From: Lactobacillus panisapium
GTDB lineage: Bacteria; Bacillota; Bacilli; Lactobacillales; Lactobacillaceae
NCBI RefSeq assembly: GCF_019469265.1
Contig: NZ_CP048268.1
Coordinates: forward strand, 1,271,501 to 1,335,500
Direction: 5' to 3'
Length of the DNA stretch: 64,000 nt
In this document: piece by piece, positions 1 to 64,000 of the stretch
Position numbering within the stretch: position 1 is the stretch's first letter
Layout of the letters: each line of letters opens with the position of its first letter
Notes under the pieces: model-generated
The model's input: only the letters and a program-made list of their open reading frames with translations
What the model was told of the DNA's origin: nothing
Database searches by the model: none
Position numbers and translations under genes: made by a program

Positions 1-201
1 ATCTTCTGGAAGATCCATTTCAAACTTATTAAGCCATGATTTTATCTTCCGCCCCTTTTCGCCTTTTGCCTCTGGGTGAATAATAAATTTTTGCGGGGTA
101 ATTGGTCGAAAAGTATCGTCATTTCGAGCAATCATCGTTGAACCGTCAACGGATGCTTTTTTCCCAACCAAAATAGTTGTACATGCGCTATATTCTTTCA
201 T
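1..201 (-). CDS. pepD: C69-family dipeptidase (PepD type), N-terminal fragment
   Basis: Only the first 67 codons are in the window; the gene continues past position 1. The ATG at 201 follows a good AGGAG site. The protein begins MKEYSACTTILVGKKAS and continues with DGSTMIARNDD and PQKFIIHPEAKG, the typical N-terminus of lactobacillary C69 (formerly U34) dipeptidases. In that family the first Cys (Cys7 here) becomes the N-terminal nucleophile. The enzyme hydrolyses dipeptides in the cytoplasm and would act downstream of the oligopeptide importer also in this window. Family assignment is firm; which paralogue (pepDA, pepDB and so on) cannot be told from the fragment. Confidence 0.85.
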   Translation of the reverse strand, partial: MKEYSACTTILVGKKASVDGSTMIARNDDTFRPITPQKFIIHPEAKGEKGRKIKSWLNKFEMDLPED

Positions 202-230
202 TAATAAACTCCTTTTGTTTTTTCTTTATC

Positions 231-1532
231 TTAAACCAAATCATGGAAAAGACCAACTGCATAATCAGCCGCGTCAAAATCGGCTAAGTCGCTAGCTTTT
301 TCGCCTAAGCCAACCAATTTTACCGGTAATTTCATTTCATTTCTAATTGCTAAAACAACACCACCCTTTGAAGAGCCGTCTAACTTGGTTAACACCAAGC
401 CAGTCAATTTAGTCGTTTTATCAAAGTCCTTGGCCTGCAATAATGCATTTTGTCCAGTTGATCCATCTAAAACTAATAAAGTTTCGGTTGGTTCATCTGG
501 CGCCTGCTTTTTGATTGTTCGCTCAATTTTTTCGAGTTCACTCATCAGATTCTTTTTGTTTTGAAGACGGCCGGCTGTATCAACCAACAAGTAATCTGCA
601 TGTTCCGCAATTGCTTTTGTTGTTGCATCAAAGACAACAGAGGCTGGATCGGCCTGCTCTTTTCCAGTAACTACTGGGACATCAACTCGTTTGCCCCATT
701 CGACTAATTGTTCAACTGCTCCAGCCCTAAAGGTATCAGCTGCCGCTAACAAAACAGATTTTCCTTCATCTTTGAATCGTTTAGCCAATTTGCCGATCGT
801 TGTTGTTTTACCAGCACCATTTACACCGACAAATAAATAAATATTTGTTTTACCGTCATCGTGAGAGCGCAATTTTTCATTAGCTGCATCCCCATTTTGA
901 TCGTAAAGTTCAACTAATTTTTCAACGATCACTTTTTTCAAATCATCACGTGACTTCGCTTTTTGCAATTTGGCTTCGTCTCTTAGTGCAGTCGTTAATT
1001 GTTCAGCCGTCTCGTAACCAACATCTGACTCTATTAACAGTTCTTCCAAATCGTCAAAGAAATCTTCATCAACTGTTCTAAATTGAGCAAAAAATTTATT
1101 TAAACGCGCTCCAAAGCCCTGGTTGGTCTTTTCTAGCCCTTTTTCATAAAGCTCAGTTTGGCTATCAGATTGATCAGTTTCTTCTTCAGCTTCATCTGCT
1201 TCAGACTTTGCCGTTACGTCACTTGAAGCGGTATCGTTGTCCTGAGACTGGTTTTCAGTTTCAACCGCAACCGGCTTTTGTCCATCCTCCTCTTCTGCCT
1301 TATTTGCAGCTGAACTTTTTGCTGAAATGTCGGACTGACTGTCAGCATCACTTTCATTTAGCTGACTATTTTCTTCTTCTTGCTCAGATTCAGACGGCTT
1401 TTCAGAATCGCTATCTGCCTGATCGTCATCTTGAGCCTCTTTGTCTTGGGATTCCTCTTCAGATTTTTTATTCTTTTCCTCTTCTTCATTGTCGCCAAAC
1501 AATGATTTTTTTATTTTATCAAATAAACCCAA
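231..1532 (-). CDS. ftsY: Signal recognition particle receptor FtsY
   Basis: This is the GTPase that docks SRP-ribosome complexes at the membrane for co-translational insertion. The 433-residue protein has an acidic, low-complexity A domain at about 1-125, rich in Glu, Asp, Ser and Gln. The NG domain follows, with the P-loop GVNGAGKT at 236-243, then DTFRAGAVEQL, DTAGR and TKLDG, in the order expected for SRP-family GTPases. The start is TTG at 1532; its GAGGT ribosome site lies inside the last codons of smc, and only two bases separate the two frames. It is the last gene of rnc-smc-ftsY, the usual Firmicutes order. The identity is certain. Confidence 0.97.
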   Translation of the reverse strand: MGLFDKIKKSLFGDNEEEEKNKKSEEESQDKEAQDDDQADSDSEKPSESEQEEENSQLNESDADSQSDISAKSSAANKAEEEDGQKPVAVETENQSQDNDTASSDVTAKSEADEAEEETDQSDSQTELYEKGLEKTNQGFGARLNKFFAQFRTVDEDFFDDLEELLIESDVGYETAEQLTTALRDEAKLQKAKSRDDLKKVIVEKLVELYDQNGDAANEKLRSHDDGKTNIYLFVGVNGAGKTTTIGKLAKRFKDEGKSVLLAAADTFRAGAVEQLVEWGKRVDVPVVTGKEQADPASVVFDATTKAIAEHADYLLVDTAGRLQNKKNLMSELEKIERTIKKQAPDEPTETLLVLDGSTGQNALLQAKDFDKTTKLTGLVLTKLDGSSKGGVVLAIRNEMKLPVKLVGLGEKASDLADFDAADYAVGLFHDLV

Positions 1533-1534
1533 TG

Positions 1535-4500
1535 TTAATTTACCTCATTTTTTAGTTCTTTTAATGAAACGGAAAGTACCTGCGATACACCAGACTCCTG
1601 CATCACAACGCCATATAATTGGTCAGCACGCTCCATCGTGCCCCGCCTGTGCGTGATTACAATAAATTGCGTATGCATATCGTAATCTTCTAAAAACTTA
1701 GCAAAACGCGTTACATTAGCATCATCAAGTGCGGCTTCGACTTCATCTAATACGCAAAATGGTACTGGTTTGTATTTCAGCATAGCAAATAATAATGTAA
1801 TGGCAGTCAGTGCCCTTTCTCCTCCCGAAAGTAGGCTTAGTCGCTGCAATTTCTTGCCAGGCGGTTGCGCAATAATTTCGACACCCGTCGTTAACATATC
1901 ATCTGGATTGGTTAAAACAAGTTTCGCATTCCCTCCGCCGAAGACTACAGGGAATAATTGCGTGAAACTCGCAGATACAGCGCTAAACGTGGCGTTAAAC
2001 CTAGTAGAAACTTCTTGATCAAGTTCTGCCATTGATTCCCGCAAATTATCGCGCCCCTTGATTAAATCATTTTGCTGGTTGTTCAGAAAATCATATCTCT
2101 TCTTAACATCTTCATATTCTTCAATTGACTTAATATTTACCGGACCAATATCTTCAATTGACATTTTATGCAATTTGACACTTTTTTGCAGTCGCTGACG
2201 GGTTTCTTCATCATTTTCACAGTCGGCTTGGGCTAAAGCCGCCTCAAATGTCAACGAATAATCTTTACTTAGTTGATCCAAGCGCTGATCGATTTGACTA
2301 GTTAACTGTGCAATTTTGACGGAAAAGCTTTCTTGTTCTGCCGCGGCATCTTTACGTAAATCATAGTTCCGGCTAGCAACTTGGTCTAGCTGCGTAATTT
2401 TAGCATCAGCCTTACCTAATTGGGAACTTAATTGACTTAACTGCGTTTGCAACTGCTCTTTTTTTACCGCTCCATTTTTTTGCTCTTCGTCCATTTGCTG
2501 CTTTTTTTGCTGATCAAGTTGGCCACTCTCATTGAGCGTCGCTAACTTTTTAGTTAAAGCAGTAATTTGTTTTTCATGCTGATTTAAATCACGTTTTTTA
2601 TCTGACTGTTGCTTGCTCAGATTTTCTAGTTTATTAGTATAAACTGCAATTTGTGGATCAAGTTCAGCTAATTTTTCCTGAACCTTTTGATTTAGAGCGG
2701 TAAAGTTTTCGATTCGCTCCTGGATATTTTTAATTGCCGCTTTTTGTTGCTCAATTTGCTTAACAAAGCTAGCCTTTTGCTGCTCGGCTTTTGCAATCTT
2801 TTCCTTAAGCTCGACAACTTGTTCATCGCGTTCTTTTTTACGAACTTCAAATAACTGATTAGCTGCCTTTAAGCGGTTGACTTCTTTTTCTTGGTTTTGA
2901 TAGGAAAGAACTGCCTCACCAAGTTCACGGCTATAATCCTGCCGCTTTTTTTGAGCTTCGGTAATTTTTTGGTTTAACGCATCACTTTCAGCAGCTAAGG
3001 CGGTAAAAGCAGTTTGATCTTCTGTTAACTGATTTTTTAATTGAACCCGGCTTTTTTGTAATTGATTAAGTTCAGTTACGGTTTGCAGTGGCGAATTATT
3101 TTTCTGGTTTCGCGTTCCCCCAGTCATTGAGCCTCCAGGCGAAATGACGTCACCATCTAACGTAACAATTCGGTAGCGAGCAATTCTCTGACGGATTTTC
3201 ATGGCATTGTCAATTGTATCGACAATAATCGTACTGCCTAATAAATAATTGATAGCAGGCGTAATATCATAATCTGTGGCATTTTCTACTAACTGATTAG
3301 CAATTCCCTGAACGCCATCATAAGATTCGATAATTTTAACTGTTGAAGGCGGGATGGAATTTTCTCGTAAGCCATCAAGTGGTAAGAACGTTGCTCGACC
3401 AGAATGGCTACTTTTCAGTTGATTGATGGCATCACGGGCACTTTTCTTCGTGGTAGTAACTAAATCTTGCACACCGCCTCCAAGTGCAGTTGCCATTGCA
3501 GCTTCAAATTTAGCTGAAAAGGAGATTAACTCACCAATCGCACCGATCACGCCAGGATAGTTCGTTAAATTATTAAGAACATTTTTAACCCCATAATAAT
3601 ATCCTTCGTGCCGCTTACGAATGTTTTCTAAAGCTTCATAACGAGCATTTATCTGACTATAGCGCTGACTATTGGTATTGACAACTTGCCGCAAATCAGC
3701 TAATTTTTCCTGTTTTTCCGCTTGCTGGCTGGTTAATGCATTAACCTGGTCTTTTTTTGCTTGATGCTTTTCCTTCAGTTGTTTGCCAGTTTCACGCAAT
3801 CTATCTAATTCTAAAGTTGCTTTTTGCAATTGAGCAGCAACATCATCATTTTGATATTCGTCGTTTTCAGCCGTCCGTTTTAGTTCAGATTTCAAATAAA
3901 CAATTTCATTATTATTAGAAGTCTGATCTTGCAAAAGTTGGATATAATCGCTTCTTAAATCATCTAATTTTTGTGATAACTTAGTCGGATTTTCATCTAA
4001 TTGGTTAGTTAATTCTGTCCGTTGGTCTTGCAAAAGCTTTTGTTCAGCAGCTAAACTTTGCTTATTTTCGCTTAATTCAGAACATTCATTTTGTAAGGTT
4101 ACCACTTGCTTTTTTAAATCAACTAATTCAGATTCATATTCTTTTTTAGTAGCTTCACTATACTGTTTACTTTGCTCAGCTACTTGTAAACTGGTATTTA
4201 TTTCGGAAAGTTTCTTTGTCAAAGCCAGCAATTCCTCTTGAATTTGCTCACGCTGCCCGCTAATTTCTTTGTATTCATCCCTTTTAGCAGCCACTGCAGC
4301 TTGCGATTCTTTGACTTCGCGATCAAGCTTTGACAAAAGAACTTGATTTTGCTCAGCTTTAGTTTGAACGGACTTTTTTTGAATATCCAAATCCTCAATT
4401 TCAAAGGCTAAAAGTGTTTTCAGCTCTTGATCCAAGCCATCTTTTTGAAATTGGTATTCCTTTGCAAGGGAACTTTGCTCATGTAAAGGTTCAATTCGCT

Positions 4501-5098
4501 GTTCAAGTTCTTTTACTAAATCATTAATCCGAACCAAGTTATCAGTTGTTTGCTCAAGTTGAACTCTCGCTTCTTCTTTTTGCTTTTTAAAATGTAAAAT
4601 TCCCGCAGCCTCTTCAAATAACCCCCGGCGGTCTTCAGGGTGTGAATTCAAGATTTGATCAACCCGACCTTGAGAAATGATGGCTAAACTATCTTGCGAA
4701 ATCCCTGAATCTAAGAAAAGCGCTCGAATATCTTTTTGTCTTACATTACGTTTATTAATCAGATATTCATTATCGCCTGAACGTAAGATACGCCTAGAGA
4801 TGATAACTTGATCTTCATCAAAATTAAGTTCACGTTTATAATTATCAAAGATCATCGACACTTCGGCATGGCTAGCAGGCTTACGAAATTCACTTCCAGC
4901 AAAAATCACATCTTTCATATTCGAACCCCGGAGTGATTTTGCACTAGATTCACCCATTACCCAGCGAATAGCTTCCGTAATATTACTTTTACCACTACCA
5001 TTTGGTCCAACAATGCCGGTAATTCCTGTATCAAATTTAATTCTAGTTTTTTCTGCAAAAGATTTAAAACCATCAATAATAAGTTCTGTTAACGGCAA
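1535..5098 (-). CDS. smc: Chromosome segregation ATPase SMC
   Basis: SMC organises and segregates the chromosome together with ScpA and ScpB. At 1187 residues it has the normal length. The Walker A motif GPNGSGKS is at 31-38, followed by long coiled coils rich in Gln, Lys and Glu. A globular hinge at about 510-670 contains the Gly-rich stretch GGSMTGG. A second coiled coil leads to the C-terminal head, with signature LSGGERA at 1090 and Walker B ending in catalytic Glu near 1119 (VLDEVEAALDD). The start is TTG at 5098, eight bases after AGGGGG; no ATG lies in frame near it. It follows rnc by 12 bases. Confidence 0.97.
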   Translation of the reverse strand: MPLTELIIDGFKSFAEKTRIKFDTGITGIVGPNGSGKSNITEAIRWVMGESSAKSLRGSNMKDVIFAGSEFRKPASHAEVSMIFDNYKRELNFDEDQVIISRRILRSGDNEYLINKRNVRQKDIRALFLDSGISQDSLAIISQGRVDQILNSHPEDRRGLFEEAAGILHFKKQKEEARVQLEQTTDNLVRINDLVKELEQRIEPLHEQSSLAKEYQFQKDGLDQELKTLLAFEIEDLDIQKKSVQTKAEQNQVLLSKLDREVKESQAAVAAKRDEYKEISGQREQIQEELLALTKKLSEINTSLQVAEQSKQYSEATKKEYESELVDLKKQVVTLQNECSELSENKQSLAAEQKLLQDQRTELTNQLDENPTKLSQKLDDLRSDYIQLLQDQTSNNNEIVYLKSELKRTAENDEYQNDDVAAQLQKATLELDRLRETGKQLKEKHQAKKDQVNALTSQQAEKQEKLADLRQVVNTNSQRYSQINARYEALENIRKRHEGYYYGVKNVLNNLTNYPGVIGAIGELISFSAKFEAAMATALGGGVQDLVTTTKKSARDAINQLKSSHSGRATFLPLDGLRENSIPPSTVKIIESYDGVQGIANQLVENATDYDITPAINYLLGSTIIVDTIDNAMKIRQRIARYRIVTLDGDVISPGGSMTGGTRNQKNNSPLQTVTELNQLQKSRVQLKNQLTEDQTAFTALAAESDALNQKITEAQKKRQDYSRELGEAVLSYQNQEKEVNRLKAANQLFEVRKKERDEQVVELKEKIAKAEQQKASFVKQIEQQKAAIKNIQERIENFTALNQKVQEKLAELDPQIAVYTNKLENLSKQQSDKKRDLNQHEKQITALTKKLATLNESGQLDQQKKQQMDEEQKNGAVKKEQLQTQLSQLSSQLGKADAKITQLDQVASRNYDLRKDAAAEQESFSVKIAQLTSQIDQRLDQLSKDYSLTFEAALAQADCENDEETRQRLQKSVKLHKMSIEDIGPVNIKSIEEYEDVKKRYDFLNNQQNDLIKGRDNLRESMAELDQEVSTRFNATFSAVSASFTQLFPVVFGGGNAKLVLTNPDDMLTTGVEIIAQPPGKKLQRLSLLSGGERALTAITLLFAMLKYKPVPFCVLDEVEAALDDANVTRFAKFLEDYDMHTQFIVITHRRGTMERADQLYGVVMQESGVSQVLSVSLKELKNEVN

Positions 5099-5110
5099 GT
5101 ACTCATCCCC

Positions 5111-5797
5111 CTAATTGAGTTTATGCAAAGCTGCACGCGCTGCTTCTTGTTCCGCAGCTTTTTTATTATGTCCTTTGCCTTGTGATAATACTTTACCATT
5201 AACTACCAGTTGAACGGTAAATCGTGACGGCATTTGTTCTTCTTTTATCACTTCGTACTCAATTTTTACTGGACCATCTTGTTGTAAAAATTCTTGCAAA
5301 TCAGTTTTATAATCGCGAGAGGCATCAAATTTACCCGCATCAATCAATGGAAAAACCGTCAAACTCAAAAAGTGTTCAACTGCATCCATGCCCTGATCAA
5401 GAAAAAGGGCACCGTTGAAAGCTTCAAATACATCTTCCAAAAGTGTCTTGCGTGAACGAGCACCTGCTTTTTCTTCACCATGACCTAGATTTATTTCTGC
5501 TGGAAAGCCAAATTTTTGAGCGAATTCAGCGAAGCCTTCGGTATCAACAATGTTAGACCTCATGCGAGTCAATTCGCCTTCATTTAGCTGAGGAAAGTTG
5601 CGGTATAAATAATCTGAAATAGCCAATTCAAGTACTGCATCGCCTAAGAATTCAAGCTTTTCGTAATCACGCACGCCATCTCCTGGGTGTTCGTTGGCGT
5701 ATGAAGAGTGAGTGAAAGCTTCTTCTAATAATTTTGGGCTATTAAATCTAATTTTATATTTTGTTTTTAATTGATTAATAAATTTCGTACTGACCAT
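5111..5797 (-). CDS. rnc: Ribonuclease III
   Basis: This double-stranded-RNA endonuclease matures rRNA and cleaves structured mRNAs. The 228-residue protein carries the RNase III signature EKLEFLGDAVLE at 46-57, with the acidic residues that bind the catalytic metal, and the second acidic patch LLEDVFEAFNGAL. A C-terminal double-stranded RNA-binding domain spans about 155-226 and ends GHNKKAAEQEAARAAL. It is the first gene of the rnc-smc-ftsY operon. A promoter with an extended -10 element lies immediately upstream, just past the terminator of the neighbouring oppA. Confidence 0.97.
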   Translation of the reverse strand: MVSTKFINQLKTKYKIRFNSPKLLEEAFTHSSYANEHPGDGVRDYEKLEFLGDAVLELAISDYLYRNFPQLNEGELTRMRSNIVDTEGFAEFAQKFGFPAEINLGHGEEKAGARSRKTLLEDVFEAFNGALFLDQGMDAVEHFLSLTVFPLIDAGKFDASRDYKTDLQEFLQQDGPVKIEYEVIKEEQMPSRFTVQLVVNGKVLSQGKGHNKKAAEQEAARAALHKLN

Positions 5798-5822
5798 CTT
5801 TTCAACCCCTTTTTCTTTATAA

Positions 5823-5831
5823 ATTATACCA
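5823..5831 (-). promoter_or_regulatory. Extended -10 promoter of rnc-smc-ftsY
   Basis: On the minus strand TGGTATAAT ends 25 bases before the rnc ATG at 5797. The TG one base before TATAAT gives an extended -10. No good -35 is seen at 16-18 bases, which fits an extended -10 promoter. The element sits directly after the terminator of the oppA copy at 5912. Confidence 0.6.
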
Positions 5832-5844
5832 GTTTTTGTAAGCG

Positions 5845-5890
5845 AAAATGAAAAAGAAAACTATTACACAGACTTTATGCAATAGTTTTC
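5845..5890 (-). terminator. Rho-independent terminator after oppA copy at 5912
   Basis: The minus strand shows GAAAACTATT, a 15-base loop, then AATAGTTTTC followed by TTTTTC. The ten-base arms (5881-5890 and 5856-5865) pair perfectly. It separates the oppA array from rnc. Confidence 0.8.
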
Positions 5891-5911
5891 TTAAATTCTA
5901 ACTATTTATCT

Positions 5912-7681
5912 TTACTTGGCATATGCAACATTACCCCAAAGGATGTGGCCGTTATTCATTTTCGATGGCTTTTGCGAAAAACCCGTTAACTCACTATTAA
6001 CAGCATCAATTTGGTAAGTGTTATAAGTTGGAACCACATAAGCCTGGTCATTCATGTACTTTTGCCATTCATGGAATTTATCAAGCCGATATTGGTGATT
6101 AAAGGCTTTTTGCGAATCCATTTCTTGTAATAATTTAGTGTTTTCAGGAGTAACAAACCGTGAGTAATTTTGAATTGATCCTTGACCGTATAACTGTTCT
6201 GCCGATGGCTCCGAAGATAACATCCAACCACCAAGGAAAACATCGACCTTAGGATCATCATGTTGAACTTTATCATAGAATGAATTGAATTCACTAAGAC
6301 GGCCACCGATCAACTTTACATTTAAGCCAGCTTTTGCCCATTGTTGAATATAGTTTTGAACGATCGGTTCATCAATTGGCGTATTGCCTTTGGCGAGTAA
6401 ATTAATTGTTAAAGGCTTGCCTTCTGGCGTAGTCCGCCATTTACCCTTCTTTTTATAACCAGCTTTATCCAAAATCTGATTGGCTTTCTTCAAGTTAAAC
6501 GAATAGCCATTGTTATCTTTCGCAAAATAATCACCAAATTGTTCAGGAATCAAAGTTGGCACTTGGAAACTCAAGCCATCTGTATAGTGCTTATAAACAG
6601 AATCAGTGTTTAGCGCGTACGCCATTGCTTGCCGAAGTGACTTATCACTCATTTTAGCTTTAGGATTCATGACGTTTTTAGAGGTCTTATTATCCCACTT
6701 GCCGACCTTGAAAGCCATGTAAAAATAGGCTAATGGGACTTTAGCCACGAAGGTAATCTTTTTGGTATCTTTGACTTCCTTCCACTGACTATTAACCACC
6801 CTCGCAACATCAAACTTATGACTCTTGATTGCCTGCGAAGCTGATTTGGTCGTAATTACTTGAATAATAATTTTATCTAGCTTTGGCTTACCTCGCCAGT
6901 AGTATTTATTAGGTACCCACGTAACTGCTTGGCCACGAACAACTTTTTGCGCTCTGTATGGCCCAAAGTAAAGTGGCTTCTCACGCACCTTGTCAGAGGA
7001 CTCTAACTTGTCAAATGGAATATCCTTCAAGTAGTGATATGGTGCTGCACTTTCCAATAAGTAGCCATTACCGCTGTTATACATGCCAGGTTTTAATTCC
7101 TTACAGTGAATTACCACTTTCAGTCCATTTTCACCATCTGGCATCTCGATTCCAGAAATGGCTTTAGCTTTACCATCACGGTAAGCCTCTAGTCCATCAA
7201 TAATGGCATACTGCGATGAATATCGTTGCGACTTAGTCGCCTTATTTGCCAAGATTTCATATGCATATTCTATGTCTTTAGCTGTAACCTGTTTACCATC
7301 AGACCACTTAACGCCCTTTTTGATCGTAATCGTTGCTGTTTTAGCTTTACGATCGAGCTTTAAGGTTGCTGGGCCTTTATCATTAATTTTGTAATTATCA
7401 TCTGTATCAAAAAGCGACTCTTGACCGGGACTAGAAACATCTGCACTTGGTTGATCATTTTGCAATTCATCTAGAAAGACCCCAGTAAACGGCGTATCTG
7501 ACTCAAGTGCTACCTTAATCGTTCCGCCTTGCTTGGCCGCTTTGTTCGCCGTTTCAACAGGAAACTTGTCGGCCTTTTTAGCACCTTCATTACTATTATT
7601 ATTACTCTTGCCACAGGCTACCAAAGTTAAGGCAGTTGCAGAAACAACTCCTAATGAGCCTAGAAATTTACCTTTTTTCAT
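5912..7681 (-). CDS. oppA: Oligopeptide-binding lipoprotein OppA, copy 1 (most distal)
   Basis: This is an extracytoplasmic peptide receptor for the Opp ABC importer. The 589-residue protein has a lipoprotein signal peptide with lipobox LVAC and lipidated Cys23. A Lys/Ser/Asn-rich linker and an SBP family 5 fold follow; the signature region runs from VKWSDGKQVTAKD at about 125 into IEYAYEI. It is full length and intact. It is farthest from the permease genes and has its own upstream region and terminator, so it is probably transcribed as a single gene. By eye it resembles the copy at 8087 most; both share the stretch YKHYTDGLSFQVPTLIP. Ligand preference cannot be read from sequence. Confidence 0.93.
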   Translation of the reverse strand: MKKGKFLGSLGVVSATALTLVACGKSNNNSNEGAKKADKFPVETANKAAKQGGTIKVALESDTPFTGVFLDELQNDQPSADVSSPGQESLFDTDDNYKINDKGPATLKLDRKAKTATITIKKGVKWSDGKQVTAKDIEYAYEILANKATKSQRYSSQYAIIDGLEAYRDGKAKAISGIEMPDGENGLKVVIHCKELKPGMYNSGNGYLLESAAPYHYLKDIPFDKLESSDKVREKPLYFGPYRAQKVVRGQAVTWVPNKYYWRGKPKLDKIIIQVITTKSASQAIKSHKFDVARVVNSQWKEVKDTKKITFVAKVPLAYFYMAFKVGKWDNKTSKNVMNPKAKMSDKSLRQAMAYALNTDSVYKHYTDGLSFQVPTLIPEQFGDYFAKDNNGYSFNLKKANQILDKAGYKKKGKWRTTPEGKPLTINLLAKGNTPIDEPIVQNYIQQWAKAGLNVKLIGGRLSEFNSFYDKVQHDDPKVDVFLGGWMLSSEPSAEQLYGQGSIQNYSRFVTPENTKLLQEMDSQKAFNHQYRLDKFHEWQKYMNDQAYVVPTYNTYQIDAVNSELTGFSQKPSKMNNGHILWGNVAYAK

Positions 7682-7719
7682 AAAACAAGTTTCTCCTTTT
7701 TTTTAAAAATATGTAATTA

Positions 7720-7751
7720 AGTGTTTGAAACAAGCTAATAAATAAATATTA
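7720..7751 (-). promoter_or_regulatory. Shared oppA upstream element, copy 1
   Basis: The plus-strand sequence contains TGTTTGAAACA (7722-7732) followed by AGCTAATAAATAAATATTA. The small inverted repeat TGTT-N3-AACA and the AT tail recur at near-constant distance (about 40 bases) from the start codons of other oppA copies. On the minus strand TTGTTT within it could act as a -35. An operator role is inference. Confidence 0.45.
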
Positions 7752-8000
7752 GCAGAAAAAATTAAAAAATCAATATATTTGTTAATTTTTAATTCATTAT
7801 TTTGTATTATTATTCGCTATATTTTAATTTTATTTACATAAAGACAACAAATACCCCTTATTTATGAGCTTTATTTTTAAAACTTGTTTAAAATCAAAAC
7901 TTGATTACTATGAGAGCGAGCATATAGTTTAACAAGGCTAAATCTTGATTATTCAGACGAATACCGCCGCATCACGATTAACAAACAAAAACCAGCTTAA

Positions 8001-8031
8001 CAAAAAAACGTTAGGGTGATTAACCCTAACG
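8001..8031 (-). terminator. Rho-independent terminator after oppA copy 2
   Basis: CGTTAGGGT and ACCCTAACG (8009-8031) form a perfect nine-base stem with a five-base loop. On the minus strand it is followed by seven T residues (8002-8008). Confidence 0.88.
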
Positions 8032-8086
8032 CTTTTAAATATTTTTCGCAAAAAAACCGGTAAATTACTAATTAAATTTAACAGTT

Positions 8087-9856
8087 TTATTTAGCAAAAG
8101 CAACTTGGTACCATAATTGATGACCATTGTTTAATTTCGATGGTTTCAATGAGTAGCCAGTAATCTTACTATTAACAGCATCGATTTGGTATTCATTATA
8201 AGTTGGAATGACATAAGCTTCATCATTCATGTATTTTTGCCATTCGTGGAACTTATCAACACGGTATTTATGGTCAAAGGCCTTTTGTGAGTCCATATCC
8301 TTAATGAGCTTCGTATTTTCTGGAGTTACAAAACGTGAGTAATTGGACATTGTCCCTTCACTATACATTTGCTCTTGAGATGGTTCTGTTGAGAGTGTCC
8401 AGCCAGCTAAAAATACATCAACCTTAGGATCATCATGTTGCACTTTATCATAGAAAGAATTGAATTCAGTTAATCGACCACCGACTAGCTTAACGTTTAA
8501 CCCAATCTTGTTCCATTGTTGAATAAAGTTTTGAGCAATTGGTTGGTTAATTGCTTGACCTGATTTGGCCATAAAGTTAATTGTCAGTGGTTTACCATCA
8601 GGAGTAGTACGCCACTTACCCTTTTTCTTATAACCGGCTTTATCCAAAAGTTGGTTGGCTTTCTTTATGTTATAAGTATAACCTTTGGCATTCTTATCGA
8701 AGTAATCGCCAAATTGTGCAGGAATCAAAGTTGGAACTTGGAAGCTTAAGCCATCAGTATAATGCTTGTATACCGCATCAGTGTTCATTGCATAAGCCAT
8801 CGCTTGCCGTAATGATTTGTTATTCATCTTAGCTTTAGGATTCATGACGTTCTTAGACTTTTTAGCGTCCCATTTACCTACTTTAAAGCCCATATAATTA
8901 TATGCTAATGGTACTTGGGCAACAAAGGTAACATCGCTAGTACCCTTTACTTGTTTCCATTGGTTATTGATTACACGAGCAATATCAAACTTATGACTCT
9001 TAATTGCTTGCGAAGCAGAATTTGGTGAAATTACTTGGTAAATAATCTTATCTAATTTTGGCTTACCACGCCAGTAATATTTATTTGGAACCCAGGTTAC
9101 AGATTGACCACGATTAATTTTCTGCACTTTATATGGACCAAAATACAAAGGTCTCTTTCTGATTTGATCAGAAGCTTCTAGTTTAGAAAATGGAATATCT
9201 TTTAAATAATGATATGGTGCGGCGTTTTCCCAAATATAACCGTTACCACTGTAATACATGCCTGGCTTCAATTCCTGGCAGTGTAATACTGCAACGCGAC
9301 CGTTTTCACCATCAGGCATTTCAATCCCAGAAATAGTCTTGGCTTTACCTTCGTGGTATTCTTTCATACCATTAATTATATTAAATTGAGATGCATAACG
9401 TTGTGATTTAGTTGCCTTATTGGCAATAATTTCATATGCATATTCAATATCTTTGGCCGTTACTTGCTTACCGTCAGACCATCTTACGCCCTTTTTAATT
9501 GTAATCGTAGCGGTTTTAGCTTTACGATCAAGTTTCAAGGTAGCAGGACCTTTATCATTAATCTTGTAGTGATCATCTGTATCAAATAATGATTCTTGAC
9601 CAGGACTTGAAACATCAGCGTCGGGTTGACTCATCTGTAATTCATCATTAAAGATACCTGTGAAAGGAGTATCAGTTTCTTCTGCAACCCTAAGTGTACC
9701 TCCTTGTTTCGCAGTCTTAGTTTTAGTTTCGATTGGAAACTTGCTTGCAGTTTTTGCACCTTCATTACTAGTATTGCTACTCTTACCGCAGGCTACTAAT
9801 GTTAAAGCAGCAGCTGAAACAACTCCCAGCGAACCTAAAAATTTACCTTTTTTCAT
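8087..9856 (-). CDS. oppA: Oligopeptide-binding lipoprotein OppA, copy 2
   Basis: The 589-residue family 5 peptide-binding lipoprotein has the same layout as copy 1: signal peptide MKKGKFLGSLGVVSAA, lipobox LVAC with Cys23, and the KKGVRWSDGKQVTAKD region near residue 120. Large stretches match copy 1, including KHYTDGLSFQVPTLIP and KVQHDDPKVDVFL. Differences cluster in the segments after TLIP and around the C-terminal third, for example SGQAINQPIAQNF against GNTPIDEPIVQNY. A GAAGGAG ribosome site lies upstream of the ATG. Individual terminator and upstream element suggest a separate transcription unit. Confidence 0.93.
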   Translation of the reverse strand: MKKGKFLGSLGVVSAAALTLVACGKSSNTSNEGAKTASKFPIETKTKTAKQGGTLRVAEETDTPFTGIFNDELQMSQPDADVSSPGQESLFDTDDHYKINDKGPATLKLDRKAKTATITIKKGVRWSDGKQVTAKDIEYAYEIIANKATKSQRYASQFNIINGMKEYHEGKAKTISGIEMPDGENGRVAVLHCQELKPGMYYSGNGYIWENAAPYHYLKDIPFSKLEASDQIRKRPLYFGPYKVQKINRGQSVTWVPNKYYWRGKPKLDKIIYQVISPNSASQAIKSHKFDIARVINNQWKQVKGTSDVTFVAQVPLAYNYMGFKVGKWDAKKSKNVMNPKAKMNNKSLRQAMAYAMNTDAVYKHYTDGLSFQVPTLIPAQFGDYFDKNAKGYTYNIKKANQLLDKAGYKKKGKWRTTPDGKPLTINFMAKSGQAINQPIAQNFIQQWNKIGLNVKLVGGRLTEFNSFYDKVQHDDPKVDVFLAGWTLSTEPSQEQMYSEGTMSNYSRFVTPENTKLIKDMDSQKAFDHKYRVDKFHEWQKYMNDEAYVIPTYNEYQIDAVNSKITGYSLKPSKLNNGHQLWYQVAFAK

Positions 9857-9889
9857 AAAACGAGTTTCTCCTTCTTAATAATTAATTTT

Positions 9890-9925
9890 TAATAGTGTTC
9901 GAAACAAGTTAATAATTAAATAATA
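9890..9925 (-). promoter_or_regulatory. Shared oppA upstream element, copy 2
   Basis: TGTTCGAAACA at 9896-9906 is followed by AGTTAATAATTAAATAATAT. About 80 bases of this upstream region are nearly identical to the region upstream of copy 3, which points to a recent duplication or conversion between the two. The role is unproven. Confidence 0.45.
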
Positions 9926-10009
9926 TCATTATAAATGAAAATTGCAACAGAATGATTAATTTAAGCTTAATTTTGAATACTTTTTGTCTTTTATATTTTT
10001 AATCAAACA

Positions 10010-10036
10010 AAAAACTCGAAATAATTTCGAGTTTTT
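10010..10036 (-). terminator. Rho-independent terminator after oppA copy 3
   Basis: AAAAACTCGAA and TTCGAGTTTTT form a perfect stem of eleven pairs with a short loop, and T residues follow on the minus strand. The same hairpin occurs after copy 4. Confidence 0.85.
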
Positions 10037-10042
10037 AAAATC

Positions 10043-11806
10043 TTATTTTACATATGCAACTTTAAACCATTGTTGATTACTGTCTGATGGTTTAACCGAA
10101 TATCCTGTCAGTTTACTATTAACTGCTGTAATCTCGTAAGAGTTATTAGTTGGAACAACAAAAGCTTGTTCGTTCATATATTCTTGCCACTTATGGAATT
10201 GTTCAACACGGTATTTATGATCAAATGCTTTTTGTGAATCGATATTCTTTAGCAATTTAGTATTCTCAGGTGTAACAACTCTACCAAAATTAAATGGTGC
10301 ACCTTCGGTATATAAGTCTGCTGGAGATGGTTCTGAAGACAAACTCCATGATGCCATGTACATGTCAATTCCAGGAGCATCATTTTGCAGTTTATCGTAA
10401 AATGAATTAATCTCAGTTAAGCGCCCATTATATAAACTTACATTTAAACCAATTTTATGCCATTGCTGGATGTAATTTTGATAAATAGGTTCTTTCGTAG
10501 CATCTCCCTGCATAGCTAGAAACTTAATTTTCAGTGGCTTACCGTTAGGCTGAACACGCCACTTACCCTTCTTTTTATAGCCAGCTTTATCCAAAATTTC
10601 ATTGGCCTTTTTCAGATCATAAGGATATCCTTTAACATTTTTATCAAAGTAATCACCGAATGGAGCAGGAATTAAAGTTGGAATCCTAAAGGTGAGGCTG
10701 CTATTATATTTTTTATTAACATCATCAAGATTCATAGCATAAGCAATTGCCTGGCGTAAAGCTTTATTGTTCATTTTCGCTTTAGAATCCATTACATTTT
10801 TGCCCTTTTTGGCATCCCATTTACCTACCTTAAAACCAAGGTATGAATATGCTAAAGGAATCTTAGCTACGAAATTAGTGTTTTTTGCGTCTTTAACTTG
10901 CTTCCATTGTGAGTTAATGACTGCTGCAACATCAAATTTTTGACTTTTAATTGCTTGGGAAGTTGAATTGTTTGAAACTACCTGACAAACAATCTTGTCT
11001 AATTTCGGCTTGCCACGCCAATAATATTTGTTTGGTGACCAAGTTACTGACTGACCACGAACCACTTTATCTACCTTATATGGGCCAAAGAACAATGGCT
11101 TCTTCCGAACTTGATCTGATGACTCTAGCATACTGAATCGTACCTTTTTCAAATAGTGATATGGCTCGGCAGTCTCACTAAAATAGCCATTACCACTATT
11201 ATACATTCCTGGTTTTAATTCATCATAGTGAATAACTATTGTGCGTCCATTTTCACCATCCGGCATTTCTAAGCCCGAAATTGTTTTGGCTTTGCCATCA
11301 TGATACTCTTTCATACCCTTAATTGAAGCAATTGAACTAGTATATCTCTGTGATTTAGTTGCTTTATTAGCCATGATTTCATACGGATATTCTAGATCCT
11401 TAGCAACAACTTGCTTGCCGTCAGACCACTTAACACCCTTTTTAACCGTAATTGTGACTGTATTGTTTTTACGATCAATTTTCATGGTCGCAGGACCTTT
11501 ATCGTTGATTCGATAATCATCATCAACATCAAATAAGGCTTCATTACCAGGAGAGGCGACATCGAAATCTGTTTTCGTAGTATATAGTTCATTAGCAAAA
11601 ATTCCCGTAAAAGGTGAATCTGTTTCAATAGCATATTTTACTGTTCCACCCTGTTTAGCTTCCTTTTTTGCTACTTCGGCTGGGAACTTACTTGCTTTTT
11701 TAGAATCATCAGTATTAGCCGAATTACTGCCTTTGCCACAGGCTACTAAAGTAAGTGCAGCAGCTGAAACTACTCCTAGCGAACCTAAAAATTTAACTTT
11801 TTTCAT
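10043..11806 (-). CDS. oppA: Oligopeptide-binding lipoprotein OppA, copy 3
   Basis: The 587-residue lipoprotein has Cys23 in the lipobox LVAC. By eye its closest relative is copy 4: both carry MKEYHDGKAKTISGLEMPDG, SPNKYYWRGKPKL and the C-terminal ending WFKVAYVK. They also share the same terminator hairpin, which fits a local duplication. Copy 3 is distinctive at the ligand-facing segment after the KLRQ-like helix (LDDVNKKYNSSLTFRIPTL). No frameshift or missing region is seen, so the gene looks functional. Confidence 0.92.
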   Translation of the reverse strand: MKKVKFLGSLGVVSAAALTLVACGKGSNSANTDDSKKASKFPAEVAKKEAKQGGTVKYAIETDSPFTGIFANELYTTKTDFDVASPGNEALFDVDDDYRINDKGPATMKIDRKNNTVTITVKKGVKWSDGKQVVAKDLEYPYEIMANKATKSQRYTSSIASIKGMKEYHDGKAKTISGLEMPDGENGRTIVIHYDELKPGMYNSGNGYFSETAEPYHYLKKVRFSMLESSDQVRKKPLFFGPYKVDKVVRGQSVTWSPNKYYWRGKPKLDKIVCQVVSNNSTSQAIKSQKFDVAAVINSQWKQVKDAKNTNFVAKIPLAYSYLGFKVGKWDAKKGKNVMDSKAKMNNKALRQAIAYAMNLDDVNKKYNSSLTFRIPTLIPAPFGDYFDKNVKGYPYDLKKANEILDKAGYKKKGKWRVQPNGKPLKIKFLAMQGDATKEPIYQNYIQQWHKIGLNVSLYNGRLTEINSFYDKLQNDAPGIDMYMASWSLSSEPSPADLYTEGAPFNFGRVVTPENTKLLKNIDSQKAFDHKYRVEQFHKWQEYMNEQAFVVPTNNSYEITAVNSKLTGYSVKPSDSNQQWFKVAYVK

Positions 11807-11839
11807 AAACGAGTTTCTCCTTCTTAATAATTAATTTTT

Positions 11840-11882
11840 AATAGTGTTCGAAACAAGTTAATAATTAAATAATATCATTATT
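11840..11882 (-). promoter_or_regulatory. Shared oppA upstream element, copy 3
   Basis: TGTTCGAAACA at 11845-11855 is followed by AGTTAATAATTAAATAATAT, identical to copy 2. It lies 38 bases before the ATG. An AAGGAG ribosome site follows downstream. Confidence 0.45.
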
Positions 11883-11942
11883 AATGAGAAATGCAACCAA
11901 ATTATTAATATAATTTTAATATTAAATATTTTTATTTAAATA

Positions 11943-11967
11943 AAAACTCGAAATAATTTCGAGTTTT
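11943..11967 (-). terminator. Rho-independent terminator after oppA copy 4
   Basis: AAAACTCGAA and TTCGAGTTTT form a perfect ten-base stem with T residues following on the minus strand. It is near-identical to the terminator after copy 3. Confidence 0.83.
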
Positions 11968-11973
11968 AAAATC

Positions 11974-13740
11974 TTATTTTACATATGCAACTTTAAACCA
12001 TTTATCGTTAAGATCTGATGGTTTAACCGAGTATCCAGTAATCTTACCGTTAACTGCAGTAATTTGATATGAATTAGTCATCGGAATGCAGTATGCTTCT
12101 TCATTCATATATTCTTGCCACTTGTGGAATTGTTCAACGCGGTATTTATGATCAAATGCCTTTTCTGAATCAATTGCATTAAGTAGTTTAGTATTTTCTG
12201 GTGTGACAAATCTAGTCATATCAAATGGCGCGCCCTCACCATATAAGTCATTTGGTGACGGTTCACTTGACAAGGACCAAGCTCCCGTAAACATATCGAT
12301 TTCGGGATCGTCATTTTGAACTTTATCAACATAAGAATTAAATTCAATCAATCGATTGTTAATCAAACTGACATTTAAGCCAATTTTATGCCATTGTTGA
12401 ATATAATTTTGTGTAATTGGTTCCTTACTTGGATCTGAACCCTCACTAACCAAAATTTTGATTTTTAACGGTTTACCGTTTGGCTGAACCCGCCATTTGC
12501 CTTTCTTCTTATAACCAGCTTTGTCTAGCAGTTCATTTGCTTTCTTAAGGTTATAATCGTAGCCTTTGGCATCCTTATCAAAGTAGTCACCAAATTGAGC
12601 CGGAATCAAAGTTGGTATTTGGAAAGTCAGGCCACCAGTATAGCGTTTGGTTGCCTGTGAAATATTCATGGCATACGCAATAGCTTTACGCAAAGATTTA
12701 TTATTCATCTTGGCGTTCGGGTTCATGACGTTTTTACCCTTTTTAGCATCCCATTTACCAACCTTAAAGCCAAGGTATGAATATTCCAAAGGAATTTTAG
12801 CAACAAAGTTTACGCCTTTAGTATCTTTTACCTGTTTCCATTGTGAGTTAATTACACGTGCAACGTCAAATCTTTGACTCTTAATTGCTTGAGAGGCGGA
12901 TTTAGTAGAAACTACCTGGCAAATAACCTTGTTTAACTTTGGTTTACCACGCCAGTAATATTTGTTAGGTGACCAAGTTACTGATTGACCACGAACCACT
13001 TTATCTACCTTGTATGGGCCAAAGAACATCGGCTTTTTCCGAATTTGATCTGATGATTCCAGCTTACTGAATGGTACATTTTTCAAGTAGTGATATGGTT
13101 GGGCATTTTCACTAAAGTAACCATTACCACTATTATACATACCTGGCTTTAATTTATCGTAGTGAATAATTAATTTACGACCATTTTCACCATCTGGCAT
13201 TTCTAAGCCAGAAATAGTTTTAGCTTTACCATCATGATACTCTTTCATCCCCTTAATTGAGGCAATCGAACTAGTATATCTTTGCGATTTGGTCGCTTTA
13301 TTGGCCATAATTTCATAAGAAAATTCCAGATCTTTAGCAACAACTTGCTTGCCATCAGACCACTTAACGCCCTTCTTAACCATAATTGTGATTGTATTGT
13401 TTTTACGGTCAAGTTTCATGGTAGCTGGGCCTTTGTCATTGATTCGATAATCGTCATCAACATCAAATAAGCCCTCAAGACCAGGTTCCATAACGTCCAC
13501 ATCGGTCTGGGTTGTGGTTAATTCACTAGCAAAAATACCGGTAAAGGGTGTATCCGTTTCGATAGCTTGCTTAACCGTCCCGCCTTCCTTGGTGGACTTG
13601 TTTGGTACTACAGGGGAAAATTTGCTAGCTTGCTTAGTATCATCGGTATTAGCCGAATTACCGCCTTTGCCACAGGCTACTAAAGTTAGCGCAGCTGCAC
13701 TAACTACACCAAGTGACCCCCAAAATTTTGCACTTTTCAT
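11974..13740 (-). CDS. oppA: Oligopeptide-binding lipoprotein OppA, copy 4
   Basis: The 588-residue lipoprotein starts MKSAKFWGSLGVVSAAALTL and has lipobox LVAC with Cys23. The family 5 core (VKWSDGKQVVAKDLEFSYEI) and the WRGKPKL motif are intact. It is very similar to copy 3 in the N-terminal half but differs in the C-terminal lobe, for example LVSEGSDPSKEPITQNY and NNRLIEFNSYVDKVQ. The upstream TGTT-N3-AACA motif is degraded to TATTTGAAACA. Sequence alone does not give its peptide preference. Confidence 0.92.
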   Translation of the reverse strand: MKSAKFWGSLGVVSAAALTLVACGKGGNSANTDDTKQASKFSPVVPNKSTKEGGTVKQAIETDTPFTGIFASELTTTQTDVDVMEPGLEGLFDVDDDYRINDKGPATMKLDRKNNTITIMVKKGVKWSDGKQVVAKDLEFSYEIMANKATKSQRYTSSIASIKGMKEYHDGKAKTISGLEMPDGENGRKLIIHYDKLKPGMYNSGNGYFSENAQPYHYLKNVPFSKLESSDQIRKKPMFFGPYKVDKVVRGQSVTWSPNKYYWRGKPKLNKVICQVVSTKSASQAIKSQRFDVARVINSQWKQVKDTKGVNFVAKIPLEYSYLGFKVGKWDAKKGKNVMNPNAKMNNKSLRKAIAYAMNISQATKRYTGGLTFQIPTLIPAQFGDYFDKDAKGYDYNLKKANELLDKAGYKKKGKWRVQPNGKPLKIKILVSEGSDPSKEPITQNYIQQWHKIGLNVSLINNRLIEFNSYVDKVQNDDPEIDMFTGAWSLSSEPSPNDLYGEGAPFDMTRFVTPENTKLLNAIDSEKAFDHKYRVEQFHKWQEYMNEEAYCIPMTNSYQITAVNGKITGYSVKPSDLNDKWFKVAYVK

Positions 13741-13769
13741 AATTTAACTCCTTCTAATTTCACGCTGGT

Positions 13770-13803
13770 AATATTTGAAACAAGTTAATGATTAAATATT
13801 AAC
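13770..13803 (-). promoter_or_regulatory. Shared oppA upstream element, copy 4 (degenerate)
   Basis: TATTTGAAACA at 13772-13782 is followed by AGTTAATGATTAAATATTA. One arm of the inverted repeat has a mismatch compared with copies 1-3, and the distance to the start codon is about ten bases shorter. Confidence 0.35.
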
Positions 13804-13905
13804 ATACAAAATTAGTATATCAATAAAAATATTAGTTTTTATTTAATTTATTTTTTAATCTATATTAAGATAGTATTTGATTTTGCTATTTTAGTGCTAC
13901 TATTA

Positions 13906-15675
13906 TCATTTAACATAGCCAACTTGGTACCATAATGGATGATCATTATTAGATTCAGACGGTTTAAGAGAATATCCAGTAAGACAATCATTAACAGCAT
14001 AAATTTTATATGCATTGTACATTGGAATAACGTAAGCGTCTTTAAACATGTACTCTTGCCACTCATGAAATTTTTGCACACGATATTTGTGGTTAAATGC
14101 TTTTTCTGAGTCTATCTCATCAATTAGTTTATTGTTTTCAGCAGTAACAAATCTAGTATAGTTTGCCGGACCACCCTCACTATATAAACCATTAGGCGAC
14201 GGCTCATTTGAAAGTCCCCATGCAGCCATAAACATATCAACCGACTGATCATCATTTTGAACTTTATCGTAGAACGAGTTTATTTCAGTTAGCCTACCAT
14301 TGAGCAAACCAACATTTAAACCAATTTTATGCCACTGCTGAATATAATTTTGTACAATCGGTTCCTGCGTTGCAGCTCCTGACATGGCCAAAAGGTTGAT
14401 TTTTAATGGTTTGCCATTAGGTTGAACACGCCATTTACCTTTTTTCTTATATCCGGCCTTATCCAAAAGTTCATTTGCTTTGTTTAAATTGTACGTAAAA
14501 CCTTTGACATTAGGATCATAGAAGTCACCAAATTGTTTGGGAATTAAAGTTGGAATCTGAAAACTTAAGCCATTAGTGTAGCGCTTATTAACCGCAGCAA
14601 TATTCATTGCATAGCCAATTGCCTGCCGCAATGACCTATTATTCATCTTGCTATTAGGATTCATGACGTTTTTGCCTTTTTTAGCATCCCATTTTCCCAC
14701 TTTGAAGCCTAAATAGCTGTAATACAACGGGATTTGCGCAATGAATTTAACTTTTTCGGTATTTTTTACCTCTTTCCATTGCGAATTAACTACCTGAACA
14801 ATATCAAACTTATGCGATTTAATCGCTTGCGAAGCAGAATTAGGTGAAACTACTTGATAAACAATTTTGGCTAACTTCGGCTTTCCTCGCCAATAAAATT
14901 TATTGGGGATCCATGTCACTGATTGACCGCGAACCAATTTGGCTAATTTATAAGGGCCAAAATAAAGTGGCTTTTTTCTAATCTTATCTGAAGACTCGAG
15001 CTTATTAAATGGAACGTCCTTTAAATAATGGTAAGGCGCAGCAGACTCAACGTAGTAATCATTGCCGCTAAATGACATCCCGGGTTTTAACGATGAAAAA
15101 TGTAAAATCATCCGTAACCCATTATCACCATCTGGCAATTCAATTCCTGAAATAGTTTTTGCTTTACCCTCATGATATTCTTTCAGTCCTTTAAGGACCT
15201 CCAGCTTAGTCGAATACCTCTGTGCCTTTGTTTTTTTATTGCCTAAAATTTCATAAGGATACTCAAGATCTTTAGCTGTTACCTGCTTGCCATCTGACCA
15301 TTTAACGCCTTTTTTTAACGTAATCGTAATTGTCTTATTTTTTTGATTAATCTTAATGGTTGCTGGTCCCTTATCATTTATTTTATGGTAATCATCCGTA
15401 TCAAATAGTGATTCAGCACCTGGTGAAGCTATCTGTGCATCAAAAGAAGTTGTAGCTAATTGATCAGAAAAAATACCAGTAAAAGGTGTATCAGTTTCTA
15501 AAGCTACCTTAACTGTTCCTCCTTGTTTAGCGGCTTTCTTAGGCATAGAACTAGGAAATTTACTTGCTGTCTTTGCATCATTACTATTACTTTGATTACT
15601 TTTACCACAGGCAACTAAGGTTAAAGCAGCCATGCTGACAATACCAACCGAACCGATAGTTTTTAATTTGGTCAT
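13906..15675 (-). CDS. oppA: Oligopeptide-binding lipoprotein OppA, copy 5
   Basis: The 589-residue lipoprotein starts MTKLKTIGSVGIVSMAALTL and has lipobox LVAC with Cys23. It is visibly the most divergent copy: its signature region reads KINQKNKTITITLKKGVKWS, and the end is YSLKPSESNNDHPLWYQVGY. The upstream region lacks the TGTT-N3-AACA motif of the other copies, and no convincing terminator is seen between it and copy 4. It may therefore be regulated differently or co-transcribed with copy 4. The reading frame is intact. Confidence 0.92.
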   Translation of the reverse strand: MTKLKTIGSVGIVSMAALTLVACGKSNQSNSNDAKTASKFPSSMPKKAAKQGGTVKVALETDTPFTGIFSDQLATTSFDAQIASPGAESLFDTDDYHKINDKGPATIKINQKNKTITITLKKGVKWSDGKQVTAKDLEYPYEILGNKKTKAQRYSTKLEVLKGLKEYHEGKAKTISGIELPDGDNGLRMILHFSSLKPGMSFSGNDYYVESAAPYHYLKDVPFNKLESSDKIRKKPLYFGPYKLAKLVRGQSVTWIPNKFYWRGKPKLAKIVYQVVSPNSASQAIKSHKFDIVQVVNSQWKEVKNTEKVKFIAQIPLYYSYLGFKVGKWDAKKGKNVMNPNSKMNNRSLRQAIGYAMNIAAVNKRYTNGLSFQIPTLIPKQFGDFYDPNVKGFTYNLNKANELLDKAGYKKKGKWRVQPNGKPLKINLLAMSGAATQEPIVQNYIQQWHKIGLNVGLLNGRLTEINSFYDKVQNDDQSVDMFMAAWGLSNEPSPNGLYSEGGPANYTRFVTAENNKLIDEIDSEKAFNHKYRVQKFHEWQEYMFKDAYVIPMYNAYKIYAVNDCLTGYSLKPSESNNDHPLWYQVGYVK

Positions 15676-15762
15676 TATACTACACTCCTTTTTAATTATA
15701 ATTAACTATTTATTAAATATTACCATATTTAAAGCTATAAATATAATTTTACTTTAATTTAT

Positions 15763-15808
15763 GCAAAAAAATACTTCTAAAACTAGTTTTTTCTAGTTCT
15801 AGAAGTAT
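15763..15808 (-). terminator. Rho-independent terminator after oppA copy 6
   Basis: ATACTTCTAAAACTAG (15771-15786) pairs with CTAGTTCTAGAAGTAT (15793-15808) with one mismatch. On the minus strand seven T residues follow the stem. Confidence 0.88.
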
Positions 15809-15833
15809 CTTGTACTTAATCTTATTTGCTTAA

Positions 15834-17606
15834 TTACTTAATAAAGCCAACCTTATACCATAATTGATGACCATTCGAATTGTCTGATGGCTTAGTTGAA
15901 TACCCAGTTAGTTTATTATTAACTGCAATCACTTTATAAGAGTTATCCAATGGTAAAACATAAGCTTGATCATTCATGTATTCTTGCCATTGATGGAATT
16001 TTTCTACCCGATAACTATGATTAAAGGACTTTTGCGAATCAATCTCATTTAAAAGCTTATTATTTTTAGACGTTGCGAAGCGAGAATAATTCATAGGTGA
16101 AGACTCACCATACATTGAAGCTGGTGATGGCTCACTAGCTAAACTCCAGCCTGCCATATAAATGTCCACTTGTGGGTCATCATTTTGAATCTTATCATAA
16201 AATGAATTAAACTCCGTTAATCGGCCACCAAGCAATTTTACATTCAAGCCAATCTTTTGCCATTGTTGGATATAATTTTGAACCGTTGGTTCTTGAGCTG
16301 AACTTCCTGTCATTGCCATGAAGTTAATAGTTAATGGCTTGCCATTAGGTTGAACACGCCACTTACCCTTCTTCTTGTAGCCAGCTTTATCTAAAAGTTG
16401 ATTGGCTTTCTTTAAATTATAATTGTATCCTTTAGCATCCTTGTCAAAATAATCGCCAAATTGAGCTGGAATTAGGGTTGGAATTCTAAAGCTTAAGCCG
16501 GAAGTATAATGTTGGTCAACAGAATCAACGTTAACTGCATAACCCATTGCCTGCCGTAGAGCTTTATTATTCATTTTTGCATTAGGATTCATCACATTTT
16601 TATCTTGCTTAGCATCCCATTTACCAACTTTAAAACCAATGTAGTGATATGCGAGAGGAATTTGTGCAACAAAGTTTACGCCTTTAGTGTCCTTAACCTC
16701 ATTCCATTGGTCATTAACAACTTCAGCGACATCAAACTTGCGACTCTTGATACCTTGTGAAATTGAATTTTGTGAAATAACTTGTGAAACAATTTTATCT
16801 AGTTTTGGTTTACCACGCCAATAATATTTATTCGGAACCCAAGTTACAGATTGTCCACGAACAATTTTTTCAACTTTATACGGTCCAAAATATAATGGCT
16901 TCTTTCTAATTTGGTCAGAAGATTGTAATTTCTCAAATGGAATATTCTTAAGGTAATGATATGGAGCTGCACTTTCCCAGAAATAACCGTTACCACTGTA
17001 TAACATTCCAGGCTTCATTTCTTTAAAATGTAAAACAACCGTACGACCATTATCACCATCAGGCATTTCAATTCCAGAAATTGTCTTTGATTTGCCTTGA
17101 TGGTATTCTTTTACGCCTTCAATTTCTTCCAGTTGACTACTATATCTCTGTGCCTTTGTCTTTTTATTAGCAAGAATTTCATATGGATATTCAAGATCCT
17201 TAGCGGTCACTTGCTTACCATCGGACCATTTAACACCTTTTTTAACGGTAATTGTGATAGTTTTAGCATTACGGTCAAGCTTCATTGTAGCTGGACCTTT
17301 GTTAGTAATCTTATAACTATCATCAGTATCAAATAATGATTCTTCTCCTGGCTCAGCTACTGAGCTATCTATCGCCGTTGTAGAAAGTTCGTCAGAAAAA
17401 ACACCTGTAAATGGTGTATCAGTCTTAATAGCATACTTCAAAGTACCACCCTGCTTGGTCTCTTTAACAGGTACTGCTTGAGGGAATTTACTTGCCGTCT
17501 TAGCATTTTGGTTATTAGCAGTATTGCTATTTTTGCCACAGGCTACCAAAGTCAACGCTGCAGCTGAAGCAATACCTGCTGCGCGAAGAATTTTTGTCTT
17601 ATTCAT
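15834..17606 (-). CDS. oppA: Oligopeptide-binding lipoprotein OppA, copy 6 (next to permease genes)
   Basis: The 590-residue lipoprotein starts MNKTKILRAAGIASAAALTL and has lipobox LVAC with Cys23. The family 5 signature VKWSDGKQVTAKDLEYPYEI and the WRGKPKLDKI segment are intact. It is the copy nearest oppC and so is the likely ancestral receptor of the operon, although a strong terminator after oppC separates them. Its upstream motif TGTTC-TTGGAATA is a weak version of the element seen at copies 1-3. Confidence 0.93.
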   Translation of the reverse strand: MNKTKILRAAGIASAAALTLVACGKNSNTANNQNAKTASKFPQAVPVKETKQGGTLKYAIKTDTPFTGVFSDELSTTAIDSSVAEPGEESLFDTDDSYKITNKGPATMKLDRNAKTITITVKKGVKWSDGKQVTAKDLEYPYEILANKKTKAQRYSSQLEEIEGVKEYHQGKSKTISGIEMPDGDNGRTVVLHFKEMKPGMLYSGNGYFWESAAPYHYLKNIPFEKLQSSDQIRKKPLYFGPYKVEKIVRGQSVTWVPNKYYWRGKPKLDKIVSQVISQNSISQGIKSRKFDVAEVVNDQWNEVKDTKGVNFVAQIPLAYHYIGFKVGKWDAKQDKNVMNPNAKMNNKALRQAMGYAVNVDSVDQHYTSGLSFRIPTLIPAQFGDYFDKDAKGYNYNLKKANQLLDKAGYKKKGKWRVQPNGKPLTINFMAMTGSSAQEPTVQNYIQQWQKIGLNVKLLGGRLTEFNSFYDKIQNDDPQVDIYMAGWSLASEPSPASMYGESSPMNYSRFATSKNNKLLNEIDSQKSFNHSYRVEKFHQWQEYMNDQAYVLPLDNSYKVIAVNNKLTGYSTKPSDNSNGHQLWYKVGFIK

Positions 17607-17643
17607 ATTATTAAAACTCCTATCTAAATAATGAATAATCCCG

Positions 17644-17680
17644 TGTGTTCTTGGAATAAGCTAATAATTATATTTTAGCA
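17644..17680 (-). promoter_or_regulatory. Shared oppA upstream element, copy 6 (weak)
   Basis: TGTTCTTGGAATA (17646-17658) is followed by AGCTAATAATTATATTTTAG. The AT-rich tail is conserved with the other copies while the inverted repeat is changed. Confidence 0.3.
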
Positions 17681-17762
17681 TAAGTTAGTTTAAGTTCAAA
17701 TGCTTATCATTTCATAAACATTAATGTATAGATAAATTAAAATTAACATTCTAATTAAATCC

Positions 17763-17795
17763 AAAAAAATAACTTCGTTTAATGACGAAGTTATT
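17763..17795 (-). terminator. Rho-independent terminator after oppC
   Basis: AATAACTTCGT (17768-17778) pairs perfectly with ACGAAGTTATT (17785-17795), with a six-base loop and T residues following on the minus strand. It lies between oppC and the first oppA and could set the ratio of binding protein to permease. Confidence 0.87.
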
Positions 17796-17807
17796 TTTAA
17801 TATTAAG

Positions 17808-18728
17808 TTAGTTTTCTCTTTGTCTTGCATCACCAGCACGCTGGAATGCACGTCCAACATAGTTAACACTCAATGAAATTGCTAACAACATGACCGTAGC
17901 AGGTAGCCAAAGCCAAGGCCGACTTACAACGTTAACCGGATCGTTAGCAAAACCAATTAAGGTACCTAGTGAAGGAACTGTTGATGGCAAACCGTAGCCA
18001 ATAAAGGAAAGTGTTGTTTCAATACCAATGTTACTTGCGATTGCTAAAACCACATCAATAATAACCATTGAGGTAATATTCGGCAAAACTTCGCGGAACA
18101 TAATCTTTAAATCTGATGAACCTGAGGTTTTCGAAGCAAGAACATAATCTCTTCCACGTTGAGATAGGACGAACGCTCTAAAGTATCTCGCTGTAGTTGT
18201 CCAACCGAACATTGAGATAATCCATACTAAACTCACAGGACTATAATGCGGAATAACACTTACTAAAACAATTTCAATTGGCATAGCAGGTAAAACTTGA
18301 ACAAAGTCAACTATTCTCATGATAATTGCATCGACATAACCGCCGTAATAACCAGAAACTAAGCCAACTACCAAACCAACAATTTCACAGACAGCAGTAA
18401 CACCTAAACCAATCAAGATGGAGTTACGTCCACCCATGATTAGAAGGTTAACAATATCACGACCACCATCATCAGTGCCGAACAGATGACCGTTCATGCC
18501 CCATCCCATATAGGCATCAATAATATTTGTTTCTGTTACCTTTTCAGAATTTAAGAATAATGATCCTCCAAAAGTAAATAAGAGAATTAAAACAATAATG
18601 ATAAATGCGGTAAGTGCAATTTTATCTTTGACAATTTCTCTAACTACTACCTTAAAACTTGAAGCAGGAGAAGAAACTTTTTTCTTTTTTACTTCTTGAG
18701 TTGAAGTGTTTTCTTTCTTTTCAGACAT
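17808..18728 (-). CDS. oppC: Oligopeptide ABC transporter permease OppC
   Basis: This is one of the two membrane-spanning subunits of the Opp importer. The 306-residue protein has a cytoplasmic Lys-rich N-terminus of about 35 residues and then a first membrane helix (IALTAFIIIVLILLFTFGGS). An outside segment naming the OppC family follows (GHLFGTDDGGRDIV), and then five more helices. The EAA-type loop that contacts the ATPases is near residues 195-225 (ASKTSGSSDLKIMFREVLPN). It is separated from oppB by 12 bases, so the two are co-transcribed. Confidence 0.96.
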   Translation of the reverse strand: MSEKKENTSTQEVKKKKVSSPASSFKVVVREIVKDKIALTAFIIIVLILLFTFGGSLFLNSEKVTETNIIDAYMGWGMNGHLFGTDDGGRDIVNLLIMGGRNSILIGLGVTAVCEIVGLVVGLVSGYYGGYVDAIIMRIVDFVQVLPAMPIEIVLVSVIPHYSPVSLVWIISMFGWTTTARYFRAFVLSQRGRDYVLASKTSGSSDLKIMFREVLPNITSMVIIDVVLAIASNIGIETTLSFIGYGLPSTVPSLGTLIGFANDPVNVVSRPWLWLPATVMLLAISLSVNYVGRAFQRAGDARQREN

Positions 18729-18740
18729 TTCTTTTCCTCC

Positions 18741-19700
18741 TTACTTAATTCTGATTCTTGGATCAACGATACTCATAATAATATCTGACAAAAGATTTCC
18801 GAGTAAAGTAAGGATACCAAAGATTAAAATCAATGCCGTCAAAGTGGTGTAATCACGTTGTCCAATTGAATCTAGGAATAGTTTACCCATTCCTGGGTAA
18901 CTGAACACTGATTCTACAACCATTGAACCACTTAAAAGACCAGTAATAACTGTACCTATTGATGACGCAATTGGTAATAACGAGTTACGTAAAATATGTT
19001 TGTTGAAAACAACATTTTCGGGAACACCCTTACTGTGAGCGGTCCGAACGTAATCTTCGACTTTATTATCAACGATTCCTGTTCTCAGATACTGTACAAT
19101 TGATGTCGTTGTTATCAATGCAACAAGACAAGCAGGCAAGATAATGTGATAAATTTGACTGCCTAAAGTACCCCAGAAGCCAGAAGCGTTAGGTGAAACT
19201 GATCCAGAAATTGGGAACCATCCTAGCGTAAAACCAAATAACCAAATTCCTAAAATGTAAAAGACAAATGGTGGCACGGCAAAAGTAACGTAGTTAAAAA
19301 TTTGAACTGCTTGATCTTGCCATTGATCTTGGTGACGTCCTGCAGTAACTCCCAAAGGAATAGAAATGCAGTAACTAAGAATAGTAGTCAACATTGCAAG
19401 CCAAAAAGTATTTACAGCACGATCAGCAATTAAAGAAGTAACTGGCACGTGTTGAATGTAACTGGTCCCAAGGTCGCCCTTAAATAAATTGCCAACCCAA
19501 CGTCCATATTGAACTGGAGCTGGATCATAAAGACCTGCCGCTCTCTTCAATGCTTCAAGTTGCTTTGGATCAGTATTCGGATTGATTTGACCAGTAAATG
19601 GGTCACCCGGCATCATTTTAGCCAAGAAGAAGACTAAGATACTCAAGATAATCAATTGAGGAATCATAATTAATATACGTCTTAAGACTGTTTTCCACAT
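18741..19700 (-). CDS. oppB: Oligopeptide ABC transporter permease OppB
   Basis: This is the second membrane subunit of the importer. The 319-residue protein starts with a membrane helix (IPQLIILSILVFFLAKMMPG) followed by the OppB-type MPGDPFTGQINP segment. Four to five further helices follow, with the EAA loop (RTAHSKGVPENVVFNKHIL) near residues 220-240. The C-terminus ends IVDPRIRIK, as usual for this family. The oppB start lies two bases beyond the oppF stop. Confidence 0.96.
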   Translation of the reverse strand: MWKTVLRRILIMIPQLIILSILVFFLAKMMPGDPFTGQINPNTDPKQLEALKRAAGLYDPAPVQYGRWVGNLFKGDLGTSYIQHVPVTSLIADRAVNTFWLAMLTTILSYCISIPLGVTAGRHQDQWQDQAVQIFNYVTFAVPPFVFYILGIWLFGFTLGWFPISGSVSPNASGFWGTLGSQIYHIILPACLVALITTTSIVQYLRTGIVDNKVEDYVRTAHSKGVPENVVFNKHILRNSLLPIASSIGTVITGLLSGSMVVESVFSYPGMGKLFLDSIGQRDYTTLTALILIFGILTLLGNLLSDIIMSIVDPRIRIK

Positions 19701-19702
19701 TA

Positions 19703-20680
19703 TTAGTCTCTCCCCTTTTCGTTTAATTCTTCTCGCTGAAGTTCATCTTTAGGTAATGCAACCCAGTGCTTTCCGGACACTTGTTGAAGTGGGAAGACAC
19801 GACCGTCTTTATCATACCATTTACTTTGATCATTCTGAAATTCTTGTTCAACTTCTTCACGATGCTTCTTATGTTCTTCACGGTGCTCAACATCTACAAC
19901 CGGAATCGCAGAAAGTAAACGTTTGGTGTAAATGTGAATTGGATGATTATAGATATCTTCACGGGTACCAATTTCAACTAGTCGTCCACGGTGCATAATT
20001 GCCAAGTTCTCAGACATGTGCTTAACAACACCTAAGTCGTGCGAAATAAATAAATATGCAATGTTGTACTGCTGTTGAATATGTTTCATGAAGTTCAAAA
20101 CTTGCGCCTGAACCGACAAGTCCAAAGCACTCGTTGGTTCATCGGCAACGATCAGCCTTGGATTTGTTGCAACAGCACGAGCAACACCAATTCTTTGTCT
20201 CTGACCACCTGAAAATTCATGTGGGTACTTGTAGATAGCATCACTTGGCATACCAACGATATCTAATAATTCTTGTACTCGATCACGTTCTTGATCTGTA
20301 GTCAAATTTTCAAAGTTACGAATTGGTTCAGCAATGATGTCTTCAATTCGTTTTCTAGGATTCAAACTTGACATTGAATCTTGGAAAATCATCTGGACAT
20401 CTTTGTTGTAATCAAGCTTTTTTCTATTCTTTGATTTAGTAATATCAACATCTTTATAAATGATTTGACCACTAGTTACTGGTTCTACACCAACTATTGC
20501 CTTACCTGTCGTTGATTTACCCGATCCTGATTCACCAATTAAGCCATAAGTTTCACCTTCATTAATGGTAATACTTACGTCATCAACGGCACGAACATAA
20601 TCTGTTATTCTGTTCCAAAAACCTGATCTAATTGGGTAATGCACCTTTAAATTTTTAACTTGAATAATTTCTTTAGCCAT
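19703..20680 (-). CDS. oppF: Oligopeptide ABC transporter ATP-binding protein OppF
   Basis: This is an ATPase subunit that powers peptide uptake. The 325-residue protein has Walker A GESGSGKST near 49-57, the signature FSGGQRQRIGVARA and Walker B LIVADEPTSALD, followed by the switch His in FISHDLGVV. The C-terminal extension HREEHKKHREEVEQEF is typical of OppF rather than OppD. It sits two bases from oppD and from oppB, in one operon. Confidence 0.96.
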   Translation of the reverse strand: MAKEIIQVKNLKVHYPIRSGFWNRITDYVRAVDDVSITINEGETYGLIGESGSGKSTTGKAIVGVEPVTSGQIIYKDVDITKSKNRKKLDYNKDVQMIFQDSMSSLNPRKRIEDIIAEPIRNFENLTTDQERDRVQELLDIVGMPSDAIYKYPHEFSGGQRQRIGVARAVATNPRLIVADEPTSALDLSVQAQVLNFMKHIQQQYNIAYLFISHDLGVVKHMSENLAIMHRGRLVEIGTREDIYNHPIHIYTKRLLSAIPVVDVEHREEHKKHREEVEQEFQNDQSKWYDKDGRVFPLQQVSGKHWVALPKDELQREELNEKGRD

Positions 20681-20682
20681 AA

Positions 20683-21696
20683 TTACTCCCCACTTGCTTC
20701 AGCATCTTGAAAGTGGAACGTCTTCCAGCACGTGCATCTTACCCAGTGTCCTGGTTCAACTTCATGCATGACTGGATCTTTTTCGTGCGCACTTGCTGGA
20801 ATCCATGGGATTCTAGCCGCAAAACGATCACCTTCACGCGGCATATTTTGCAATGAAGGAACAGTTCCATGAATAACGTGTAAATCCTCATCCTCATCTT
20901 CAGATTGAGGCATTGAATTTAAAAGTGAGCGAGTATAAGGGTGAAGTGGATGCTCAAAAATAGTCTTAACATCGGCTTTTTCAACTACTTGACCAGCATA
21001 CATAACAGCAACTTGGTCAGCAGTTTCAGCAACAACACCCAAATCATGAGTAATTAAAATAATACCAGAATGTGACTGACGTTGAATATCTTCTAGCAAG
21101 TCCAAAATTTGGGCCTGAATAGTAACATCCAAAGCAGTAGTTGGTTCATCAGCAATAATAATTTCTGGCTTACATGCAATTGCCATCGCAATAACGATCC
21201 GTTGACGCAAACCACCTGAAAGCTCAAATGGATACATTGAATAAGTTTCTTCAGGCTTAGGCATACCAACTTGATTAAAAAGTTCAATTACCCGAGCATG
21301 ACGCTCTTTTTCATTCATATCCGTATGATAATAAAGCGTTTCGGCAACTTGATCGCCAACTCGCATTAATGGGTTTAAACTTGCAAGAGGATCTTGGAAG
21401 ATCATTCCGATCTTATTACCACGAATCTTATCAAACAAGGTTTCATTTAAACCTACGAGATTCAATTCATTATATAAAATATCACCAGTTACTTTTGTAT
21501 TTTTATGGTCATACAGACCAATTATACTTGCAGCTATTGTACTCTTACCACAGCCAGATTCACCTACGACTGATAAAATTTCATCACGCTTCAGAGTTAT
21601 ATTAATATCATCGGCAGCATCATAAAATTTTCCTTGTAATCGGTAAGCAGTATGCAAATGCTGGATATCTAGCAAGAGATCACTTTGTTTTTCCAA
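20683..21696 (-). CDS. oppD: Oligopeptide ABC transporter ATP-binding protein OppD
   Basis: This is the first ATPase and the first gene of the operon. It has Walker A GESGCGKST, signature LSGGLRQRIVIAMA, Walker B EIIIADEPTTALD, switch LITHDLGVV and the OppD C-terminal Cys segment (HWVRCTCWK). I place the start at the TTG at 21696 because AGAGGGG lies eight bases upstream; an in-frame TTG at 21714 would put that site inside the gene and add six residues (MRGEWP). Length is 337 residues from the chosen start. Confidence 0.94.
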   Translation of the reverse strand: MEKQSDLLLDIQHLHTAYRLQGKFYDAADDINITLKRDEILSVVGESGCGKSTIAASIIGLYDHKNTKVTGDILYNELNLVGLNETLFDKIRGNKIGMIFQDPLASLNPLMRVGDQVAETLYYHTDMNEKERHARVIELFNQVGMPKPEETYSMYPFELSGGLRQRIVIAMAIACKPEIIIADEPTTALDVTIQAQILDLLEDIQRQSHSGIILITHDLGVVAETADQVAVMYAGQVVEKADVKTIFEHPLHPYTRSLLNSMPQSEDEDEDLHVIHGTVPSLQNMPREGDRFAARIPWIPASAHEKDPVMHEVEPGHWVRCTCWKTFHFQDAEASGE

Positions 21697-21763
21697 AGGC
21701 CATTCCCCTCTCAAATTTTCAACAGATTTATTAAAGATACTTAATAAATTTATTTAATTTCTA

Positions 21764-21792
21764 ATTATATACATCAAATCGGCTACATGCAA
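21764..21792 (-). promoter_or_regulatory. Promoter of oppDFBC
   Basis: On the minus strand TTGCAT (21787-21792) and TATAAT (21764-21769) are separated by 17 bases. The predicted start of transcription is about 60 bases before the oppD TTG. Confidence 0.75.
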
Positions 21793-21815
21793 ATGCCAAA
21801 TCAATATTTTAGAAA

Positions 21816-22061
21816 TTATTTTTGGTGAGCTGCAATATAATTAACCGCATCTCCCACTGTTTTTATTTTCTCAGCATCTTCATCTGAAATTTCTGAGCCA
21901 AATTCATCTTCAAGCTGCAAGATGAATTCAACAAGATCAATTGAATCTGCATCCAAATCATTGGTAAAATTGGTTTCCTTTGTAATTTTATCTTTATCAA
22001 CTTCAAAATTGTCTGCCAAAATATCTCTAATCTTGGTAAAAATTTCTTCTTCGGTCATCAT
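21816..22061 (-). CDS. acpP: Acyl carrier protein
   Basis: This carries fatty acyl chains on a 4'-phosphopantetheine arm. The 81-residue acidic protein has the attachment motif DADSIDLVEF, with the modified Ser in DSI. An ATG three bases further in (22058) is equally possible given the AAGGAG site. It follows plsX by 31 bases, which pairs the PlsX substrate with its gene. No clear terminator is seen before the opp promoter. Confidence 0.95.
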   Translation of the reverse strand: MMTEEEIFTKIRDILADNFEVDKDKITKETNFTNDLDADSIDLVEFILQLEDEFGSEISDEDAEKIKTVGDAVNYIAAHQK

Positions 22062-22092
22062 TTCTTCTCCTTGTTACTATTAGTTAATTCCG

Positions 22093-23091
22093 TTAGTTTT
22101 TAACCGCAAATTCGCTTCTAAATTCTCCGATAATATTTTCTTTTAGTATTTTATCAATTTGCTTAATCGTAAAGTAAACTGCTCGTTGATCTGAACGGCC
22201 ATGCGTCTTAACTACTGGAGCATCAACTCCAAGTAAAACTGCTCCGCCATATTTATCAACGTCAAACTTAGAAACCAATCCCTTCAATGCCTTTTTAATT
22301 AATAAAGCTCCAATTTTAACCATAAAACCACTATTTAGCAACTTATCTTTTAATAAATGGATTAAAACAGAAGATGTGCCTTCAATATTTTTTAAAACTG
22401 CATTTCCAGTAAAGCCATCAGTTGCAACTACATCGGCCTTGCCTTCCAAAAGTTCATTGCCTTCAATGTTACCAACAAAGTTAAGGTCACTATCGAGTAG
22501 CAATTGATAAGCAGATTGATGCAAATCGTCTCCCTTATCGCTTTCTGAACCATTATTAAGAAGGGCAACGCGCGGATTTTTGACACCCCGTACTTTTTCT
22601 GCATAATACGATGCCATTTTAGCCCAAGTTAAAAGGTATTCAGGTTTGCTTTTAGCATTAGCACCAACATCAATCATGTTAAAGCCATCATCCGAATTTT
22701 TAACCGGTAACGTAGGCATAAACCCTGGTCGTGCTATACCTTTAATTCGTCCAATAATGAAAATACCACAAGCAAGAATTGAACCCGTATTTCCTAAAGA
22801 CAACAAAGCATCTGCTTTGCCTTGCTTCACAAATTGTGCAGCAACGACTAAAGACGAATCTTTTTTAGTCCTTATTGCTTTTACTGGTTCATCCTCATCA
22901 TTAATGATTTCGGATGTTGCTACAATTTCAATCCGATCTTGATCAGAGCCAACCAGTTTTCTGATTTTTTTTTGGTCACCAAATAAAATAAATTTAGTGT
23001 CGGTTAATTCAGCCTTTGCTTGCAAAACGGCTTGGACAATAGCTTTGGGGGCATTCTCGCCACCCATTGCATCAACTGCAATTGTTCTCAT
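22093..23091 (-). CDS. plsX: Phosphate acyltransferase PlsX
   Basis: PlsX converts acyl-ACP to acyl-phosphate, the donor for PlsY in phospholipid synthesis. The 332-residue protein starts MRTIAVDAMGGENAPKA, the hallmark of the family, and includes LSLGNTGSILACG and the GNIEGNELLEGKADVVATDG segment near residue 205. It lies between recG and acpP, the standard Firmicutes order. Confidence 0.97.
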   Translation of the reverse strand: MRTIAVDAMGGENAPKAIVQAVLQAKAELTDTKFILFGDQKKIRKLVGSDQDRIEIVATSEIINDEDEPVKAIRTKKDSSLVVAAQFVKQGKADALLSLGNTGSILACGIFIIGRIKGIARPGFMPTLPVKNSDDGFNMIDVGANAKSKPEYLLTWAKMASYYAEKVRGVKNPRVALLNNGSESDKGDDLHQSAYQLLLDSDLNFVGNIEGNELLEGKADVVATDGFTGNAVLKNIEGTSSVLIHLLKDKLLNSGFMVKIGALLIKKALKGLVSKFDVDKYGGAVLLGVDAPVVKTHGRSDQRAVYFTIKQIDKILKENIIGEFRSEFAVKN

Positions 23092-23109
23092 TTGTCACCA
23101 CAATCTTTT

Positions 23110-25146
23110 CTAAGTACGTTCTTGCTGTAATTGTTTATATTCTAGCACTTGTTGTAAATTTTTATGCGTAGAATTTGTTAAATTTGGATCTTTTTTGATT
23201 AATTCCTGTGCTTCTTTTTGCGCAACCACCAAAGTTTCATAATTATTCACTACGTTGCCGACCTGGAATTCCGGCAGACCAGACTGTGCTTTACCAAACA
23301 AATCTCCTTCACCACGCATCTTCAAATCCTCCTCGGCAAGCTTAAAACCATCCGTTGTCGAAGCGATGATTTTCATGCGTGATTTTCCTGCCTCCGTTTT
23401 AGGATCAGCCAGAAAAATACAATAACTTTGTGTGCTGCCTCGACCGATTCGACCTCGAAGTTGGTGCAATTGACTAATACCAAAGCGATCAGCATTATAG
23501 ATCACCATCATATTGGCATTTGCCACGTCAACCCCTACTTCAATTACGCTGGTTGTCACTAAGATATCTATTTGACCTGCCCCAAAGGCAGCCATAATGT
23601 CCTCTTTTTTGTTGCCAGGCATTTGACCATGAAGAAGTACTACTTTTTGGTCAGGAAAATCGTGACTTAATTTTTCAAAAAGCTCTTCTGCATTTTTTAA
23701 ATCCAATGCCTCAGATTCGGTAATTAACGGTGTAACTGCGTAAATCTGGAAGCCCTGCGCCAATTGCTCGCGCATCAATTGATAGACTTCCTTCATTTGG
23801 CCACTAGTTTTCCAAGAAGACTTTATTTGCTTACGACCAGCAGGCAAATGACGTATTTCAGAAACAGTGGTATCGCCGTAGACAGTTAGGGCTAATGTTC
23901 TCGGAATCGGTGTCGCGGTCATTGCCAAAACATCAGGTACATTACCTTTATTTATTAAAGTTTGCCTTTGACTGACACCAAAACGGTGCTGCTCATCAAT
24001 AATGACAACCCCCAAGTTCTTAAAGATTACTTTTGCTTGAATTAAAGCGTGAGTTCCAACTACAACATTAATTGTACCATCTGTTAATTCGCGATAAATT
24101 TCCCGTCGTTCTAAAGTTTTGGTAGTCCCAGTTAATAGAGCACACCTAACTCCAAATGGTCGGAGTAACTCATCAATTTTTTTAAAATGCTGCGTGGCTA
24201 AAATTTCCGTTGGCACCATCAGAGCCGCTTGAAAACCTGCAGTAATCGCAGCATAAATGACATAAATAGCAACAATTGTCTTTCCCGAACCAACATCCCC
24301 CTGTAAAAGACGGTTCATCTGTCTAGTTGAATGAATATCAGCAAATATTTCATTGATTACCTCTTTCTGGTCAGCAGATAATTCAAATGGCAATTCTTTA
24401 GTCAGCCGGGCTATTTCAGTTAAATCATATTTTTTGGCAATACCACGATTGTGCTTATTTTGACTAGTTAATTGGTCCAATTCTGTTTGGAAAATAAAGA
24501 ATTCACGAAAAATTGCACTTCTTTTTGCTAGCTGCGCTTCTCGTGCATTCTTAGGATGGTGCATCTGAACGATAATCTGTTGTTCAGAAAGCAATCTGTA
24601 TTTATTTCTCAATGATTCCGGAACGATATCCTCAACTTCAGGTAAAAAATCTTCAATAGCTAAATTTATTAACTCAACAAGCTTTTTTTGCCGGATATTG
24701 CGGTTAACCGAATAAATTGGCGCCATTCCACTATCATTTTCTTTACTAGCGACAAATTTAAAGCCAGATAAGCTTTGTCTAGAAGCATTATACTTGCCAT
24801 AAACAGCCACTTCTTTGCCAATTGTAATTTTGTCCTTTAACCAAGGTTGATTAAAAAAATTGACCATGACAACATCATGGTCAATTCTTATTTTAAAACT
24901 AAGTCTGCTTTTTTTATAACCAAAACGACTGACAAAAGCCTCAGTTGCTACTATTCCTTTCAGCATTACCTTTTGACCATCCATGATCTGATCAAGAGGT
25001 ATCGTTTGCAGTTCATCGTAGCGAAAAGGAAAATAAAATAACAAATCATATATGCTGTAAATGCCTAAACTTCCAAGTGCAGCCGCAGTTTTTGTACCGA
25101 CACCTTTTAAGTCAGTGACAGGAGCAAACAACTTCTTTGTATTCAT
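23110..25146 (-). CDS. recG: ATP-dependent DNA helicase RecG
   Basis: RecG remodels stalled forks and Holliday junctions. The 678-residue protein has an N-terminal wedge domain with an OB fold, Walker A GDVGSGKT at 283-290, DEQH at 384-387, TATPIPRTL, and the QLRGRIGRG helicase motif VI. The C-terminal DLKMRGEGDLFGKAQSG is specific to RecG. It starts two bases after the fakA stop. Confidence 0.97.
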   Translation of the reverse strand: MNTKKLFAPVTDLKGVGTKTAAALGSLGIYSIYDLLFYFPFRYDELQTIPLDQIMDGQKVMLKGIVATEAFVSRFGYKKSRLSFKIRIDHDVVMVNFFNQPWLKDKITIGKEVAVYGKYNASRQSLSGFKFVASKENDSGMAPIYSVNRNIRQKKLVELINLAIEDFLPEVEDIVPESLRNKYRLLSEQQIIVQMHHPKNAREAQLAKRSAIFREFFIFQTELDQLTSQNKHNRGIAKKYDLTEIARLTKELPFELSADQKEVINEIFADIHSTRQMNRLLQGDVGSGKTIVAIYVIYAAITAGFQAALMVPTEILATQHFKKIDELLRPFGVRCALLTGTTKTLERREIYRELTDGTINVVVGTHALIQAKVIFKNLGVVIIDEQHRFGVSQRQTLINKGNVPDVLAMTATPIPRTLALTVYGDTTVSEIRHLPAGRKQIKSSWKTSGQMKEVYQLMREQLAQGFQIYAVTPLITESEALDLKNAEELFEKLSHDFPDQKVVLLHGQMPGNKKEDIMAAFGAGQIDILVTTSVIEVGVDVANANMMVIYNADRFGISQLHQLRGRIGRGSTQSYCIFLADPKTEAGKSRMKIIASTTDGFKLAEEDLKMRGEGDLFGKAQSGLPEFQVGNVVNNYETLVVAQKEAQELIKKDPNLTNSTHKNLQQVLEYKQLQQERT

Positions 25147-25148
25147 TT

Positions 25149-26807
25149 TTATTCAACAGAAATCAAGAAATTGTAGACAGGTTGACCACCATTATGAATT
25201 TCAAATTCAAGATCGTCATGCTTGTTCTTAAGTGCCTCTGCAACTTGGTTAGCTTCTTCTTTGTTAGAATCCCGACCAAACATAATTGTTATGATTTCGG
25301 AATCTTCATCCAGCATTTTTTCAACCATATCAATCGTTGAATTAATCAAATCCGTTTCCGCAACCTGAATGTCACCGTCAATGATGCCGAGATAGTCATT
25401 TTCATGAATCTCTACACCATTAATTGTCGTATCACGGTTCGCCTTAGTCACTTCACCAGAAACAACATCTTCTAAAGCATCTGTCATGCTCTCAACGTTA
25501 TCGTCAAGAGAATCATCAGCATCAAAGGAAAGCATTGCAGTCAGACCTTGTGAAATAGTTTTAGTTGGAACAATGCCAACAGGTATATCACTTACTTCAG
25601 CAGCCTGCTTAGCGGCCATCACGATATTGCCATTATTTGGTAAAACAATCGCCTTCTTAGCACCAGATTTTTTAATTGCGTCAATAATGTCTTGGGTAGA
25701 TGGGTTCATCGTCTGACCACCAGAAATAATTCTATTGACTCCTTCGCTTTCAAACAGCTTACGAATGCCGTTACCTGAAGCAACAGCAATTACAGCAAAA
25801 TCAACACTTTCTTGCTCTTCTTCACTGATATTAACGATTGTCTCGTGCTGAATCCGCATATTGTCAATCTTAATTTTACCTAGTTGGCCAAATTGCTTGC
25901 CGTATTCAAAGACAGCACCTGGATGCTCAGTATGAATATGGACTTTAGCAACTTCATCATCGGAAACGGCCAATAAAGAATCACCTATTTGTGACAAGTG
26001 CGCTCTAAATTCTTCAAGGTCAAAAGTTTTTTTATTAGGAACATCAGCAGTCAAGTCAACCATGATTTCCGTACAATAACCATTAGCTATATCTTGAGTA
26101 GATAGTTGGGATTGAACTGATTGGTGGTGCATGGCATTAATCATTTCATCCATTTCACCTTCATCAGGCTGATAACGATCAGCAAAGTTTTCTCCTAATA
26201 AACCTTCTAAGAAACCTTCATAAATGAAGAGCAAGCCTTGACCACCTGAATCAACCACCCCAACTTGTTTTAAGACTGGTAATAAATCAGGGGTCGTCTT
26301 AAGAGCAGCTTTTGCCCCCTCTACAATTGCCTTCATTACTTCTTCAACATCGTCAGTTTCATTGGCCTTATTAGCACCTTCTTGGGCAGCAACCCGGGCA
26401 ACAGTTAGAATAGTCCCTTCAACAGGTTTCATAACAGCCTTGTATGCAGTTGCAACACCATTTGAAAAAGCATTTGCAAGCTCTTGAGCATTTAAAGTTT
26501 TCATGCCTTGGGTAGCTTTATAAACACCCCTAAAGAGTTGTGAAGAAATGACCCCACTGTTGCCGCGAGCACCCATTAACATTCCCTTGGCAAGACTTTC
26601 AGTTAAGTCGCCAACACTTGTACTAGTATTTTCACTAACAGCTTTCGCGCCGCTTTCAATAGTCAAATTCATATTAGTACCAGTGTCTCCATCCGGAACT
26701 GGGAAAACGTTCAAGGAGTTAATAAACTCTGCGTTACGTCCAAGTCGATGCGTGGCCACACGAACCATATCTCTAAACTTTTTACTATCTATTTCCTTTA
26801 AAACCAA
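25149..26807 (-). CDS. fakA: Fatty acid kinase catalytic subunit FakA (DhaL domain; YloV)
   Basis: FakA phosphorylates exogenous fatty acids presented by a DegV-type FakB protein, and the acyl-phosphate can enter PlsX/PlsY lipid synthesis. The 552-residue protein has an N-terminal DhaL ATP-binding domain with FPVPDGDTGTNM at 35-46 and GARGNSGVISSQ. A middle domain and a C-terminal DegV-like domain (LPNNGNIVMAAKQAAE) follow. The start is TTG at 26807, eight bases after GGAGGG. The role is known from staphylococcal FakA; the link with plsX downstream fits it. Confidence 0.93.
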   Translation of the reverse strand: MVLKEIDSKKFRDMVRVATHRLGRNAEFINSLNVFPVPDGDTGTNMNLTIESGAKAVSENTSTSVGDLTESLAKGMLMGARGNSGVISSQLFRGVYKATQGMKTLNAQELANAFSNGVATAYKAVMKPVEGTILTVARVAAQEGANKANETDDVEEVMKAIVEGAKAALKTTPDLLPVLKQVGVVDSGGQGLLFIYEGFLEGLLGENFADRYQPDEGEMDEMINAMHHQSVQSQLSTQDIANGYCTEIMVDLTADVPNKKTFDLEEFRAHLSQIGDSLLAVSDDEVAKVHIHTEHPGAVFEYGKQFGQLGKIKIDNMRIQHETIVNISEEEQESVDFAVIAVASGNGIRKLFESEGVNRIISGGQTMNPSTQDIIDAIKKSGAKKAIVLPNNGNIVMAAKQAAEVSDIPVGIVPTKTISQGLTAMLSFDADDSLDDNVESMTDALEDVVSGEVTKANRDTTINGVEIHENDYLGIIDGDIQVAETDLINSTIDMVEKMLDEDSEIITIMFGRDSNKEEANQVAEALKNKHDDLEFEIHNGGQPVYNFLISVE

Positions 26808-26828
26808 TATTCTTACCCTCCGCTTGAG

Positions 26829-27191
26829 TTATTCATCAAGCACTTTAACACTTTGAACGATGACATTAACAGCTTTCGTATCAATTCCAAGTTGATTCTT
26901 CAAATTGAACTTGACGCTAGTTTGTACGTTACGGCTAACTTCTGAAATTTTTAGTCCGTAACCAACAATTATATAAACATCAACCGTAATTTTATTATCT
27001 TCTGACTTAACAACAACACCACGTTTATAATTTGCTCGATTTAGAATTCCATCAAAACCGTCTCGAATAGCATTCTTTGATGCCATCCCGACAACGCCAT
27101 AATTGGATGTAGCTGCACTACCAACGACAATTGCAATTACTCCATTAGAAATGTCAATCAAGCCATCTTTTGTTTTGATTTTAACAGCCAT
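26829..27191 (-). CDS. Asp23/Gls24 family protein (YloU type)
   Basis: This is a small (120-residue) envelope-stress-type protein of the Asp23 family. It begins MAVKIKTKDGLIDISNG and carries the NYKRGVVVKSEDNKITVDVY core. I chose the ATG at 27191 because GGAGG lies seven bases upstream; a more distal start would add nine residues without support. It precedes fakA, as in Bacillus (yloU-yloV). Exact function is not known. Confidence 0.9.
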   Translation of the reverse strand: MAVKIKTKDGLIDISNGVIAIVVGSAATSNYGVVGMASKNAIRDGFDGILNRANYKRGVVVKSEDNKITVDVYIIVGYGLKISEVSRNVQTSVKFNLKNQLGIDTKAVNVIVQSVKVLDE

Positions 27192-27230
27192 GTTTATCCT
27201 CCGTATCATTGTTCTCAATATTATGAATCT

Positions 27231-27261
27231 ATTTTATCATAGTAATCAAGTATTAATGCAA
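27231..27261 (-). promoter_or_regulatory. Promoter of asp23-fakA-recG-plsX-acpP
   Basis: On the minus strand TAAAAT (27231-27236) is preceded by TGA, forming an extended -10. TTGCAT lies 19 bases upstream (27256-27261), a longer spacing than ideal. Confidence 0.5.
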
Positions 27262-27290
27262 AATTCCATTTATAAAAAATACTTTTACGG

Positions 27291-27319
27291 TTGCAAAGAT
27301 CTTAAGGATATGCTATCTT
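27291..27319 (+). promoter_or_regulatory. Promoter of rpmB
   Basis: TTGCAA (27291-27296) and TATCTT (27314-27319) are spaced by 17 bases, 39 bases before the rpmB ATG. Confidence 0.65.
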
Positions 27320-27357
27320 AGTTTAGTATGAAAACACAAATAAAGGAGGTTTAGCAA

Positions 27358-27543
27358 ATGGCAAAAGATTATATAACTGGTAAAAAGACCACTTTCGGCA
27401 ACACGCGTTCACATTCTTTGAATTCATCACGTCGTACCTGGAAGCCAAACCTTCAAAAAGTTCGTATTCTTGTTGATGGTAAACCAAAGCGTGTATGGGT
27501 TTCAACTAAGACTTTGAAGTCTGGTAAAGTAACTCGTGCGTAA
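27358..27543 (+). CDS. rpmB: 50S ribosomal protein L28
   Basis: The 61-residue basic protein has [13 protein letters not shown] and [14 protein letters not shown], the conserved L28 core. It lacks the paired Cys residues of the zinc-binding L28 forms. A strong AAGGAGG lies eight bases before the ATG. It is transcribed alone and divergently from the asp23-fakA operon, as in Bacillus. Confidence 0.97.
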
Positions 27544-27550
27544 TAACGAT

Positions 27551-27585
27551 AAAAACTGGCAGATTTATCTGTCAGTTTTTTATTT
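27551..27585 (+). terminator. Rho-independent terminator of rpmB
   Basis: AAAAACTGGCAGA and TCTGTCAGTTTTT pair with one G-T step and a four-base loop, followed by a T-rich run. Confidence 0.88.
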
Positions 27586-27597
27586 TATAAATTAAAC

Positions 27598-27665
27598 ATA
27601 AAAAACCATTTTTCTTTTTATTGAGCTGATAACAAATGCTAATTAAATTGAAAAATGGTTTTTTG
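27598..27665 (-). terminator. Probable terminator of thiN (large loop)
   Basis: AAAAACCATTTTTC (27601-27614) pairs with GAAAAATGGTTTTT (27651-27664), with a 36-base loop. T runs flank both sides, so it could act in both directions between the convergent thiN and rpmB. Confidence 0.55.
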
Positions 27666-28355
27666 CTAAATATTTTGGTAGCGATCAAGGTCTTTTGACT
27701 GTATAACGGCTAAAACACCTTGATCACAAGCCAGATTAAATGTCTCACTTGCCGGTAAAAACTCGTTTGAGCCAAAAGAAACGGGTATGGGACTGTTGTA
27801 ACCAGTTAAATGATACTTTGCCCCACTGATATTTAAATTTTGAACAGGCGTTAAGTTAATAACACCAAAATACTTATAGCCGGGTAATTTTTTTACGGTA
27901 TAAGTTCCAGGCCGATAAAATTGAATTTCATTTTGCTGATCGACGATTGCTATTTTTTCCGTATAAGCACTAAATTCTGGTTTTAATACCATCAGTAAGT
28001 TATTCATAAAATGATCAAGACGGCCACCAGTCGATCCAAAGAGGGTTAAAAACTCTGCCCCGTAATCTTCAAACGCATATCTAATCATTAATTCAGTATC
28101 AGTCAGATCCTTTTCAGGTACCGAATAGCGGATATCTGCCACTGTTTGCTCTATTTGCGAAAGTTCCTGCGGCTTTAAAGAATCAAAATCTCCAACTGCT
28201 AAATCTGGCTTTAAGTCCAATTCCCGCAACAAGATGCTGCCCCGATCAACGCCAATCAAAAACTCGCCATTTTGCCCAGCTTGCTTTAACAGTGCCGTCA
28301 AATCAGTTGGCCATTGATCCTTCGGCGCACCCAATAACGCTATTGCTTTCATCAT
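27666..28355 (-). CDS. thiN: Thiamine pyrophosphokinase
   Basis: It makes thiamine diphosphate from thiamine and ATP. The 229-residue protein has GVDRGSILLRELDLKPDLAVGDFDSL, with the acidic DFDS metal site split here as GDFDSL. EKDLTDTELMIRYA and LFGSTGGRLDHFMNNL also follow the ThiN pattern. The start overlaps the rpe stop by four bases (ATGA). It ends the long priA-thiN operon. Confidence 0.93.
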   Translation of the reverse strand: MMKAIALLGAPKDQWPTDLTALLKQAGQNGEFLIGVDRGSILLRELDLKPDLAVGDFDSLKPQELSQIEQTVADIRYSVPEKDLTDTELMIRYAFEDYGAEFLTLFGSTGGRLDHFMNNLLMVLKPEFSAYTEKIAIVDQQNEIQFYRPGTYTVKKLPGYKYFGVINLTPVQNLNISGAKYHLTGYNSPIPVSFGSNEFLPASETFNLACDQGVLAVIQSKDLDRYQNI

Positions 28356-29002
28356 TCATCAATACTCTGTCTTAATTTAGTAATTTGCTGGGGTATGCTG
28401 TCTTGACAGAAAAGATATGAACCGGCAACAAAAATTTCCGCACCAGCCTTTTTAGTTAGCTGTGCCGTTTCATCATTAATTCCACCGTCTACTTCGATTG
28501 GAACATTATCGCCAATAATTTTCTTGGCTTCTTCAATCTTAGAACATGATTCGGAAATAAACTTTTGTCCGCCAAAGCCCGGATATACGGTCATAATCAG
28601 AACTTGATCAATTAAAGCACTATATTTAGCCAAGACAGAAACTGGAGTATCAGGGTTTAAGACCAGTCCCACTTTAACTTTACTTGCATGCAAAAATGCA
28701 ATCCATTTGCTTAAATCTTCTTCATTAATTGCTTCATAGTGAAGCAGAATAAGATCAGCTCCTGCCTTAATAAATGCTGGAACAAGATCATCTGGATTAT
28801 CACTCATCAGATGGACTTCTGCTTCCAGATCAGGGAAAGCTTTCTTAAAGTCGCTAACTACCTGAGGTCCAAGTGACAAATTAGGAACAAAATGGCCATC
28901 CATGATATCAATGTGAAAGCGAGTTATTCCTGCATCTGCAGCAACTTGGATGTCTTTAATCAAATCTAAATTATTAATGTTTAAAATCGAAGGTGCAATC
29001 AA
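28352..29002 (-). CDS. rpe: Ribulose-phosphate 3-epimerase
   Basis: It interconverts ribulose-5-phosphate and xylulose-5-phosphate. The 216-residue TIM barrel starts MIAPSILNINN and has FHIDIMDGHFVPNLSLGP, LIDQVLIMTVYPGFGGQKF and IEVDGGINDETA, with the catalytic Asp and His residues in place. The start is TTG after GGAGAA. The rpe-thiN tail after rsgA is common in Firmicutes. Confidence 0.96.
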   Translation of the reverse strand: MIAPSILNINNLDLIKDIQVAADAGITRFHIDIMDGHFVPNLSLGPQVVSDFKKAFPDLEAEVHLMSDNPDDLVPAFIKAGADLILLHYEAINEEDLSKWIAFLHASKVKVGLVLNPDTPVSVLAKYSALIDQVLIMTVYPGFGGQKFISESCSKIEEAKKIIGDNVPIEVDGGINDETAQLTKKAGAEIFVAGSYLFCQDSIPQQITKLRQSIDE

Positions 29003-29013
29003 AATTATTCTCC

Positions 29014-29907
29014 TTACTTCAAATACTCAGGAATGCGACCATTTTCAATTTCTGACCGCATTAATAGGTAATCATCATAACGACTTTGCAAAAATTGTTT
29101 TTCTTCTACTAATTTTTTCACTTCACATTTAGGCTCTTTTAAATGCTGACAGCCCCTAAACTTGCATTTAGCACTTGCTTTTTTAAATTCAACAAAATAG
29201 TTGCATAATTCATTAATTTTAATCGGCGTAAAATCAAGTGCGGAAAATCCCGGAGTATCAGCCAAAAAGCCCTCACCCAATTTAAACAACTGGACAGTTC
29301 TAGTCGTATGCTTACCCCGATTCAAGCTAGTAGAAATTGCTCCTGTTTTCTGTTTAAGGTCTTTTTTCAGGTGGTTAATTAGGGTGGATTTCCCGGCACC
29401 CGATTGTCCAGCCAGTGTCCAGATTTGCGCAGAAGTAATGGCTAAGGGTAACTTAGCAGCCAAATCTTCCCATTTGTAGTAAACAGGGTAACCAATTTTG
29501 ACATAGTAAGCTAAGCTTTTACTAATCTCATTAAACCTGTTTGCATCGATCAGGTCACTTTTTGAAAGGTAAATGCTAACTGCCACTTTTTGCCAAGAGA
29601 AAAAGGTTAAATAGCGATCAAGCAGCTGCAAGGAAAAATCAGGCTCAACTGCCGACATTACCAATAAAACGTGATCAACATTGGCAAGAGCTGGACGACC
29701 GATCAGATTCGTTCGTGGTAAAACTTCGACTAAGTAACTTGTTCCTTGCTCATCTATTTGAATTTTGACGCGATCACCCACAACAGGCTTCATTTTGGTT
29801 TTCCGAAAAAGTCCGCGTGCTCGTGTCCGCACAACTTGATCCTTAGTTTGAACATCATAAAAACCGGCAATTAAGCCAATAATTATTCCTTCAGTCTGCT
29901 TCGTCAT
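29014..29907 (-). CDS. rsgA: Ribosome small subunit GTPase RsgA
   Basis: RsgA checks maturation of the 30S subunit. The 297-residue protein has an N-terminal OB fold and a circularly permuted GTPase order: SKSDL (G4) comes before [15 protein letters not shown] (G1) and DTPGFS (G3). The C-terminal zinc finger uses [14 protein letters not shown]. It overlaps the prkC stop by four bases. Confidence 0.96.
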
Positions 29908-31886
29908 TTAGTCACCTTTTCATTCAGGATGGTTTGTCCATCGCGAACAACTCGTAATTCACCAGAATGGTTCTTCAGCAAAAATGGAATTGAGAAATTA
30001 ACATCCCGCTTAATGTATAAATCACGATAAATATTATCAATCGAATGATTATCATCCGCAATATAAATCTGAACGTGATTGCCGCGCTTGTTTGATGAGT
30101 CATCGTCATCATCGTCTTCATAGGTAATCGTAAACGTCTTAATAACCGTAGAGTCTCTTTCAGCCTTGGGCCCTTCCGAAACACTCACAACAATCGTACT
30201 TCCTCTAGGAACCTCTGTACCAGCAGATGGACTCATCGAAATGATATTACCCTTTTTCACCCGTTTAGAATACGTTGGTGTGACTTGTAAAATCAATTCA
30301 TGTTTATGAGCGAATTCTTGGACGGCCTTAAGAGAATAATTTTTAAAGTTAGGTAGTTTTACACTCTTGCGCCGATCATTGTCATCTCTACCTTTAGAGA
30401 CAACTAACGTAATTGTTGTCCTTGCCGGTTTTACTTCAACATCTGCCGCAATACTTTGCGAAATTACGTGGTTGACGGGAACATTATCTGAGAATTGATT
30501 TTCGCGAATAACGTCAAAGCCCATTTTTTCTAACTTATAGACGGCTCTTTCATATGCCTGTCCGGTTACATCAGGTACGCGGACCATTCCCACCCCGTCT
30601 GACACATAAATATCAACGAAGCGACCTTTCTTCAAACTTTTTCCTGCGCTTGGAGAAGTTCGAATGACTTTCCCGCGTTTGATACTGTTAGAATTTCGGT
30701 GCTTAATTTGTCCCACTTTGAGACCGACATTTTCAATTTGTTGCCGGGCACGGTCTTCCGATAAATTAGTCACATCTGGAATTCTAATATCATTGCGACT
30801 ATTATTAGTAACAACAAAAAACATTAAGACGACTACTAAAATTGCTGCCAAGCCAACAAATAGCCACCACCATTTGTGATTGCGCAATGCTTGAAAAAAG
30901 TTTGTCTTTTTAGGTAATTCTTTTTCTTCGTTTTGCTCAATCTCATCTTCAACCTTTTGCTCAGTTGACTTTAGCTTAGACTTAGCATTGAAATTAGGCA
31001 AAATAATAGTTTCATCGTCATTGACACCATGAGTCGGTTCAAAAACGGGTTCATCTGCGCGGGCTGGATCTAAACTAGTATCAAGATCTGATTGCATTTC
31101 CCTAGCAGAAGCATACCGGTCACGCGGGTCTTTGGCTGTTGCTTTTAGCACAACATTTTCAAGTGCCTGAGGCACATTTGCATCTTTTTCCTTAATAGAA
31201 GGAATTGGCTCCTGGGCATGCTTAAGTGCAATCGCGACTGCCGAATCCCCGTTGAACGGAACCGAACCGGTTATTAATTCGTAAAGAATAATACCTAAAG
31301 AATAAATATCAGACTGCTTAGTAATTAAGCCGCCACGAGTCTGCTCGGGCGACATATAATGAACAGAACCAAGAGCAGAATTAGTTTGGGTAATTGAATT
31401 TTGATTCAGGGCTACAGCAATCCCAAAATCCGCTATTTTAATATTTCCCCTTTTATCCATGAGAATATTTTGCGGCTTTAAGTCACGGTGAATCACATTA
31501 TGCTTATGAGCCAATGCCATCGCACTTAAAATTTGATCCATAATTCGGATAACATCATGCAAATCTAGGGGCGAATTTTGTAATATATAGTCCTTTAAGT
31601 CTGGGCCATCAACGTATTCCATTACCATATAAGGTAATCCCTGATCAGTACCGACATCGAGAACCATGACAATATTTGGATGACTTAGTTCACTAGTCGC
31701 GAGGGCTTCACGCTGAAAACGAGCCAATGTCTGCGGTTCTTTTTGCAAATCCAACCTTAAGATTTTAACTGCTACTTTGCGCTGCAAAATGATGTCTTCT
31801 GCTAAATAAACATTAGCCATTCCACCTTCACCCAGCGTATCAAGGATGCGATAACGGTCACCTAATAAATATCCTTTATTGATCAC
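29904..31886 (-). CDS. prkC: Serine/threonine protein kinase with PASTA domains (PrkC/Stk)
   Basis: This membrane kinase senses muropeptides or lipid II and controls cell-wall growth and division. The 660-residue protein has a cytoplasmic kinase domain ([40 protein letters not shown]). An acidic/Lys juxtamembrane segment and one membrane helix near 340-362 ([18 protein letters not shown]) follow. Three PASTA repeats (VPDVT-type starts) are outside, and the tail contains an Asp run (DDDDDDSS). The GTG start overlaps the stp stop by one base. The stp gene upstream encodes its phosphatase. Confidence 0.96.
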
Positions 31887-32632
31887 TAGTCATCACCGCC
31901 TTCATTTAGCACTAGGCAAACTGTGATATTGTCTCCACCACCTAAACGATTAGCCTCATTAATTAATTTATGACAACGGTCTTTAAGCGATAAGCCCTTA
32001 GTAGCCAAAATTTGTTGAATTTGCGGATCGCTTAAGGAATTGGTCAAACCATCAGTACACAATAATATCAGGTCATTATCCTTTAAATCGATTTGACAAA
32101 ACTCAGGGTCAACCGTACTGGAAACACCTAGTGATTGCGTAATGATATTTTTTTGTGGGTGATTTTTTGCTTGTTGCTTGGTAATCTGACCCATTTTCAC
32201 TAATTCATTAACTAGTGAGTGATCTTCTACTAATTGTGTAAATTGACCATCAGAATAGCCATAAGCCCTTGAGTCACCTAAATGAGCAATCAGGGCTTGG
32301 TGATCGAATACAATTGCTAAAACAATTGTTGTCCCCATTCCATTTAGATCAGGAAAGCGATCAGCGGTGCGCAAGATTGTTTCATTTTCAGAGCTCAATT
32401 GCACATCCAGCCATTTATGCGCACTAACACAATCGTTAAAATCAGTCATGCTAAAACTATGTCCGAGATGACTGACAGCCATCGTTGAGGCAACATCCCC
32501 ACCTTGGTGGCCACCCATGCCATCACAGACAATCGCCATTGTTACATTACTTTTATTTTCAAAAACTTGAACAAAATCTTGATTACTTTTCCGTATCCGA
32601 CCAATACTGGAAGCAAATGCTGTTTTTATCAA
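31886..32632 (-). CDS. stp: PP2C-type serine/threonine phosphatase Stp
   Basis: It removes phosphates placed by PrkC. The 248-residue protein has the PP2C metal-binding motifs VCDGMGGHQGGD, LGDSRAYGYSDG, LLCTDGLTNSL and GGDNITVCLV in order. The start is TTG, with GAGG eight bases upstream. It is directly coupled to prkC. Confidence 0.96.
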   Translation of the reverse strand: MIKTAFASSIGRIRKSNQDFVQVFENKSNVTMAIVCDGMGGHQGGDVASTMAVSHLGHSFSMTDFNDCVSAHKWLDVQLSSENETILRTADRFPDLNGMGTTIVLAIVFDHQALIAHLGDSRAYGYSDGQFTQLVEDHSLVNELVKMGQITKQQAKNHPQKNIITQSLGVSSTVDPEFCQIDLKDNDLILLCTDGLTNSLSDPQIQQILATKGLSLKDRCHKLINEANRLGGGDNITVCLVLNEGGDD

Positions 32633-32636
32633 AACT

Positions 32637-33959
32637 TTAACCTCGCATCACAAACTTGGCAATGAAAAAGCCGTCACTATTATAACTATCAGGTAAAATT
32701 TTAAGCATCCCATTTGGAGCTTCAAGATTACCTGCTTTAAAAGACTGTAACCGATATTTAGAATGCTGCTCTAAAAATTTCTCGACTACTTCTTCATCTT
32801 CTTCAGTAGCAATCGTACAAGTTGAATAAACCAATTCACCACTTTCATTTAATAGCTTAGACACGTGGTCAAGAATATTCAACTGAATTTGCTGTAATTG
32901 TTTTAAATCAGCTGGATGTTTATTATACCTAATTTCCGGTTTTCGTCTTAACAAGCCTAAGCCGGAACATGGCGCATCAACTAAAATTTTATCAAATTGT
33001 TGTTGGTCAAATGATTCATCGGCTTTACGAGCATCCATAGCCATCGTTTTTACGCGGTCAATTACATTCATTCGTGTCGCGTTTTGACGAACTAAGCGAA
33101 GCTTATTTTCATGGATATCCAAGGCAATTACTTGACCAGTAGGTATTTTTTCAGCTATTTGAACGGTTTTACCACCCGGTGCACTACATGCATCAAGAAC
33201 ATTCTCATCACCAATAAAGTCAAATGCACTTACAGCCAAACTAGCAGCTTCATCTTGAACTGTCAATTCGCCTTTCTTGAACAAAGTAGAATTTACGATA
33301 CCACCTCGACTAAGAACAAAGACATCATCAGACAATTGTGATCTTTGTGGTGCAAAATCAAGTTCTGTTAATTTAGAAAATACCTCATCAGGATTAGCTA
33401 AACTAGAAACGCGCACTGTATTCTTCGCGGTTTCATTAATGCTGGCTAAAATACTGCCAGCGCGCTTTTCACCCCAGTGACTAATCAGATATTCTACTAA
33501 CCATTTAGGCGTGCTCTCTTTTACACTTAAATAATGGACTAAATTATTTTTTTCAGGTAAAACAGTCCCTCTGCGAATTAACGAACGCAAGATACCGTTA
33601 ATGATTTTGTATCCAGTCGAATTTTTTTTGCCAAATTTCTTTGCTAGCAAATTCGCCTCGTTTAAAACGGCACGATCAGGAACTTTATCCATAAAAATGA
33701 GCTGATAACCCGACATTAGAAGTAACGGCTTCAGATACTCTTCCTTAAGTTTAGTTTTAATTAAATCCTGTAATTGATAATCCAAAAAGATTTTATATTG
33801 AACCGTACCATAAACTAGTCTTGTGGCAAAATTACGATCAGCTTGTGATAGATTCGTTGATCGCAAACTATTATTTAAGCTGATATTGGAGTACGAACCA
33901 TCACACAAAATACGAATTAAAGTTTCTAATGCAACTGCGCGCGCACTTTTATTTAGCAA
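32637..33959 (-). CDS. rsmB: 16S rRNA m5C methyltransferase RsmB
   Basis: It methylates 16S rRNA cytosine 967 (E. coli numbering). The 440-residue protein has an N-terminal NusB-like domain and a C-terminal methyltransferase. The SAM site is DACSAPGGKTVQIAE, and the two catalytic Cys residues are in DAPCSGLG and YSTCTIATEED. The TTG start overlaps the end of fmt by 11 bases and has AGGAG six bases upstream. Confidence 0.96.
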   Translation of the reverse strand: MLNKSARAVALETLIRILCDGSYSNISLNNSLRSTNLSQADRNFATRLVYGTVQYKIFLDYQLQDLIKTKLKEEYLKPLLLMSGYQLIFMDKVPDRAVLNEANLLAKKFGKKNSTGYKIINGILRSLIRRGTVLPEKNNLVHYLSVKESTPKWLVEYLISHWGEKRAGSILASINETAKNTVRVSSLANPDEVFSKLTELDFAPQRSQLSDDVFVLSRGGIVNSTLFKKGELTVQDEAASLAVSAFDFIGDENVLDACSAPGGKTVQIAEKIPTGQVIALDIHENKLRLVRQNATRMNVIDRVKTMAMDARKADESFDQQQFDKILVDAPCSGLGLLRRKPEIRYNKHPADLKQLQQIQLNILDHVSKLLNESGELVYSTCTIATEEDEEVVEKFLEQHSKYRLQSFKAGNLEAPNGMLKILPDSYNSDGFFIAKFVMRG

Positions 33960-34890
33960 TTTGATCTCCTACTTTAAATTTACCACCTTGTCCGTTTAAA
34001 AAGCTTTTGACATCCATTCTCTTCTTGCCCGCTGGCTGAATCTCTTTAAGCTCTAAAACTGTTTTCTTAGCCATACTAATCGCAAAACAATTATTGTTTG
34101 CAACCAAGGAGCCCGCTGGTAAATCAGTTGTGGTAGAACTAACAGCAGCCTGCCAGACTTTTAGTCGTTTACCATCAACAAGTATGTAAGCACCTGGATC
34201 GGGATTAAGTCCACGAATCAGGTTATTAGCCTGCGTTGCGGTCATAGTGAGTTTGATTTCTTCCTGGGCTTTACTAATATTAGGTGAAAAAACCACTTTA
34301 CTTGCATCTTGTGGCGTTTTTTTAGACGGATCAGCAATTATCTGCGGCAAAGTTTGCAGTAATAAATCACGACCAACAATCGACAACTTAGCAAAAATAC
34401 TGCCAGTTGTGTCATTATCCGCAATTTTGATGGCTTCTTGGGCATAAATGTCACCAGCATCCATCTCTTTTACCATTTCCATGATAGTTATTCCGGTTTC
34501 GGTATCACCGTTTATTAATGAGTACTGAATTGGTGCTCCACCACGGTATTTTGGTAAAAGCGACCCGTGTACATTAATAGCCGCAATTTTAACCGAATTT
34601 AAAAACTTGGTAGGCAAAAATTGACCGTAAGCAGCAGTAACAATTAAATCAGCGTGCATTTGAATTAGTTCTTCCACTTCAGGTGAGCGGGAAAGCTTTA
34701 CTGGTTGGAAAATTGGTAGTCCCAAACTTTCAGCGGCAACTTTTACTGGCGTCTTGGTCAGTGTTTGCTTGCGACCAACCTTTTTATCAGGTTGAGTAAC
34801 AACGCCCTTAATTTCATAGTCATTTGCAACTAGTCCCTTTAAGATTGGAACTGAAAATTCAGGTGTCCCCATAAAAATTACTGATGTCAT
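33949..34890 (-). CDS. fmt: Methionyl-tRNA formyltransferase
   Basis: It formylates initiator Met-tRNA. The 313-residue protein begins MTSVIFMGTPEFSVPIL and contains the formyl-donor site NVHGSLLPKYRGGAPIQ with the conserved His, plus EMDAGDIY. The order priA-fmt-rsmB-stp-prkC-rsgA-rpe-thiN is the usual one in low-GC Gram-positives. Confidence 0.97.
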   Translation of the reverse strand: MTSVIFMGTPEFSVPILKGLVANDYEIKGVVTQPDKKVGRKQTLTKTPVKVAAESLGLPIFQPVKLSRSPEVEELIQMHADLIVTAAYGQFLPTKFLNSVKIAAINVHGSLLPKYRGGAPIQYSLINGDTETGITIMEMVKEMDAGDIYAQEAIKIADNDTTGSIFAKLSIVGRDLLLQTLPQIIADPSKKTPQDASKVVFSPNISKAQEEIKLTMTATQANNLIRGLNPDPGAYILVDGKRLKVWQAAVSSTTTDLPAGSLVANNNCFAISMAKKTVLELKEIQPAGKKRMDVKSFLNGQGGKFKVGDQIAK

Positions 34891-34905
34891 TTATAAATTT
34901 CCCCT

Positions 34906-37305
34906 TTACATTATGCGTTCAGGTTCATTATCAATATAGATATTTAAACCATATTTTTTAACTTTTTGTGCAGAATCTTGAATTTGGTGCAACAAATTGT
35001 TCAAATTGTCCTCTTTTTTATATTTTACCAGTATTTGATAGTAATATTGGTTTTTTAGACGAGAAATTGCACTTGGCGTTGGACCTAAAATGATTGTTTC
35101 CGAATGCAGATGACTCTGAAGTTGCTTTTTTATCCTAAAGGCTTCGCGCGCAGCATTTTGTTCATTTTTAGATGCGACTGAAATCAAAACCGTGTAAAAA
35201 TACGGGGGATAGTTTCCAGCATGCCTAACCCGCATTTCATACGCATAAAAATGCTCATAATCCTGTTTTTTAGCTAGTTTAATAGCATAGTGATCTGGAT
35301 TAAAAGTTTGAATAATGACCTCGCCCGTTTTTTCAGCACGTCCAGCACGTCCAGCAACTTGTGTGAGCAATTCAAAAGTGCGCTCAGAAGCGTTATAATC
35401 CGGGACCCATAATCCTGTGTCCGCATTTACCACGCCTACTAAGGTAACATTTGGAAAATCAAGCCCTTTTGCGATCATTTGCGTTCCCAGCAATATATCT
35501 GCTTCATGATTACCAAACGCATCCAAGATATTTTTATAAGCACCCTTGCGTCTTGTAGTATCCACATCCATTCGCAATACTTTGGCTTCGGGCAGAAGTT
35601 CATTCAATTCTTCCAGCACCTTTTGTGTACCTGTCCCAAGAAACCGAATTCTGCTACTTTTACAATTAGGACACTCACGCGGAATTGAAGTCGAGTAGCC
35701 ACAATAATGACACTGCATTTGGTGCGTATCCTTGTGCATCGTTAACGAGAGGTCACAGTTGGGACACTTCATAACATAACCACATTCGCGGCAGAGCATA
35801 AAGTTAGCAAAACCGCGGCGATTAAGCATTAAAATTATTTGCTCATGCCTAGCTAATCTATCCTCAATTGCTTTCACTAATTGGACAGACAAATCTAGCT
35901 GATTTCCTGCAAAATCAGCTTGCTTAAGATCTACTAAATGAACTTCAGGCAGTTTTTTATTATTTGCCCGCTGCGGTAATAATAATAACTGATAAACACC
36001 CTTTTGTGCTCGCGCACGACTCGAAAGAGAAGGCGTTGCACTGCCTAACACTAACGGACACGAATTATACTTGCTACGCCAAATTGCAACATCACGGGCA
36101 TGATAGCGCGGATTATCCTCTTGCTTATAAGAAGATTCATGTTCTTCATCAATTACAATTAACCCGATATTCGTTAATGGTGCAAAAACGGCACTGCGTG
36201 CGCCAACAACTACGCGAACTTCTCCGCGGCGAATTCGGCGCCACTCATCGTACAATTCACCTTCTGATAACCCACTATGCAAGACGGCAATTTGATCTCC
36301 AAAGCGATCTTTAACTTGTTCAACCATTTGGGGAGTTAATGAAATTTCCGGTACCAGCATCAAGGCATTTTTACCGAGAGCAAGGGTTTTACTAATCGCA
36401 TTAAGATAGACTTCAGTTTTCCCACTGCCAGTAATTCCTTCCAACAAAAAGGTTTGTGCTTTTTTGTTTTCAATGGCAGGGGTGATTTGAGCTAAAGCAG
36501 CTGTTTGATTATCATTTAATACAACTTGATGATGGTTTTTAGTAGCTGTTGCAAAACCAGCTAGGGGATCACGGTATATTTCTGCCCGATCTTTACGTAA
36601 CCATCCTTTGTTCACAGCACTAGTAAGAGTCGCCGTGTTAATTTCAGCCTGTTTTTCTATCAAAGTTTGTTTCAACGGAAACTCATCATAATGCTGAATC
36701 ACAAACGTAAGCAGCTGTTTTTGTTTAACCGCGTTACTTCTGAGTTCTTCATAAAAAGCAAGATAATCTTTTTGCGCTAACGGTAGCGAATAAACGTTTT
36801 CCGTTTTTACTTTAGCACGATTTTCAACGATGTATTCAACCTTGGCCTCATCATTGCGAAGAAGTTTACGGATATACGCAATTTCACGATTATCAGTAAC
36901 TTTAGTTAAATCAATTGGATCACCTTGAAAAAAGGGTAACGCCTTTGCTTGATCAGAAACCGGTGTTAATACTTTACGGTAATTTGCCCGCATCACTCGC
37001 GGAAGCATGGTTTTTAAAATTGAAATGCGATAAGAAAATACTCGCTTTGCCAGTGCCTTGGATAGGTCCACTAGTTCATTTGTTAATGGCGGCATTTCAT
37101 CCACTACTAAAAGCAAATCTTTCAGCTGACCTTGATATTGACTTTTTTCACTTAAACCTACAACAAAGCCCTGCAACTTGCGTGAACCGAACGGAACAAA
37201 AACGCGAGAACCAATTTCGACTTCATCTAGTTCATCTGGAACATGATATTCAAAAATGCGGTCTGTTTGCTTTGCCGCAATATCTACAATTATTTGCGCA
37301 ATCAT
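34906..37305 (-). CDS. priA: Primosomal helicase PriA (N')
   Basis: PriA restarts collapsed replication forks. From the ATG at 37305 it is 799 residues. It has an N-terminal 3'-end binding domain, Walker A GITGSGKTEV, IDEEHESSYKQ, eight zinc Cys residues between CRECGY and CPNCKS, and AGRAGRAEKTG near motif VI. An in-frame GTG/ATG-type start at 37335 would lie inside the upstream terminator hairpin, so I reject it. AAAGGTGAT precedes the chosen start. Confidence 0.95.
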   Translation of the reverse strand: MIAQIIVDIAAKQTDRIFEYHVPDELDEVEIGSRVFVPFGSRKLQGFVVGLSEKSQYQGQLKDLLLVVDEMPPLTNELVDLSKALAKRVFSYRISILKTMLPRVMRANYRKVLTPVSDQAKALPFFQGDPIDLTKVTDNREIAYIRKLLRNDEAKVEYIVENRAKVKTENVYSLPLAQKDYLAFYEELRSNAVKQKQLLTFVIQHYDEFPLKQTLIEKQAEINTATLTSAVNKGWLRKDRAEIYRDPLAGFATATKNHHQVVLNDNQTAALAQITPAIENKKAQTFLLEGITGSGKTEVYLNAISKTLALGKNALMLVPEISLTPQMVEQVKDRFGDQIAVLHSGLSEGELYDEWRRIRRGEVRVVVGARSAVFAPLTNIGLIVIDEEHESSYKQEDNPRYHARDVAIWRSKYNSCPLVLGSATPSLSSRARAQKGVYQLLLLPQRANNKKLPEVHLVDLKQADFAGNQLDLSVQLVKAIEDRLARHEQIILMLNRRGFANFMLCRECGYVMKCPNCDLSLTMHKDTHQMQCHYCGYSTSIPRECPNCKSSRIRFLGTGTQKVLEELNELLPEAKVLRMDVDTTRRKGAYKNILDAFGNHEADILLGTQMIAKGLDFPNVTLVGVVNADTGLWVPDYNASERTFELLTQVAGRAGRAEKTGEVIIQTFNPDHYAIKLAKKQDYEHFYAYEMRVRHAGNYPPYFYTVLISVASKNEQNAAREAFRIKKQLQSHLHSETIILGPTPSAISRLKNQYYYQILVKYKKEDNLNNLLHQIQDSAQKVKKYGLNIYIDNEPERIM

Positions 37306-37325
37306 TAAATCACCTTTAGTAAAAA

Positions 37326-37354
37326 TGACCTCCATCTCATTGGGATGGAGGTCA
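37326..37354 (-). terminator. Terminator between rpoZ and priA
   Basis: TGACCTCCATC and GATGGAGGTCA pair perfectly over eleven bases with a seven-base loop, and TTTTT follows on the minus strand. It separates gmk-rpoZ from the priA operon; read-through would be needed because no clear priA promoter is seen in the 20 bases after it. Confidence 0.85.
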
Positions 37355-37368
37355 TATAATTTAACCGA

Positions 37369-37587
37369 TTACTGATTAACCTCACGATGACTTGAATCGA
37401 CGGTAACTTTGCCGGCTTCAATCTCTTCAAGGGCTTTACCAACTGGCTTTTGTGATTTGTATTCTTTTAATGCCTCTGGCTCGCCAGCCTCTAACTCATG
37501 TGCTCTCTTGGCAGCAAGTACAGATAAAGAATAGCGTGAATCAACTTGTGCCAATAATTTATCAATTGATGGGTATGTAACTCTCAT
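37369..37587 (-). CDS. rpoZ: RNA polymerase omega subunit
   Basis: This small subunit aids RNA polymerase assembly. From the ATG at 37587 it has 72 residues, beginning [20 protein letters not shown] and containing [10 protein letters not shown], the core of the omega family. GGGAGGA lies six bases upstream, so I do not use a longer frame that overlaps gmk. It starts one base after the gmk stop. Confidence 0.94.
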
Positions 37588-37588
37588 T

Positions 37589-38203
37589 TTAATCCTCCCT
37601 GACCATCTTACGATAGGTATCAATTACTCTTTTAACGCTAACGTGTTCTGCATCAACAATTGCCTTGATATGATCAACGGCGTTAGCAACAGTATCATTT
37701 ACAACTGCATAATCATAATCTTGCATAACTAAGATTTCATTACGTGCCTGCTTAATTCGACCCATAATGACATCTTCAGATTCTGTTCCACGATTTTCTA
37801 AACGCAAGTGTAAAGTGTGCAAATCAGGTGGTGTCAAGAAGATAAAAACACCATCTGGCATTTTTTCTCGCACCTTTTGAGCACCATTAACGTCAATTTC
37901 CAGTAAGACATCCTTACCTTCATTCAACATCTTTTGAACAGGATCAAGCGGTGTACCGTAAAAATGATTTACGTAATTATTATATTCTAAAAGCTTCCCC
38001 TGGTTAATAGCTTCCTGAAATTGCTCTTCACTAACAAAATAATAATCTCGACCATCAACTTCACCTGGTCGCGGCTTCCTCGTAGTCATCGAAACCGAAT
38101 ATTCGAAAGGAAAAACCTTATTTTCTACAATTGCACTTTTAACGGTACCTTTTCCAACTCCTGAAGGACCCGAAAGGACAAGTAACAAACCTTTTTCTGC
38201 CAT
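37589..38203 (-). CDS. gmk: Guanylate kinase
   Basis: It converts GMP to GDP. The 204-residue protein has the P-loop [10 protein letters not shown] at 11-20, [19 protein letters not shown] (GMP binding) and [14 protein letters not shown]. It is first in the gmk-rpoZ unit, and a GGGGA site precedes the ATG. Confidence 0.97.
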
Positions 38204-38283
38204 GCCATACTCCCCTATAAAAAGCTAATATGTCTAGTTTGCACTAAATGCGCAAGTTTTTCAAGTTCGATCATTATTGTTGT

Positions 38284-38289
38284 ATTATA
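38284..38289 (-). promoter_or_regulatory. Probable -10 of gmk promoter
   Basis: On the minus strand TATAAT stands about 80 bases before the gmk ATG. The -35 region at 17 bases is poor. The leader also contains TTGCGC-N5-GTGCAA, a short inverted repeat of unknown meaning. Confidence 0.4.
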
Positions 38290-38338
38290 CTTTGAGCACA
38301 AGTTTACACTCTTAAACAAAAAACTTTAAATAAAAAGC

Positions 38339-38390
38339 TTGTTTTTCGAAACAAATGTTCTTATAATATAAATAGTCAAACAGATGTTCG
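38339..38390 (+). promoter_or_regulatory. SOS-type promoter with two LexA-like boxes
   Basis: TTGTTT (38339-38344) and TATAAT (38362-38367) are 17 bases apart. CGAAACAAATGTTC (38347-38360) fills the spacer and CAAACAGATGTTCG (38377-38390) covers the start of transcription. Both fit the Gram-positive GAAC-N4-GTTC LexA pattern with one deviation each, and they are 29-30 bases apart. LexA control is inferred. Confidence 0.75.
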
Positions 38391-38412
38391 AAATTTACTG
38401 AGGGTTGATTTG

Positions 38413-38688
38413 ATGAAAAACTCACTTAAGAAAATCTATCATTACTTATTTGATTATGACGACGACAGACTGAGTATCTATAATCAGTTTCACAGTGAAA
38501 TATTATCTTCTTTACAATATGCCTTATTGCATCGCGCCTACGCTTTAATCAGCTATCAAGATGGCAGTAGCGAAATTGGCCAGATTACTAAACAGGTTTC
38601 GGCCGGCAGGTTCGTTTTAAGATCGGCTGACTGTAAATTACTGAAAGTAATCGACCTGGACAATATTTTCAGAATTGATTTGGATTAA
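38413..38688 (+). CDS. Small SOS-type protein, possibly YolD-like
   Basis: I do not recognise a named gene. From the ATG at 38413 (GAGGG eight bases upstream; a TTG one codon earlier is less likely) the protein has 91 residues. The N-terminus is helical and charged (KKIYHYLFDYDDDRLS). The second half, from AYALISYQDGSSEIGQI to VIDLDNIFRIDL, follows the small beta-barrel pattern of YolD-like proteins: a Y-x-x-G strand, an I/V-x-I turn and a final I-x-x-I strand. The gene is isolated between gmk and a GNAT gene, with its own promoter and terminator. Two LexA-like boxes suggest induction on DNA damage. The YolD link is inference. Confidence 0.75.
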   Translation: MKNSLKKIYHYLFDYDDDRLSIYNQFHSEILSSLQYALLHRAYALISYQDGSSEIGQITKQVSAGRFVLRSADCKLLKVIDLDNIFRIDLD

Positions 38689-38723
38689 GGTTTGTTAATT
38701 TAACTATAAAATATTATGCACTA

Positions 38724-38762
38724 AAAAAGCTCAAGAACTTAATGGAGTTCTTGGGCTTTTCG
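38724..38762 (+). terminator. Bidirectional terminator after the SOS-type gene
   Basis: AAAAGCTCAAGAACT and AGTTCTTGGGCTTTT pair with one mismatch and a six-base loop. A-runs before and T-runs after allow it to stop both this gene and the convergent GNAT gene. Confidence 0.83.
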
Positions 38763-38775
38763 TTGTTTTACTTTC

Positions 38776-39639
38776 TTAATTTAAATAGAAAGTTTCACTT
38801 TTAATTTGAAAACCTGCGTTTTGGTAGGCATGAATTGCCGCTTGATTGTCCGGTTCCACATCAAGAACAAACTTTTTCATACCTTTTTCTTGTCTTATTG
38901 CCATCATTTTTTTAATAAAAAACGTGGCATAGCCGTGACCGCAAAAGTCCTTAGCAACAAACAGACCAAAGAAATAATCAGATGAGCCAGGATCAATAGC
39001 GCAGTAGCCAACAATCTTGCTATGATCAGTTAATACAAAATTGATTTTTTCTTTATCTTTAAAGCCTTCAGTAACATATTTCGTTGACGATTCAATGCTT
39101 TCAGCAAATGCTTCGCTATATAAGTCAACAACCGTTTTGATATCACTTTTGGTCATTTCACGAACTGCCAAAACTTGATTGAACATATCTTCTTTATCGA
39201 TTGACTTTGGATTGGTAGTTTCCATGTGGTAATCATGATCATCAATTTTTAAGTTCGTATTCTTTAAAAAATCCGGATTATTATCAATAAATGGTTTTTC
39301 AGAAACAAAACAATAATCAAAATAACCATATTTATTCATGATTTTTTCTGCCCGCTTTATCATTTCCCTTGCAATACCTTGCCGGCGATATCTAGGACAG
39401 ACTTCCACGTGCACTTCAACTTCGTCAGTGGGCTTTTCATCAGCATATAACATTGTCAATCCAACCATCTTGCCATTATCAAGCGCATAGACAAATGTTG
39501 GCATGTCGGGAAAATAATTATATTGGTTACTTAAATAAATTTCATTATATGTGCTGTCTTCTGCACGTACACTGGCGGTTAGCTTTTGGGCAAGTAAAAT
39601 TTCAGCTTCATTAAGAGTTACCTTTTCAAAGTATTTCAT
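38776..39639 (-). CDS. Tandem GNAT N-acetyltransferase
   Basis: The 287-residue protein appears to hold two GNAT domains. The first has the acetyl-CoA loop RRQGIAREMIKRAEKIM near residue 87. The second, after about residue 150, has GLFVAKDFCGHGYATFFIKKM near 228 and ends with the typical VEPDNQAAIHAYQNAGF. Double GNAT proteins exist in lactobacilli, but substrates are unknown. It overlaps the recN stop by four bases, so it is the last gene of the folD-recN operon. Confidence 0.85.
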   Translation of the reverse strand: MKYFEKVTLNEAEILLAQKLTASVRAEDSTYNEIYLSNQYNYFPDMPTFVYALDNGKMVGLTMLYADEKPTDEVEVHVEVCPRYRRQGIAREMIKRAEKIMNKYGYFDYCFVSEKPFIDNNPDFLKNTNLKIDDHDYHMETTNPKSIDKEDMFNQVLAVREMTKSDIKTVVDLYSEAFAESIESSTKYVTEGFKDKEKINFVLTDHSKIVGYCAIDPGSSDYFFGLFVAKDFCGHGYATFFIKKMMAIRQEKGMKKFVLDVEPDNQAAIHAYQNAGFQIKSETFYLN

Positions 39640-41321
39640 TTTTTCTTTTTAAAACTCCTCATTAGGTCTTTCGCATTTTGCTTCGCCGCTTGGGTAACAT
39701 CGCTTCCAGCCATCATTTCCGCAATTGCAGTTACAGTTTCTTCTTGTGTCAGTGGCCCAATTTGCGTATAAGTTGCGCCATCCTTAACTTGTTTAGCTAC
39801 CAGATATTTTTGGTCACTAGCGGCCGCTACTTGCGGGGAGTGCGTAATCGCAATCACTTGCTTGTGTTCACCAATTGAATGCAATTTTTCACCAATAGCA
39901 GCCGAAACCCGACCAGAAACACCCGTATCAATTTCGTCAAATATCATTGTGCCTACAGGTTCTACACGGCTAAAAATAGCTTTAAGTGCTAAGATCAAAC
40001 GTGATTGTTCACCACCAGAAACTATTTTAACTAACGGTAACAAATCTTCTCCGGGATTAGGTGCAATTAAAAAGACAACTTCATCCGTTCCCTTTTTAGT
40101 AAAAGTCTTAGTTGATGAAATAGCAATTGCAAACCGCGCTTTAGCCATATATAGGTCTGCTAATTCCTGCTTTATCTTTTCTTCAAGTGAACGGGCCACC
40201 TTTTCACGAGCTTGGTGCAATTTATCAGCTCTTTCGGTCAATTTTTGCTCTATTGCAGTAACACTTTTTTGCAGCTTTTCTTCGTCTAAACCGCCCGTTT
40301 GATATTGACCTAATTCTTTTTTGACTTTTTCATAAAAAGCAAAAACATCTTGTAAACTCGGTCCGTATTTTTTCTTCAATGAATTAAGCAAGTCCAACCG
40401 ATTGGTTACGTACTGGAATCTTTCTTCATCAAAGTCCATTTCATCCAAGACATTTGAAAGCTCACTGCGGGCATCACTCAATGCATAAACACCATCGTCA
40501 ATCGTCTTAGCAATGTCTTTAAATTTACTGCCATACGTAGTCAAATCATTAGCTGCTTGCTGTGCGTTGCCAACTAAGGTTTCAATCCCATGTTCTTCAT
40601 CATCATAAAGCTGCATCAAATAATTAGCAGTATCGACAATTTTTTGATAATTGTTAAGCTCGTTATATTCTTCTTCCAGCTGTTCGTCTTCGTTAGGATC
40701 AGTCAAATTTGCTGAAGATAACTCCTCATTTTGAAAGGTTAAGATATCCTGCTTTTGGGCTAGTTCTTGTGCATCACTTTTTAAGTGGTTTAACCGGTCC
40801 GTTAATTTTTGCCAAGTTACAAACTCATCTTGATACTGCTTTAGCTGGTCTTTAAATTCATCCGAAGCATAATTATCGACTAAATCAATTTGACGATCCT
40901 GGTCCATTAGAATTTGTTGATCATTTTGACCATGAATATCAACAAGGTAGTTACCAAGCTCACGTAACACGTTAATGGTCGTCAACTGTCCGTTAATTCG
41001 AACAACATTTCTGCCCTTAACTGCTAACTCACGACTAATAACCAGTTGACCATCTGAATCAGGTAAACCGTATTTTTCACATAAATTGGTTATTTTTTGA
41101 GAGTCTTCCCCAATTTCAAAAAGACCGGTTACTACAGCCTTTTTTTCACCGCTTCGAACCATTTCTTTTTGCCCACGGCCACCCATTAGCAATGAAACAG
41201 CATCAATAATAATTGATTTACCTGCACCAGTTTCACCAATTAAAACCGTCATGTGTTCTTGAAAACGAACTTTTAACGCTTTAATAATAGCAAAATTCTT
41301 AATATCCAGCTCAACTAACAT
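39636..41321 (-). CDS. recN: DNA repair protein RecN
   Basis: This SMC-like ATPase acts in double-strand-break repair. The 561-residue protein has Walker A GETGAGKSIIIDA at 30-42, two coiled-coil arms, then VSGGEQSRLILALK and FDEIDTGVSGRVSAAIG, the RecN form of Walker B. The ATG follows TAGGAG. In many Firmicutes argR lies between tlyA and recN; here recN follows tlyA directly. Confidence 0.96.
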   Translation of the reverse strand: MLVELDIKNFAIIKALKVRFQEHMTVLIGETGAGKSIIIDAVSLLMGGRGQKEMVRSGEKKAVVTGLFEIGEDSQKITNLCEKYGLPDSDGQLVISRELAVKGRNVVRINGQLTTINVLRELGNYLVDIHGQNDQQILMDQDRQIDLVDNYASDEFKDQLKQYQDEFVTWQKLTDRLNHLKSDAQELAQKQDILTFQNEELSSANLTDPNEDEQLEEEYNELNNYQKIVDTANYLMQLYDDEEHGIETLVGNAQQAANDLTTYGSKFKDIAKTIDDGVYALSDARSELSNVLDEMDFDEERFQYVTNRLDLLNSLKKKYGPSLQDVFAFYEKVKKELGQYQTGGLDEEKLQKSVTAIEQKLTERADKLHQAREKVARSLEEKIKQELADLYMAKARFAIAISSTKTFTKKGTDEVVFLIAPNPGEDLLPLVKIVSGGEQSRLILALKAIFSRVEPVGTMIFDEIDTGVSGRVSAAIGEKLHSIGEHKQVIAITHSPQVAAASDQKYLVAKQVKDGATYTQIGPLTQEETVTAIAEMMAGSDVTQAAKQNAKDLMRSFKKKK

Positions 41322-41330
41322 TGTCTTCTC

Positions 41331-42143
41331 CTACAATTCAGAAATTGCCCGTCTAACAACGTCTTCAGGTGTTTGCGTCCACAAGCACTTGCCACCATTT
41401 GCCTCGTTTTTTTGCAAATGAATCAGAAATTCGATATTTCCCTTACCACCTTTGATGGGGGAATAATCAACATCTAAAACATTAAAACCAATCTCACGTG
41501 CTTTTGCCACTGTGTGTTCAATAACAGCGCAGTGCACAGCATGATCATGGACAATGCCATGCTTACCAACGTTTTCGGGACCCGCTTCAAATTGCGGCTT
41601 AATCAAGCAAACAGCATCACAGCCATTTTGTAGAATCTGATACATTGGGGGCATGATTAAATCCAGCGAGATAAAGGATACATCAGTCATCGCAAAGTCA
41701 GGCAACCCAAGAGTAAAATCTTCTGGTTTACTATAACGGAAATTTTGCTTTTCCATTACAACCACACGTTGATCATCCCGTAATTGCCAGGCAAGCTGAT
41801 TATAACCAACATCAAGTGCATACACTAGTTTGGCATGATTCTTTAACGCCACATCGGTAAAGCCACCAGTTGAAGCGCCAATATCCAAACATATTTTATC
41901 AGTTAGATCAATCTTGAAAGATTTTAGTGCTTTTTCGAGCTTAAAACCACCACGGGATACGTATTTTTTACCAGAATCTTTAAGGTAAAATTTTTCATCG
42001 ATAGGAAAACTAGTCCCACTCTTATCAATTCGTTGGTGATTATGATCTGAAACTAGGCCAGCCATGATTGCACGCTGTGCCTGATTTCGTGAATGAAAAA
42101 GTCCCTGCTTGGTCAGTAAAATATCTGCTCTCTCTTTTGTCAT
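41331..42143 (-). CDS. TlyA-family rRNA 2'-O-methyltransferase (YqxC)
   Basis: The 270-residue protein has an N-terminal S4 RNA-binding domain (ERADILLTKQGLFHSRNQAQ). An FtsJ-like methyltransferase domain follows, with SAM site LDIGASTGGFTDVAL and the catalytic Lys/Asp/Lys positions in SRGGFKLEKAL, MTDVSFISLD and LIKPQFEAG. In mycobacteria TlyA methylates 16S and 23S rRNA; Firmicutes members are less studied. It starts next to the ispA stop. Confidence 0.9.
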   Translation of the reverse strand: MTKERADILLTKQGLFHSRNQAQRAIMAGLVSDHNHQRIDKSGTSFPIDEKFYLKDSGKKYVSRGGFKLEKALKSFKIDLTDKICLDIGASTGGFTDVALKNHAKLVYALDVGYNQLAWQLRDDQRVVVMEKQNFRYSKPEDFTLGLPDFAMTDVSFISLDLIMPPMYQILQNGCDAVCLIKPQFEAGPENVGKHGIVHDHAVHCAVIEHTVAKAREIGFNVLDVDYSPIKGGKGNIEFLIHLQKNEANGGKCLWTQTPEDVVRRAISEL

Positions 42144-43010
42144 TTAAAGCACCTTTTGGTATAAATCAAGAAAACCAGCTAAAATTAGGCCATTTAATCC
42201 AACCAATGTTGACTTGGCATGAATGGTTAAACGTAATAATTCTTGGCGACTTTTTTCAACTCCTAAAACTGTCAAAGTGTTATTTTTGCCACTTTCTTGA
42301 TCTTTATGAGTCTTTTTACCTGCTTCTTGACTTGTTTCAGTAATATCTACCAGGTCATCATAAATTTGATATGAGCGACCAAAATCTTTTGCAAAGGCCA
42401 GTAATTTGGCTTTGCTTTGCTCATCAGCTTCAGCGTAGACAGCGCCCATTTCAACACAAGCTTCGATTAAGCATCCGGTCTTAAGCCATTCCATCCGATC
42501 AATCAGTTTTTCATTATCAGCAACAGCTTGGTTATTAGTTGAGTCAATATCCAAATATTGACCACCAACCATGCCATTAGCGCCAATTGCAGCGGTAATA
42601 ATTTTAACTAATGCAATTGAATTACTTCCTTCAGCAATCCACTGAATGCCCAAAGGTAGCAGTGCATCCCCAGCTAAGATAGCTTCAGCTTCACCCCATT
42701 TGCGGTGACTAGTAAGCATGCCACGACGATAATCGTCATTATCCATGGCTGGAAGATCGTCATGAATTAATGAGTATGTATGAATTAATTCAATTCCACA
42801 ACTGATCTGTATCTCCTTTGGTCCGATTTCTTTACCTAAGGAATTAATTGTTGCCAGAAAAAGCAGTGGCCGTAATCTCTTTCCACCAGCCATTACCGAA
42901 TAAGACATAATTTGACTAATTTGCTTGTCATCAATATCTTCTTTTAAATGGGTAGCTAAATACTCATCGATGACACTTGTCCATTTGTTCTTAAATTCTG
43001 TAAAGTTCAT
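42144..43010 (-). CDS. ispA: Farnesyl/geranyl diphosphate synthase (IspA type)
   Basis: It condenses isopentenyl diphosphate into C15 chains that feed undecaprenyl phosphate. The 288-residue protein has the first Asp-rich motif LIHDDLPAMDNDDYRRG near 85-100 and the second YQIYDDLVDITE near 225. It is part of xseA-xseB-ispA-tlyA, an order widely kept in Firmicutes. Confidence 0.95.
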   Translation of the reverse strand: MNFTEFKNKWTSVIDEYLATHLKEDIDDKQISQIMSYSVMAGGKRLRPLLFLATINSLGKEIGPKEIQISCGIELIHTYSLIHDDLPAMDNDDYRRGMLTSHRKWGEAEAILAGDALLPLGIQWIAEGSNSIALVKIITAAIGANGMVGGQYLDIDSTNNQAVADNEKLIDRMEWLKTGCLIEACVEMGAVYAEADEQSKAKLLAFAKDFGRSYQIYDDLVDITETSQEAGKKTHKDQESGKNNTLTVLGVEKSRQELLRLTIHAKSTLVGLNGLILAGFLDLYQKVL

Positions 43011-43015
43011 TTTTA

Positions 43016-43258
43016 TTATTCTTCCGGTGCTGCAGCATTATTAGGGTCAAGTTTATGCTCTGTGCCATCACTATCAATTAACTTAGCGACAGTTTCTTCC
43101 GCCTCAGTCAAGCGCTTATTTAAATCACGACTTAACTTAACGCCAGCTTGAAATTCATCAAGAGCGTCTTCCAAAGGAACATTACCATTTTCAAGGTTAT
43201 TGACAATTTTTTGTAATTGCGTCAGTTCTTCTTCAAAATTATTTTTCTTGGTTGTCAT
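43016..43258 (-). CDS. xseB: Exodeoxyribonuclease VII small subunit
   Basis: This partner of XseA has 80 residues from the ATG at 43258. It has the family pattern NNFEEELTQLQKIVNNLENG, then VPLEDALDEFQAGVKL. The ATG at 43264 would be only two bases from AGGAG, so the second ATG (eight bases) is preferred. It overlaps xseA by about 20 bases. Confidence 0.94.
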   Translation of the reverse strand: MTTKKNNFEEELTQLQKIVNNLENGNVPLEDALDEFQAGVKLSRDLNKRLTEAEETVAKLIDSDGTEHKLDPNNAAAPEE

Positions 43259-44606
43259 TGTCATTTCTCCTAGTTGTTTTTACAATTGCTTTTGCTTGGC
43301 CATCTTTAAAATGAAGATTCACTTCATCTTTTACATTGACTTGTTCAATTGAACCCACAGTTTTGGCTGCAGTGTCAGTTACATACACATAACCACGCTC
43401 AAGTGTTTTAAGTGGGCTGTAATCATCAAGTTGTTGCCCGAGTTGAGCAAGCTGATGCCGTTTTTCGCGTAACAAGTTGCGCATATTAGCATTTAATTTT
43501 TGATAGTAAAAATTCTCTTGCTGTAATATCTGCTCAATTCTTTTAGCCGGATTCTGCGCAAATAATTTTTGGGTACTTAATTGATAGCTTTGCCTATTTC
43601 TCTCAAGCAGATGTGTCATATTACGTTGAAGTCGATCACGTAAAAGATCCAAAGTTTGTGCTTGTTCATCGTACAATCTAGCCGGTTCGCGCATAATAAC
43701 AGAATGATTGATCCGATTCAAAGCATCGCGCCGAACACGAATAACATTTTGCATACTAGAAAGCATACTACTTTGCAACTGATGAATATTGGCTAATTCA
43801 TCGGTTAAATTAGGTGTTGCATATTCTGCAGCTGCAGTTGGAGTGGCAGCACGTGCATCAGCTACAAGATCACAGAGAGTTGTATCAGTTTCGTGACCAA
43901 CTGAAGAAATAACTGGCATTTTCATGTCGTAAACTTGCCTAACGACGGCTTCTTCGTTAAAAGGCCAGAGATCCTCTAAGGAACCACCACCCCGACCAAT
44001 TATCATGACATCATATTTATCACCATAATTAGCGATTTGCTTCATTGCGCTTACTAAGGAATCTGCTGCTCGGTCACCCTGTACCTGTGCAGGAAACAGA
44101 TCCACTTGTGCATGAGGAAAGCGGCGATTAGCAGTTACTAAGATATCATGAATAACTGCACCAGAGGCACTAGTAACAACAGCAATATGATCAGGAAACC
44201 GTGGGAGCGGTCGCTTATGCTCTTGAGCAAATAAACCTTCCTGGGCTAATTTCTTTTGCAATTGCTGCAACTGCTCATACAAAGCCCCTAGTCCAGCTGG
44301 TTCCATTGCTTCAGCATAGAACTGATATGTCCCTTGAGGGCCATAAACATTGACATACCCAGTGATATAAACTTTCATTCCCTCTTCAGGCTTAAACTTC
44401 ACCTTATCAAAATAAGAACGAAACATAACAACATTGATTTTTGATTTTTCATCTTTTAAAGAAAAATATTGGTGTGAATTCCGTCTGTAACGAAAGTTAG
44501 AAAGTTCACCTTGAAGAAAAACCTTATGCAAATACGGATCATTTTTAAACTTTTGCGTAATGTAATAATTTAAATCCGTAACGGTAAGATATTTGCTATC
44601 TTCCAT
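43239..44606 (-). CDS. xseA: Exodeoxyribonuclease VII large subunit
   Basis: This is the catalytic subunit of the single-strand exonuclease. The 455-residue protein has an N-terminal OB fold (VFLQGELSNFRYRRNSHQYF), the catalytic core VVTSASGAVIHDI, IGRGGGSLEDLWPFNEE and SVGHETDTTLCDLVAD, and a long coiled coil. The start overlaps folD by 11 bases. Confidence 0.97.
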   Translation of the reverse strand: MEDSKYLTVTDLNYYITQKFKNDPYLHKVFLQGELSNFRYRRNSHQYFSLKDEKSKINVVMFRSYFDKVKFKPEEGMKVYITGYVNVYGPQGTYQFYAEAMEPAGLGALYEQLQQLQKKLAQEGLFAQEHKRPLPRFPDHIAVVTSASGAVIHDILVTANRRFPHAQVDLFPAQVQGDRAADSLVSAMKQIANYGDKYDVMIIGRGGGSLEDLWPFNEEAVVRQVYDMKMPVISSVGHETDTTLCDLVADARAATPTAAAEYATPNLTDELANIHQLQSSMLSSMQNVIRVRRDALNRINHSVIMREPARLYDEQAQTLDLLRDRLQRNMTHLLERNRQSYQLSTQKLFAQNPAKRIEQILQQENFYYQKLNANMRNLLREKRHQLAQLGQQLDDYSPLKTLERGYVYVTDTAAKTVGSIEQVNVKDEVNLHFKDGQAKAIVKTTRRNDNDNQEK

Positions 44607-45444
44607 TTTTCCTCCTTGTCAATGCGACTACCTGTTCCATTAATGATTCAACGGTCAATGGTCCGATTCCACCTGGGACCGGTGTAATGTATTTTGCTTT
44701 TGGCAAAACCCCTGCAAAATCAACATCACCAATTGTTTTTCCATTTTGCCGGTTGATGCCAACATCGATTACGACGGCATCATCTTTTACCATATCTGCT
44801 GTAATCAGACCTGCTTGACCAGCGGCAGAAACTAAAATATCAGCTTTTCTGGTGTATTCATCAAGATGTTTCGTTTTCGTATGTAAAATTGATACTGTGG
44901 CATCACGCTCAAGCATTAATGCAGCAAGTGGCTTACCAACAATACTACTACGGCCAATAATTACAACATTTTGTCCACGCAGATCAATCTGATAGTAATC
45001 AAGTAAAGCCAAAATTCCGTGAGCAGTTGCCGGTTCAACAAAATGATCTCCCCGCCATAGACGGCCGACATTACTTGGTGTGAGACAATCAACATCTTTA
45101 CTTGGACTGATGTGCTCTAATGCTTCATTAAGATTAATTTGATCTGGAACAGGTAACTGAATCATGATTCCGCAAACTTTTTCATCTTGATTTAAGCGAT
45201 CAATTAAAGTTAATAAGTTATTCTGGGTTTCATTTTGTGCAAGTTGATACACTTGTTGCTCAATTCCAACTTCCGCAGCCCTTTTTTTCTTGGTTTTCAA
45301 GTAAAGCTGACTACTGGGATCATCACCAATATTAATTACACAAAAAAGAGGATTTAGCCCGCGTTTTTTTAAATCCTTTACTTTTTCTTTAAGTTTACCA
45401 GCACGTTTTTGCGCCAGCAACTTTCCATCCAGCAATTGTCCCAC
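44596..45444 (-). CDS. folD: Methylenetetrahydrofolate dehydrogenase/cyclohydrolase FolD
   Basis: It interconverts 5,10-methylene- and 10-formyl-THF and supplies formyl groups, for example to Fmt. The 282-residue protein has YLKTKKKRAAEVGI (catalytic Lys), QLPVPDQINLNEALEHISP, IIGRSSIVGKPLAALML (NADP site) and PVPGGIGPLTVESLM. The start is GTG with AAGGAA six bases upstream. It opens the folD-xseAB-ispA-tlyA-recN-GNAT operon. Confidence 0.96.
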   Translation of the reverse strand: MGQLLDGKLLAQKRAGKLKEKVKDLKKRGLNPLFCVINIGDDPSSQLYLKTKKKRAAEVGIEQQVYQLAQNETQNNLLTLIDRLNQDEKVCGIMIQLPVPDQINLNEALEHISPSKDVDCLTPSNVGRLWRGDHFVEPATAHGILALLDYYQIDLRGQNVVIIGRSSIVGKPLAALMLERDATVSILHTKTKHLDEYTRKADILVSAAGQAGLITADMVKDDAVVIDVGINRQNGKTIGDVDFAGVLPKAKYITPVPGGIGPLTVESLMEQVVALTRRKNGR

Positions 45445-45460
45445 TACAAATTCCTTTTCT

Positions 45461-45490
45461 AAAAAAATAGCCGGCCTCTAGCCGACTATT
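45461..45490 (-). terminator. Rho-independent terminator after nusB
   Basis: AATAGCCGGC and GCCGACTATT pair with one mismatch and a five-base loop, and seven T residues follow on the minus strand. It divides nusB from folD. Confidence 0.87.
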
Positions 45491-45492
45491 AG

Positions 45493-45891
45493 TTATTTTT
45501 TGATAAAGTTTGCCAAAATACCGTTAATAAATGGCTTTGTTTTAGGATCGGCAAATTCATCACATAAGTTTAAAGCTTCATTTACTGCCGCTTTAGGCTC
45601 TATTTCATCACTGTACTTAATCTCGTATAAACTAACTTCCAAAATTGCAAGTGAAATTTGGTTAATTCGGTCAATTCGCCAATTTTTCTTTAAGTAAGCA
45701 GCAAGTTGGCCTTTTAATTCATCCCGCTTTTCAATTACGCCTTCAATAATAGTTTTTGAATAAGCAGAAAGTTCTTTCAGATCAAGCATCGCAACAGTTT
45801 TAGCTTCAACTTCGGCAGGAGTATATTTAGGCTCTTGATTAGCTAAATATACTGCTTGCATTGCAACTCTACGACTCTTGTGTTGATTCAT
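45493..45891 (-). CDS. nusB: Transcription antitermination factor NusB
   Basis: NusB works with NusE on rRNA boxA antitermination. From the ATG at 45891 it has 132 residues, begins MNQHKSRRVAMQAVYLA and includes ISLAILEVSLYEI and PKAAVNEALNLCDEFAD. A longer frame would start deep inside the preceding gene; AAGGGT supports the chosen start. It overlaps that gene by 23 bases. Confidence 0.95.
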   Translation of the reverse strand: MNQHKSRRVAMQAVYLANQEPKYTPAEVEAKTVAMLDLKELSAYSKTIIEGVIEKRDELKGQLAAYLKKNWRIDRINQISLAILEVSLYEIKYSDEIEPKAAVNEALNLCDEFADPKTKPFINGILANFIKK

Positions 45892-46324
45892 TTTTACCCT
45901 TTTCATCAATGTCAGAGAACAGTTGAGAAGTTCCACTATCATCCTGTTCTTCTTCTGGAAATACCAAGCCGATAACATGAACGTTAATTTCTTTAAGGGT
46001 TAAATCAGTCATTTGAAGAACCTGACTCTTTAACGACTTTTGAAGCTCCTTGGCAATTTTAGGTACGTTACAACCAGCTTCAAAGCTAACATAAACATCA
46101 GCAATCAAATCGCCCTCATCATTGACTCTGATTTCGATCCCACGGCGACGATCTTCACGACCTAAAACCCAGTTAATCCCAGATCTAACGTTACCATGCA
46201 TTTCGGCAACACCGTCAACTTTTTCGGCAGCAATGCCCATGATAACTTCGAGAACACTAGGATCAATTTCGATTTCTTCACCGTTATTTTTATCATTTAA
46301 GACAATTTTTGAACTATCTGCCAT
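45869..46324 (-). CDS. Asp23/Gls24 family protein (YqhY type)
   Basis: The 151-residue protein shows the Asp23 core (IDPSVLEVIMGIAAEKVDGV, DVYVSFEAGCNVPKI). It has an acidic, Ser-rich C-terminal tail. In Bacillus the homologue YqhY lies between accC and nusB and has been linked with control of fatty-acid synthesis; here it lies between efp and nusB. Exact function is unknown. Confidence 0.9.
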   Translation of the reverse strand: MADSSKIVLNDKNNGEEIEIDPSVLEVIMGIAAEKVDGVAEMHGNVRSGINWVLGREDRRRGIEIRVNDEGDLIADVYVSFEAGCNVPKIAKELQKSLKSQVLQMTDLTLKEINVHVIGLVFPEEEQDDSGTSQLFSDIDEKGKNESTQES

Positions 46325-46348
46325 TTTGTTTTACCTCAAAAAAACTAC

Positions 46349-46918
46349 TTATTTGTTTGCACGAGATACGTAACTACCATCGACTGTATTGATAACTAAA
46401 ACGTCACCTTCATTAATAAAGAATGGGACATTTACAACAAGGCCAGTTTCCATTGTAGCAGGCTTACCACCACCAGAAGAGGTGTCGCCTTTAATGTTCG
46501 GCTCAGTCTTTGCAACCGTCAATTCAACGGTGTTTGGCAATTGGATTCCTAAAGTTTTGCCTTCATGCATAATGACACTGACATCCATATTTTCTTTTAA
46601 ATATTTTGCTTCGTCAGTAATTTGATCATTCGGAATAGCCAACTGATCATAAGTTGTCGTATCCATGAAAACATAGCTTGAACCATCATTGTACAGGTAT
46701 TGCATTCCCTTAGTTTCAATTTCTGCAGTTTCAACTTTTGCAGTTGACCGGAATGTATATTCCTGAACAGCACCGGTATTCAAACTCTTAAGCTTTGAAC
46801 GAACGAAAGCACTACCCTTACCAGGTTTAACATGTTGAAATTCAACAATCCGCCATAAGTCGTTATTATACTTAATGGTTAGGCCATTCTTAAATTCGTT
46901 AACTGAAATCATTGTCAT
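46349..46918 (-). CDS. efp: Elongation factor P
   Basis: EF-P relieves ribosome stalling at polyproline. From the ATG at 46918 (GAGG eight bases upstream) it has 189 residues. It starts [14 protein letters not shown] and has the loop [14 protein letters not shown], whose Lys is the modification site in many bacteria, and three beta-barrel domains. A longer in-frame start at 46954 lacks support. It follows the M24 peptidase, as in Bacillus. Confidence 0.96.
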
Positions 46919-46989
46919 ATTAAGTACCTCATCTCCATAATAATATCTTACCAATTCATGAATGATTTTACTATCAATAATATTTAACT

Positions 46990-48099
46990 TTATAAAGAAA
47001 TTAATTCATCTTTGGGCAAAGTTGATAATGTTTCTGGTGTTTGGTCATGAACAAGGATGTCATCCTCAATGCGAACGCCACCTTTATTAGGCAAATAAAT
47101 TCCTGGTTCTACGGTGTGAACCATATTATTAACTAATTTTTGCTTTCCAAATGGTAGCGCAGGCTGACACAGTTCGTGTATTTCTAAGCCAATGCCATGA
47201 CCGATTCCGTGACCAAAATATTGGCCATATCCTTGCTCATTAATATAATCTCTTGCAGCTTGATCAACATCTTTGCCGTAATTACCAGCTACCGCAGCTG
47301 CTATACCACGTCGTTGAGCTTCATGAACAATTTCATAAATTCGATACATTTCATGGTCAACCTTACCCACTGCAACTGTTCTAGTGATGTCAGCCGCATA
47401 GCCATGGTAAAACGCACCAAAATCAATTACGACCATGTCACCATCTTCGATCATTTTATCACTGGCAACACCATGGGCCCAAGCAGAGCGGACACCAGAC
47501 GCAATAATCGTATCAAAGCTGGGACCATCGCCACCATTGATTTTAAACAGATAATCGAGCTTAGCTCCAATATTGCGTTCAACTGCACCAGGTTTGATTA
47601 AAGGCAGAATACCGTTAAAACTGTCCATCGATACGTCAATTGCATGACGTAAAGCGTCAAGTTCAAGGTCATCTTTAACATTGCGAACTCGTTCTACCAG
47701 TTCTTCGCAAGTCGCAAACTCAATTTGCGGATTCAATTCTTGAAGATGCGCAAATTCAATTGCTGAAACAAATTCGCCTTCAATTAAGACCTTATTTAAA
47801 TTTAGAGCTTTTAGCTGGTTGCTAATTTCTTCATCCTGATTAGCTTTTTTCATAATGACTTTTAATTCGCCAGGAGCTTCGAACTTAATCTGATCAGCAA
47901 AGCGGGAATCAGATAATAAGATTCGGTCGCCTTGGGCGGTTAAAATCAATTGTGCTTCTTCACCAGTAAAATTCGTCAAATAACGGTAATTAGCCTGATT
48001 GAAAATCAAGATTGCATCAGCATTTTGCTCTTTTACTAATTTTGTTACTTCATCAATACGTCTATTTAACAGAGTTAATAATTCGTCTTGCTCAGTCAT
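46990..48099 (-). CDS. pepP: Xaa-Pro peptidase, M24 family (PepP/YqhT type)
   Basis: This metallopeptidase cuts X-Pro bonds. The 369-residue protein has an N-terminal creatinase-like domain and the pita-bread domain with metal ligands in [19 protein letters not shown] (two Asp), [14 protein letters not shown] (His), [10 protein letters not shown] and [10 protein letters not shown] (two Glu). Whether it is an aminopeptidase P or a prolidase cannot be decided from sequence. Confidence 0.92.
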
Positions 48100-48194
48100 T
48101 GCTAGTACTCCTTACCTAAATACTTGAACTAATTTTACCGCGAAAGCCTGATAGATAACTAGCTAATTAAATTAAATATTATCAATTTAAAAAC

Positions 48195-48227
48195 AGAAAA
48201 AAGACGAGAAGCACATGCTTTTCGTCT
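48195..48227 (-). terminator. Rho-independent terminator after rpmA
   Basis: AAGACGAGAAGCA and TGCTTTTCGTCTT pair with one G-T step, and TTTTTTC follows on the minus strand. Confidence 0.87.
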
Positions 48228-48244
48228 TCTTATTAAGAACTAAA

Positions 48245-48538
48245 TTACTTAGCTTCTTCTTCAACTGGGATAACAGAAACTTGCTTTCTGTATTTATCCT
48301 TACGTTCAAATTTAACTACACCATTTACTAATGCAAATAATGTATCGTCTCCACCTTGACCAACGTTCTTGCCTGGGTGAATCTTAGTACCACGTTGACG
48401 ATAAATAATCGTTCCAGCATGGATAGTTTGACCATCAGCAGCTTTAGCGCCTAAACGACGACCAGCTGAGTCACGACCGTTAGCAGTAGAACCTCCACCC
48501 TTGTGGTGGGCAAATAATTTAAGATTTAAAATATTCAT
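48245..48538 (-). CDS. rpmA: 50S ribosomal protein L27
   Basis: From the ATG at 48538 the protein has 97 residues. It has the Firmicutes-type N-terminal extension [17 protein letters not shown]. In other Firmicutes this is cut just before HHKGG by the Cys protease Prp. The L27 core follows ([29 protein letters not shown]). A GTG four codons earlier would overlap the GAGGTG ribosome site. The prp gene that usually stands between rplU and rpmA is absent. Confidence 0.96.
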
Positions 48539-48552
48539 TATCTCTTTCACCT

Positions 48553-48867
48553 CTAGCTTAATTCAATCTTTTCAACTGTAACCTTAGTATAAGGTTGACG
48601 GTGACCATATTTTGAATGTGAGTGCTTCTTAGGCTTGTACTTGAAAGTTACAACTTTCTTTTCCTTACCTTGTTTCTCAACTTTAGCAACTACTTTGGCA
48701 CCCTTAACAAGTGGAGCACCAACTTTAACGTCGCTACCATCAGAAGTTAAAATTACTTGATCAAAAGTAACTTCCTTACCTTCTTCAACGTCAAGCTTTT
48801 CTACAAAAACACTATCGCCTTCAGCAACTTTATATTGCTTACCACCGGTTTTAATAATTGCGTACAT
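48553..48867 (-). CDS. rplU: 50S ribosomal protein L21
   Basis: The 104-residue protein starts [18 protein letters not shown] and ends with the conserved [20 protein letters not shown] segment. A GGAGGG site lies before the ATG. Only 14 bases separate it from rpmA. A structured leader of about 115 bases lies upstream. Confidence 0.97.
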
Positions 48868-48983
48868 TTACTGCCCTCCAAAAAAAATACTTAGACTCGC
48901 CAATTGAGGTGCTTTCTTTTAGTAAAAGACTTCTTACCTCAAAATGTGCGGTTGCAGATGTGAAGGTCTCCACACATACAACT
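48868..48983 (-). promoter_or_regulatory. Probable L21-type ribosomal protein leader
   Basis: The transcribed leader contains a hairpin with TGTGTGGAGA opposite TTCACA, and a second stem pairing GAGGT near 48935 with ACCTC near 48899. Its position directly before rplU fits the L21 leader of Firmicutes, which is thought to give feedback control. I judge this from position and stems only; a covariance search was not possible. Confidence 0.55.
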
Positions 48984-48988
48984 ATTTC

Positions 48989-49017
48989 ATATTACTACTC
49001 TAAGAGCAATTTAGCAA
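48989..49017 (-). promoter_or_regulatory. Promoter of rplU-rpmA
   Basis: On the minus strand TTGCTA (49012-49017) and TAATAT (48989-48994) are 17 bases apart. Confidence 0.65.
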
Positions 49018-49047
49018 TATAAATCAATCTTATTTCGCTAATTTAGA

Positions 49048-49887
49048 TTAGATTTGCCACTTACCACCATGAACTTTAGCAATATTTTCAGTGACGATAA
49101 ATGCTTCATTGTCGATTTCGCGTGCTTTAGCTACTAATTGCCCATATTCATTAGTATCAACGACTATTACTAATTGCTGTTTATCCTTGTCAGTATAACC
49201 TCCGACAACATTAAAAACCGTTAAGCCATCATAATCTTCCTGCAACATGTCACGAATTTCATCTAATTTACTATTACTCATAATGCGAACCTGATATTTT
49301 TTATCAAAACCGGTTTCAGTATAGCGCATTGTAATCGTAGTAATAACTTGTGAAAAAGCTGCCAGCAAGAATGCTTCTGTACCATCAACAAAAAGATTCA
49401 AAACAATAATGGTCATATCAATTGCCATCAATGACATGGCCGGATCAATATAGAAATATTTCTTAATAATCAATGGTGGAATTGTCGTTCCTCCTGAAGA
49501 GGCATTAATGCGGTATAACATTGAAACGCCAATTCCCATTAAAACACCACCGTATATAACAGCTAGCATATTATTCGAAGTCAACTTAAAACTTGGAGTA
49601 ATTGCCATTAGTATTGGCAAAAGCATGCTACCCAGAGCTACTTTTTTTAAAGTTTCTTTACCAAGGAAAATGACTGCTAGAACCAGCATAAGCAAGTTTA
49701 CAATAAAGACGGTTAAAGAGCGGTTAATTCCCCACACTGCATCTACTAAAATTGAAATACCGGTAGAACCTCCAGCCGCAACATTAATTGGCGCATAAAA
49801 GAAGTTGATTGCAATCGTAATTATTTCTAACCCAGCTAAAAAGAACAGCCAGTATTGCCACGTATGTTTATGTTTTATGTTTCCCAT
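49048..49887 (-). CDS. YitT family membrane protein
   Basis: The 279-residue protein has five or so membrane helices in the first 175 residues (for example TVFIVNLLMLVLAVIFLG). The repeated Gly-rich segments GGSTGISI and SSGGTTIPP are typical of YitT/DUF161. A C-terminal cytoplasmic DUF2179 domain (YQVRIMSNSKLDEIRDML, IVTENIAKVHGG) follows. Function is not established. Confidence 0.9.
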   Translation of the reverse strand: MGNIKHKHTWQYWLFFLAGLEIITIAINFFYAPINVAAGGSTGISILVDAVWGINRSLTVFIVNLLMLVLAVIFLGKETLKKVALGSMLLPILMAITPSFKLTSNNMLAVIYGGVLMGIGVSMLYRINASSGGTTIPPLIIKKYFYIDPAMSLMAIDMTIIVLNLFVDGTEAFLLAAFSQVITTITMRYTETGFDKKYQVRIMSNSKLDEIRDMLQEDYDGLTVFNVVGGYTDKDKQQLVIVVDTNEYGQLVAKAREIDNEAFIVTENIAKVHGGKWQI

Positions 49888-49926
49888 CTCATCTTCCTTT
49901 CATAAAATATAGTATTTAATTATACA

Positions 49927-50000
49927 AAAAAAGATCTATTTAGCCAAGAAATATGCTAAAAACGACGTTTTTTGGCACTTGATTTAAACAGATCTTTATT
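49927..50000 (-). terminator. Complex hairpin terminator after the DUF2325 gene
   Basis: The outer arms AAAGATCT (49930-49937) and AGATCTTT (49990-49997) enclose an inner stem GCTAAAAACG / CGTTTTTTGGC. On the minus strand the outer stem is followed by seven T residues. It is longer and more branched than the other terminators here. Confidence 0.6.
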
Positions 50001-50045
50001 ATTATAATTTTTAATTAAGTTTCCATAAAGTTTGCTAAATATGCT

Positions 50046-51371
50046 TTACTGTTCAAGCTTTTGGTATTCAATCGTTTGATTACCTTCGTAAGCAGGTAAG
50101 CCCTTTTCCGCACGGTATAGTGCTCGTTCAAAGGACTGGAATCCTTTGCTCGAACTAACAGCAAATTTAACATGATATTTACTGGCAAATTCCCTAATGT
50201 TCCAAGTACTATCATGGGCTGCAAATGCCGTTACTAGGATAACAATATCTAAATCTTTAATTTGATTTTCAATGACCTTCTTTTTTCCCTGAAAGGCATC
50301 AATTGCAAATGGAATTCCATGGTAACTTTTGACAATTCCTTCAAGAATAGCTTCATTCTGATTGTCTCCAATTGCTATTCCTACGCGTTCATAGTGTAAA
50401 TCTAGGTCTAGTCGAGCTAATTCTTCCTCTGTCTTATCGGACTTAACCTTTCTCTTTTTGATCTTGCTGGTAGTTTGCGGTGGATCAACCTCATATATCC
50501 ACCTAATTTTAATTGCCTCCGATGGATCTTTTTTAATCCGAACATCCCCATCATACCAAGCCAAATCGACTATTGAACCATCAAGCAATGGGACATTACC
50601 TTCAGAAAACTTGCTGGCGTCAACCGGCAAAAGAATACTTTTACCGCGAATGCGCAATTTTTGTCCTTTAATATTGCGACTAACTGAATAGTGCCCCGGT
50701 CTTCCTTGAACAACCCCATATTTAAAAGTTGATATCTGATCAACTTCCATACTGGGGAGTTGGTGGTAACCGACCACCCGCAAGATTTCTGCTTCATAAT
50801 TCGAATTATTTTGCTCAGGTAATGCCTCAACAATATCCCCACTCTTTAAATTCAAAGCATGTATTTGGGACTCTTTGAGTGTAAATACCCGCCGATTGCT
50901 GTCATTAATCAGATCACAACCTGACAAAAGCCGAATCACGGTATAACGCTTGCCTTTACGATAATCACGTTTAGGTGCTGGCTTTTTCTCCAAGGCTTTT
51001 TCAAATACCTTTTTATTAATCGTCTCTTTAGTCGTTTTAGACGAACGTACTGCCTGTTCAAGCTTGTTAACGCTCTGACGAAACGATGGCGTATTTCCTT
51101 GAATAAACATCAGATGGTGAATTGCTGCTAGTGCCGTCTTTTTTGCTTTTGAATTGCCTGGAGAAAGTAATAATTCTGCAAGACTCGAAAATAGACTTTC
51201 TAGTTGCTGCTTCTCAGAATCGGCATTCTTTGCCTCACTTGGAGCAGCGTCTTTTTCATTTTCAGTCATCCCGATAATCAGCTTAATTGCCGCCAGACTA
51301 TTTCGCAAACTCTGGTCATCACCACTTGTTTTAGCCAAGATTTGCTTTAAATTATTTCGATAGTCAAACAT
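50046..51371 (-). CDS. DUF2325 domain protein
   Basis: The protein has 441 residues from the ATG at 51371; a TTG three codons earlier is possible. The N-terminal third is helical. A central basic region (KKPAPKRDYRKGKRYTVIR) leads into a beta-rich part. The C-terminus (about 345-440) matches the DUF2325 pattern: VGIAIGDNQNEAILEGIV, DLDIVILVTAFAAHDSTW and AVSSSKGFQSFERAL. Such proteins are widespread in lactobacilli; none has a known role that I can name. Confidence 0.8.
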   Translation of the reverse strand: MFDYRNNLKQILAKTSGDDQSLRNSLAAIKLIIGMTENEKDAAPSEAKNADSEKQQLESLFSSLAELLLSPGNSKAKKTALAAIHHLMFIQGNTPSFRQSVNKLEQAVRSSKTTKETINKKVFEKALEKKPAPKRDYRKGKRYTVIRLLSGCDLINDSNRRVFTLKESQIHALNLKSGDIVEALPEQNNSNYEAEILRVVGYHQLPSMEVDQISTFKYGVVQGRPGHYSVSRNIKGQKLRIRGKSILLPVDASKFSEGNVPLLDGSIVDLAWYDGDVRIKKDPSEAIKIRWIYEVDPPQTTSKIKKRKVKSDKTEEELARLDLDLHYERVGIAIGDNQNEAILEGIVKSYHGIPFAIDAFQGKKKVIENQIKDLDIVILVTAFAAHDSTWNIREFASKYHVKFAVSSSKGFQSFERALYRAEKGLPAYEGNQTIEYQKLEQ

Positions 51372-51416
51372 TTTTCTCAACTTCTTTGTTTCTTTTAAGT
51401 ATGGTTAAGTATAACA

Positions 51417-51448
51417 ATTAAAAAAGGCCAGCACAAAGCTGGGCCTTT
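51417..51448 (-). terminator. Rho-independent terminator after the DUF2207 gene
   Basis: AAAGGCCAGC and GCTGGGCCTTT pair around a five-base loop with a bulge, and T residues follow on the minus strand. Confidence 0.8.
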
Positions 51449-51476
51449 CGTATCCACGTTCTGATTATCTTTTACA

Positions 51477-53231
51477 CTAAAATGCTCCACCACCGGAACC
51501 TCCGCCAAAGCCTCCGGATGAATTAGAACCAAAACCACCATTTCTTACACTAGTTGAACCAGCAGCAATTCCTTTAATAAAGCAAGAATTAAAGTTCGTA
51601 ATAAAACTATAGTCATAGAAATTATTCTTAGCTAAGTCTTCTTGCCCAAATTCAAGTTTGAGCTTTTGCAAAACCTTCTTAGCTAAACCAAACGAAACTG
51701 CGTAAGGCAAAATATCTTCCCAAATCGTCAGATCGCCGATATCTTTCACGTCAAAGCGACCGATATCTTTCAACATTTTCTTGAAACTGCGTACCTTTTC
51801 GGCCTCAACAACGCCTTCTTCCGAATAGAGATTAGTTTGCCGTTTGTTTTTGAACATACTAAACCAACTAATTATGAAAATTAATGCTTCACCAATAAGT
51901 ACCATCCAGAAGAATCTCCGCACAAAGAATACTGAGATAGCAGCAGCTATTAAACTAACTAATCTAGCAGCAACAATGGTTCTATTACTTTTTTTATTTT
52001 GGTCAAGCAAATCATTTGGCATGTAGCGATTTTTTGCAGATGAACAAAATTGTCCTTCGGCCCAAGCATCAAATTGACGCCCTAGTTTTTTACCGCGGGC
52101 TTTCTTAATCTGCTTGGTCGTAAAACTCTCACCATCTCCCACATGGTAAAATAAAAACTTAAGTAAATCATTTTCATCGCAAACTTTTTGATCAATTGCA
52201 GAGATTCGATAATGCGCTTTAAGCCCTTTCTGGTCCTCTTCAATTTTAATCCTCTTCTGCTTTGCTAGCTCCAGCAAGTAAGCAGTAAAGGCTTTACTAT
52301 TAGGACGTTTAGTTGTATCAATGATTTGAGCTATTACTGGATCAGCAGTAGGTATTTCATAACCATGAGCTAAGTTCCTGATTTTAGCAGGCTTAAAGCC
52401 CACCTTTTTAGCAGAAAAGCCCTTGATAATAGCAAAAATTCCCGTTACTAAACTGACTAAAATTAACCCAATACTAATAAACAGATTACGGTTTTCTTTT
52501 TGCTTGTTCTCATTGGCAAGCTTTTGTTCTTGCTTAATAATCGCTTGTCGGCGATTTACCTTTTCGACATTTTTATTTTTAGCAGTCACACTAGTTGGAA
52601 AAATCGTCCGGATCCTAATTCCTGTACTACCTGCGAGATCTTTAGCAGTGACAATTATGCGACCTTTTTCAGGATCGACTTTAGTAACGTTTTCCAGTGG
52701 TCCATGCGACCATGCTTGCAGATCTTTTACAGGGCCTGGAAAAATAATGCTAGCCTTAACATTTTCTAATTTAGTATTCCAGCCATTACCAATAATCATA
52801 AAATTAAGTTCAGCAACATCCCGATAATTAGTAATAGCATTGGTTATCCGGTAAAAGTAGGTTACTGTTAAGCGCTCATTTTTCTGGGAGACGGATTGCC
52901 TAACAGTGAACAAATACCCTTTGTCTGTCTTACTTACTTCAGTTTGCGGGTACTTATTGACCGGTCCATCATTTGTTTGCGTGGTTACCTTTAGATGTTT
53001 AATTTTCTGATTTTGATTAAGATTTTGCCTATAAAAGACCCCATTAGCATTCGAATGAAATTCATAAACGATTTTGCGTTTCAATGATATCGATCCATCG
53101 GAGTTTACCTTTGAAGTGACCTCATTGTCTTTAATGTTGTAACTAACCTCAGCTTTTACTTTTTGCGCCGAAGCTAAGCAAAAGATAAGCACGCCAATAA
53201 GTGATATTAGCCTATAAAGCTTGTGTTTCAT
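51477..53231 (-). CDS. DUF2207 domain membrane protein
   Basis: The 584-residue protein has a signal peptide (LISLIGVLIFCLASAQKVKA) and an outside beta-rich DUF2207 domain (about 28-215). One membrane helix follows near 250-270, then a cytoplasmic part and two close helices near 420-460. The end is Gly/Ser-rich (GGFGGGSGGGAF), a common tail in this family. It is transcribed alone. Function is unknown; envelope localisation is inferred from the layout. Confidence 0.88.
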   Translation of the reverse strand: MKHKLYRLISLIGVLIFCLASAQKVKAEVSYNIKDNEVTSKVNSDGSISLKRKIVYEFHSNANGVFYRQNLNQNQKIKHLKVTTQTNDGPVNKYPQTEVSKTDKGYLFTVRQSVSQKNERLTVTYFYRITNAITNYRDVAELNFMIIGNGWNTKLENVKASIIFPGPVKDLQAWSHGPLENVTKVDPEKGRIIVTAKDLAGSTGIRIRTIFPTSVTAKNKNVEKVNRRQAIIKQEQKLANENKQKENRNLFISIGLILVSLVTGIFAIIKGFSAKKVGFKPAKIRNLAHGYEIPTADPVIAQIIDTTKRPNSKAFTAYLLELAKQKRIKIEEDQKGLKAHYRISAIDQKVCDENDLLKFLFYHVGDGESFTTKQIKKARGKKLGRQFDAWAEGQFCSSAKNRYMPNDLLDQNKKSNRTIVAARLVSLIAAAISVFFVRRFFWMVLIGEALIFIISWFSMFKNKRQTNLYSEEGVVEAEKVRSFKKMLKDIGRFDVKDIGDLTIWEDILPYAVSFGLAKKVLQKLKLEFGQEDLAKNNFYDYSFITNFNSCFIKGIAAGSTSVRNGGFGSNSSGGFGGGSGGGAF

Positions 53232-53354
53232 CTTTTTTTCTACCTTTATTTAAATTGATTAACATTTTGACTTGGGATTTTGAGTAAAATGCCCATTTTG
53301 CTCGATTTTGGATAATCGAATGATAAAGCTATCGTACAAATTCTGCTTGTTAAT

Positions 53355-53404
53355 ACTGGTTTTAGGTTAAGTGTTTTTAATGGCGGCTAAAAACACTTAC
53401 CAGT
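53355..53404. other. Stable hairpin of unknown role
   Basis: TAAGTGTTTTTA (53368-53379) pairs perfectly with TAAAAACACTTA (53388-53399) around the loop ATGGCGGC. An outer ACTGG/CCAGT stem extends it with an eight-base bulge. No T run follows on either strand, so it is not a normal terminator. Confidence 0.6.
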
Positions 53405-54047
53405 TTTAGTCATGCTAAATTTGACCATGAAAAGTGCGGTACTCAGGCCGGACTCCTTATTTTAATCGATCCCAATGCTGATCTAAAAGGTAGTGCCAGC
53501 AATTTAGCTATCACAGGTTCTGAAAAATCCGCCAAAAGCAGCCTGCAGAATGCAAAATAAACTAAAGTTTTCCTTCAGCTGTTCGGAATAAAAAGGTGCT
53601 CTTTTTCTCAAAAAAGTAAAACACAAATTATGGCGATCTTGCTTCTGATAATTGTTTAATTTGCTCACTGTACGAGCTTGTCTCTTAGCCGCCTTATTCC
53701 ATCTTGCGGTAATTGATAATGTTTTTCGACCAGTATTCAGGCTTTGGCGGTCGGAAACTCTGGCGCAATTACCAGCGCAATTATAGCTAGCTATCTTTTT
53801 GATTAAACAAAATAAGCCGTAATTGTTAGTCAGCGTACTGGATAATGATAATCGCTTTAAGATTAGGTGCTTCATAATTTATCTCACTAATTAAATTTTA
53901 ATCAAGCACAATTATACAGATAATATAATTAAATTGATATAGTAATTAAAGTAAATTTGTCATCTTATTTTCGTGCTAATTAAATTAAATAACTTGTGAT
54001 GAAAAAATGAAGAAAGTCTTTAAGTCAAGATAAAGTGAAATTTCTTG

Positions 54048-54076
54048 TTGCAATTAGCAAAACTTTTCTCTATAAT
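54048..54076 (+). promoter_or_regulatory. Promoter of tRNA-Arg
   Basis: TTGCAA (54048-54053) and TATAAT (54071-54076) are 17 bases apart, with the tRNA starting 32 bases later. Confidence 0.75.
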
Positions 54077-54107
54077 AACTTATGTTCTTTGCGAGAAACA
54101 AAGAGAT

Positions 54108-54181
54108 GGTCTGGTAGCTCAGCTGGATAGAGCAACGGTCTTCTAAACCGTGGGTCGTGAGTTCGAATCTCACCCGGATCA
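54108..54181 (+). tRNA. tRNA-Arg (anticodon UCU)
   Basis: A complete cloverleaf is visible: acceptor GGTCTGG/CCGGATC, D stem GCTC/GAGC, anticodon stem ACGGT/ACCGT with loop CTTCTAA (TCT at 54142-54144), and T stem GTGAG/CTCAC with TTCGAAT. The discriminator is A at 54181 and CCA is not encoded. It reads AGA codons. Prophage genes begin just after its 3' end, so it is the probable integration target. Confidence 0.95.
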
Positions 54182-54325
54182 TTATAAATGGTTTTTACCG
54201 ATTTTTATTAATTGTAAATACCGTTATATCAACAATTTAATTTTTATTGATATTTATCAGTTTTAAAGTTGGCTAACATTTTGGCTAACATAGAAATAGC
54301 CCTAGCAATTAAGCTAGAGCTATTT
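54140..54325. other. Probable prophage attachment-site junction
   Basis: Host genes end before the tRNA, and phage-type genes start after it, facing towards it. tRNA 3' ends are classic targets of tyrosine integrases, so the core is expected within about 54140-54185. The second att copy and the integrase lie outside the window. A 12-base-period tandem repeat (TTGGCTAACAT twice, at 54269 and 54281) could be integrase arm sites. Confidence 0.6.
54294..54325 (+). terminator. Bidirectional terminator between tRNA and prophage genes
   Basis: AAATAGCCCTAGC and GCTAGAGCTATTT pair with one mismatch around a six-base loop. A T run follows on the plus strand, and a weaker one on the minus strand after the 54327 gene. 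Confidence 0.75.
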
Positions 54326-54326
54326 T

Positions 54327-54614
54327 TTATATTGTTTCATTTTCAGCCTTAAAGATTTCTAATAAATCCTTGGCTTTAATTTTCTTTCTCAAGAAATTTG
54401 GGTAAGTTTCAAATACTTTTTTGTCAAAATCAGAAACAGATTTGTAATCTGGCTCGTTTTCAAGCTCTGGATCGTCGAGCGGATAATAATCGAAGTAAAT
54501 CTCCTGGTTATTATCCATAACAATCCAGTAGCCCCAGACGTCAACATTGCCATCTTCGGCAATGTCAGCTGATAGTTCATCAATTAGCTTACTTGCATCA
54601 AACGAATAGTTCAT
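54327..54614 (-). CDS. Hypothetical acidic prophage protein (95 aa)
   Basis: I do not recognise it. The protein is strongly acidic in its first two thirds (ADIAEDGNVDVWGYWIVMD, DDPELENEPDYKSVSDFDKK) and ends with a Lys-rich stretch and a helix (RKKIKAKDLLEIFKAENE). The ATG overlaps the stop of the upstream gene by four bases, so the two are translationally coupled. It is the last gene before the tRNA, a position often held by lysogenic-conversion genes. Confidence 0.7.
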   Translation of the reverse strand: MNYSFDASKLIDELSADIAEDGNVDVWGYWIVMDNNQEIYFDYYPLDDPELENEPDYKSVSDFDKKVFETYPNFLRKKIKAKDLLEIFKAENETI

Positions 54615-54970
54615 TTACTAGCCACGATCTTTCTAGCAGTAGTAATTTCTGCTGAAGTTGCTCCTGCCTTATTCTTAGCAATACGGTAGGCTTTACTGTG
54701 GCAATTGCCAAACAGTAATTGACAAGCATCTAAAGCATCTGGTTTAGCACTTTCTTCCTTGATTGACTCATTTTTAGCTTCTGAGAAGGCATTGCCCTTA
54801 ACGCCTAGTAATTGACCTTTACGGTTGTATCTTACTTGAAAATCAGCGTAATCTTCCATCTCCATATTGCTAGGTAAGATTAACATCTCACGTTCTTCAT
54901 TGGTTAACTCATCGGCTGATTTGTAAATAATAGTAGCTTGTCCATTTTTTGCAATTTCTGTAACTCTCAT
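54611..54970 (-). CDS. Hypothetical prophage protein (119 aa)
   Basis: I do not recognise it. The protein has an N-terminal beta-rich part (VTEIAKNGQATIIYKSADEL), an acidic middle and a C-terminal helix-rich part with two Cys (DACQLLFGNC) and basic residues. A GAAAGGAC ribosome site precedes the ATG. It is driven by promoter-operator copy 1 and coupled with the 95-residue gene downstream. Confidence 0.7.
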   Translation of the reverse strand: MRVTEIAKNGQATIIYKSADELTNEEREMLILPSNMEMEDYADFQVRYNRKGQLLGVKGNAFSEAKNESIKEESAKPDALDACQLLFGNCHSKAYRIAKNKAGATSAEITTARKIVASK

Positions 54971-55012
54971 TTTTAATAAGTCCTTTCTTTAACTCTTTTA
55001 CTTTATACTTTT

Positions 55013-55041
55013 ATAATACACCTACGTATGTGTATTGTCAA
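55013..55041 (-). promoter_or_regulatory. Prophage promoter-operator copy 1
   Basis: On the minus strand TTGACA (55036-55041) and TATTAT (55013-55018) are 17 bases apart. The whole spacer and the -10 lie in the near-palindrome ATACACATACGTAGGTGTAT (plus-strand 55016-55035), which has only one mismatched pair. A repressor bound there would block RNA polymerase. The 29-base unit is identical to copy 2. Confidence 0.85.
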
Positions 55042-55226
55042 CTATTTTTTAAATATTTTTTTCTCTGATTGACATATTCTAGGGTTTTTTCTAAATCTTC
55101 CTCAGTCGCAAACTTCAAAATAAAATTTTTAGAATCAGAACGACGTCTAATATATGTCATTCTTGCCCTATTTTTTTCATTCCACTTTTTATTAGCTCTC
55201 TTTTTGGCTTCACTTAATTTTGCCAT
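55038..55226 (-). CDS. Small basic prophage protein, candidate ribbon-helix-helix regulator
   Basis: The 62-residue protein is very basic (AKKRANKKWNEKNRARMTYI) and has the pattern YIRRRSDSKNFILKFATEED followed by a helix LEKTLEYVNQRKKYL. The order strand-helix-helix and the RS-x-x-NFI segment suggest an Arc/CopG-like fold, but I cannot confirm it. Its ATG overlaps the stop of the 145-residue gene by one base, so it is the second gene of the operon under promoter copy 2. It also ends within promoter copy 1, which overlaps its last codon. Confidence 0.7.
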   Translation of the reverse strand: MAKLSEAKKRANKKWNEKNRARMTYIRRRSDSKNFILKFATEEDLEKTLEYVNQRKKYLKNS

Positions 55227-55663
55227 TAAATTAATTCTCCTTTATAGACAGATTTTGGGCACCATGTAAATAGACAACCGTAATCAGTATCGAATTGGAT
55301 TAATACAGCTTTTTCTGTTTCTTTTTTAACACGTGAATTAAAGCTATTGTTCCAAATTGCTGTCTTTTCCTGTTCGTCAAAGTGTTGATCAATGATCCAA
55401 TCTGGGACTCCATCTTTGTATTTAGGGCCCGTGTATGGCTTGTGGGTTAGCTCATACGTCATATGTCTAATGTTACTGTCGGTTACCCTAACACGATAGT
55501 CCTTAGCCATCTTCCAAATTAACTTTAAAGCATAGCTCATTGCCATGCGGTAGTTCTCAGTTTTGTCAACAATGCTTTTAGCAAGTTTATGAGCTGCGCG
55601 GAACATCGTTGACTTCTTCATCTTCATGTCCTTAATTCTAAATTTGTAACCTTCTGTAATCAT
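55226..55663 (-). CDS. Hypothetical prophage protein with two small modules (145 aa)
   Basis: The N-terminal half (AHKLAKSIVDKTENYRMAMS, then YALKLIWKMAK) resembles a short helical module seen in many phage and conjugative-element proteins of Firmicutes. The C-terminal part (KKETEKAVLIQFDTDYG, then FTWCPKSV) resembles another recurrent module with a W-x-PKS ending. These likenesses are from memory and no function follows from them. It is the first gene under promoter copy 2, with AAGGAC upstream. Confidence 0.72.
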   Translation of the reverse strand: MITEGYKFRIKDMKMKKSTMFRAAHKLAKSIVDKTENYRMAMSYALKLIWKMAKDYRVRVTDSNIRHMTYELTHKPYTGPKYKDGVPDWIIDQHFDEQEKTAIWNNSFNSRVKKETEKAVLIQFDTDYGCLFTWCPKSVYKGELI

Positions 55664-55703
55664 TTTAATAAGTCCTTTCTTAACTCTTTTACTTTATGTT
55701 TAT

Positions 55704-55732
55704 ATAATACACCTACGTATGTGTATTGTCAA
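55704..55732 (-). promoter_or_regulatory. Prophage promoter-operator copy 2
   Basis: TTGACA (55727-55732) and TATTAT (55704-55709) enclose the same spacer as copy 1, with the near-palindrome at 55707-55726. The leader after it (ATAAAGTAAAAGAGTTAA) is also shared with copy 1. Confidence 0.85.
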
Positions 55733-55770
55733 CTAAATTTGCTAAAAAAGTTAAAAAAAGTTATTATTGT

Positions 55771-55802
55771 TTAGAGTTCTTTCGCAACTCTTTTACTTTA
55801 TA
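55771..55802 (-). promoter_or_regulatory. Degenerate third leader copy
   Basis: The stretch AACTCTTTTACTTTATA (plus strand, 55786-55802) matches the leaders of promoter copies 1 and 2, but no -35/-10 or palindrome remains. AGAGTT-N7-AACTCT forms a small inverted repeat. This looks like the remnant of a third unit. Confidence 0.4.
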
Positions 55803-55841
55803 CGCTCCCAAGTTGGGGCTTTTTTATTGCAAAAAATAAAC

Positions 55842-55868
55842 CGCCTAGGATTTTCCAAAGGCGATTTT
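55842..55868 (-). terminator. Weak terminator after the YolD-like gene
   Basis: CGCCTTTGG and CCTAGGCG form an interrupted stem on the minus strand, followed by GTTTATTTTTT. Confidence 0.5.
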
Positions 55869-55914
55869 TATACCATATAAAAAGGAAGTTCGGAAAGAAT
55901 CATCTTTCCAAAAT

Positions 55915-56292
55915 CTATTCTATCATATCGACATTATTTATATTACTCAGATCCACCCAGTTGCCAGATATCATGATCTCATCGATGTGATATCCTTCAA
56001 CGAAACCAACGATATCTGGCTGAATGTGACCTTCTACATCTAGTTCTTTCAACTGCACTGCCACTTGACGGTGGTTAGCGTAGGCTGTTATCAGTAGCTC
56101 ACTAGCCTGCTCTTCTGTCATAGTAGGCTTCTTACAATAGACAACTGCTCTCTGTTGGTTATCTCGATTAATAGCAGCAGTGTGATCACTTAGCATTAAG
56201 CCTTGCCACTTTTTCATACCCCGGTCTTGATAAGTTTTAAAAAAATTGTCGAGAATCTGATCGAATTCCTTCTGATTATATTTTTTTCGCAT
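55915..56292 (-). CDS. YolD-like prophage protein
   Basis: The 125-residue protein matches the YolD pattern. DRGMKKWQGLMLSDH near residue 23 corresponds to the DRG-x-x-KW...PEH start of that family, followed by MTEEQASELLITAY. A small barrel with IVGFVEGYHIDEIMI and DLSNINNV comes next. In Bacillus yolD-type genes are often paired with Y-family polymerase genes (uvrX/yqjW) and induced by DNA damage; no polymerase is adjacent here. Its promoter region contains a perfect palindrome. The gene stands between the lysin and the accessory operons. Confidence 0.75.
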   Translation of the reverse strand: MRKKYNQKEFDQILDNFFKTYQDRGMKKWQGLMLSDHTAAINRDNQQRAVVYCKKPTMTEEQASELLITAYANHRQVAVQLKELDVEGHIQPDIVGFVEGYHIDEIMISGNWVDLSNINNVDMIE

Positions 56293-56303
56293 TTTTATCC
56301 CTC

Positions 56304-56330
56304 TACAAACACTAGTTTGTATTTATTATA
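56304..56330 (-). promoter_or_regulatory. Promoter region with palindromic SOS-like box
   Basis: On the minus strand TATAAT (56325-56330) is followed at once by TACAAAC-TAGT-GTTTGTA (56304-56321), a perfect inverted repeat with 7-base arms and a 4-base centre. The AAC-N4-GTT core and spacing equal those of Gram-positive LexA boxes. It sits between the -10 and the ribosome site. Confidence 0.6.
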
Positions 56331-56339
56331 GCACAAAAA

Positions 56340-56385
56340 ATAAGCCACCCCAGACTAATGTCCAGAGTGGCTTATTTATTTTAGA
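56340..56385 (-). terminator. Rho-independent terminator after the lysin
   Basis: AATAAGCCAC...AGAG pairs with the GTGGCTTATT arm; on the minus strand the stem is followed by TTTTTTG. The -35 region of the YolD-like gene would overlap this stem. Confidence 0.83.
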
Positions 56386-56409
56386 AAAAAGATAGTTAAT
56401 AATATTGTT

Positions 56410-57465
56410 TTACAAAATAATTTTTACTTTTGCACCATTAATCCATTTATCAACGCCAGCGCCAATTAGTAAATAGCCTTTGCGCAATTTATAGGCTTTA
56501 TAACGTGAACCCTTGGCAAATTTACGACCGGTAACCGGCCCATCTGCTTCAGCGTGGCCTTTAGCATTGCCGACCACTTCAATTACTGAATGAATATCAG
56601 GATTGTCTAATAGCGGATTGCGCTTAACTACCCCGGTTCGAGGGTCAATATAGCCTTTTTTAGTTTTATAAAAACCTTTTTCATAACCAGTAATCTCGAT
56701 AGTCTTATTGTAATCTAGCATGCCTAATTTCTTATCGTTATTAGGTTCAGCCCATAGTGTGGCACCTTTCTTTTTGGTAACTAGAAACCCACCATACGCA
56801 GTAACGGGTACTTTAATTTTCCAATCCATTAAGTTATTGTCAACTCCTTTATCGTTGTTTTTGTGCTTATCCCAGTCATTTTTATTACCGTAATATACAT
56901 CTAAATCAAGTGGTCCATTGTAACCATTTAGACGGCCATTTGCCGTGTATTGAAACATTGACATCTTATTCCAATGGCACACTTTACCGTATAAAGCACG
57001 TGGGCTAAAGCCATAATGCGGCGCCATGTCGTTATACTGAGCTATCCAAACACTGTATTTTTTAGCCACTGGTGACCAATTGTAATAATTTTCGTCAGCT
57101 AATCCCAAATAAATCATTGGTTTGATACTAGTTTTCTTGTAGACATAATCAAGCCAATTAAGTGCCCACTGCACGCCACCATAAGTTACCACAGTACTTT
57201 CATAATCAAGCACAATAATTGAATGTTTTAGATATGGCTTGGCAGTTCTTAAAAAATAATCTGCTTGTACCTGCCAGTTACCTGGCCGAGCAAAGTGGTA
57301 GAGCCCTGTCAGTTTTCCAGAGTTTTTTGCCTGACTCATGAATAGCGGCATTAGGCCATCAGTGAAATTATTGTTCTCTGTTGCTTTTGCTATAACGCCA
57401 TCAGCTTTAACATTGGCCACATTAAGACCGCCGTTATTATTGGAGACATCAATCACATTAAGCAT
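56410..57465 (-). CDS. Phage endolysin, GH25 muramidase
   Basis: This cuts the peptidoglycan glycan chain at the end of the lytic cycle. The 351-residue protein has an N-terminal GH25 domain (about 1-200). The catalytic acids lie in VIDVSNNNGG at the start and IIVLDYESTVV near 85, and the domain includes YLGLADENYYNW. The C-terminal part (about 215-351) carries repeated beta segments (LWAEPNNDKKLG, AYKLRKGYLLIGAG), probably cell-wall binding. There is no signal peptide, so a holin is needed. It overlaps the holin gene by eight bases. Confidence 0.93.
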   Translation of the reverse strand: MLNVIDVSNNNGGLNVANVKADGVIAKATENNNFTDGLMPLFMSQAKNSGKLTGLYHFARPGNWQVQADYFLRTAKPYLKHSIIVLDYESTVVTYGGVQWALNWLDYVYKKTSIKPMIYLGLADENYYNWSPVAKKYSVWIAQYNDMAPHYGFSPRALYGKVCHWNKMSMFQYTANGRLNGYNGPLDLDVYYGNKNDWDKHKNNDKGVDNNLMDWKIKVPVTAYGGFLVTKKKGATLWAEPNNDKKLGMLDYNKTIEITGYEKGFYKTKKGYIDPRTGVVKRNPLLDNPDIHSVIEVVGNAKGHAEADGPVTGRKFAKGSRYKAYKLRKGYLLIGAGVDKWINGAKVKIIL

Positions 57466-57868
57466 TGCTATCAGAGCCTTTAACGTTGTCGATCACTTTG
57501 TTTTCGTCAAAGTCATCAACGGATTGAGCCTCATCACTGTGGTCGATAGCCGGCTTAGTAGCATTAATTTTGGCCACTTCTTTCTCGGCAAAAGCCTTAA
57601 TTGCAGACTCAATATCAGGTGTGATTTTTACGCCTGAATTTCGCAAAATATTGCATACGCTAGTTATTACAATATCCATCTTTGCGGTACCATTGCTACC
57701 AGTAGTTTCAGCTTCATGAACAAAACCGGCTGCTAAGTCTGGGATCTGTGCAATCCACTTATTTTTGATTTCATGTTTTAAACCATACAGCTTAACCACA
57801 CTGTAAGCAATGATTGCAATAACAATTAGCAATGCATAGACCATATCAAAAATTTCTTTAACGCTCAT
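57458..57868 (-). CDS. Phage holin, LL-H family
   Basis: From the ATG at 57868, with GGAGG upstream, it has 136 residues. One membrane helix (YALLIVIAIIAYSVVKLYGL) is followed by a soluble part with AAGFVHEAETTGSNG and AEKEVAKINATKP, the pattern of the Lactobacillus phage LL-H holin family. The acidic tail has DDFDENKVID. A TTG 15 bases earlier is unlikely, as it precedes the ribosome site. Confidence 0.88.
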   Translation of the reverse strand: MSVKEIFDMVYALLIVIAIIAYSVVKLYGLKHEIKNKWIAQIPDLAAGFVHEAETTGSNGTAKMDIVITSVCNILRNSGVKITPDIESAIKAFAEKEVAKINATKPAIDHSDEAQSVDDFDENKVIDNVKGSDSNA

Positions 57869-57894
57869 TATATTTTCCTCCAAAAAAATAACGC

Positions 57895-58104
57895 CTATTG
57901 GCGCTTTCTCAATTCTTCTTCAAGTTTTTCAGTTTTTTCTTTTTGCTTGTAGTAATCCTTTTTAAACTCATCCCTCTCTGCTGTTAACTCTTTTATAATT
58001 GCTTCGTAATCTGCTTTATTGGATTTGTGGGTAACGGCAAGTGCTGTTGCAAATGCACCAACAAAGCCGCCGATCACTTGTAGCAAATTGATTAAATCAT
58101 GCAA
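57895..58104 (-). CDS. Small phage membrane protein with coiled coil (69 aa)
   Basis: The protein has one N-terminal hydrophobic helix (LLQVIGGFVGAFATALAV) and a charged coiled-coil tail (KDYYKQKEKTEKLEEEL). The start is TTG at 58104, seven bases after GGAGGG; no in-frame ATG is near. It lies in the lysis cassette and could assist or antagonise the holin. I cannot name it. Confidence 0.75.
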   Translation of the reverse strand: MHDLINLLQVIGGFVGAFATALAVTHKSNKADYEAIIKELTAERDEFKKDYYKQKEKTEKLEEELRKRQ

Positions 58105-58116
58105 GTGACCACCCTC

Positions 58117-58500
58117 CTAACTCTTGTATGCTGCTCTCACAATTAAACAAAAAATAACAAAATCGCCAATAACGGTATGTGCCATCCGCATTTGTCCGCC
58201 TAAAAAGGCATGCCATAATTGCGTTAATGCTAGAGTAAAAATAACTGCACCACACAAAATTAATAATGCGTGCTGCCAAAATTTACTTTTATTGCCAGTC
58301 ACGGCTGATACCAAAAGGCAAAAACCTAATAATAGAATTACAATATCAATCCTTTGATCATTCATGGTACTGGTTAGTTCAGGTGGCCAGAAGAAGTAAT
58401 CGCGATCAATCCAGAGGGATAACCCAATTGCAATAACAGCAACGCTTGCTAACGCTTGCTCGAAGTTATTGCTAACATTATTAAGCATTTTGCGTAGCAT
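58117..58500 (-). CDS. Phage polytopic membrane protein (127 aa)
   Basis: From the ATG at 58500 it has 127 residues and three to four hydrophobic helices (ALASVAVIAIGLSLWI, IVILLLGFCLLVSAVTG, ALLILCGAVIFTLALTQLW, IGDFVIFCLIVRAA). It may be a second holin-like or membrane-exclusion protein. It overlaps the XkdX-type gene upstream by 20 bases. A GTG three codons earlier is inside the ribosome site. Confidence 0.78.
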   Translation of the reverse strand: MLRKMLNNVSNNFEQALASVAVIAIGLSLWIDRDYFFWPPELTSTMNDQRIDIVILLLGFCLLVSAVTGNKSKFWQHALLILCGAVIFTLALTQLWHAFLGGQMRMAHTVIGDFVIFCLIVRAAYKS

Positions 58501-58633
58501 ATTTATCACCCGTAATCTCTTGAAAATCGTCAGCCGTTAAGGCTCCAACTTGAACAAATGATGCAATAATTGCTTTGTCATACCAACCTGTATTATAAAA
58601 TTGCATTGCTAAATTTTTGAAAATATTAAGCAT
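58481..58633 (-). CDS. XkdX-family phage miniprotein (50 aa)
   Basis: This gene was translated by hand because of its small size. It starts MLNIFKNLAMQFYNTGWYDK and continues with a segment ending LTADDFQEITGDKY. The pattern of aromatic/KA start and LTADDF-x-EITG matches the XkdX family found downstream of tail genes. An ATGGAGG-type ribosome site (GGAGGT) lies nine bases upstream. It overlaps both neighbours. Function is unknown. Confidence 0.85.
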   Translation of the reverse strand: MLNIFKNLAMQFYNTGWYDKAIIASFVQVGALTADDFQEITGDKYATQNA

Positions 58634-59063
58634 TAGTATTACCTCCATTTTTAGCAACAGCAGGCGCTAACAATTGCAACATCTGAGCCATCTGTTTAGA
58701 TTGCTCAGTCTGATTTTTAGCAATATCATCTAAGCTATTTTTTAAATCCTTGTTTTCATTAGTTGCTGATGTAGCCTGCTCTTGAGCCGTTTGAATTGCT
58801 TTTTCAGCATTCGTTAAACGAACGCTGGTACTTGCTGCATCCTGGTCAACCCACACGTGTTTTGTCCAATCATATTTTGGATTGTTCATACCTTTAGGTT
58901 CCTCTGCAACAAAAGGAAATGCAAAATCAGCATTTAGTTTTGCTGGAATTGGAATAGGCAAACAATCAAATTGATCATTTGAAACGTAAACAATCTGTTT
59001 GAAGTAGCCTGTTTCATCTACTAATTTTTCTTGTTCTTTTAAATCATCTTGCCATTCTGCCAT
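58626..59063 (-). CDS. Phage tail accessory protein (145 aa)
   Basis: The first half (YVSNDQFDCLPIPIPAKLNA, then FPFVAEEPKG) and DWTKHVWVDQDA resemble short tail-fibre-associated proteins of lactobacillus phages. The second half is a Gln/Asn/Lys coiled coil (TNAEKAIQTAQEQATSATNE), ending LLAPAVAKNGG. It lies between the propeller protein and the XkdX-type gene. Confidence 0.75.
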   Translation of the reverse strand: MAEWQDDLKEQEKLVDETGYFKQIVYVSNDQFDCLPIPIPAKLNADFAFPFVAEEPKGMNNPKYDWTKHVWVDQDAASTSVRLTNAEKAIQTAQEQATSATNENKDLKNSLDDIAKNQTEQSKQMAQMLQLLAPAVAKNGGNTNA

Positions 59064-59066
59064 TGT

Positions 59067-60155
59067 TTAATTTCCTTTCTTTTCGATATTAATTAGTTTT
59101 TTAATGTGATTTTGGTCAGAGGTGTCCCACTTATAATAGATATTTCCTTGGTAATCAACAGTAAGAATAGGACTTGTCGCATCCTTAATAGGAATTTTAT
59201 AAATCAATGTATTATCGGAGCTAATCTTTAACAAATTAGTAGTTTTACTGGGACTAATATATTCAATTACATATAGGTTCTGCTGATAATCAACACACAT
59301 GGAGTTATTTTCATTGCTAATATATATCGGTAATTTAATTTTTGTTTTGTCCTTAGTAGAATATTTATATGTTCCATTATTACGAGTTTTATATATAATA
59401 TTTCCCAATTCATCTGAAGTAATAGATGTTATATGATTATCTATATCTGCGTTATTTAAATCGTCAATAATGGATGAATTTGATATATCGTCTTTATCAA
59501 ACCTTCTTAAAACACCAGTATTAAATGCCCTACTTTCTTCAGCATACAAATATTTATCAACGCTTATTAAGGTATTATTTGCAATGAACACAGTTGTTTT
59601 TTGCACAAGCTTTTTTGTAATTCTATCAATTTTCAGTAAATAATTATTATAAATTTCATAATTGCCATTAATTGTATATCCTGATACATATATATATTTG
59701 TCGTCAATTACAAAGCTACTTATTTTTGACCAAGAACAAGGGTATATATCATAAATACTATATTCATTTTTAATTAAACCATCTCTATCGAGTTCATAAA
59801 TAAACCATTTAGAATTATCATTACCTTTTGCAAAAAAAAGATCATTGTTAAACTTCAAATAATAAAATGAACAATTATGTTCATCACTTTTTTTAAACTC
59901 TTCAAGTTTCTTTTGCCATAAAATTGAACCATTTGAGTCAAATTTATATAAGCTGTTAATGTTTAAGCCATAAAGATTGTTATCCAAATCACTAACTAAT
60001 TCACCTAAACTAGATGATATATCATAGTCTTTTGTCCACACTTCTGTACACGTGCTAGGCAATGTCTCCCAGCCTTTAGACTGATAAATTAAAGCATTGT
60101 TAAGATACGCTTGCTGAACAACTTTCTTGCCAAAAAATATATTTGATAGCGTCAT
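59067..60155 (-). CDS. Phage tail protein with predicted beta-propeller
   Basis: The 362-residue protein starts with a phage tail-type segment (FFGKKVVQQAYLNNALIY, then QSKGW). The rest is repeats of about 45 residues with patterns such as DLDNNLYGLN, LYKFDSNGSILWQK and DYQGNIYYKWD, which suggest a PQQ/WD-like beta-propeller. It is richer in Ile, Asn, Tyr and Asp, and more AT-rich, than neighbouring tail genes, which fits exchange of a host-range module. The four-base overlap with the BppU-type gene shows co-transcription. Confidence 0.75.
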   Translation of the reverse strand: MTLSNIFFGKKVVQQAYLNNALIYQSKGWETLPSTCTEVWTKDYDISSSLGELVSDLDNNLYGLNINSLYKFDSNGSILWQKKLEEFKKSDEHNCSFYYLKFNNDLFFAKGNDNSKWFIYELDRDGLIKNEYSIYDIYPCSWSKISSFVIDDKYIYVSGYTINGNYEIYNNYLLKIDRITKKLVQKTTVFIANNTLISVDKYLYAEESRAFNTGVLRRFDKDDISNSSIIDDLNNADIDNHITSITSDELGNIIYKTRNNGTYKYSTKDKTKIKLPIYISNENNSMCVDYQQNLYVIEYISPSKTTNLLKISSDNTLIYKIPIKDATSPILTVDYQGNIYYKWDTSDQNHIKKLINIEKKGN

Positions 60156-62131
60156 TTAACCACCACCTCATAGTCTGAAACAATAAAGTAAATTGTCATT
60201 GGGTCGTAACTAGTTAATGCCTGATATTGCGTTAATGTACCTGTCCACGACCTCATCATTGACTGTTTAATTTCAGTCATCTGATTTTGCACGTTACTTA
60301 AATCTTGCGTATTAATAACGCGATTAAATTTAGGGTAGTCATTATAAGTCTTATTAATATATCTATAATCTAAAATGAAGTCATGCATCTGCCGGCAGAT
60401 GATTACCTGGAATGTGTTATCAAGTGCGGCGTTGTTAACAACCAGAATGTAACCGTATGTTGCGTTTGTCTGTGTAAATCCTGGTAAGCTGTCTAAGCTA
60501 ATTTGCAAATCAGAGTTTTTCAGCTCGTAGATACCTGTAGTGGTTAGTGTGTTCGGATCAACTTTAGAATCTTTAAAAATTTTTGTTGGATGATTAAAAT
60601 CAGGCAATACCACCTTGCCATCTTTATCAGCTGTAACATCGTTAACAGACAAAATCCGTTTAGCAATATCTGCTGTTAAAGTGTCATGTGCAGTTTTAGC
60701 ATCTGCTTTAGTCTCTAACCCTGATAAATCAGGTTGTGGTATGTTCAGTTTAGCCAATCCATTATCGTCTGGGTTAATTGGGTCGCCACCGTTAATGCTA
60801 ATCTGCTTTAGTTTGCCGTAAACGTCTTTTAGATTCTGAAATTCAAACGTGTAGTAAGAATCGCTATAGTACTGGTATCCCCCACGGCACCAGATGTTGT
60901 ATGTATCTTTAGTGCTTTGGAATAAAAATTGCTGAAAATAATTGTACGACCTATCAGGTCTATCTCCATGGAATACTATTAGATAACTTTTTCCCTGCCA
61001 ATATTCAGCCGGAGCCTTACTACCAAAATTAAACCCGTTTTCGCTGTAATAAATTCCAGGATCGCATAGCGTATCAGGATTGGTATCCGAACTAACTGGT
61101 ATTGGATTTTCCAATGTATGAATTTTTTCTAAATCTTCTTTTTTTGCGTACTTAGTAAAATCAACATTGTTAATATTGGCAATGGCTTTATTAGCTGCAT
61201 CAATTGCCTGTTGCAGCTTAGCCTGAGCATCTTCATCATTTTTCAATTCGGCCGCAAGTTTATCCAACTGTTTTTGAAAATCAGTAGTAGCGTTAGCTTT
61301 CCATGCATTGTAATCAGACTGAATGCTTGCCAACTTCGCTTGAAAATCAGTATTAGCCTGCTTAATTGCTGCCTGTTTGTCAGCATTAATTTGAGCAATA
61401 GCTTTGTCACTGGCTGTCTTATTGGCAGACAGTTGATTATCTGCGGCTGATTGTATGGCTTTCTTTTGTGCATCATAATCAGCATTAATATGTGCAGTCT
61501 GATTTTTCCAATCATTCTGTAACTTTTCCAACGCCTGTTGAGTATTAGATAGTTCGCTCTTCCAACTATTAATTAATTGATTAGCATTGTCAATTACAGT
61601 CTGAATGTTTGTATTGCCATTTTTAATCAGTTGGTCTATGTCAGCTTGCCATTTCTTAAAAAGTGCATCCCTATCATCTTCGGTTTTCTGAATAACGGCT
61701 TTGTAGTGCGTTTCTAAAGCCGTCAGCGAAGATACATAGTTATCGTTGTTGACGTGGATAGTTTCGTCCTGGATAACATCGATATTAAAACTCTTGGTTG
61801 TGTCAATCACATCGCCATCTTTTGAACTAATATCAAACCAGGCAATACCACTAGCGGCATAGACTGCATCAGCCAAAGTGTATGTAAATCTGCCGGCTTT
61901 TTGATCTGTTACATTAAAATGAGCGGCTTCGTTATCACTAACGATCTTACCGCTCTCTTTATTTTCCGAAAATGTAATTATTCTATCAGTTAAATCGTAA
62001 CCACTGCCATTAGCATCGGTTACGATTACATCTAATTTTTGCCCTTTTTCACCCTGACCAATTTTCCGGACATGGTCGCTAACCGTGCTGATTGACTTAT
62101 TAGTTGGCAGTGTGATCAGCGCTAGACTCAT
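60152..62131 (-). CDS. Phage baseplate upper / receptor-binding protein (BppU type)
   Basis: The 659-residue protein has an N-terminal BppU-like domain (about 1-125: KLDVIVTDANGSGYDLTDR, ASGIAWFDI). A long Ala/Asp/Gln coiled coil follows (about 140-325), then two pyocin-knob-like modules (PGIYYSENGFNF...IVFHGD and TGIYELKNSDLQ...ICRQMHDF). The end carries the tail motif SWTGTLTQYQALTSYDP...IYFIVSD. It probably binds host carbohydrates. Assignment of modules is by eye. Confidence 0.85.
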   Translation of the reverse strand: MSLALITLPTNKSISTVSDHVRKIGQGEKGQKLDVIVTDANGSGYDLTDRIITFSENKESGKIVSDNEAAHFNVTDQKAGRFTYTLADAVYAASGIAWFDISSKDGDVIDTTKSFNIDVIQDETIHVNNDNYVSSLTALETHYKAVIQKTEDDRDALFKKWQADIDQLIKNGNTNIQTVIDNANQLINSWKSELSNTQQALEKLQNDWKNQTAHINADYDAQKKAIQSAADNQLSANKTASDKAIAQINADKQAAIKQANTDFQAKLASIQSDYNAWKANATTDFQKQLDKLAAELKNDEDAQAKLQQAIDAANKAIANINNVDFTKYAKKEDLEKIHTLENPIPVSSDTNPDTLCDPGIYYSENGFNFGSKAPAEYWQGKSYLIVFHGDRPDRSYNYFQQFLFQSTKDTYNIWCRGGYQYYSDSYYTFEFQNLKDVYGKLKQISINGGDPINPDDNGLAKLNIPQPDLSGLETKADAKTAHDTLTADIAKRILSVNDVTADKDGKVVLPDFNHPTKIFKDSKVDPNTLTTTGIYELKNSDLQISLDSLPGFTQTNATYGYILVVNNAALDNTFQVIICRQMHDFILDYRYINKTYNDYPKFNRVINTQDLSNVQNQMTEIKQSMMRSWTGTLTQYQALTSYDPMTIYFIVSDYEVVVK

Positions 62132-62285
62132 GTTTTGCCTCCTTTCTTAATGTGTTAATTGTTTCTTGCAACTGAGCATTACGCTCTTGCAATTGCGCAT
62201 TTTCCGCTTGTACTTTTGACAATTCTAAATTTAAATTGCCAATCTGTACGGCCATATTACTGGCCAACTTACTTAATTGATCCAT
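62100..62285 (-). CDS. Small phage coiled-coil protein (61 aa)
   Basis: From the ATG at 62285 (AGGTGAAAAA upstream) it has 61 residues and an evident heptad pattern with a near-repeat (AQLQERNAQLQE). The gene overlaps the start of the BppU-type gene by 32 bases. It may help trimerise baseplate parts; this is inference. Confidence 0.75.
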   Translation of the reverse strand: MDQLSKLASNMAVQIGNLNLELSKVQAENAQLQERNAQLQETINTLRKEAKHESSADHTAN

Positions 62286-62293
62286 TTTTTCAC

Positions 62294-64000
62294 CTACATA
62301 AAATCCCATTGACTTGACTTACCGCTCCAATGGCGACGAATCCATTCCTGAATCGATGCAATACCGTCTGCATTTTTCAGAAACATGCCATTATCGTCAT
62401 AAATATGGCCATTATAAAACGACAGTCCACTAATCATGCTTACGCCATCGCTTGAAACTCTGCCGTTAACACCACCACCACGAGCTAGCCAGATGCCTTT
62501 ACTATTGGTAATAACTGCATCATCGCCATTTGTAACTACAAATCCATAATTGCCAGTAATTGCACCACTCACACTAGGTGGTAAGGTGTCATTAATTGCG
62601 CCTACCGTTAACGTTGTCCCACCTACACGTGTTACGACTGAACTATTAACAACTAGACTCTGAACATTAAGTGCTTTAACAACGCCAGTATCTATTTCTT
62701 CAGCGTTAATTGTCCCGTCAGAACGAATGGCTGTTCTTATGTTTCCGCTAGGACTAAAAAATCCCAGTCCGTGATTGTTAAATCTCAAAAAGCCTTCAGA
62801 ATTAACCGCTCGGATTTCAACCGGATTTTTATAAGTTTGATTCCCTGAAGAATCGACAAATTGTAAAATGGCCGAACCACCTGAGGCTATCCAGGCTTGT
62901 GCATCCTGCATCTGTTGGTTGTAATCTTGTAGTGCTTTATCAAATCGATCCTGTTGTACTTCAAGTTGACCAGTTTTATCACTTACGATACCAATTTCTT
63001 TACCAATTCGCATTTCGGCTTCTAGCCGTTGTTTGCCTTCTAATTTTAAAGCCTTAGCGACTGAATCGGTTAAACCATAGGCTTTTTTAATCGATTGATT
63101 GGTCTTTTTAAAACGCTCATTCGATTTACTATCGATTGCAGTTTCCATTAAATGCTGCCACGTTTCAGGTGGTTGTCCGAGCTGGATCTGTTGATAGTGG
63201 TGAGACAAGCAATCAAATACAGTACCAGTAATTTCAGCTATTTCCTGGATATCGTACTGTTTAAAACGAACATAGAGCTTATCGTATAGACTTAACTGCG
63301 TCATATCAGCGTTAATGCCAGACATCTCTTTATATGTTAATGTGGTTGATACGTTGATATGGCCGTATTTGTGTTCAATCAGATAGTTCTGCCCCAACTG
63401 AGTAAGCTGGTCAATGTCAGCTTGCGTTGCTACAAAAGTACCATCAGGTTGTTGACCAGATAAGTCTTGATCGTCATGCTGGAAATTCCCACTTAAATCA
63501 ACTGTGTTAACTTTATCAACGTTGATATCAATGCCGAAACCATCTGCATACATTGGGCCAACTTTGACTGTGACCTCTTTTTGTGATTCATCAACATTAG
63601 CATCGTAATCATCACTGCCACTGTTTTCGTCATCATCTGGTGAATGTAGAGTGGAATTATCCAAATTGTCTTCTGGAATCCAACCTACATGCCCTTTATA
63701 GATAACTTCAATATATGTTTTGCCATCGCCACCTTTTGCTTCATGACCACCAATAGTAAAGTCGCCATTTTCTGAACTAGCTCCCGTTGGAATTGACCAG
63801 TTAGATGCATTTCGGCTGTCGGGCGTATCATAGATTTCAACCTTCGAGTGATCTTTCAGTTTCTGCTTTAATATTTCATCCCACGATTTCGGTTTAACCA
63901 TCCCGTTCTTATGATAGTCAATCGAGCTTGAGCTCACCCAACCATACTTCGTATGGTGGTAGGTTTTACCATTTTGCACAATAGTTTTATCAATTGTAGC
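62294..64000 (-). CDS. Phage tail-associated protein, Tal/endopeptidase-tail type (C-terminal part)
   Basis: 568 codons are visible and the frame is open to the window edge, so the N-terminus lies outside. An SH3-like segment comes first (KVEIYDTPDSRNAS...GHVGWIPEDNL, about residues 55-115 of the visible part). A structural domain (GPMYADGFGIDINVDK, YKEMSGINADMTQLSLYDKL) and then a helical region follow. The C-terminal repeats (GGTTLTVGAINDT, GRVSSDGVSMISG) look like tail-tip beta helices. It matches prophage tail proteins that stand upstream of BppU genes. Confidence 0.85.
   Translation of the reverse strand, partial: ATIDKTIVQNGKTYHHTKYGWVSSSSIDYHKNGMVKPKSWDEILKQKLKDHSKVEIYDTPDSRNASNWSIPTGASSENGDFTIGGHEAKGGDGKTYIEVIYKGHVGWIPEDNLDNSTLHSPDDDENSGSDDYDANVDESQKEVTVKVGPMYADGFGIDINVDKVNTVDLSGNFQHDDQDLSGQQPDGTFVATQADIDQLTQLGQNYLIEHKYGHINVSTTLTYKEMSGINADMTQLSLYDKLYVRFKQYDIQEIAEITGTVFDCLSHHYQQIQLGQPPETWQHLMETAIDSKSNERFKKTNQSIKKAYGLTDSVAKALKLEGKQRLEAEMRIGKEIGIVSDKTGQLEVQQDRFDKALQDYNQQMQDAQAWIASGGSAILQFVDSSGNQTYKNPVEIRAVNSEGFLRFNNHGLGFFSPSGNIRTAIRSDGTINAEEIDTGVVKALNVQSLVVNSSVVTRVGGTTLTVGAINDTLPPSVSGAITGNYGFVVTNGDDAVITNSKGIWLARGGGVNGRVSSDGVSMISGLSFYNGHIYDDNGMFLKNADGIASIQEWIRRHWSGKSSQWDFM

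Follow-up and report, generated by a model that had tools for sequence, protein, structure and literature searches.

The closest described system is that of Aca13, which in Streptococcus uberis is fused with a Cas9 inhibitor, AcrIIA32, and for which a 'possible self-regulation role' was left open in the relevant excerpt of the original description (PMC8934645). PMC13089141 cites work on the structure of AcrIIA32, and another paper, in the part that concerns it, set Aca13 aside as lacking a helix-turn-helix (HTH) and not validated (PMC9765179). Among open-licence PMC papers, we found no report of an Aca13 operator and no paper on the structure 8YE6 or on the protein family phrog_2277. In other Aca families, sites within core promoters are repressor sites, as the excerpted account of these has it (PMC9410906).

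Here, we analysed a 64,000-nucleotide stretch of the Lactobacillus panisapium genome (the window), in which a prophage carries two small operons headed by identical promoter-operator units, one of them encoding a 62-aa protein that resembles Aca13. The likeness to the Aca13 of S. uberis AcrIIA32 covers the whole 62-aa protein, with no HTH found (excerpted description in PMC8934645). As with Aca13, a small regulator lies beside small genes and the family also occurs fused to other domains, yet the Aca13 part is C-terminal in AcrIIA32 as excerpted there, whereas the family fusions seen here are N-terminal and the window protein is free-standing. Unlike AcrIIA32, the window protein has two candidate promoters and neighbours that are not known Acrs. 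With the HTH-type Aca1 to Aca10, as far as the excerpted account of these goes (PMC9410906), the locus has in common a small regulator in a putatively self-controlled operon and an inverted repeat inside the core promoter; it differs from them in showing no recognised HTH, in a second operon under a duplicated site and in operator classes that change with the protein. As for ribbon-helix-helix (RHH) repressors of the Arc, CopG and RepB type, an arm, SEAxKRANKKW, is common to the window protein and RHH-like proteins, but profile likeness stops at this arm. Besides, ORFC of the Lactobacillus gasseri phage phiadh (AJ131519) is a family member adjoining the attachment site, with a TTGACA-N17-TATTAT promoter 380 bases upstream, although phiadh, unlike the window, has one promoter, a weak dyad (5/10) and only small peptides between promoter and gene.

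Twin promoter-operator units in the prophage

The original prediction held that one and the same 29-base unit heads both operons, and this was borne out: TTGACA-N17-TATTAT occurs exactly twice in the window, both times on the minus strand (Table 1), while 100 dinucleotide shuffles gave a mean of 0.05 matches and none (0/100) with two. The near-palindrome with one mismatched pair (ATACACATACGTAGGTGTAT, 9 of 10 pairs) was likewise recovered in both units, where the dyad takes in the spacer and the first bases of the -10 box, and the two leaders agree at 40/45 positions, gaps allowed. The 40 bases 5' of the units are alike at 24/40 positions with gaps and 15/40 without, which is no more than the level of an AT-rich background. 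A detail absent from the prediction is that the 62-aa gene and P2 share bases, the stop codon of the one overlapping the -35 box of the other.

Table 1. Features of the two-operon block and the prophage insertion site (positions in the window)
Feature	Position	Strand	Remark
P1: TTGACA (-35), 17-base spacer, TATTAT (-10)	55704..55732	-	heads operon 1 (X, 145 aa, and 62 aa)
Near-palindrome (putative operator) in P1	55707..55726	.	9/10 pairs
Leader, operon 1	55664..55703	-	like operon 2 leader
Gene X, 145 aa, phrog_12732, anti-CRISPR candidate	55226..55663	-	operon 1
62-aa Aca13-like protein (phrog_2277), candidate autorepressor	55038..55226	-	operon 1
P2: same 29-base unit	55013..55041	-	heads operon 2 (119 aa and 95 aa)
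Near-palindrome (putative operator) in P2	55016..55035	.	
Leader, operon 2	54971..55012	-	
119-aa gene	54611..54970	-	operon 2
95-aa gene, kept in other duplicated-operator loci	54327..54614	-	operon 2
tRNA-Arg (TCT), prophage insertion site	54107..54182	+	
Attachment core, tRNA-Arg 3' end	54170..54185	.	second copy: genome 1369391

Scatter of the unit over random genomic sites, which had been named beforehand as speaking against the idea, was not what we observed: there are two sites genome-wide, one per operon, and a degenerate form (ATACACMTACGTAKGTGTAT), even when 3 mismatches were allowed, matched nowhere else in the 2.19-Mb genome. With these 2 sites only in the genome, the operator was rejected as a host-wide motif. 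Searched for with 18 fixed bases, the palindrome matched eight genome-contig stretches (seven from beta-proteobacteria and one from Clostridium) and, with 2 mismatches allowed, two genomes of the same order, all of which we take as chance or as sites of other regulators.

As had also been stated, the operons lie between lysin and tRNA, the two-operon block being flanked by a GH25 lysin gene (56410-57465) on one side and tRNA-Arg on the other. The prophage spans ∼43.7 kb from core copy to core copy, and genes for an integrase and for a CI-like S24 repressor lie at its far end; the position of the operons, between lysin and attachment core, would fit lysogenic-conversion genes. An IMG/VR contig (L003) carries the block as well, and since it is identical to the window over 8,486 of 8,486 compared bases, it was excluded as an independent locus. 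Two further elements were seen nearby. Upstream of P1 and beside a terminator-like hairpin lies a third copy of a piece of the leader (55786-55802, minus strand; AACTCTTTTACTTTATA on the plus strand), perhaps a relic of another promoter-leader cassette. Just before a 125-aa gene (55915-56292, phrog_16307), there is an inverted repeat, TACAAAC-N4-GTTTGTA (56304-56321), possibly the operator of another class.

The Aca13-like protein and its putative operators across prophages

No repressor was named in the original prediction; the likely one is the 62-aa Aca13-like product of operon 1. This protein belongs to phrog_2277 (annotated without function; E 1.5e-17) and has one significant match in the PDB, chain 8ye6_B, named 'A32' (residues 90-138, E 1.7e-6 with the single sequence; residues 90-141, E 1.2e-14 with a 13-sequence profile). 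We equate this chain with AcrIIA32 from how it is named and how long it is, and because PMC8934645 describes the fusion and PMC13089141 cites an AcrIIA32 structure (both as excerpted), and infer that residues 90-141 are its Aca13 part. Pfam and NCBIfam yielded no convincing match for the 62-aa protein, and across 53 family members they recognised no DNA-binding domain (best E 0.0029, in one member). According to the excerpted definition, an Aca is encoded immediately next to an Acr homologue and reads in its direction, has a DNA-binding domain predicted by HHpred and is linked to more than two different Acr types (PMC8934645). In the window, the 62-aa gene adjoins X in the same orientation and X has no match to any known Acr; across the family, both cargo and fused domains are diverse, none of them a proven Acr.

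Members of phrog_2277 are found in 29 of the 75 genomes of the genus and in 128 of 330 Lactobacillaceae genomes (control genomes, 0/14). In IMG/VR, a relative is encoded in 54 of 90 stretches matching a peptide pattern, a number that includes four RHH-like proteins sharing only the arm (L132, L133, L134 and L136). Two of these, L136 and L134, match Pfam Arc or RepB-RCR_reg above the cut-off, and a profile comparison with the RHH-like relatives aligned the basic N-terminal arm alone (22 columns). That the arm sits on these four proteins of other phages suggests one arm on different DNA-binding domains, and by eye the 62-aa protein has a strand-and-two-helices pattern; the arm appears to link the family to RHH proteins. 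Across the 53 aligned sequences, high variability at residues 27, 28 and 31 contrasts with the near-constant R29 and S30 beside them.

An inverted repeat inside the core promoter of its own operon, an Aca13-type feature, is present in the window and in 24 of 86 relatives (dyad with 8 or more of its 10 pairs formed, in the upstream promoter, among loci with at least 500 bases upstream of the gene), as compared with a mean of 1.3 and a maximum of 3 loci in 20 dinucleotide shuffles; the other 62 of the 86 loci had no dyad of this quality in the upstream promoter. Flanking of the aca-like gene by two matching promoter units is rarer and occurs for 5 of 96 distinct family proteins (the window, L012, L028, L032 and L035), the remaining 91 having no flanking pair, with flanks of whatever length. 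Within one locus, the flanking units are 27-30/30 alike, and the two operators, aligned in register, have 18-20 of 20 bases in common.

Joint control of both operons by one repressor had been deduced from the identity of the two sites. Duplication or gene conversion could also produce such identity; what supports joint control well is the comparison with other prophages. In L012, L028 and L032, whose proteins have the segment YIVA(R/K)SQ, operators of the same promoter are 17-20/20 alike between loci, although the X of L012 is only 60-61% like those of L028 and L032; between L012 and L032, for instance, X is 61% and the aca-like protein 58% alike, with operators agreeing at 20/20 (P1) and 19/20 (P2) bases. 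Conversely, L028 and L035 have 86% alike X proteins and 54% alike aca-like proteins, and their operators, compared in the register of the palindrome as the L035 spacer measures 16 bases, agree at 11/20 (P1) and 13/20 (P2). The window operators are 11-13/20 alike to those of all four. L028 has a second paralogue with the window segment, YIRRRSD, and the promoter before its gene, ATATACAACCGTAGGTGTAT, is within 3 mismatches of the window operator. At the level of sequence, these comparisons show the operator following the aca-like gene and not the neighbouring X, with both copies changing together. As an aside, the first gene of the second operon of L035 is broken by an early stop codon when compared with L028 and L032.

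We regard it as improbable that another regulator, be it the CI-like S24 repressor of the prophage or a host factor, binds these sites, with the aca-like gene as a bystander. A phage repressor is indeed at hand at the far end of the prophage, but nothing else in the genome comes within 3 mismatches of the site, hence nothing by the S24 repressor's own gene, and the operator goes with the aca-like gene in prophages that otherwise differ. Marginally less probable still is that the units are not jointly regulated and that a cassette of promoter and leader was recently duplicated or copied by gene conversion. Such an event would explain why the leaders are alike as well as the operators and why the two copies of a locus resemble each other more closely than do most pairs from different loci; yet the copies of L028, and likewise those of L032, have undergone drift that largely spares the half-site core, with the dyad kept (18 and 19/20 alike), and both copies fit the local aca-like protein. 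Cassette exchange may still be the way in which both copies move together.

Between protein and operator, one residue and one half-site base vary together. An operator of the window geometry was found in 23 of 90 members, and base 4 of its right half-site is C in 16/16 members with a residue other than Ala at position 28 (9 Lys, 2 Arg, 4 Tyr and 1 Thr, with L031, L085 and L091 assigned Lys by eye and counted as non-Ala) and in 0/7 with Ala-28 (6 T, and 1 A in L135). This co-variation has p 4e-6 by rows, the seven and the sixteen each being related to one another, and p 0.0018 once near-identical members are grouped by eye (13 + 3 groups), under a half-site filter that favoured C or T at base 4 and with L035, for its 16-base spacer, left out. 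L175 has window-like half-sites with another segment (YTTKS), and in L060 Ala-28 goes together with quite another dyad; the apparent rule for residue 28 and base 4 is, then, not a full code.

A search in the reverse direction, with two operator patterns against the 2.9 million contigs of IMG/VR, returned 3 + 5 contigs, all eight with an aca-like gene downstream and no stray match (0), a result that is partly circular in that 7 of the 8 contigs were already known from the protein search and some had been used to write the patterns. L168 was new from the pattern search and has the segment YIVKRST, of the Lys type, in agreement with the prediction from its operator; in L171, the gene adjoining the operator was new, being outside the protein-search matches, and its VAKS is also as predicted. 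The class A (window) pattern was found in IMG/VR in its own prophage only, and in 3 of the 75 genus genomes, including that of the window.

Our preferred reading, to which we give a probability of roughly 80%, is that one small repressor encoded by operon 1 jointly controls both operons. As to DNA binding, dimer formation, repression as opposed to activation and timing, we infer the following course. The 62-aa protein would bind the palindromes of P1 and P2, probably as a dimer, and, from this position on the promoters, would keep RNA polymerase off, thereby repressing its own operon (X and the aca13-like gene) and, in trans, the second one (119 aa and 95 aa). When the phage infects, P1 and P2 would both become active immediately and stay so until the repressor has accumulated, and in the lysogen the output of both operons would be low, yet above nil. 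Least probable of all is that the protein is an activator or co-regulator and no repressor, as a dyad over the spacer and -10 start of a near-consensus promoter is placed where polymerase is expected to be blocked.

Self-targeting and the cargo of the operons

The host possesses a type II-A locus with open cas9 (1390 aa), cas1, cas2 and csn2 genes, an anti-repeat between cas9 and cas1, and an array of 33 spacers, each 30 nt long. Two of these, numbers 18 and 30, match the window prophage at 30/30 positions, both inside one VapE-like gene, and three more do so at 26-27/30. The two perfect protospacers are flanked by TTGAA and CAGAA, both of which fit the inferred PAM, NNGAA. The latter derives from the arrays of five genomes (G000, G019, G039, G017 and G013), which gave 8 matches of at least 29/30 against the collected loci, with NNGAA beside 7 of these 8, or 5 of 6 once both self sites are set aside; as the other Cas9s compared are only 71-73% identical to the host Cas9 (62-65% over the last 280 residues), this PAM is a borrowed one for the host. 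In an excerpted survey, two of five lactobacillus PAMs are of the GAAA type (PMC6070500). Similar matches exist in two other hosts: G019, the host of L032, has a 29/30 spacer (mismatch at position 17; flank AAGAA) whose target lies 6.8 kb upstream of the aca-like gene, and G017, the host of L035, has one of 26/30 (TAGAA). Besides, spacers of G017 and G019 match, fully or nearly, prophage regions of the sister genomes G039 (L144, L145) and G019 (L141); the G017, G019 and G039 hosts thus record each other's prophages.

Self-targeting is a classic hint of an anti-CRISPR, although mutation, repair or a silent system are other reasons for which it may be tolerated. Prophage Acrs are one accepted reason for such tolerance, and self-targeting led to the Listeria Acrs, as stated in the excerpt of PMC6990116. 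For the present locus, the CRISPR spacers and the Aca13 likeness point to a putative counter-defence module in preference to the lysogenic-conversion regulon of the original prediction. Because of the open type II-A locus with two perfect spacers against the window prophage, we see an even chance that the cargo, in the operons or elsewhere in the prophage, includes an inhibitor of the host Cas9. Equally balanced is the alternative that the four genes are not Cas9 inhibitors, CRISPR being silent or the inhibitor lying elsewhere in the genome, which concerns the cargo only and is compatible with the regulatory reading.

X and the 119-aa and 95-aa proteins had no match of known function among phage families, Pfam and NCBIfam (nor X and the 119-aa protein in the PDB), the 95-aa protein showing a sub-threshold YezG-like match (E 0.002) and the 119-aa protein having homologues in bee-associated Lactobacillus, including Lactobacillus panisapium, and in unnamed sources. 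The absence of any gene like a known Acr in these searches (PDB, Pfam and NCBIfam for X and the 119-aa protein, Pfam and NCBIfam for the 95-aa protein) favours a non-inhibitor cargo, but many Acrs have no homologues, so that it lowers the anti-CRISPR claim little. A distant relative of X is named 'lipopolysaccharide export LptBFGC system' at its source, a name for which we see no support.

At the level of the family, an anti-CRISPR role for all members was rejected: there is no association with Cas9, found in 59 of the 128 genomes that carry a family member and in 84 of the 202 that lack one (p 0.43; Cas9-positive at E < 1e-20, 143 genomes by hand count versus 142 over the cut-off, among 330), and this, too, favours the non-inhibitor alternative. 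Full-length cas9 is nonetheless present in 4/4 hosts of duplicated operators (the L012 host left out) versus 4/21 other genomes of the genus, one of the latter with the gene split over two contigs (p 0.006, confounded by kinship). The same alternative draws on the cargo of the operator loci, most of which carry small peptides: 7 of 24 operons hold a gene of 137-161 aa, whereas in 17 of 24 no frame exceeds 66 aa, and all 17 of these have a peptide with a hydrophobic stretch (raw count; relative to the 24 dyad loci, L022 and L091 were dropped and L004 and L099 added). The usual cargo of the family may therefore be such peptides. In L004, L168, L171, L175 and others, the family gene follows one or two very small hydrophobic peptides behind the same kind of palindromic promoter; we presume these peptides to resemble holin-like or type I toxin peptides. 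On the other side of the balance are the open cas9, cas1, cas2 and csn2 genes with their anti-repeat, the inferred PAM at both perfect protospacers, and the fact that the regulator's only significant PDB match is the chain 'A32'.

A more far-reaching proposal is one we put forward tentatively, rating it somewhat below even. Aca13-type proteins would be non-HTH phage autorepressors with a swappable recognition segment, the operators of both promoters changing along with it, and the window would hold a two-operon counter-CRISPR regulon with at least one new type II-A Cas9 inhibitor that keeps a doubly self-targeted lysogen alive. Elsewhere in the Lactobacillaceae, nine frames (L158-L166) as well as L103 and L107 have the Aca13-like domain fused N-terminally to other domains, and these fusions may be further anti-CRISPR-like candidates; their partners are, by eye, of at least four kinds, in open frames of 144-184 aa and 166 aa.

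In summary, Aca13 gains a predicted operator, a predicted specificity residue and about two dozen loci from the present work. The host Cas9 should cut the window prophage twice, which makes the small genes of this prophage anti-CRISPR candidates, and its two gene clusters appear to be good candidates for new CRISPR inhibitors. The operator patterns, in turn, suggest a route to more anti-CRISPR candidates.
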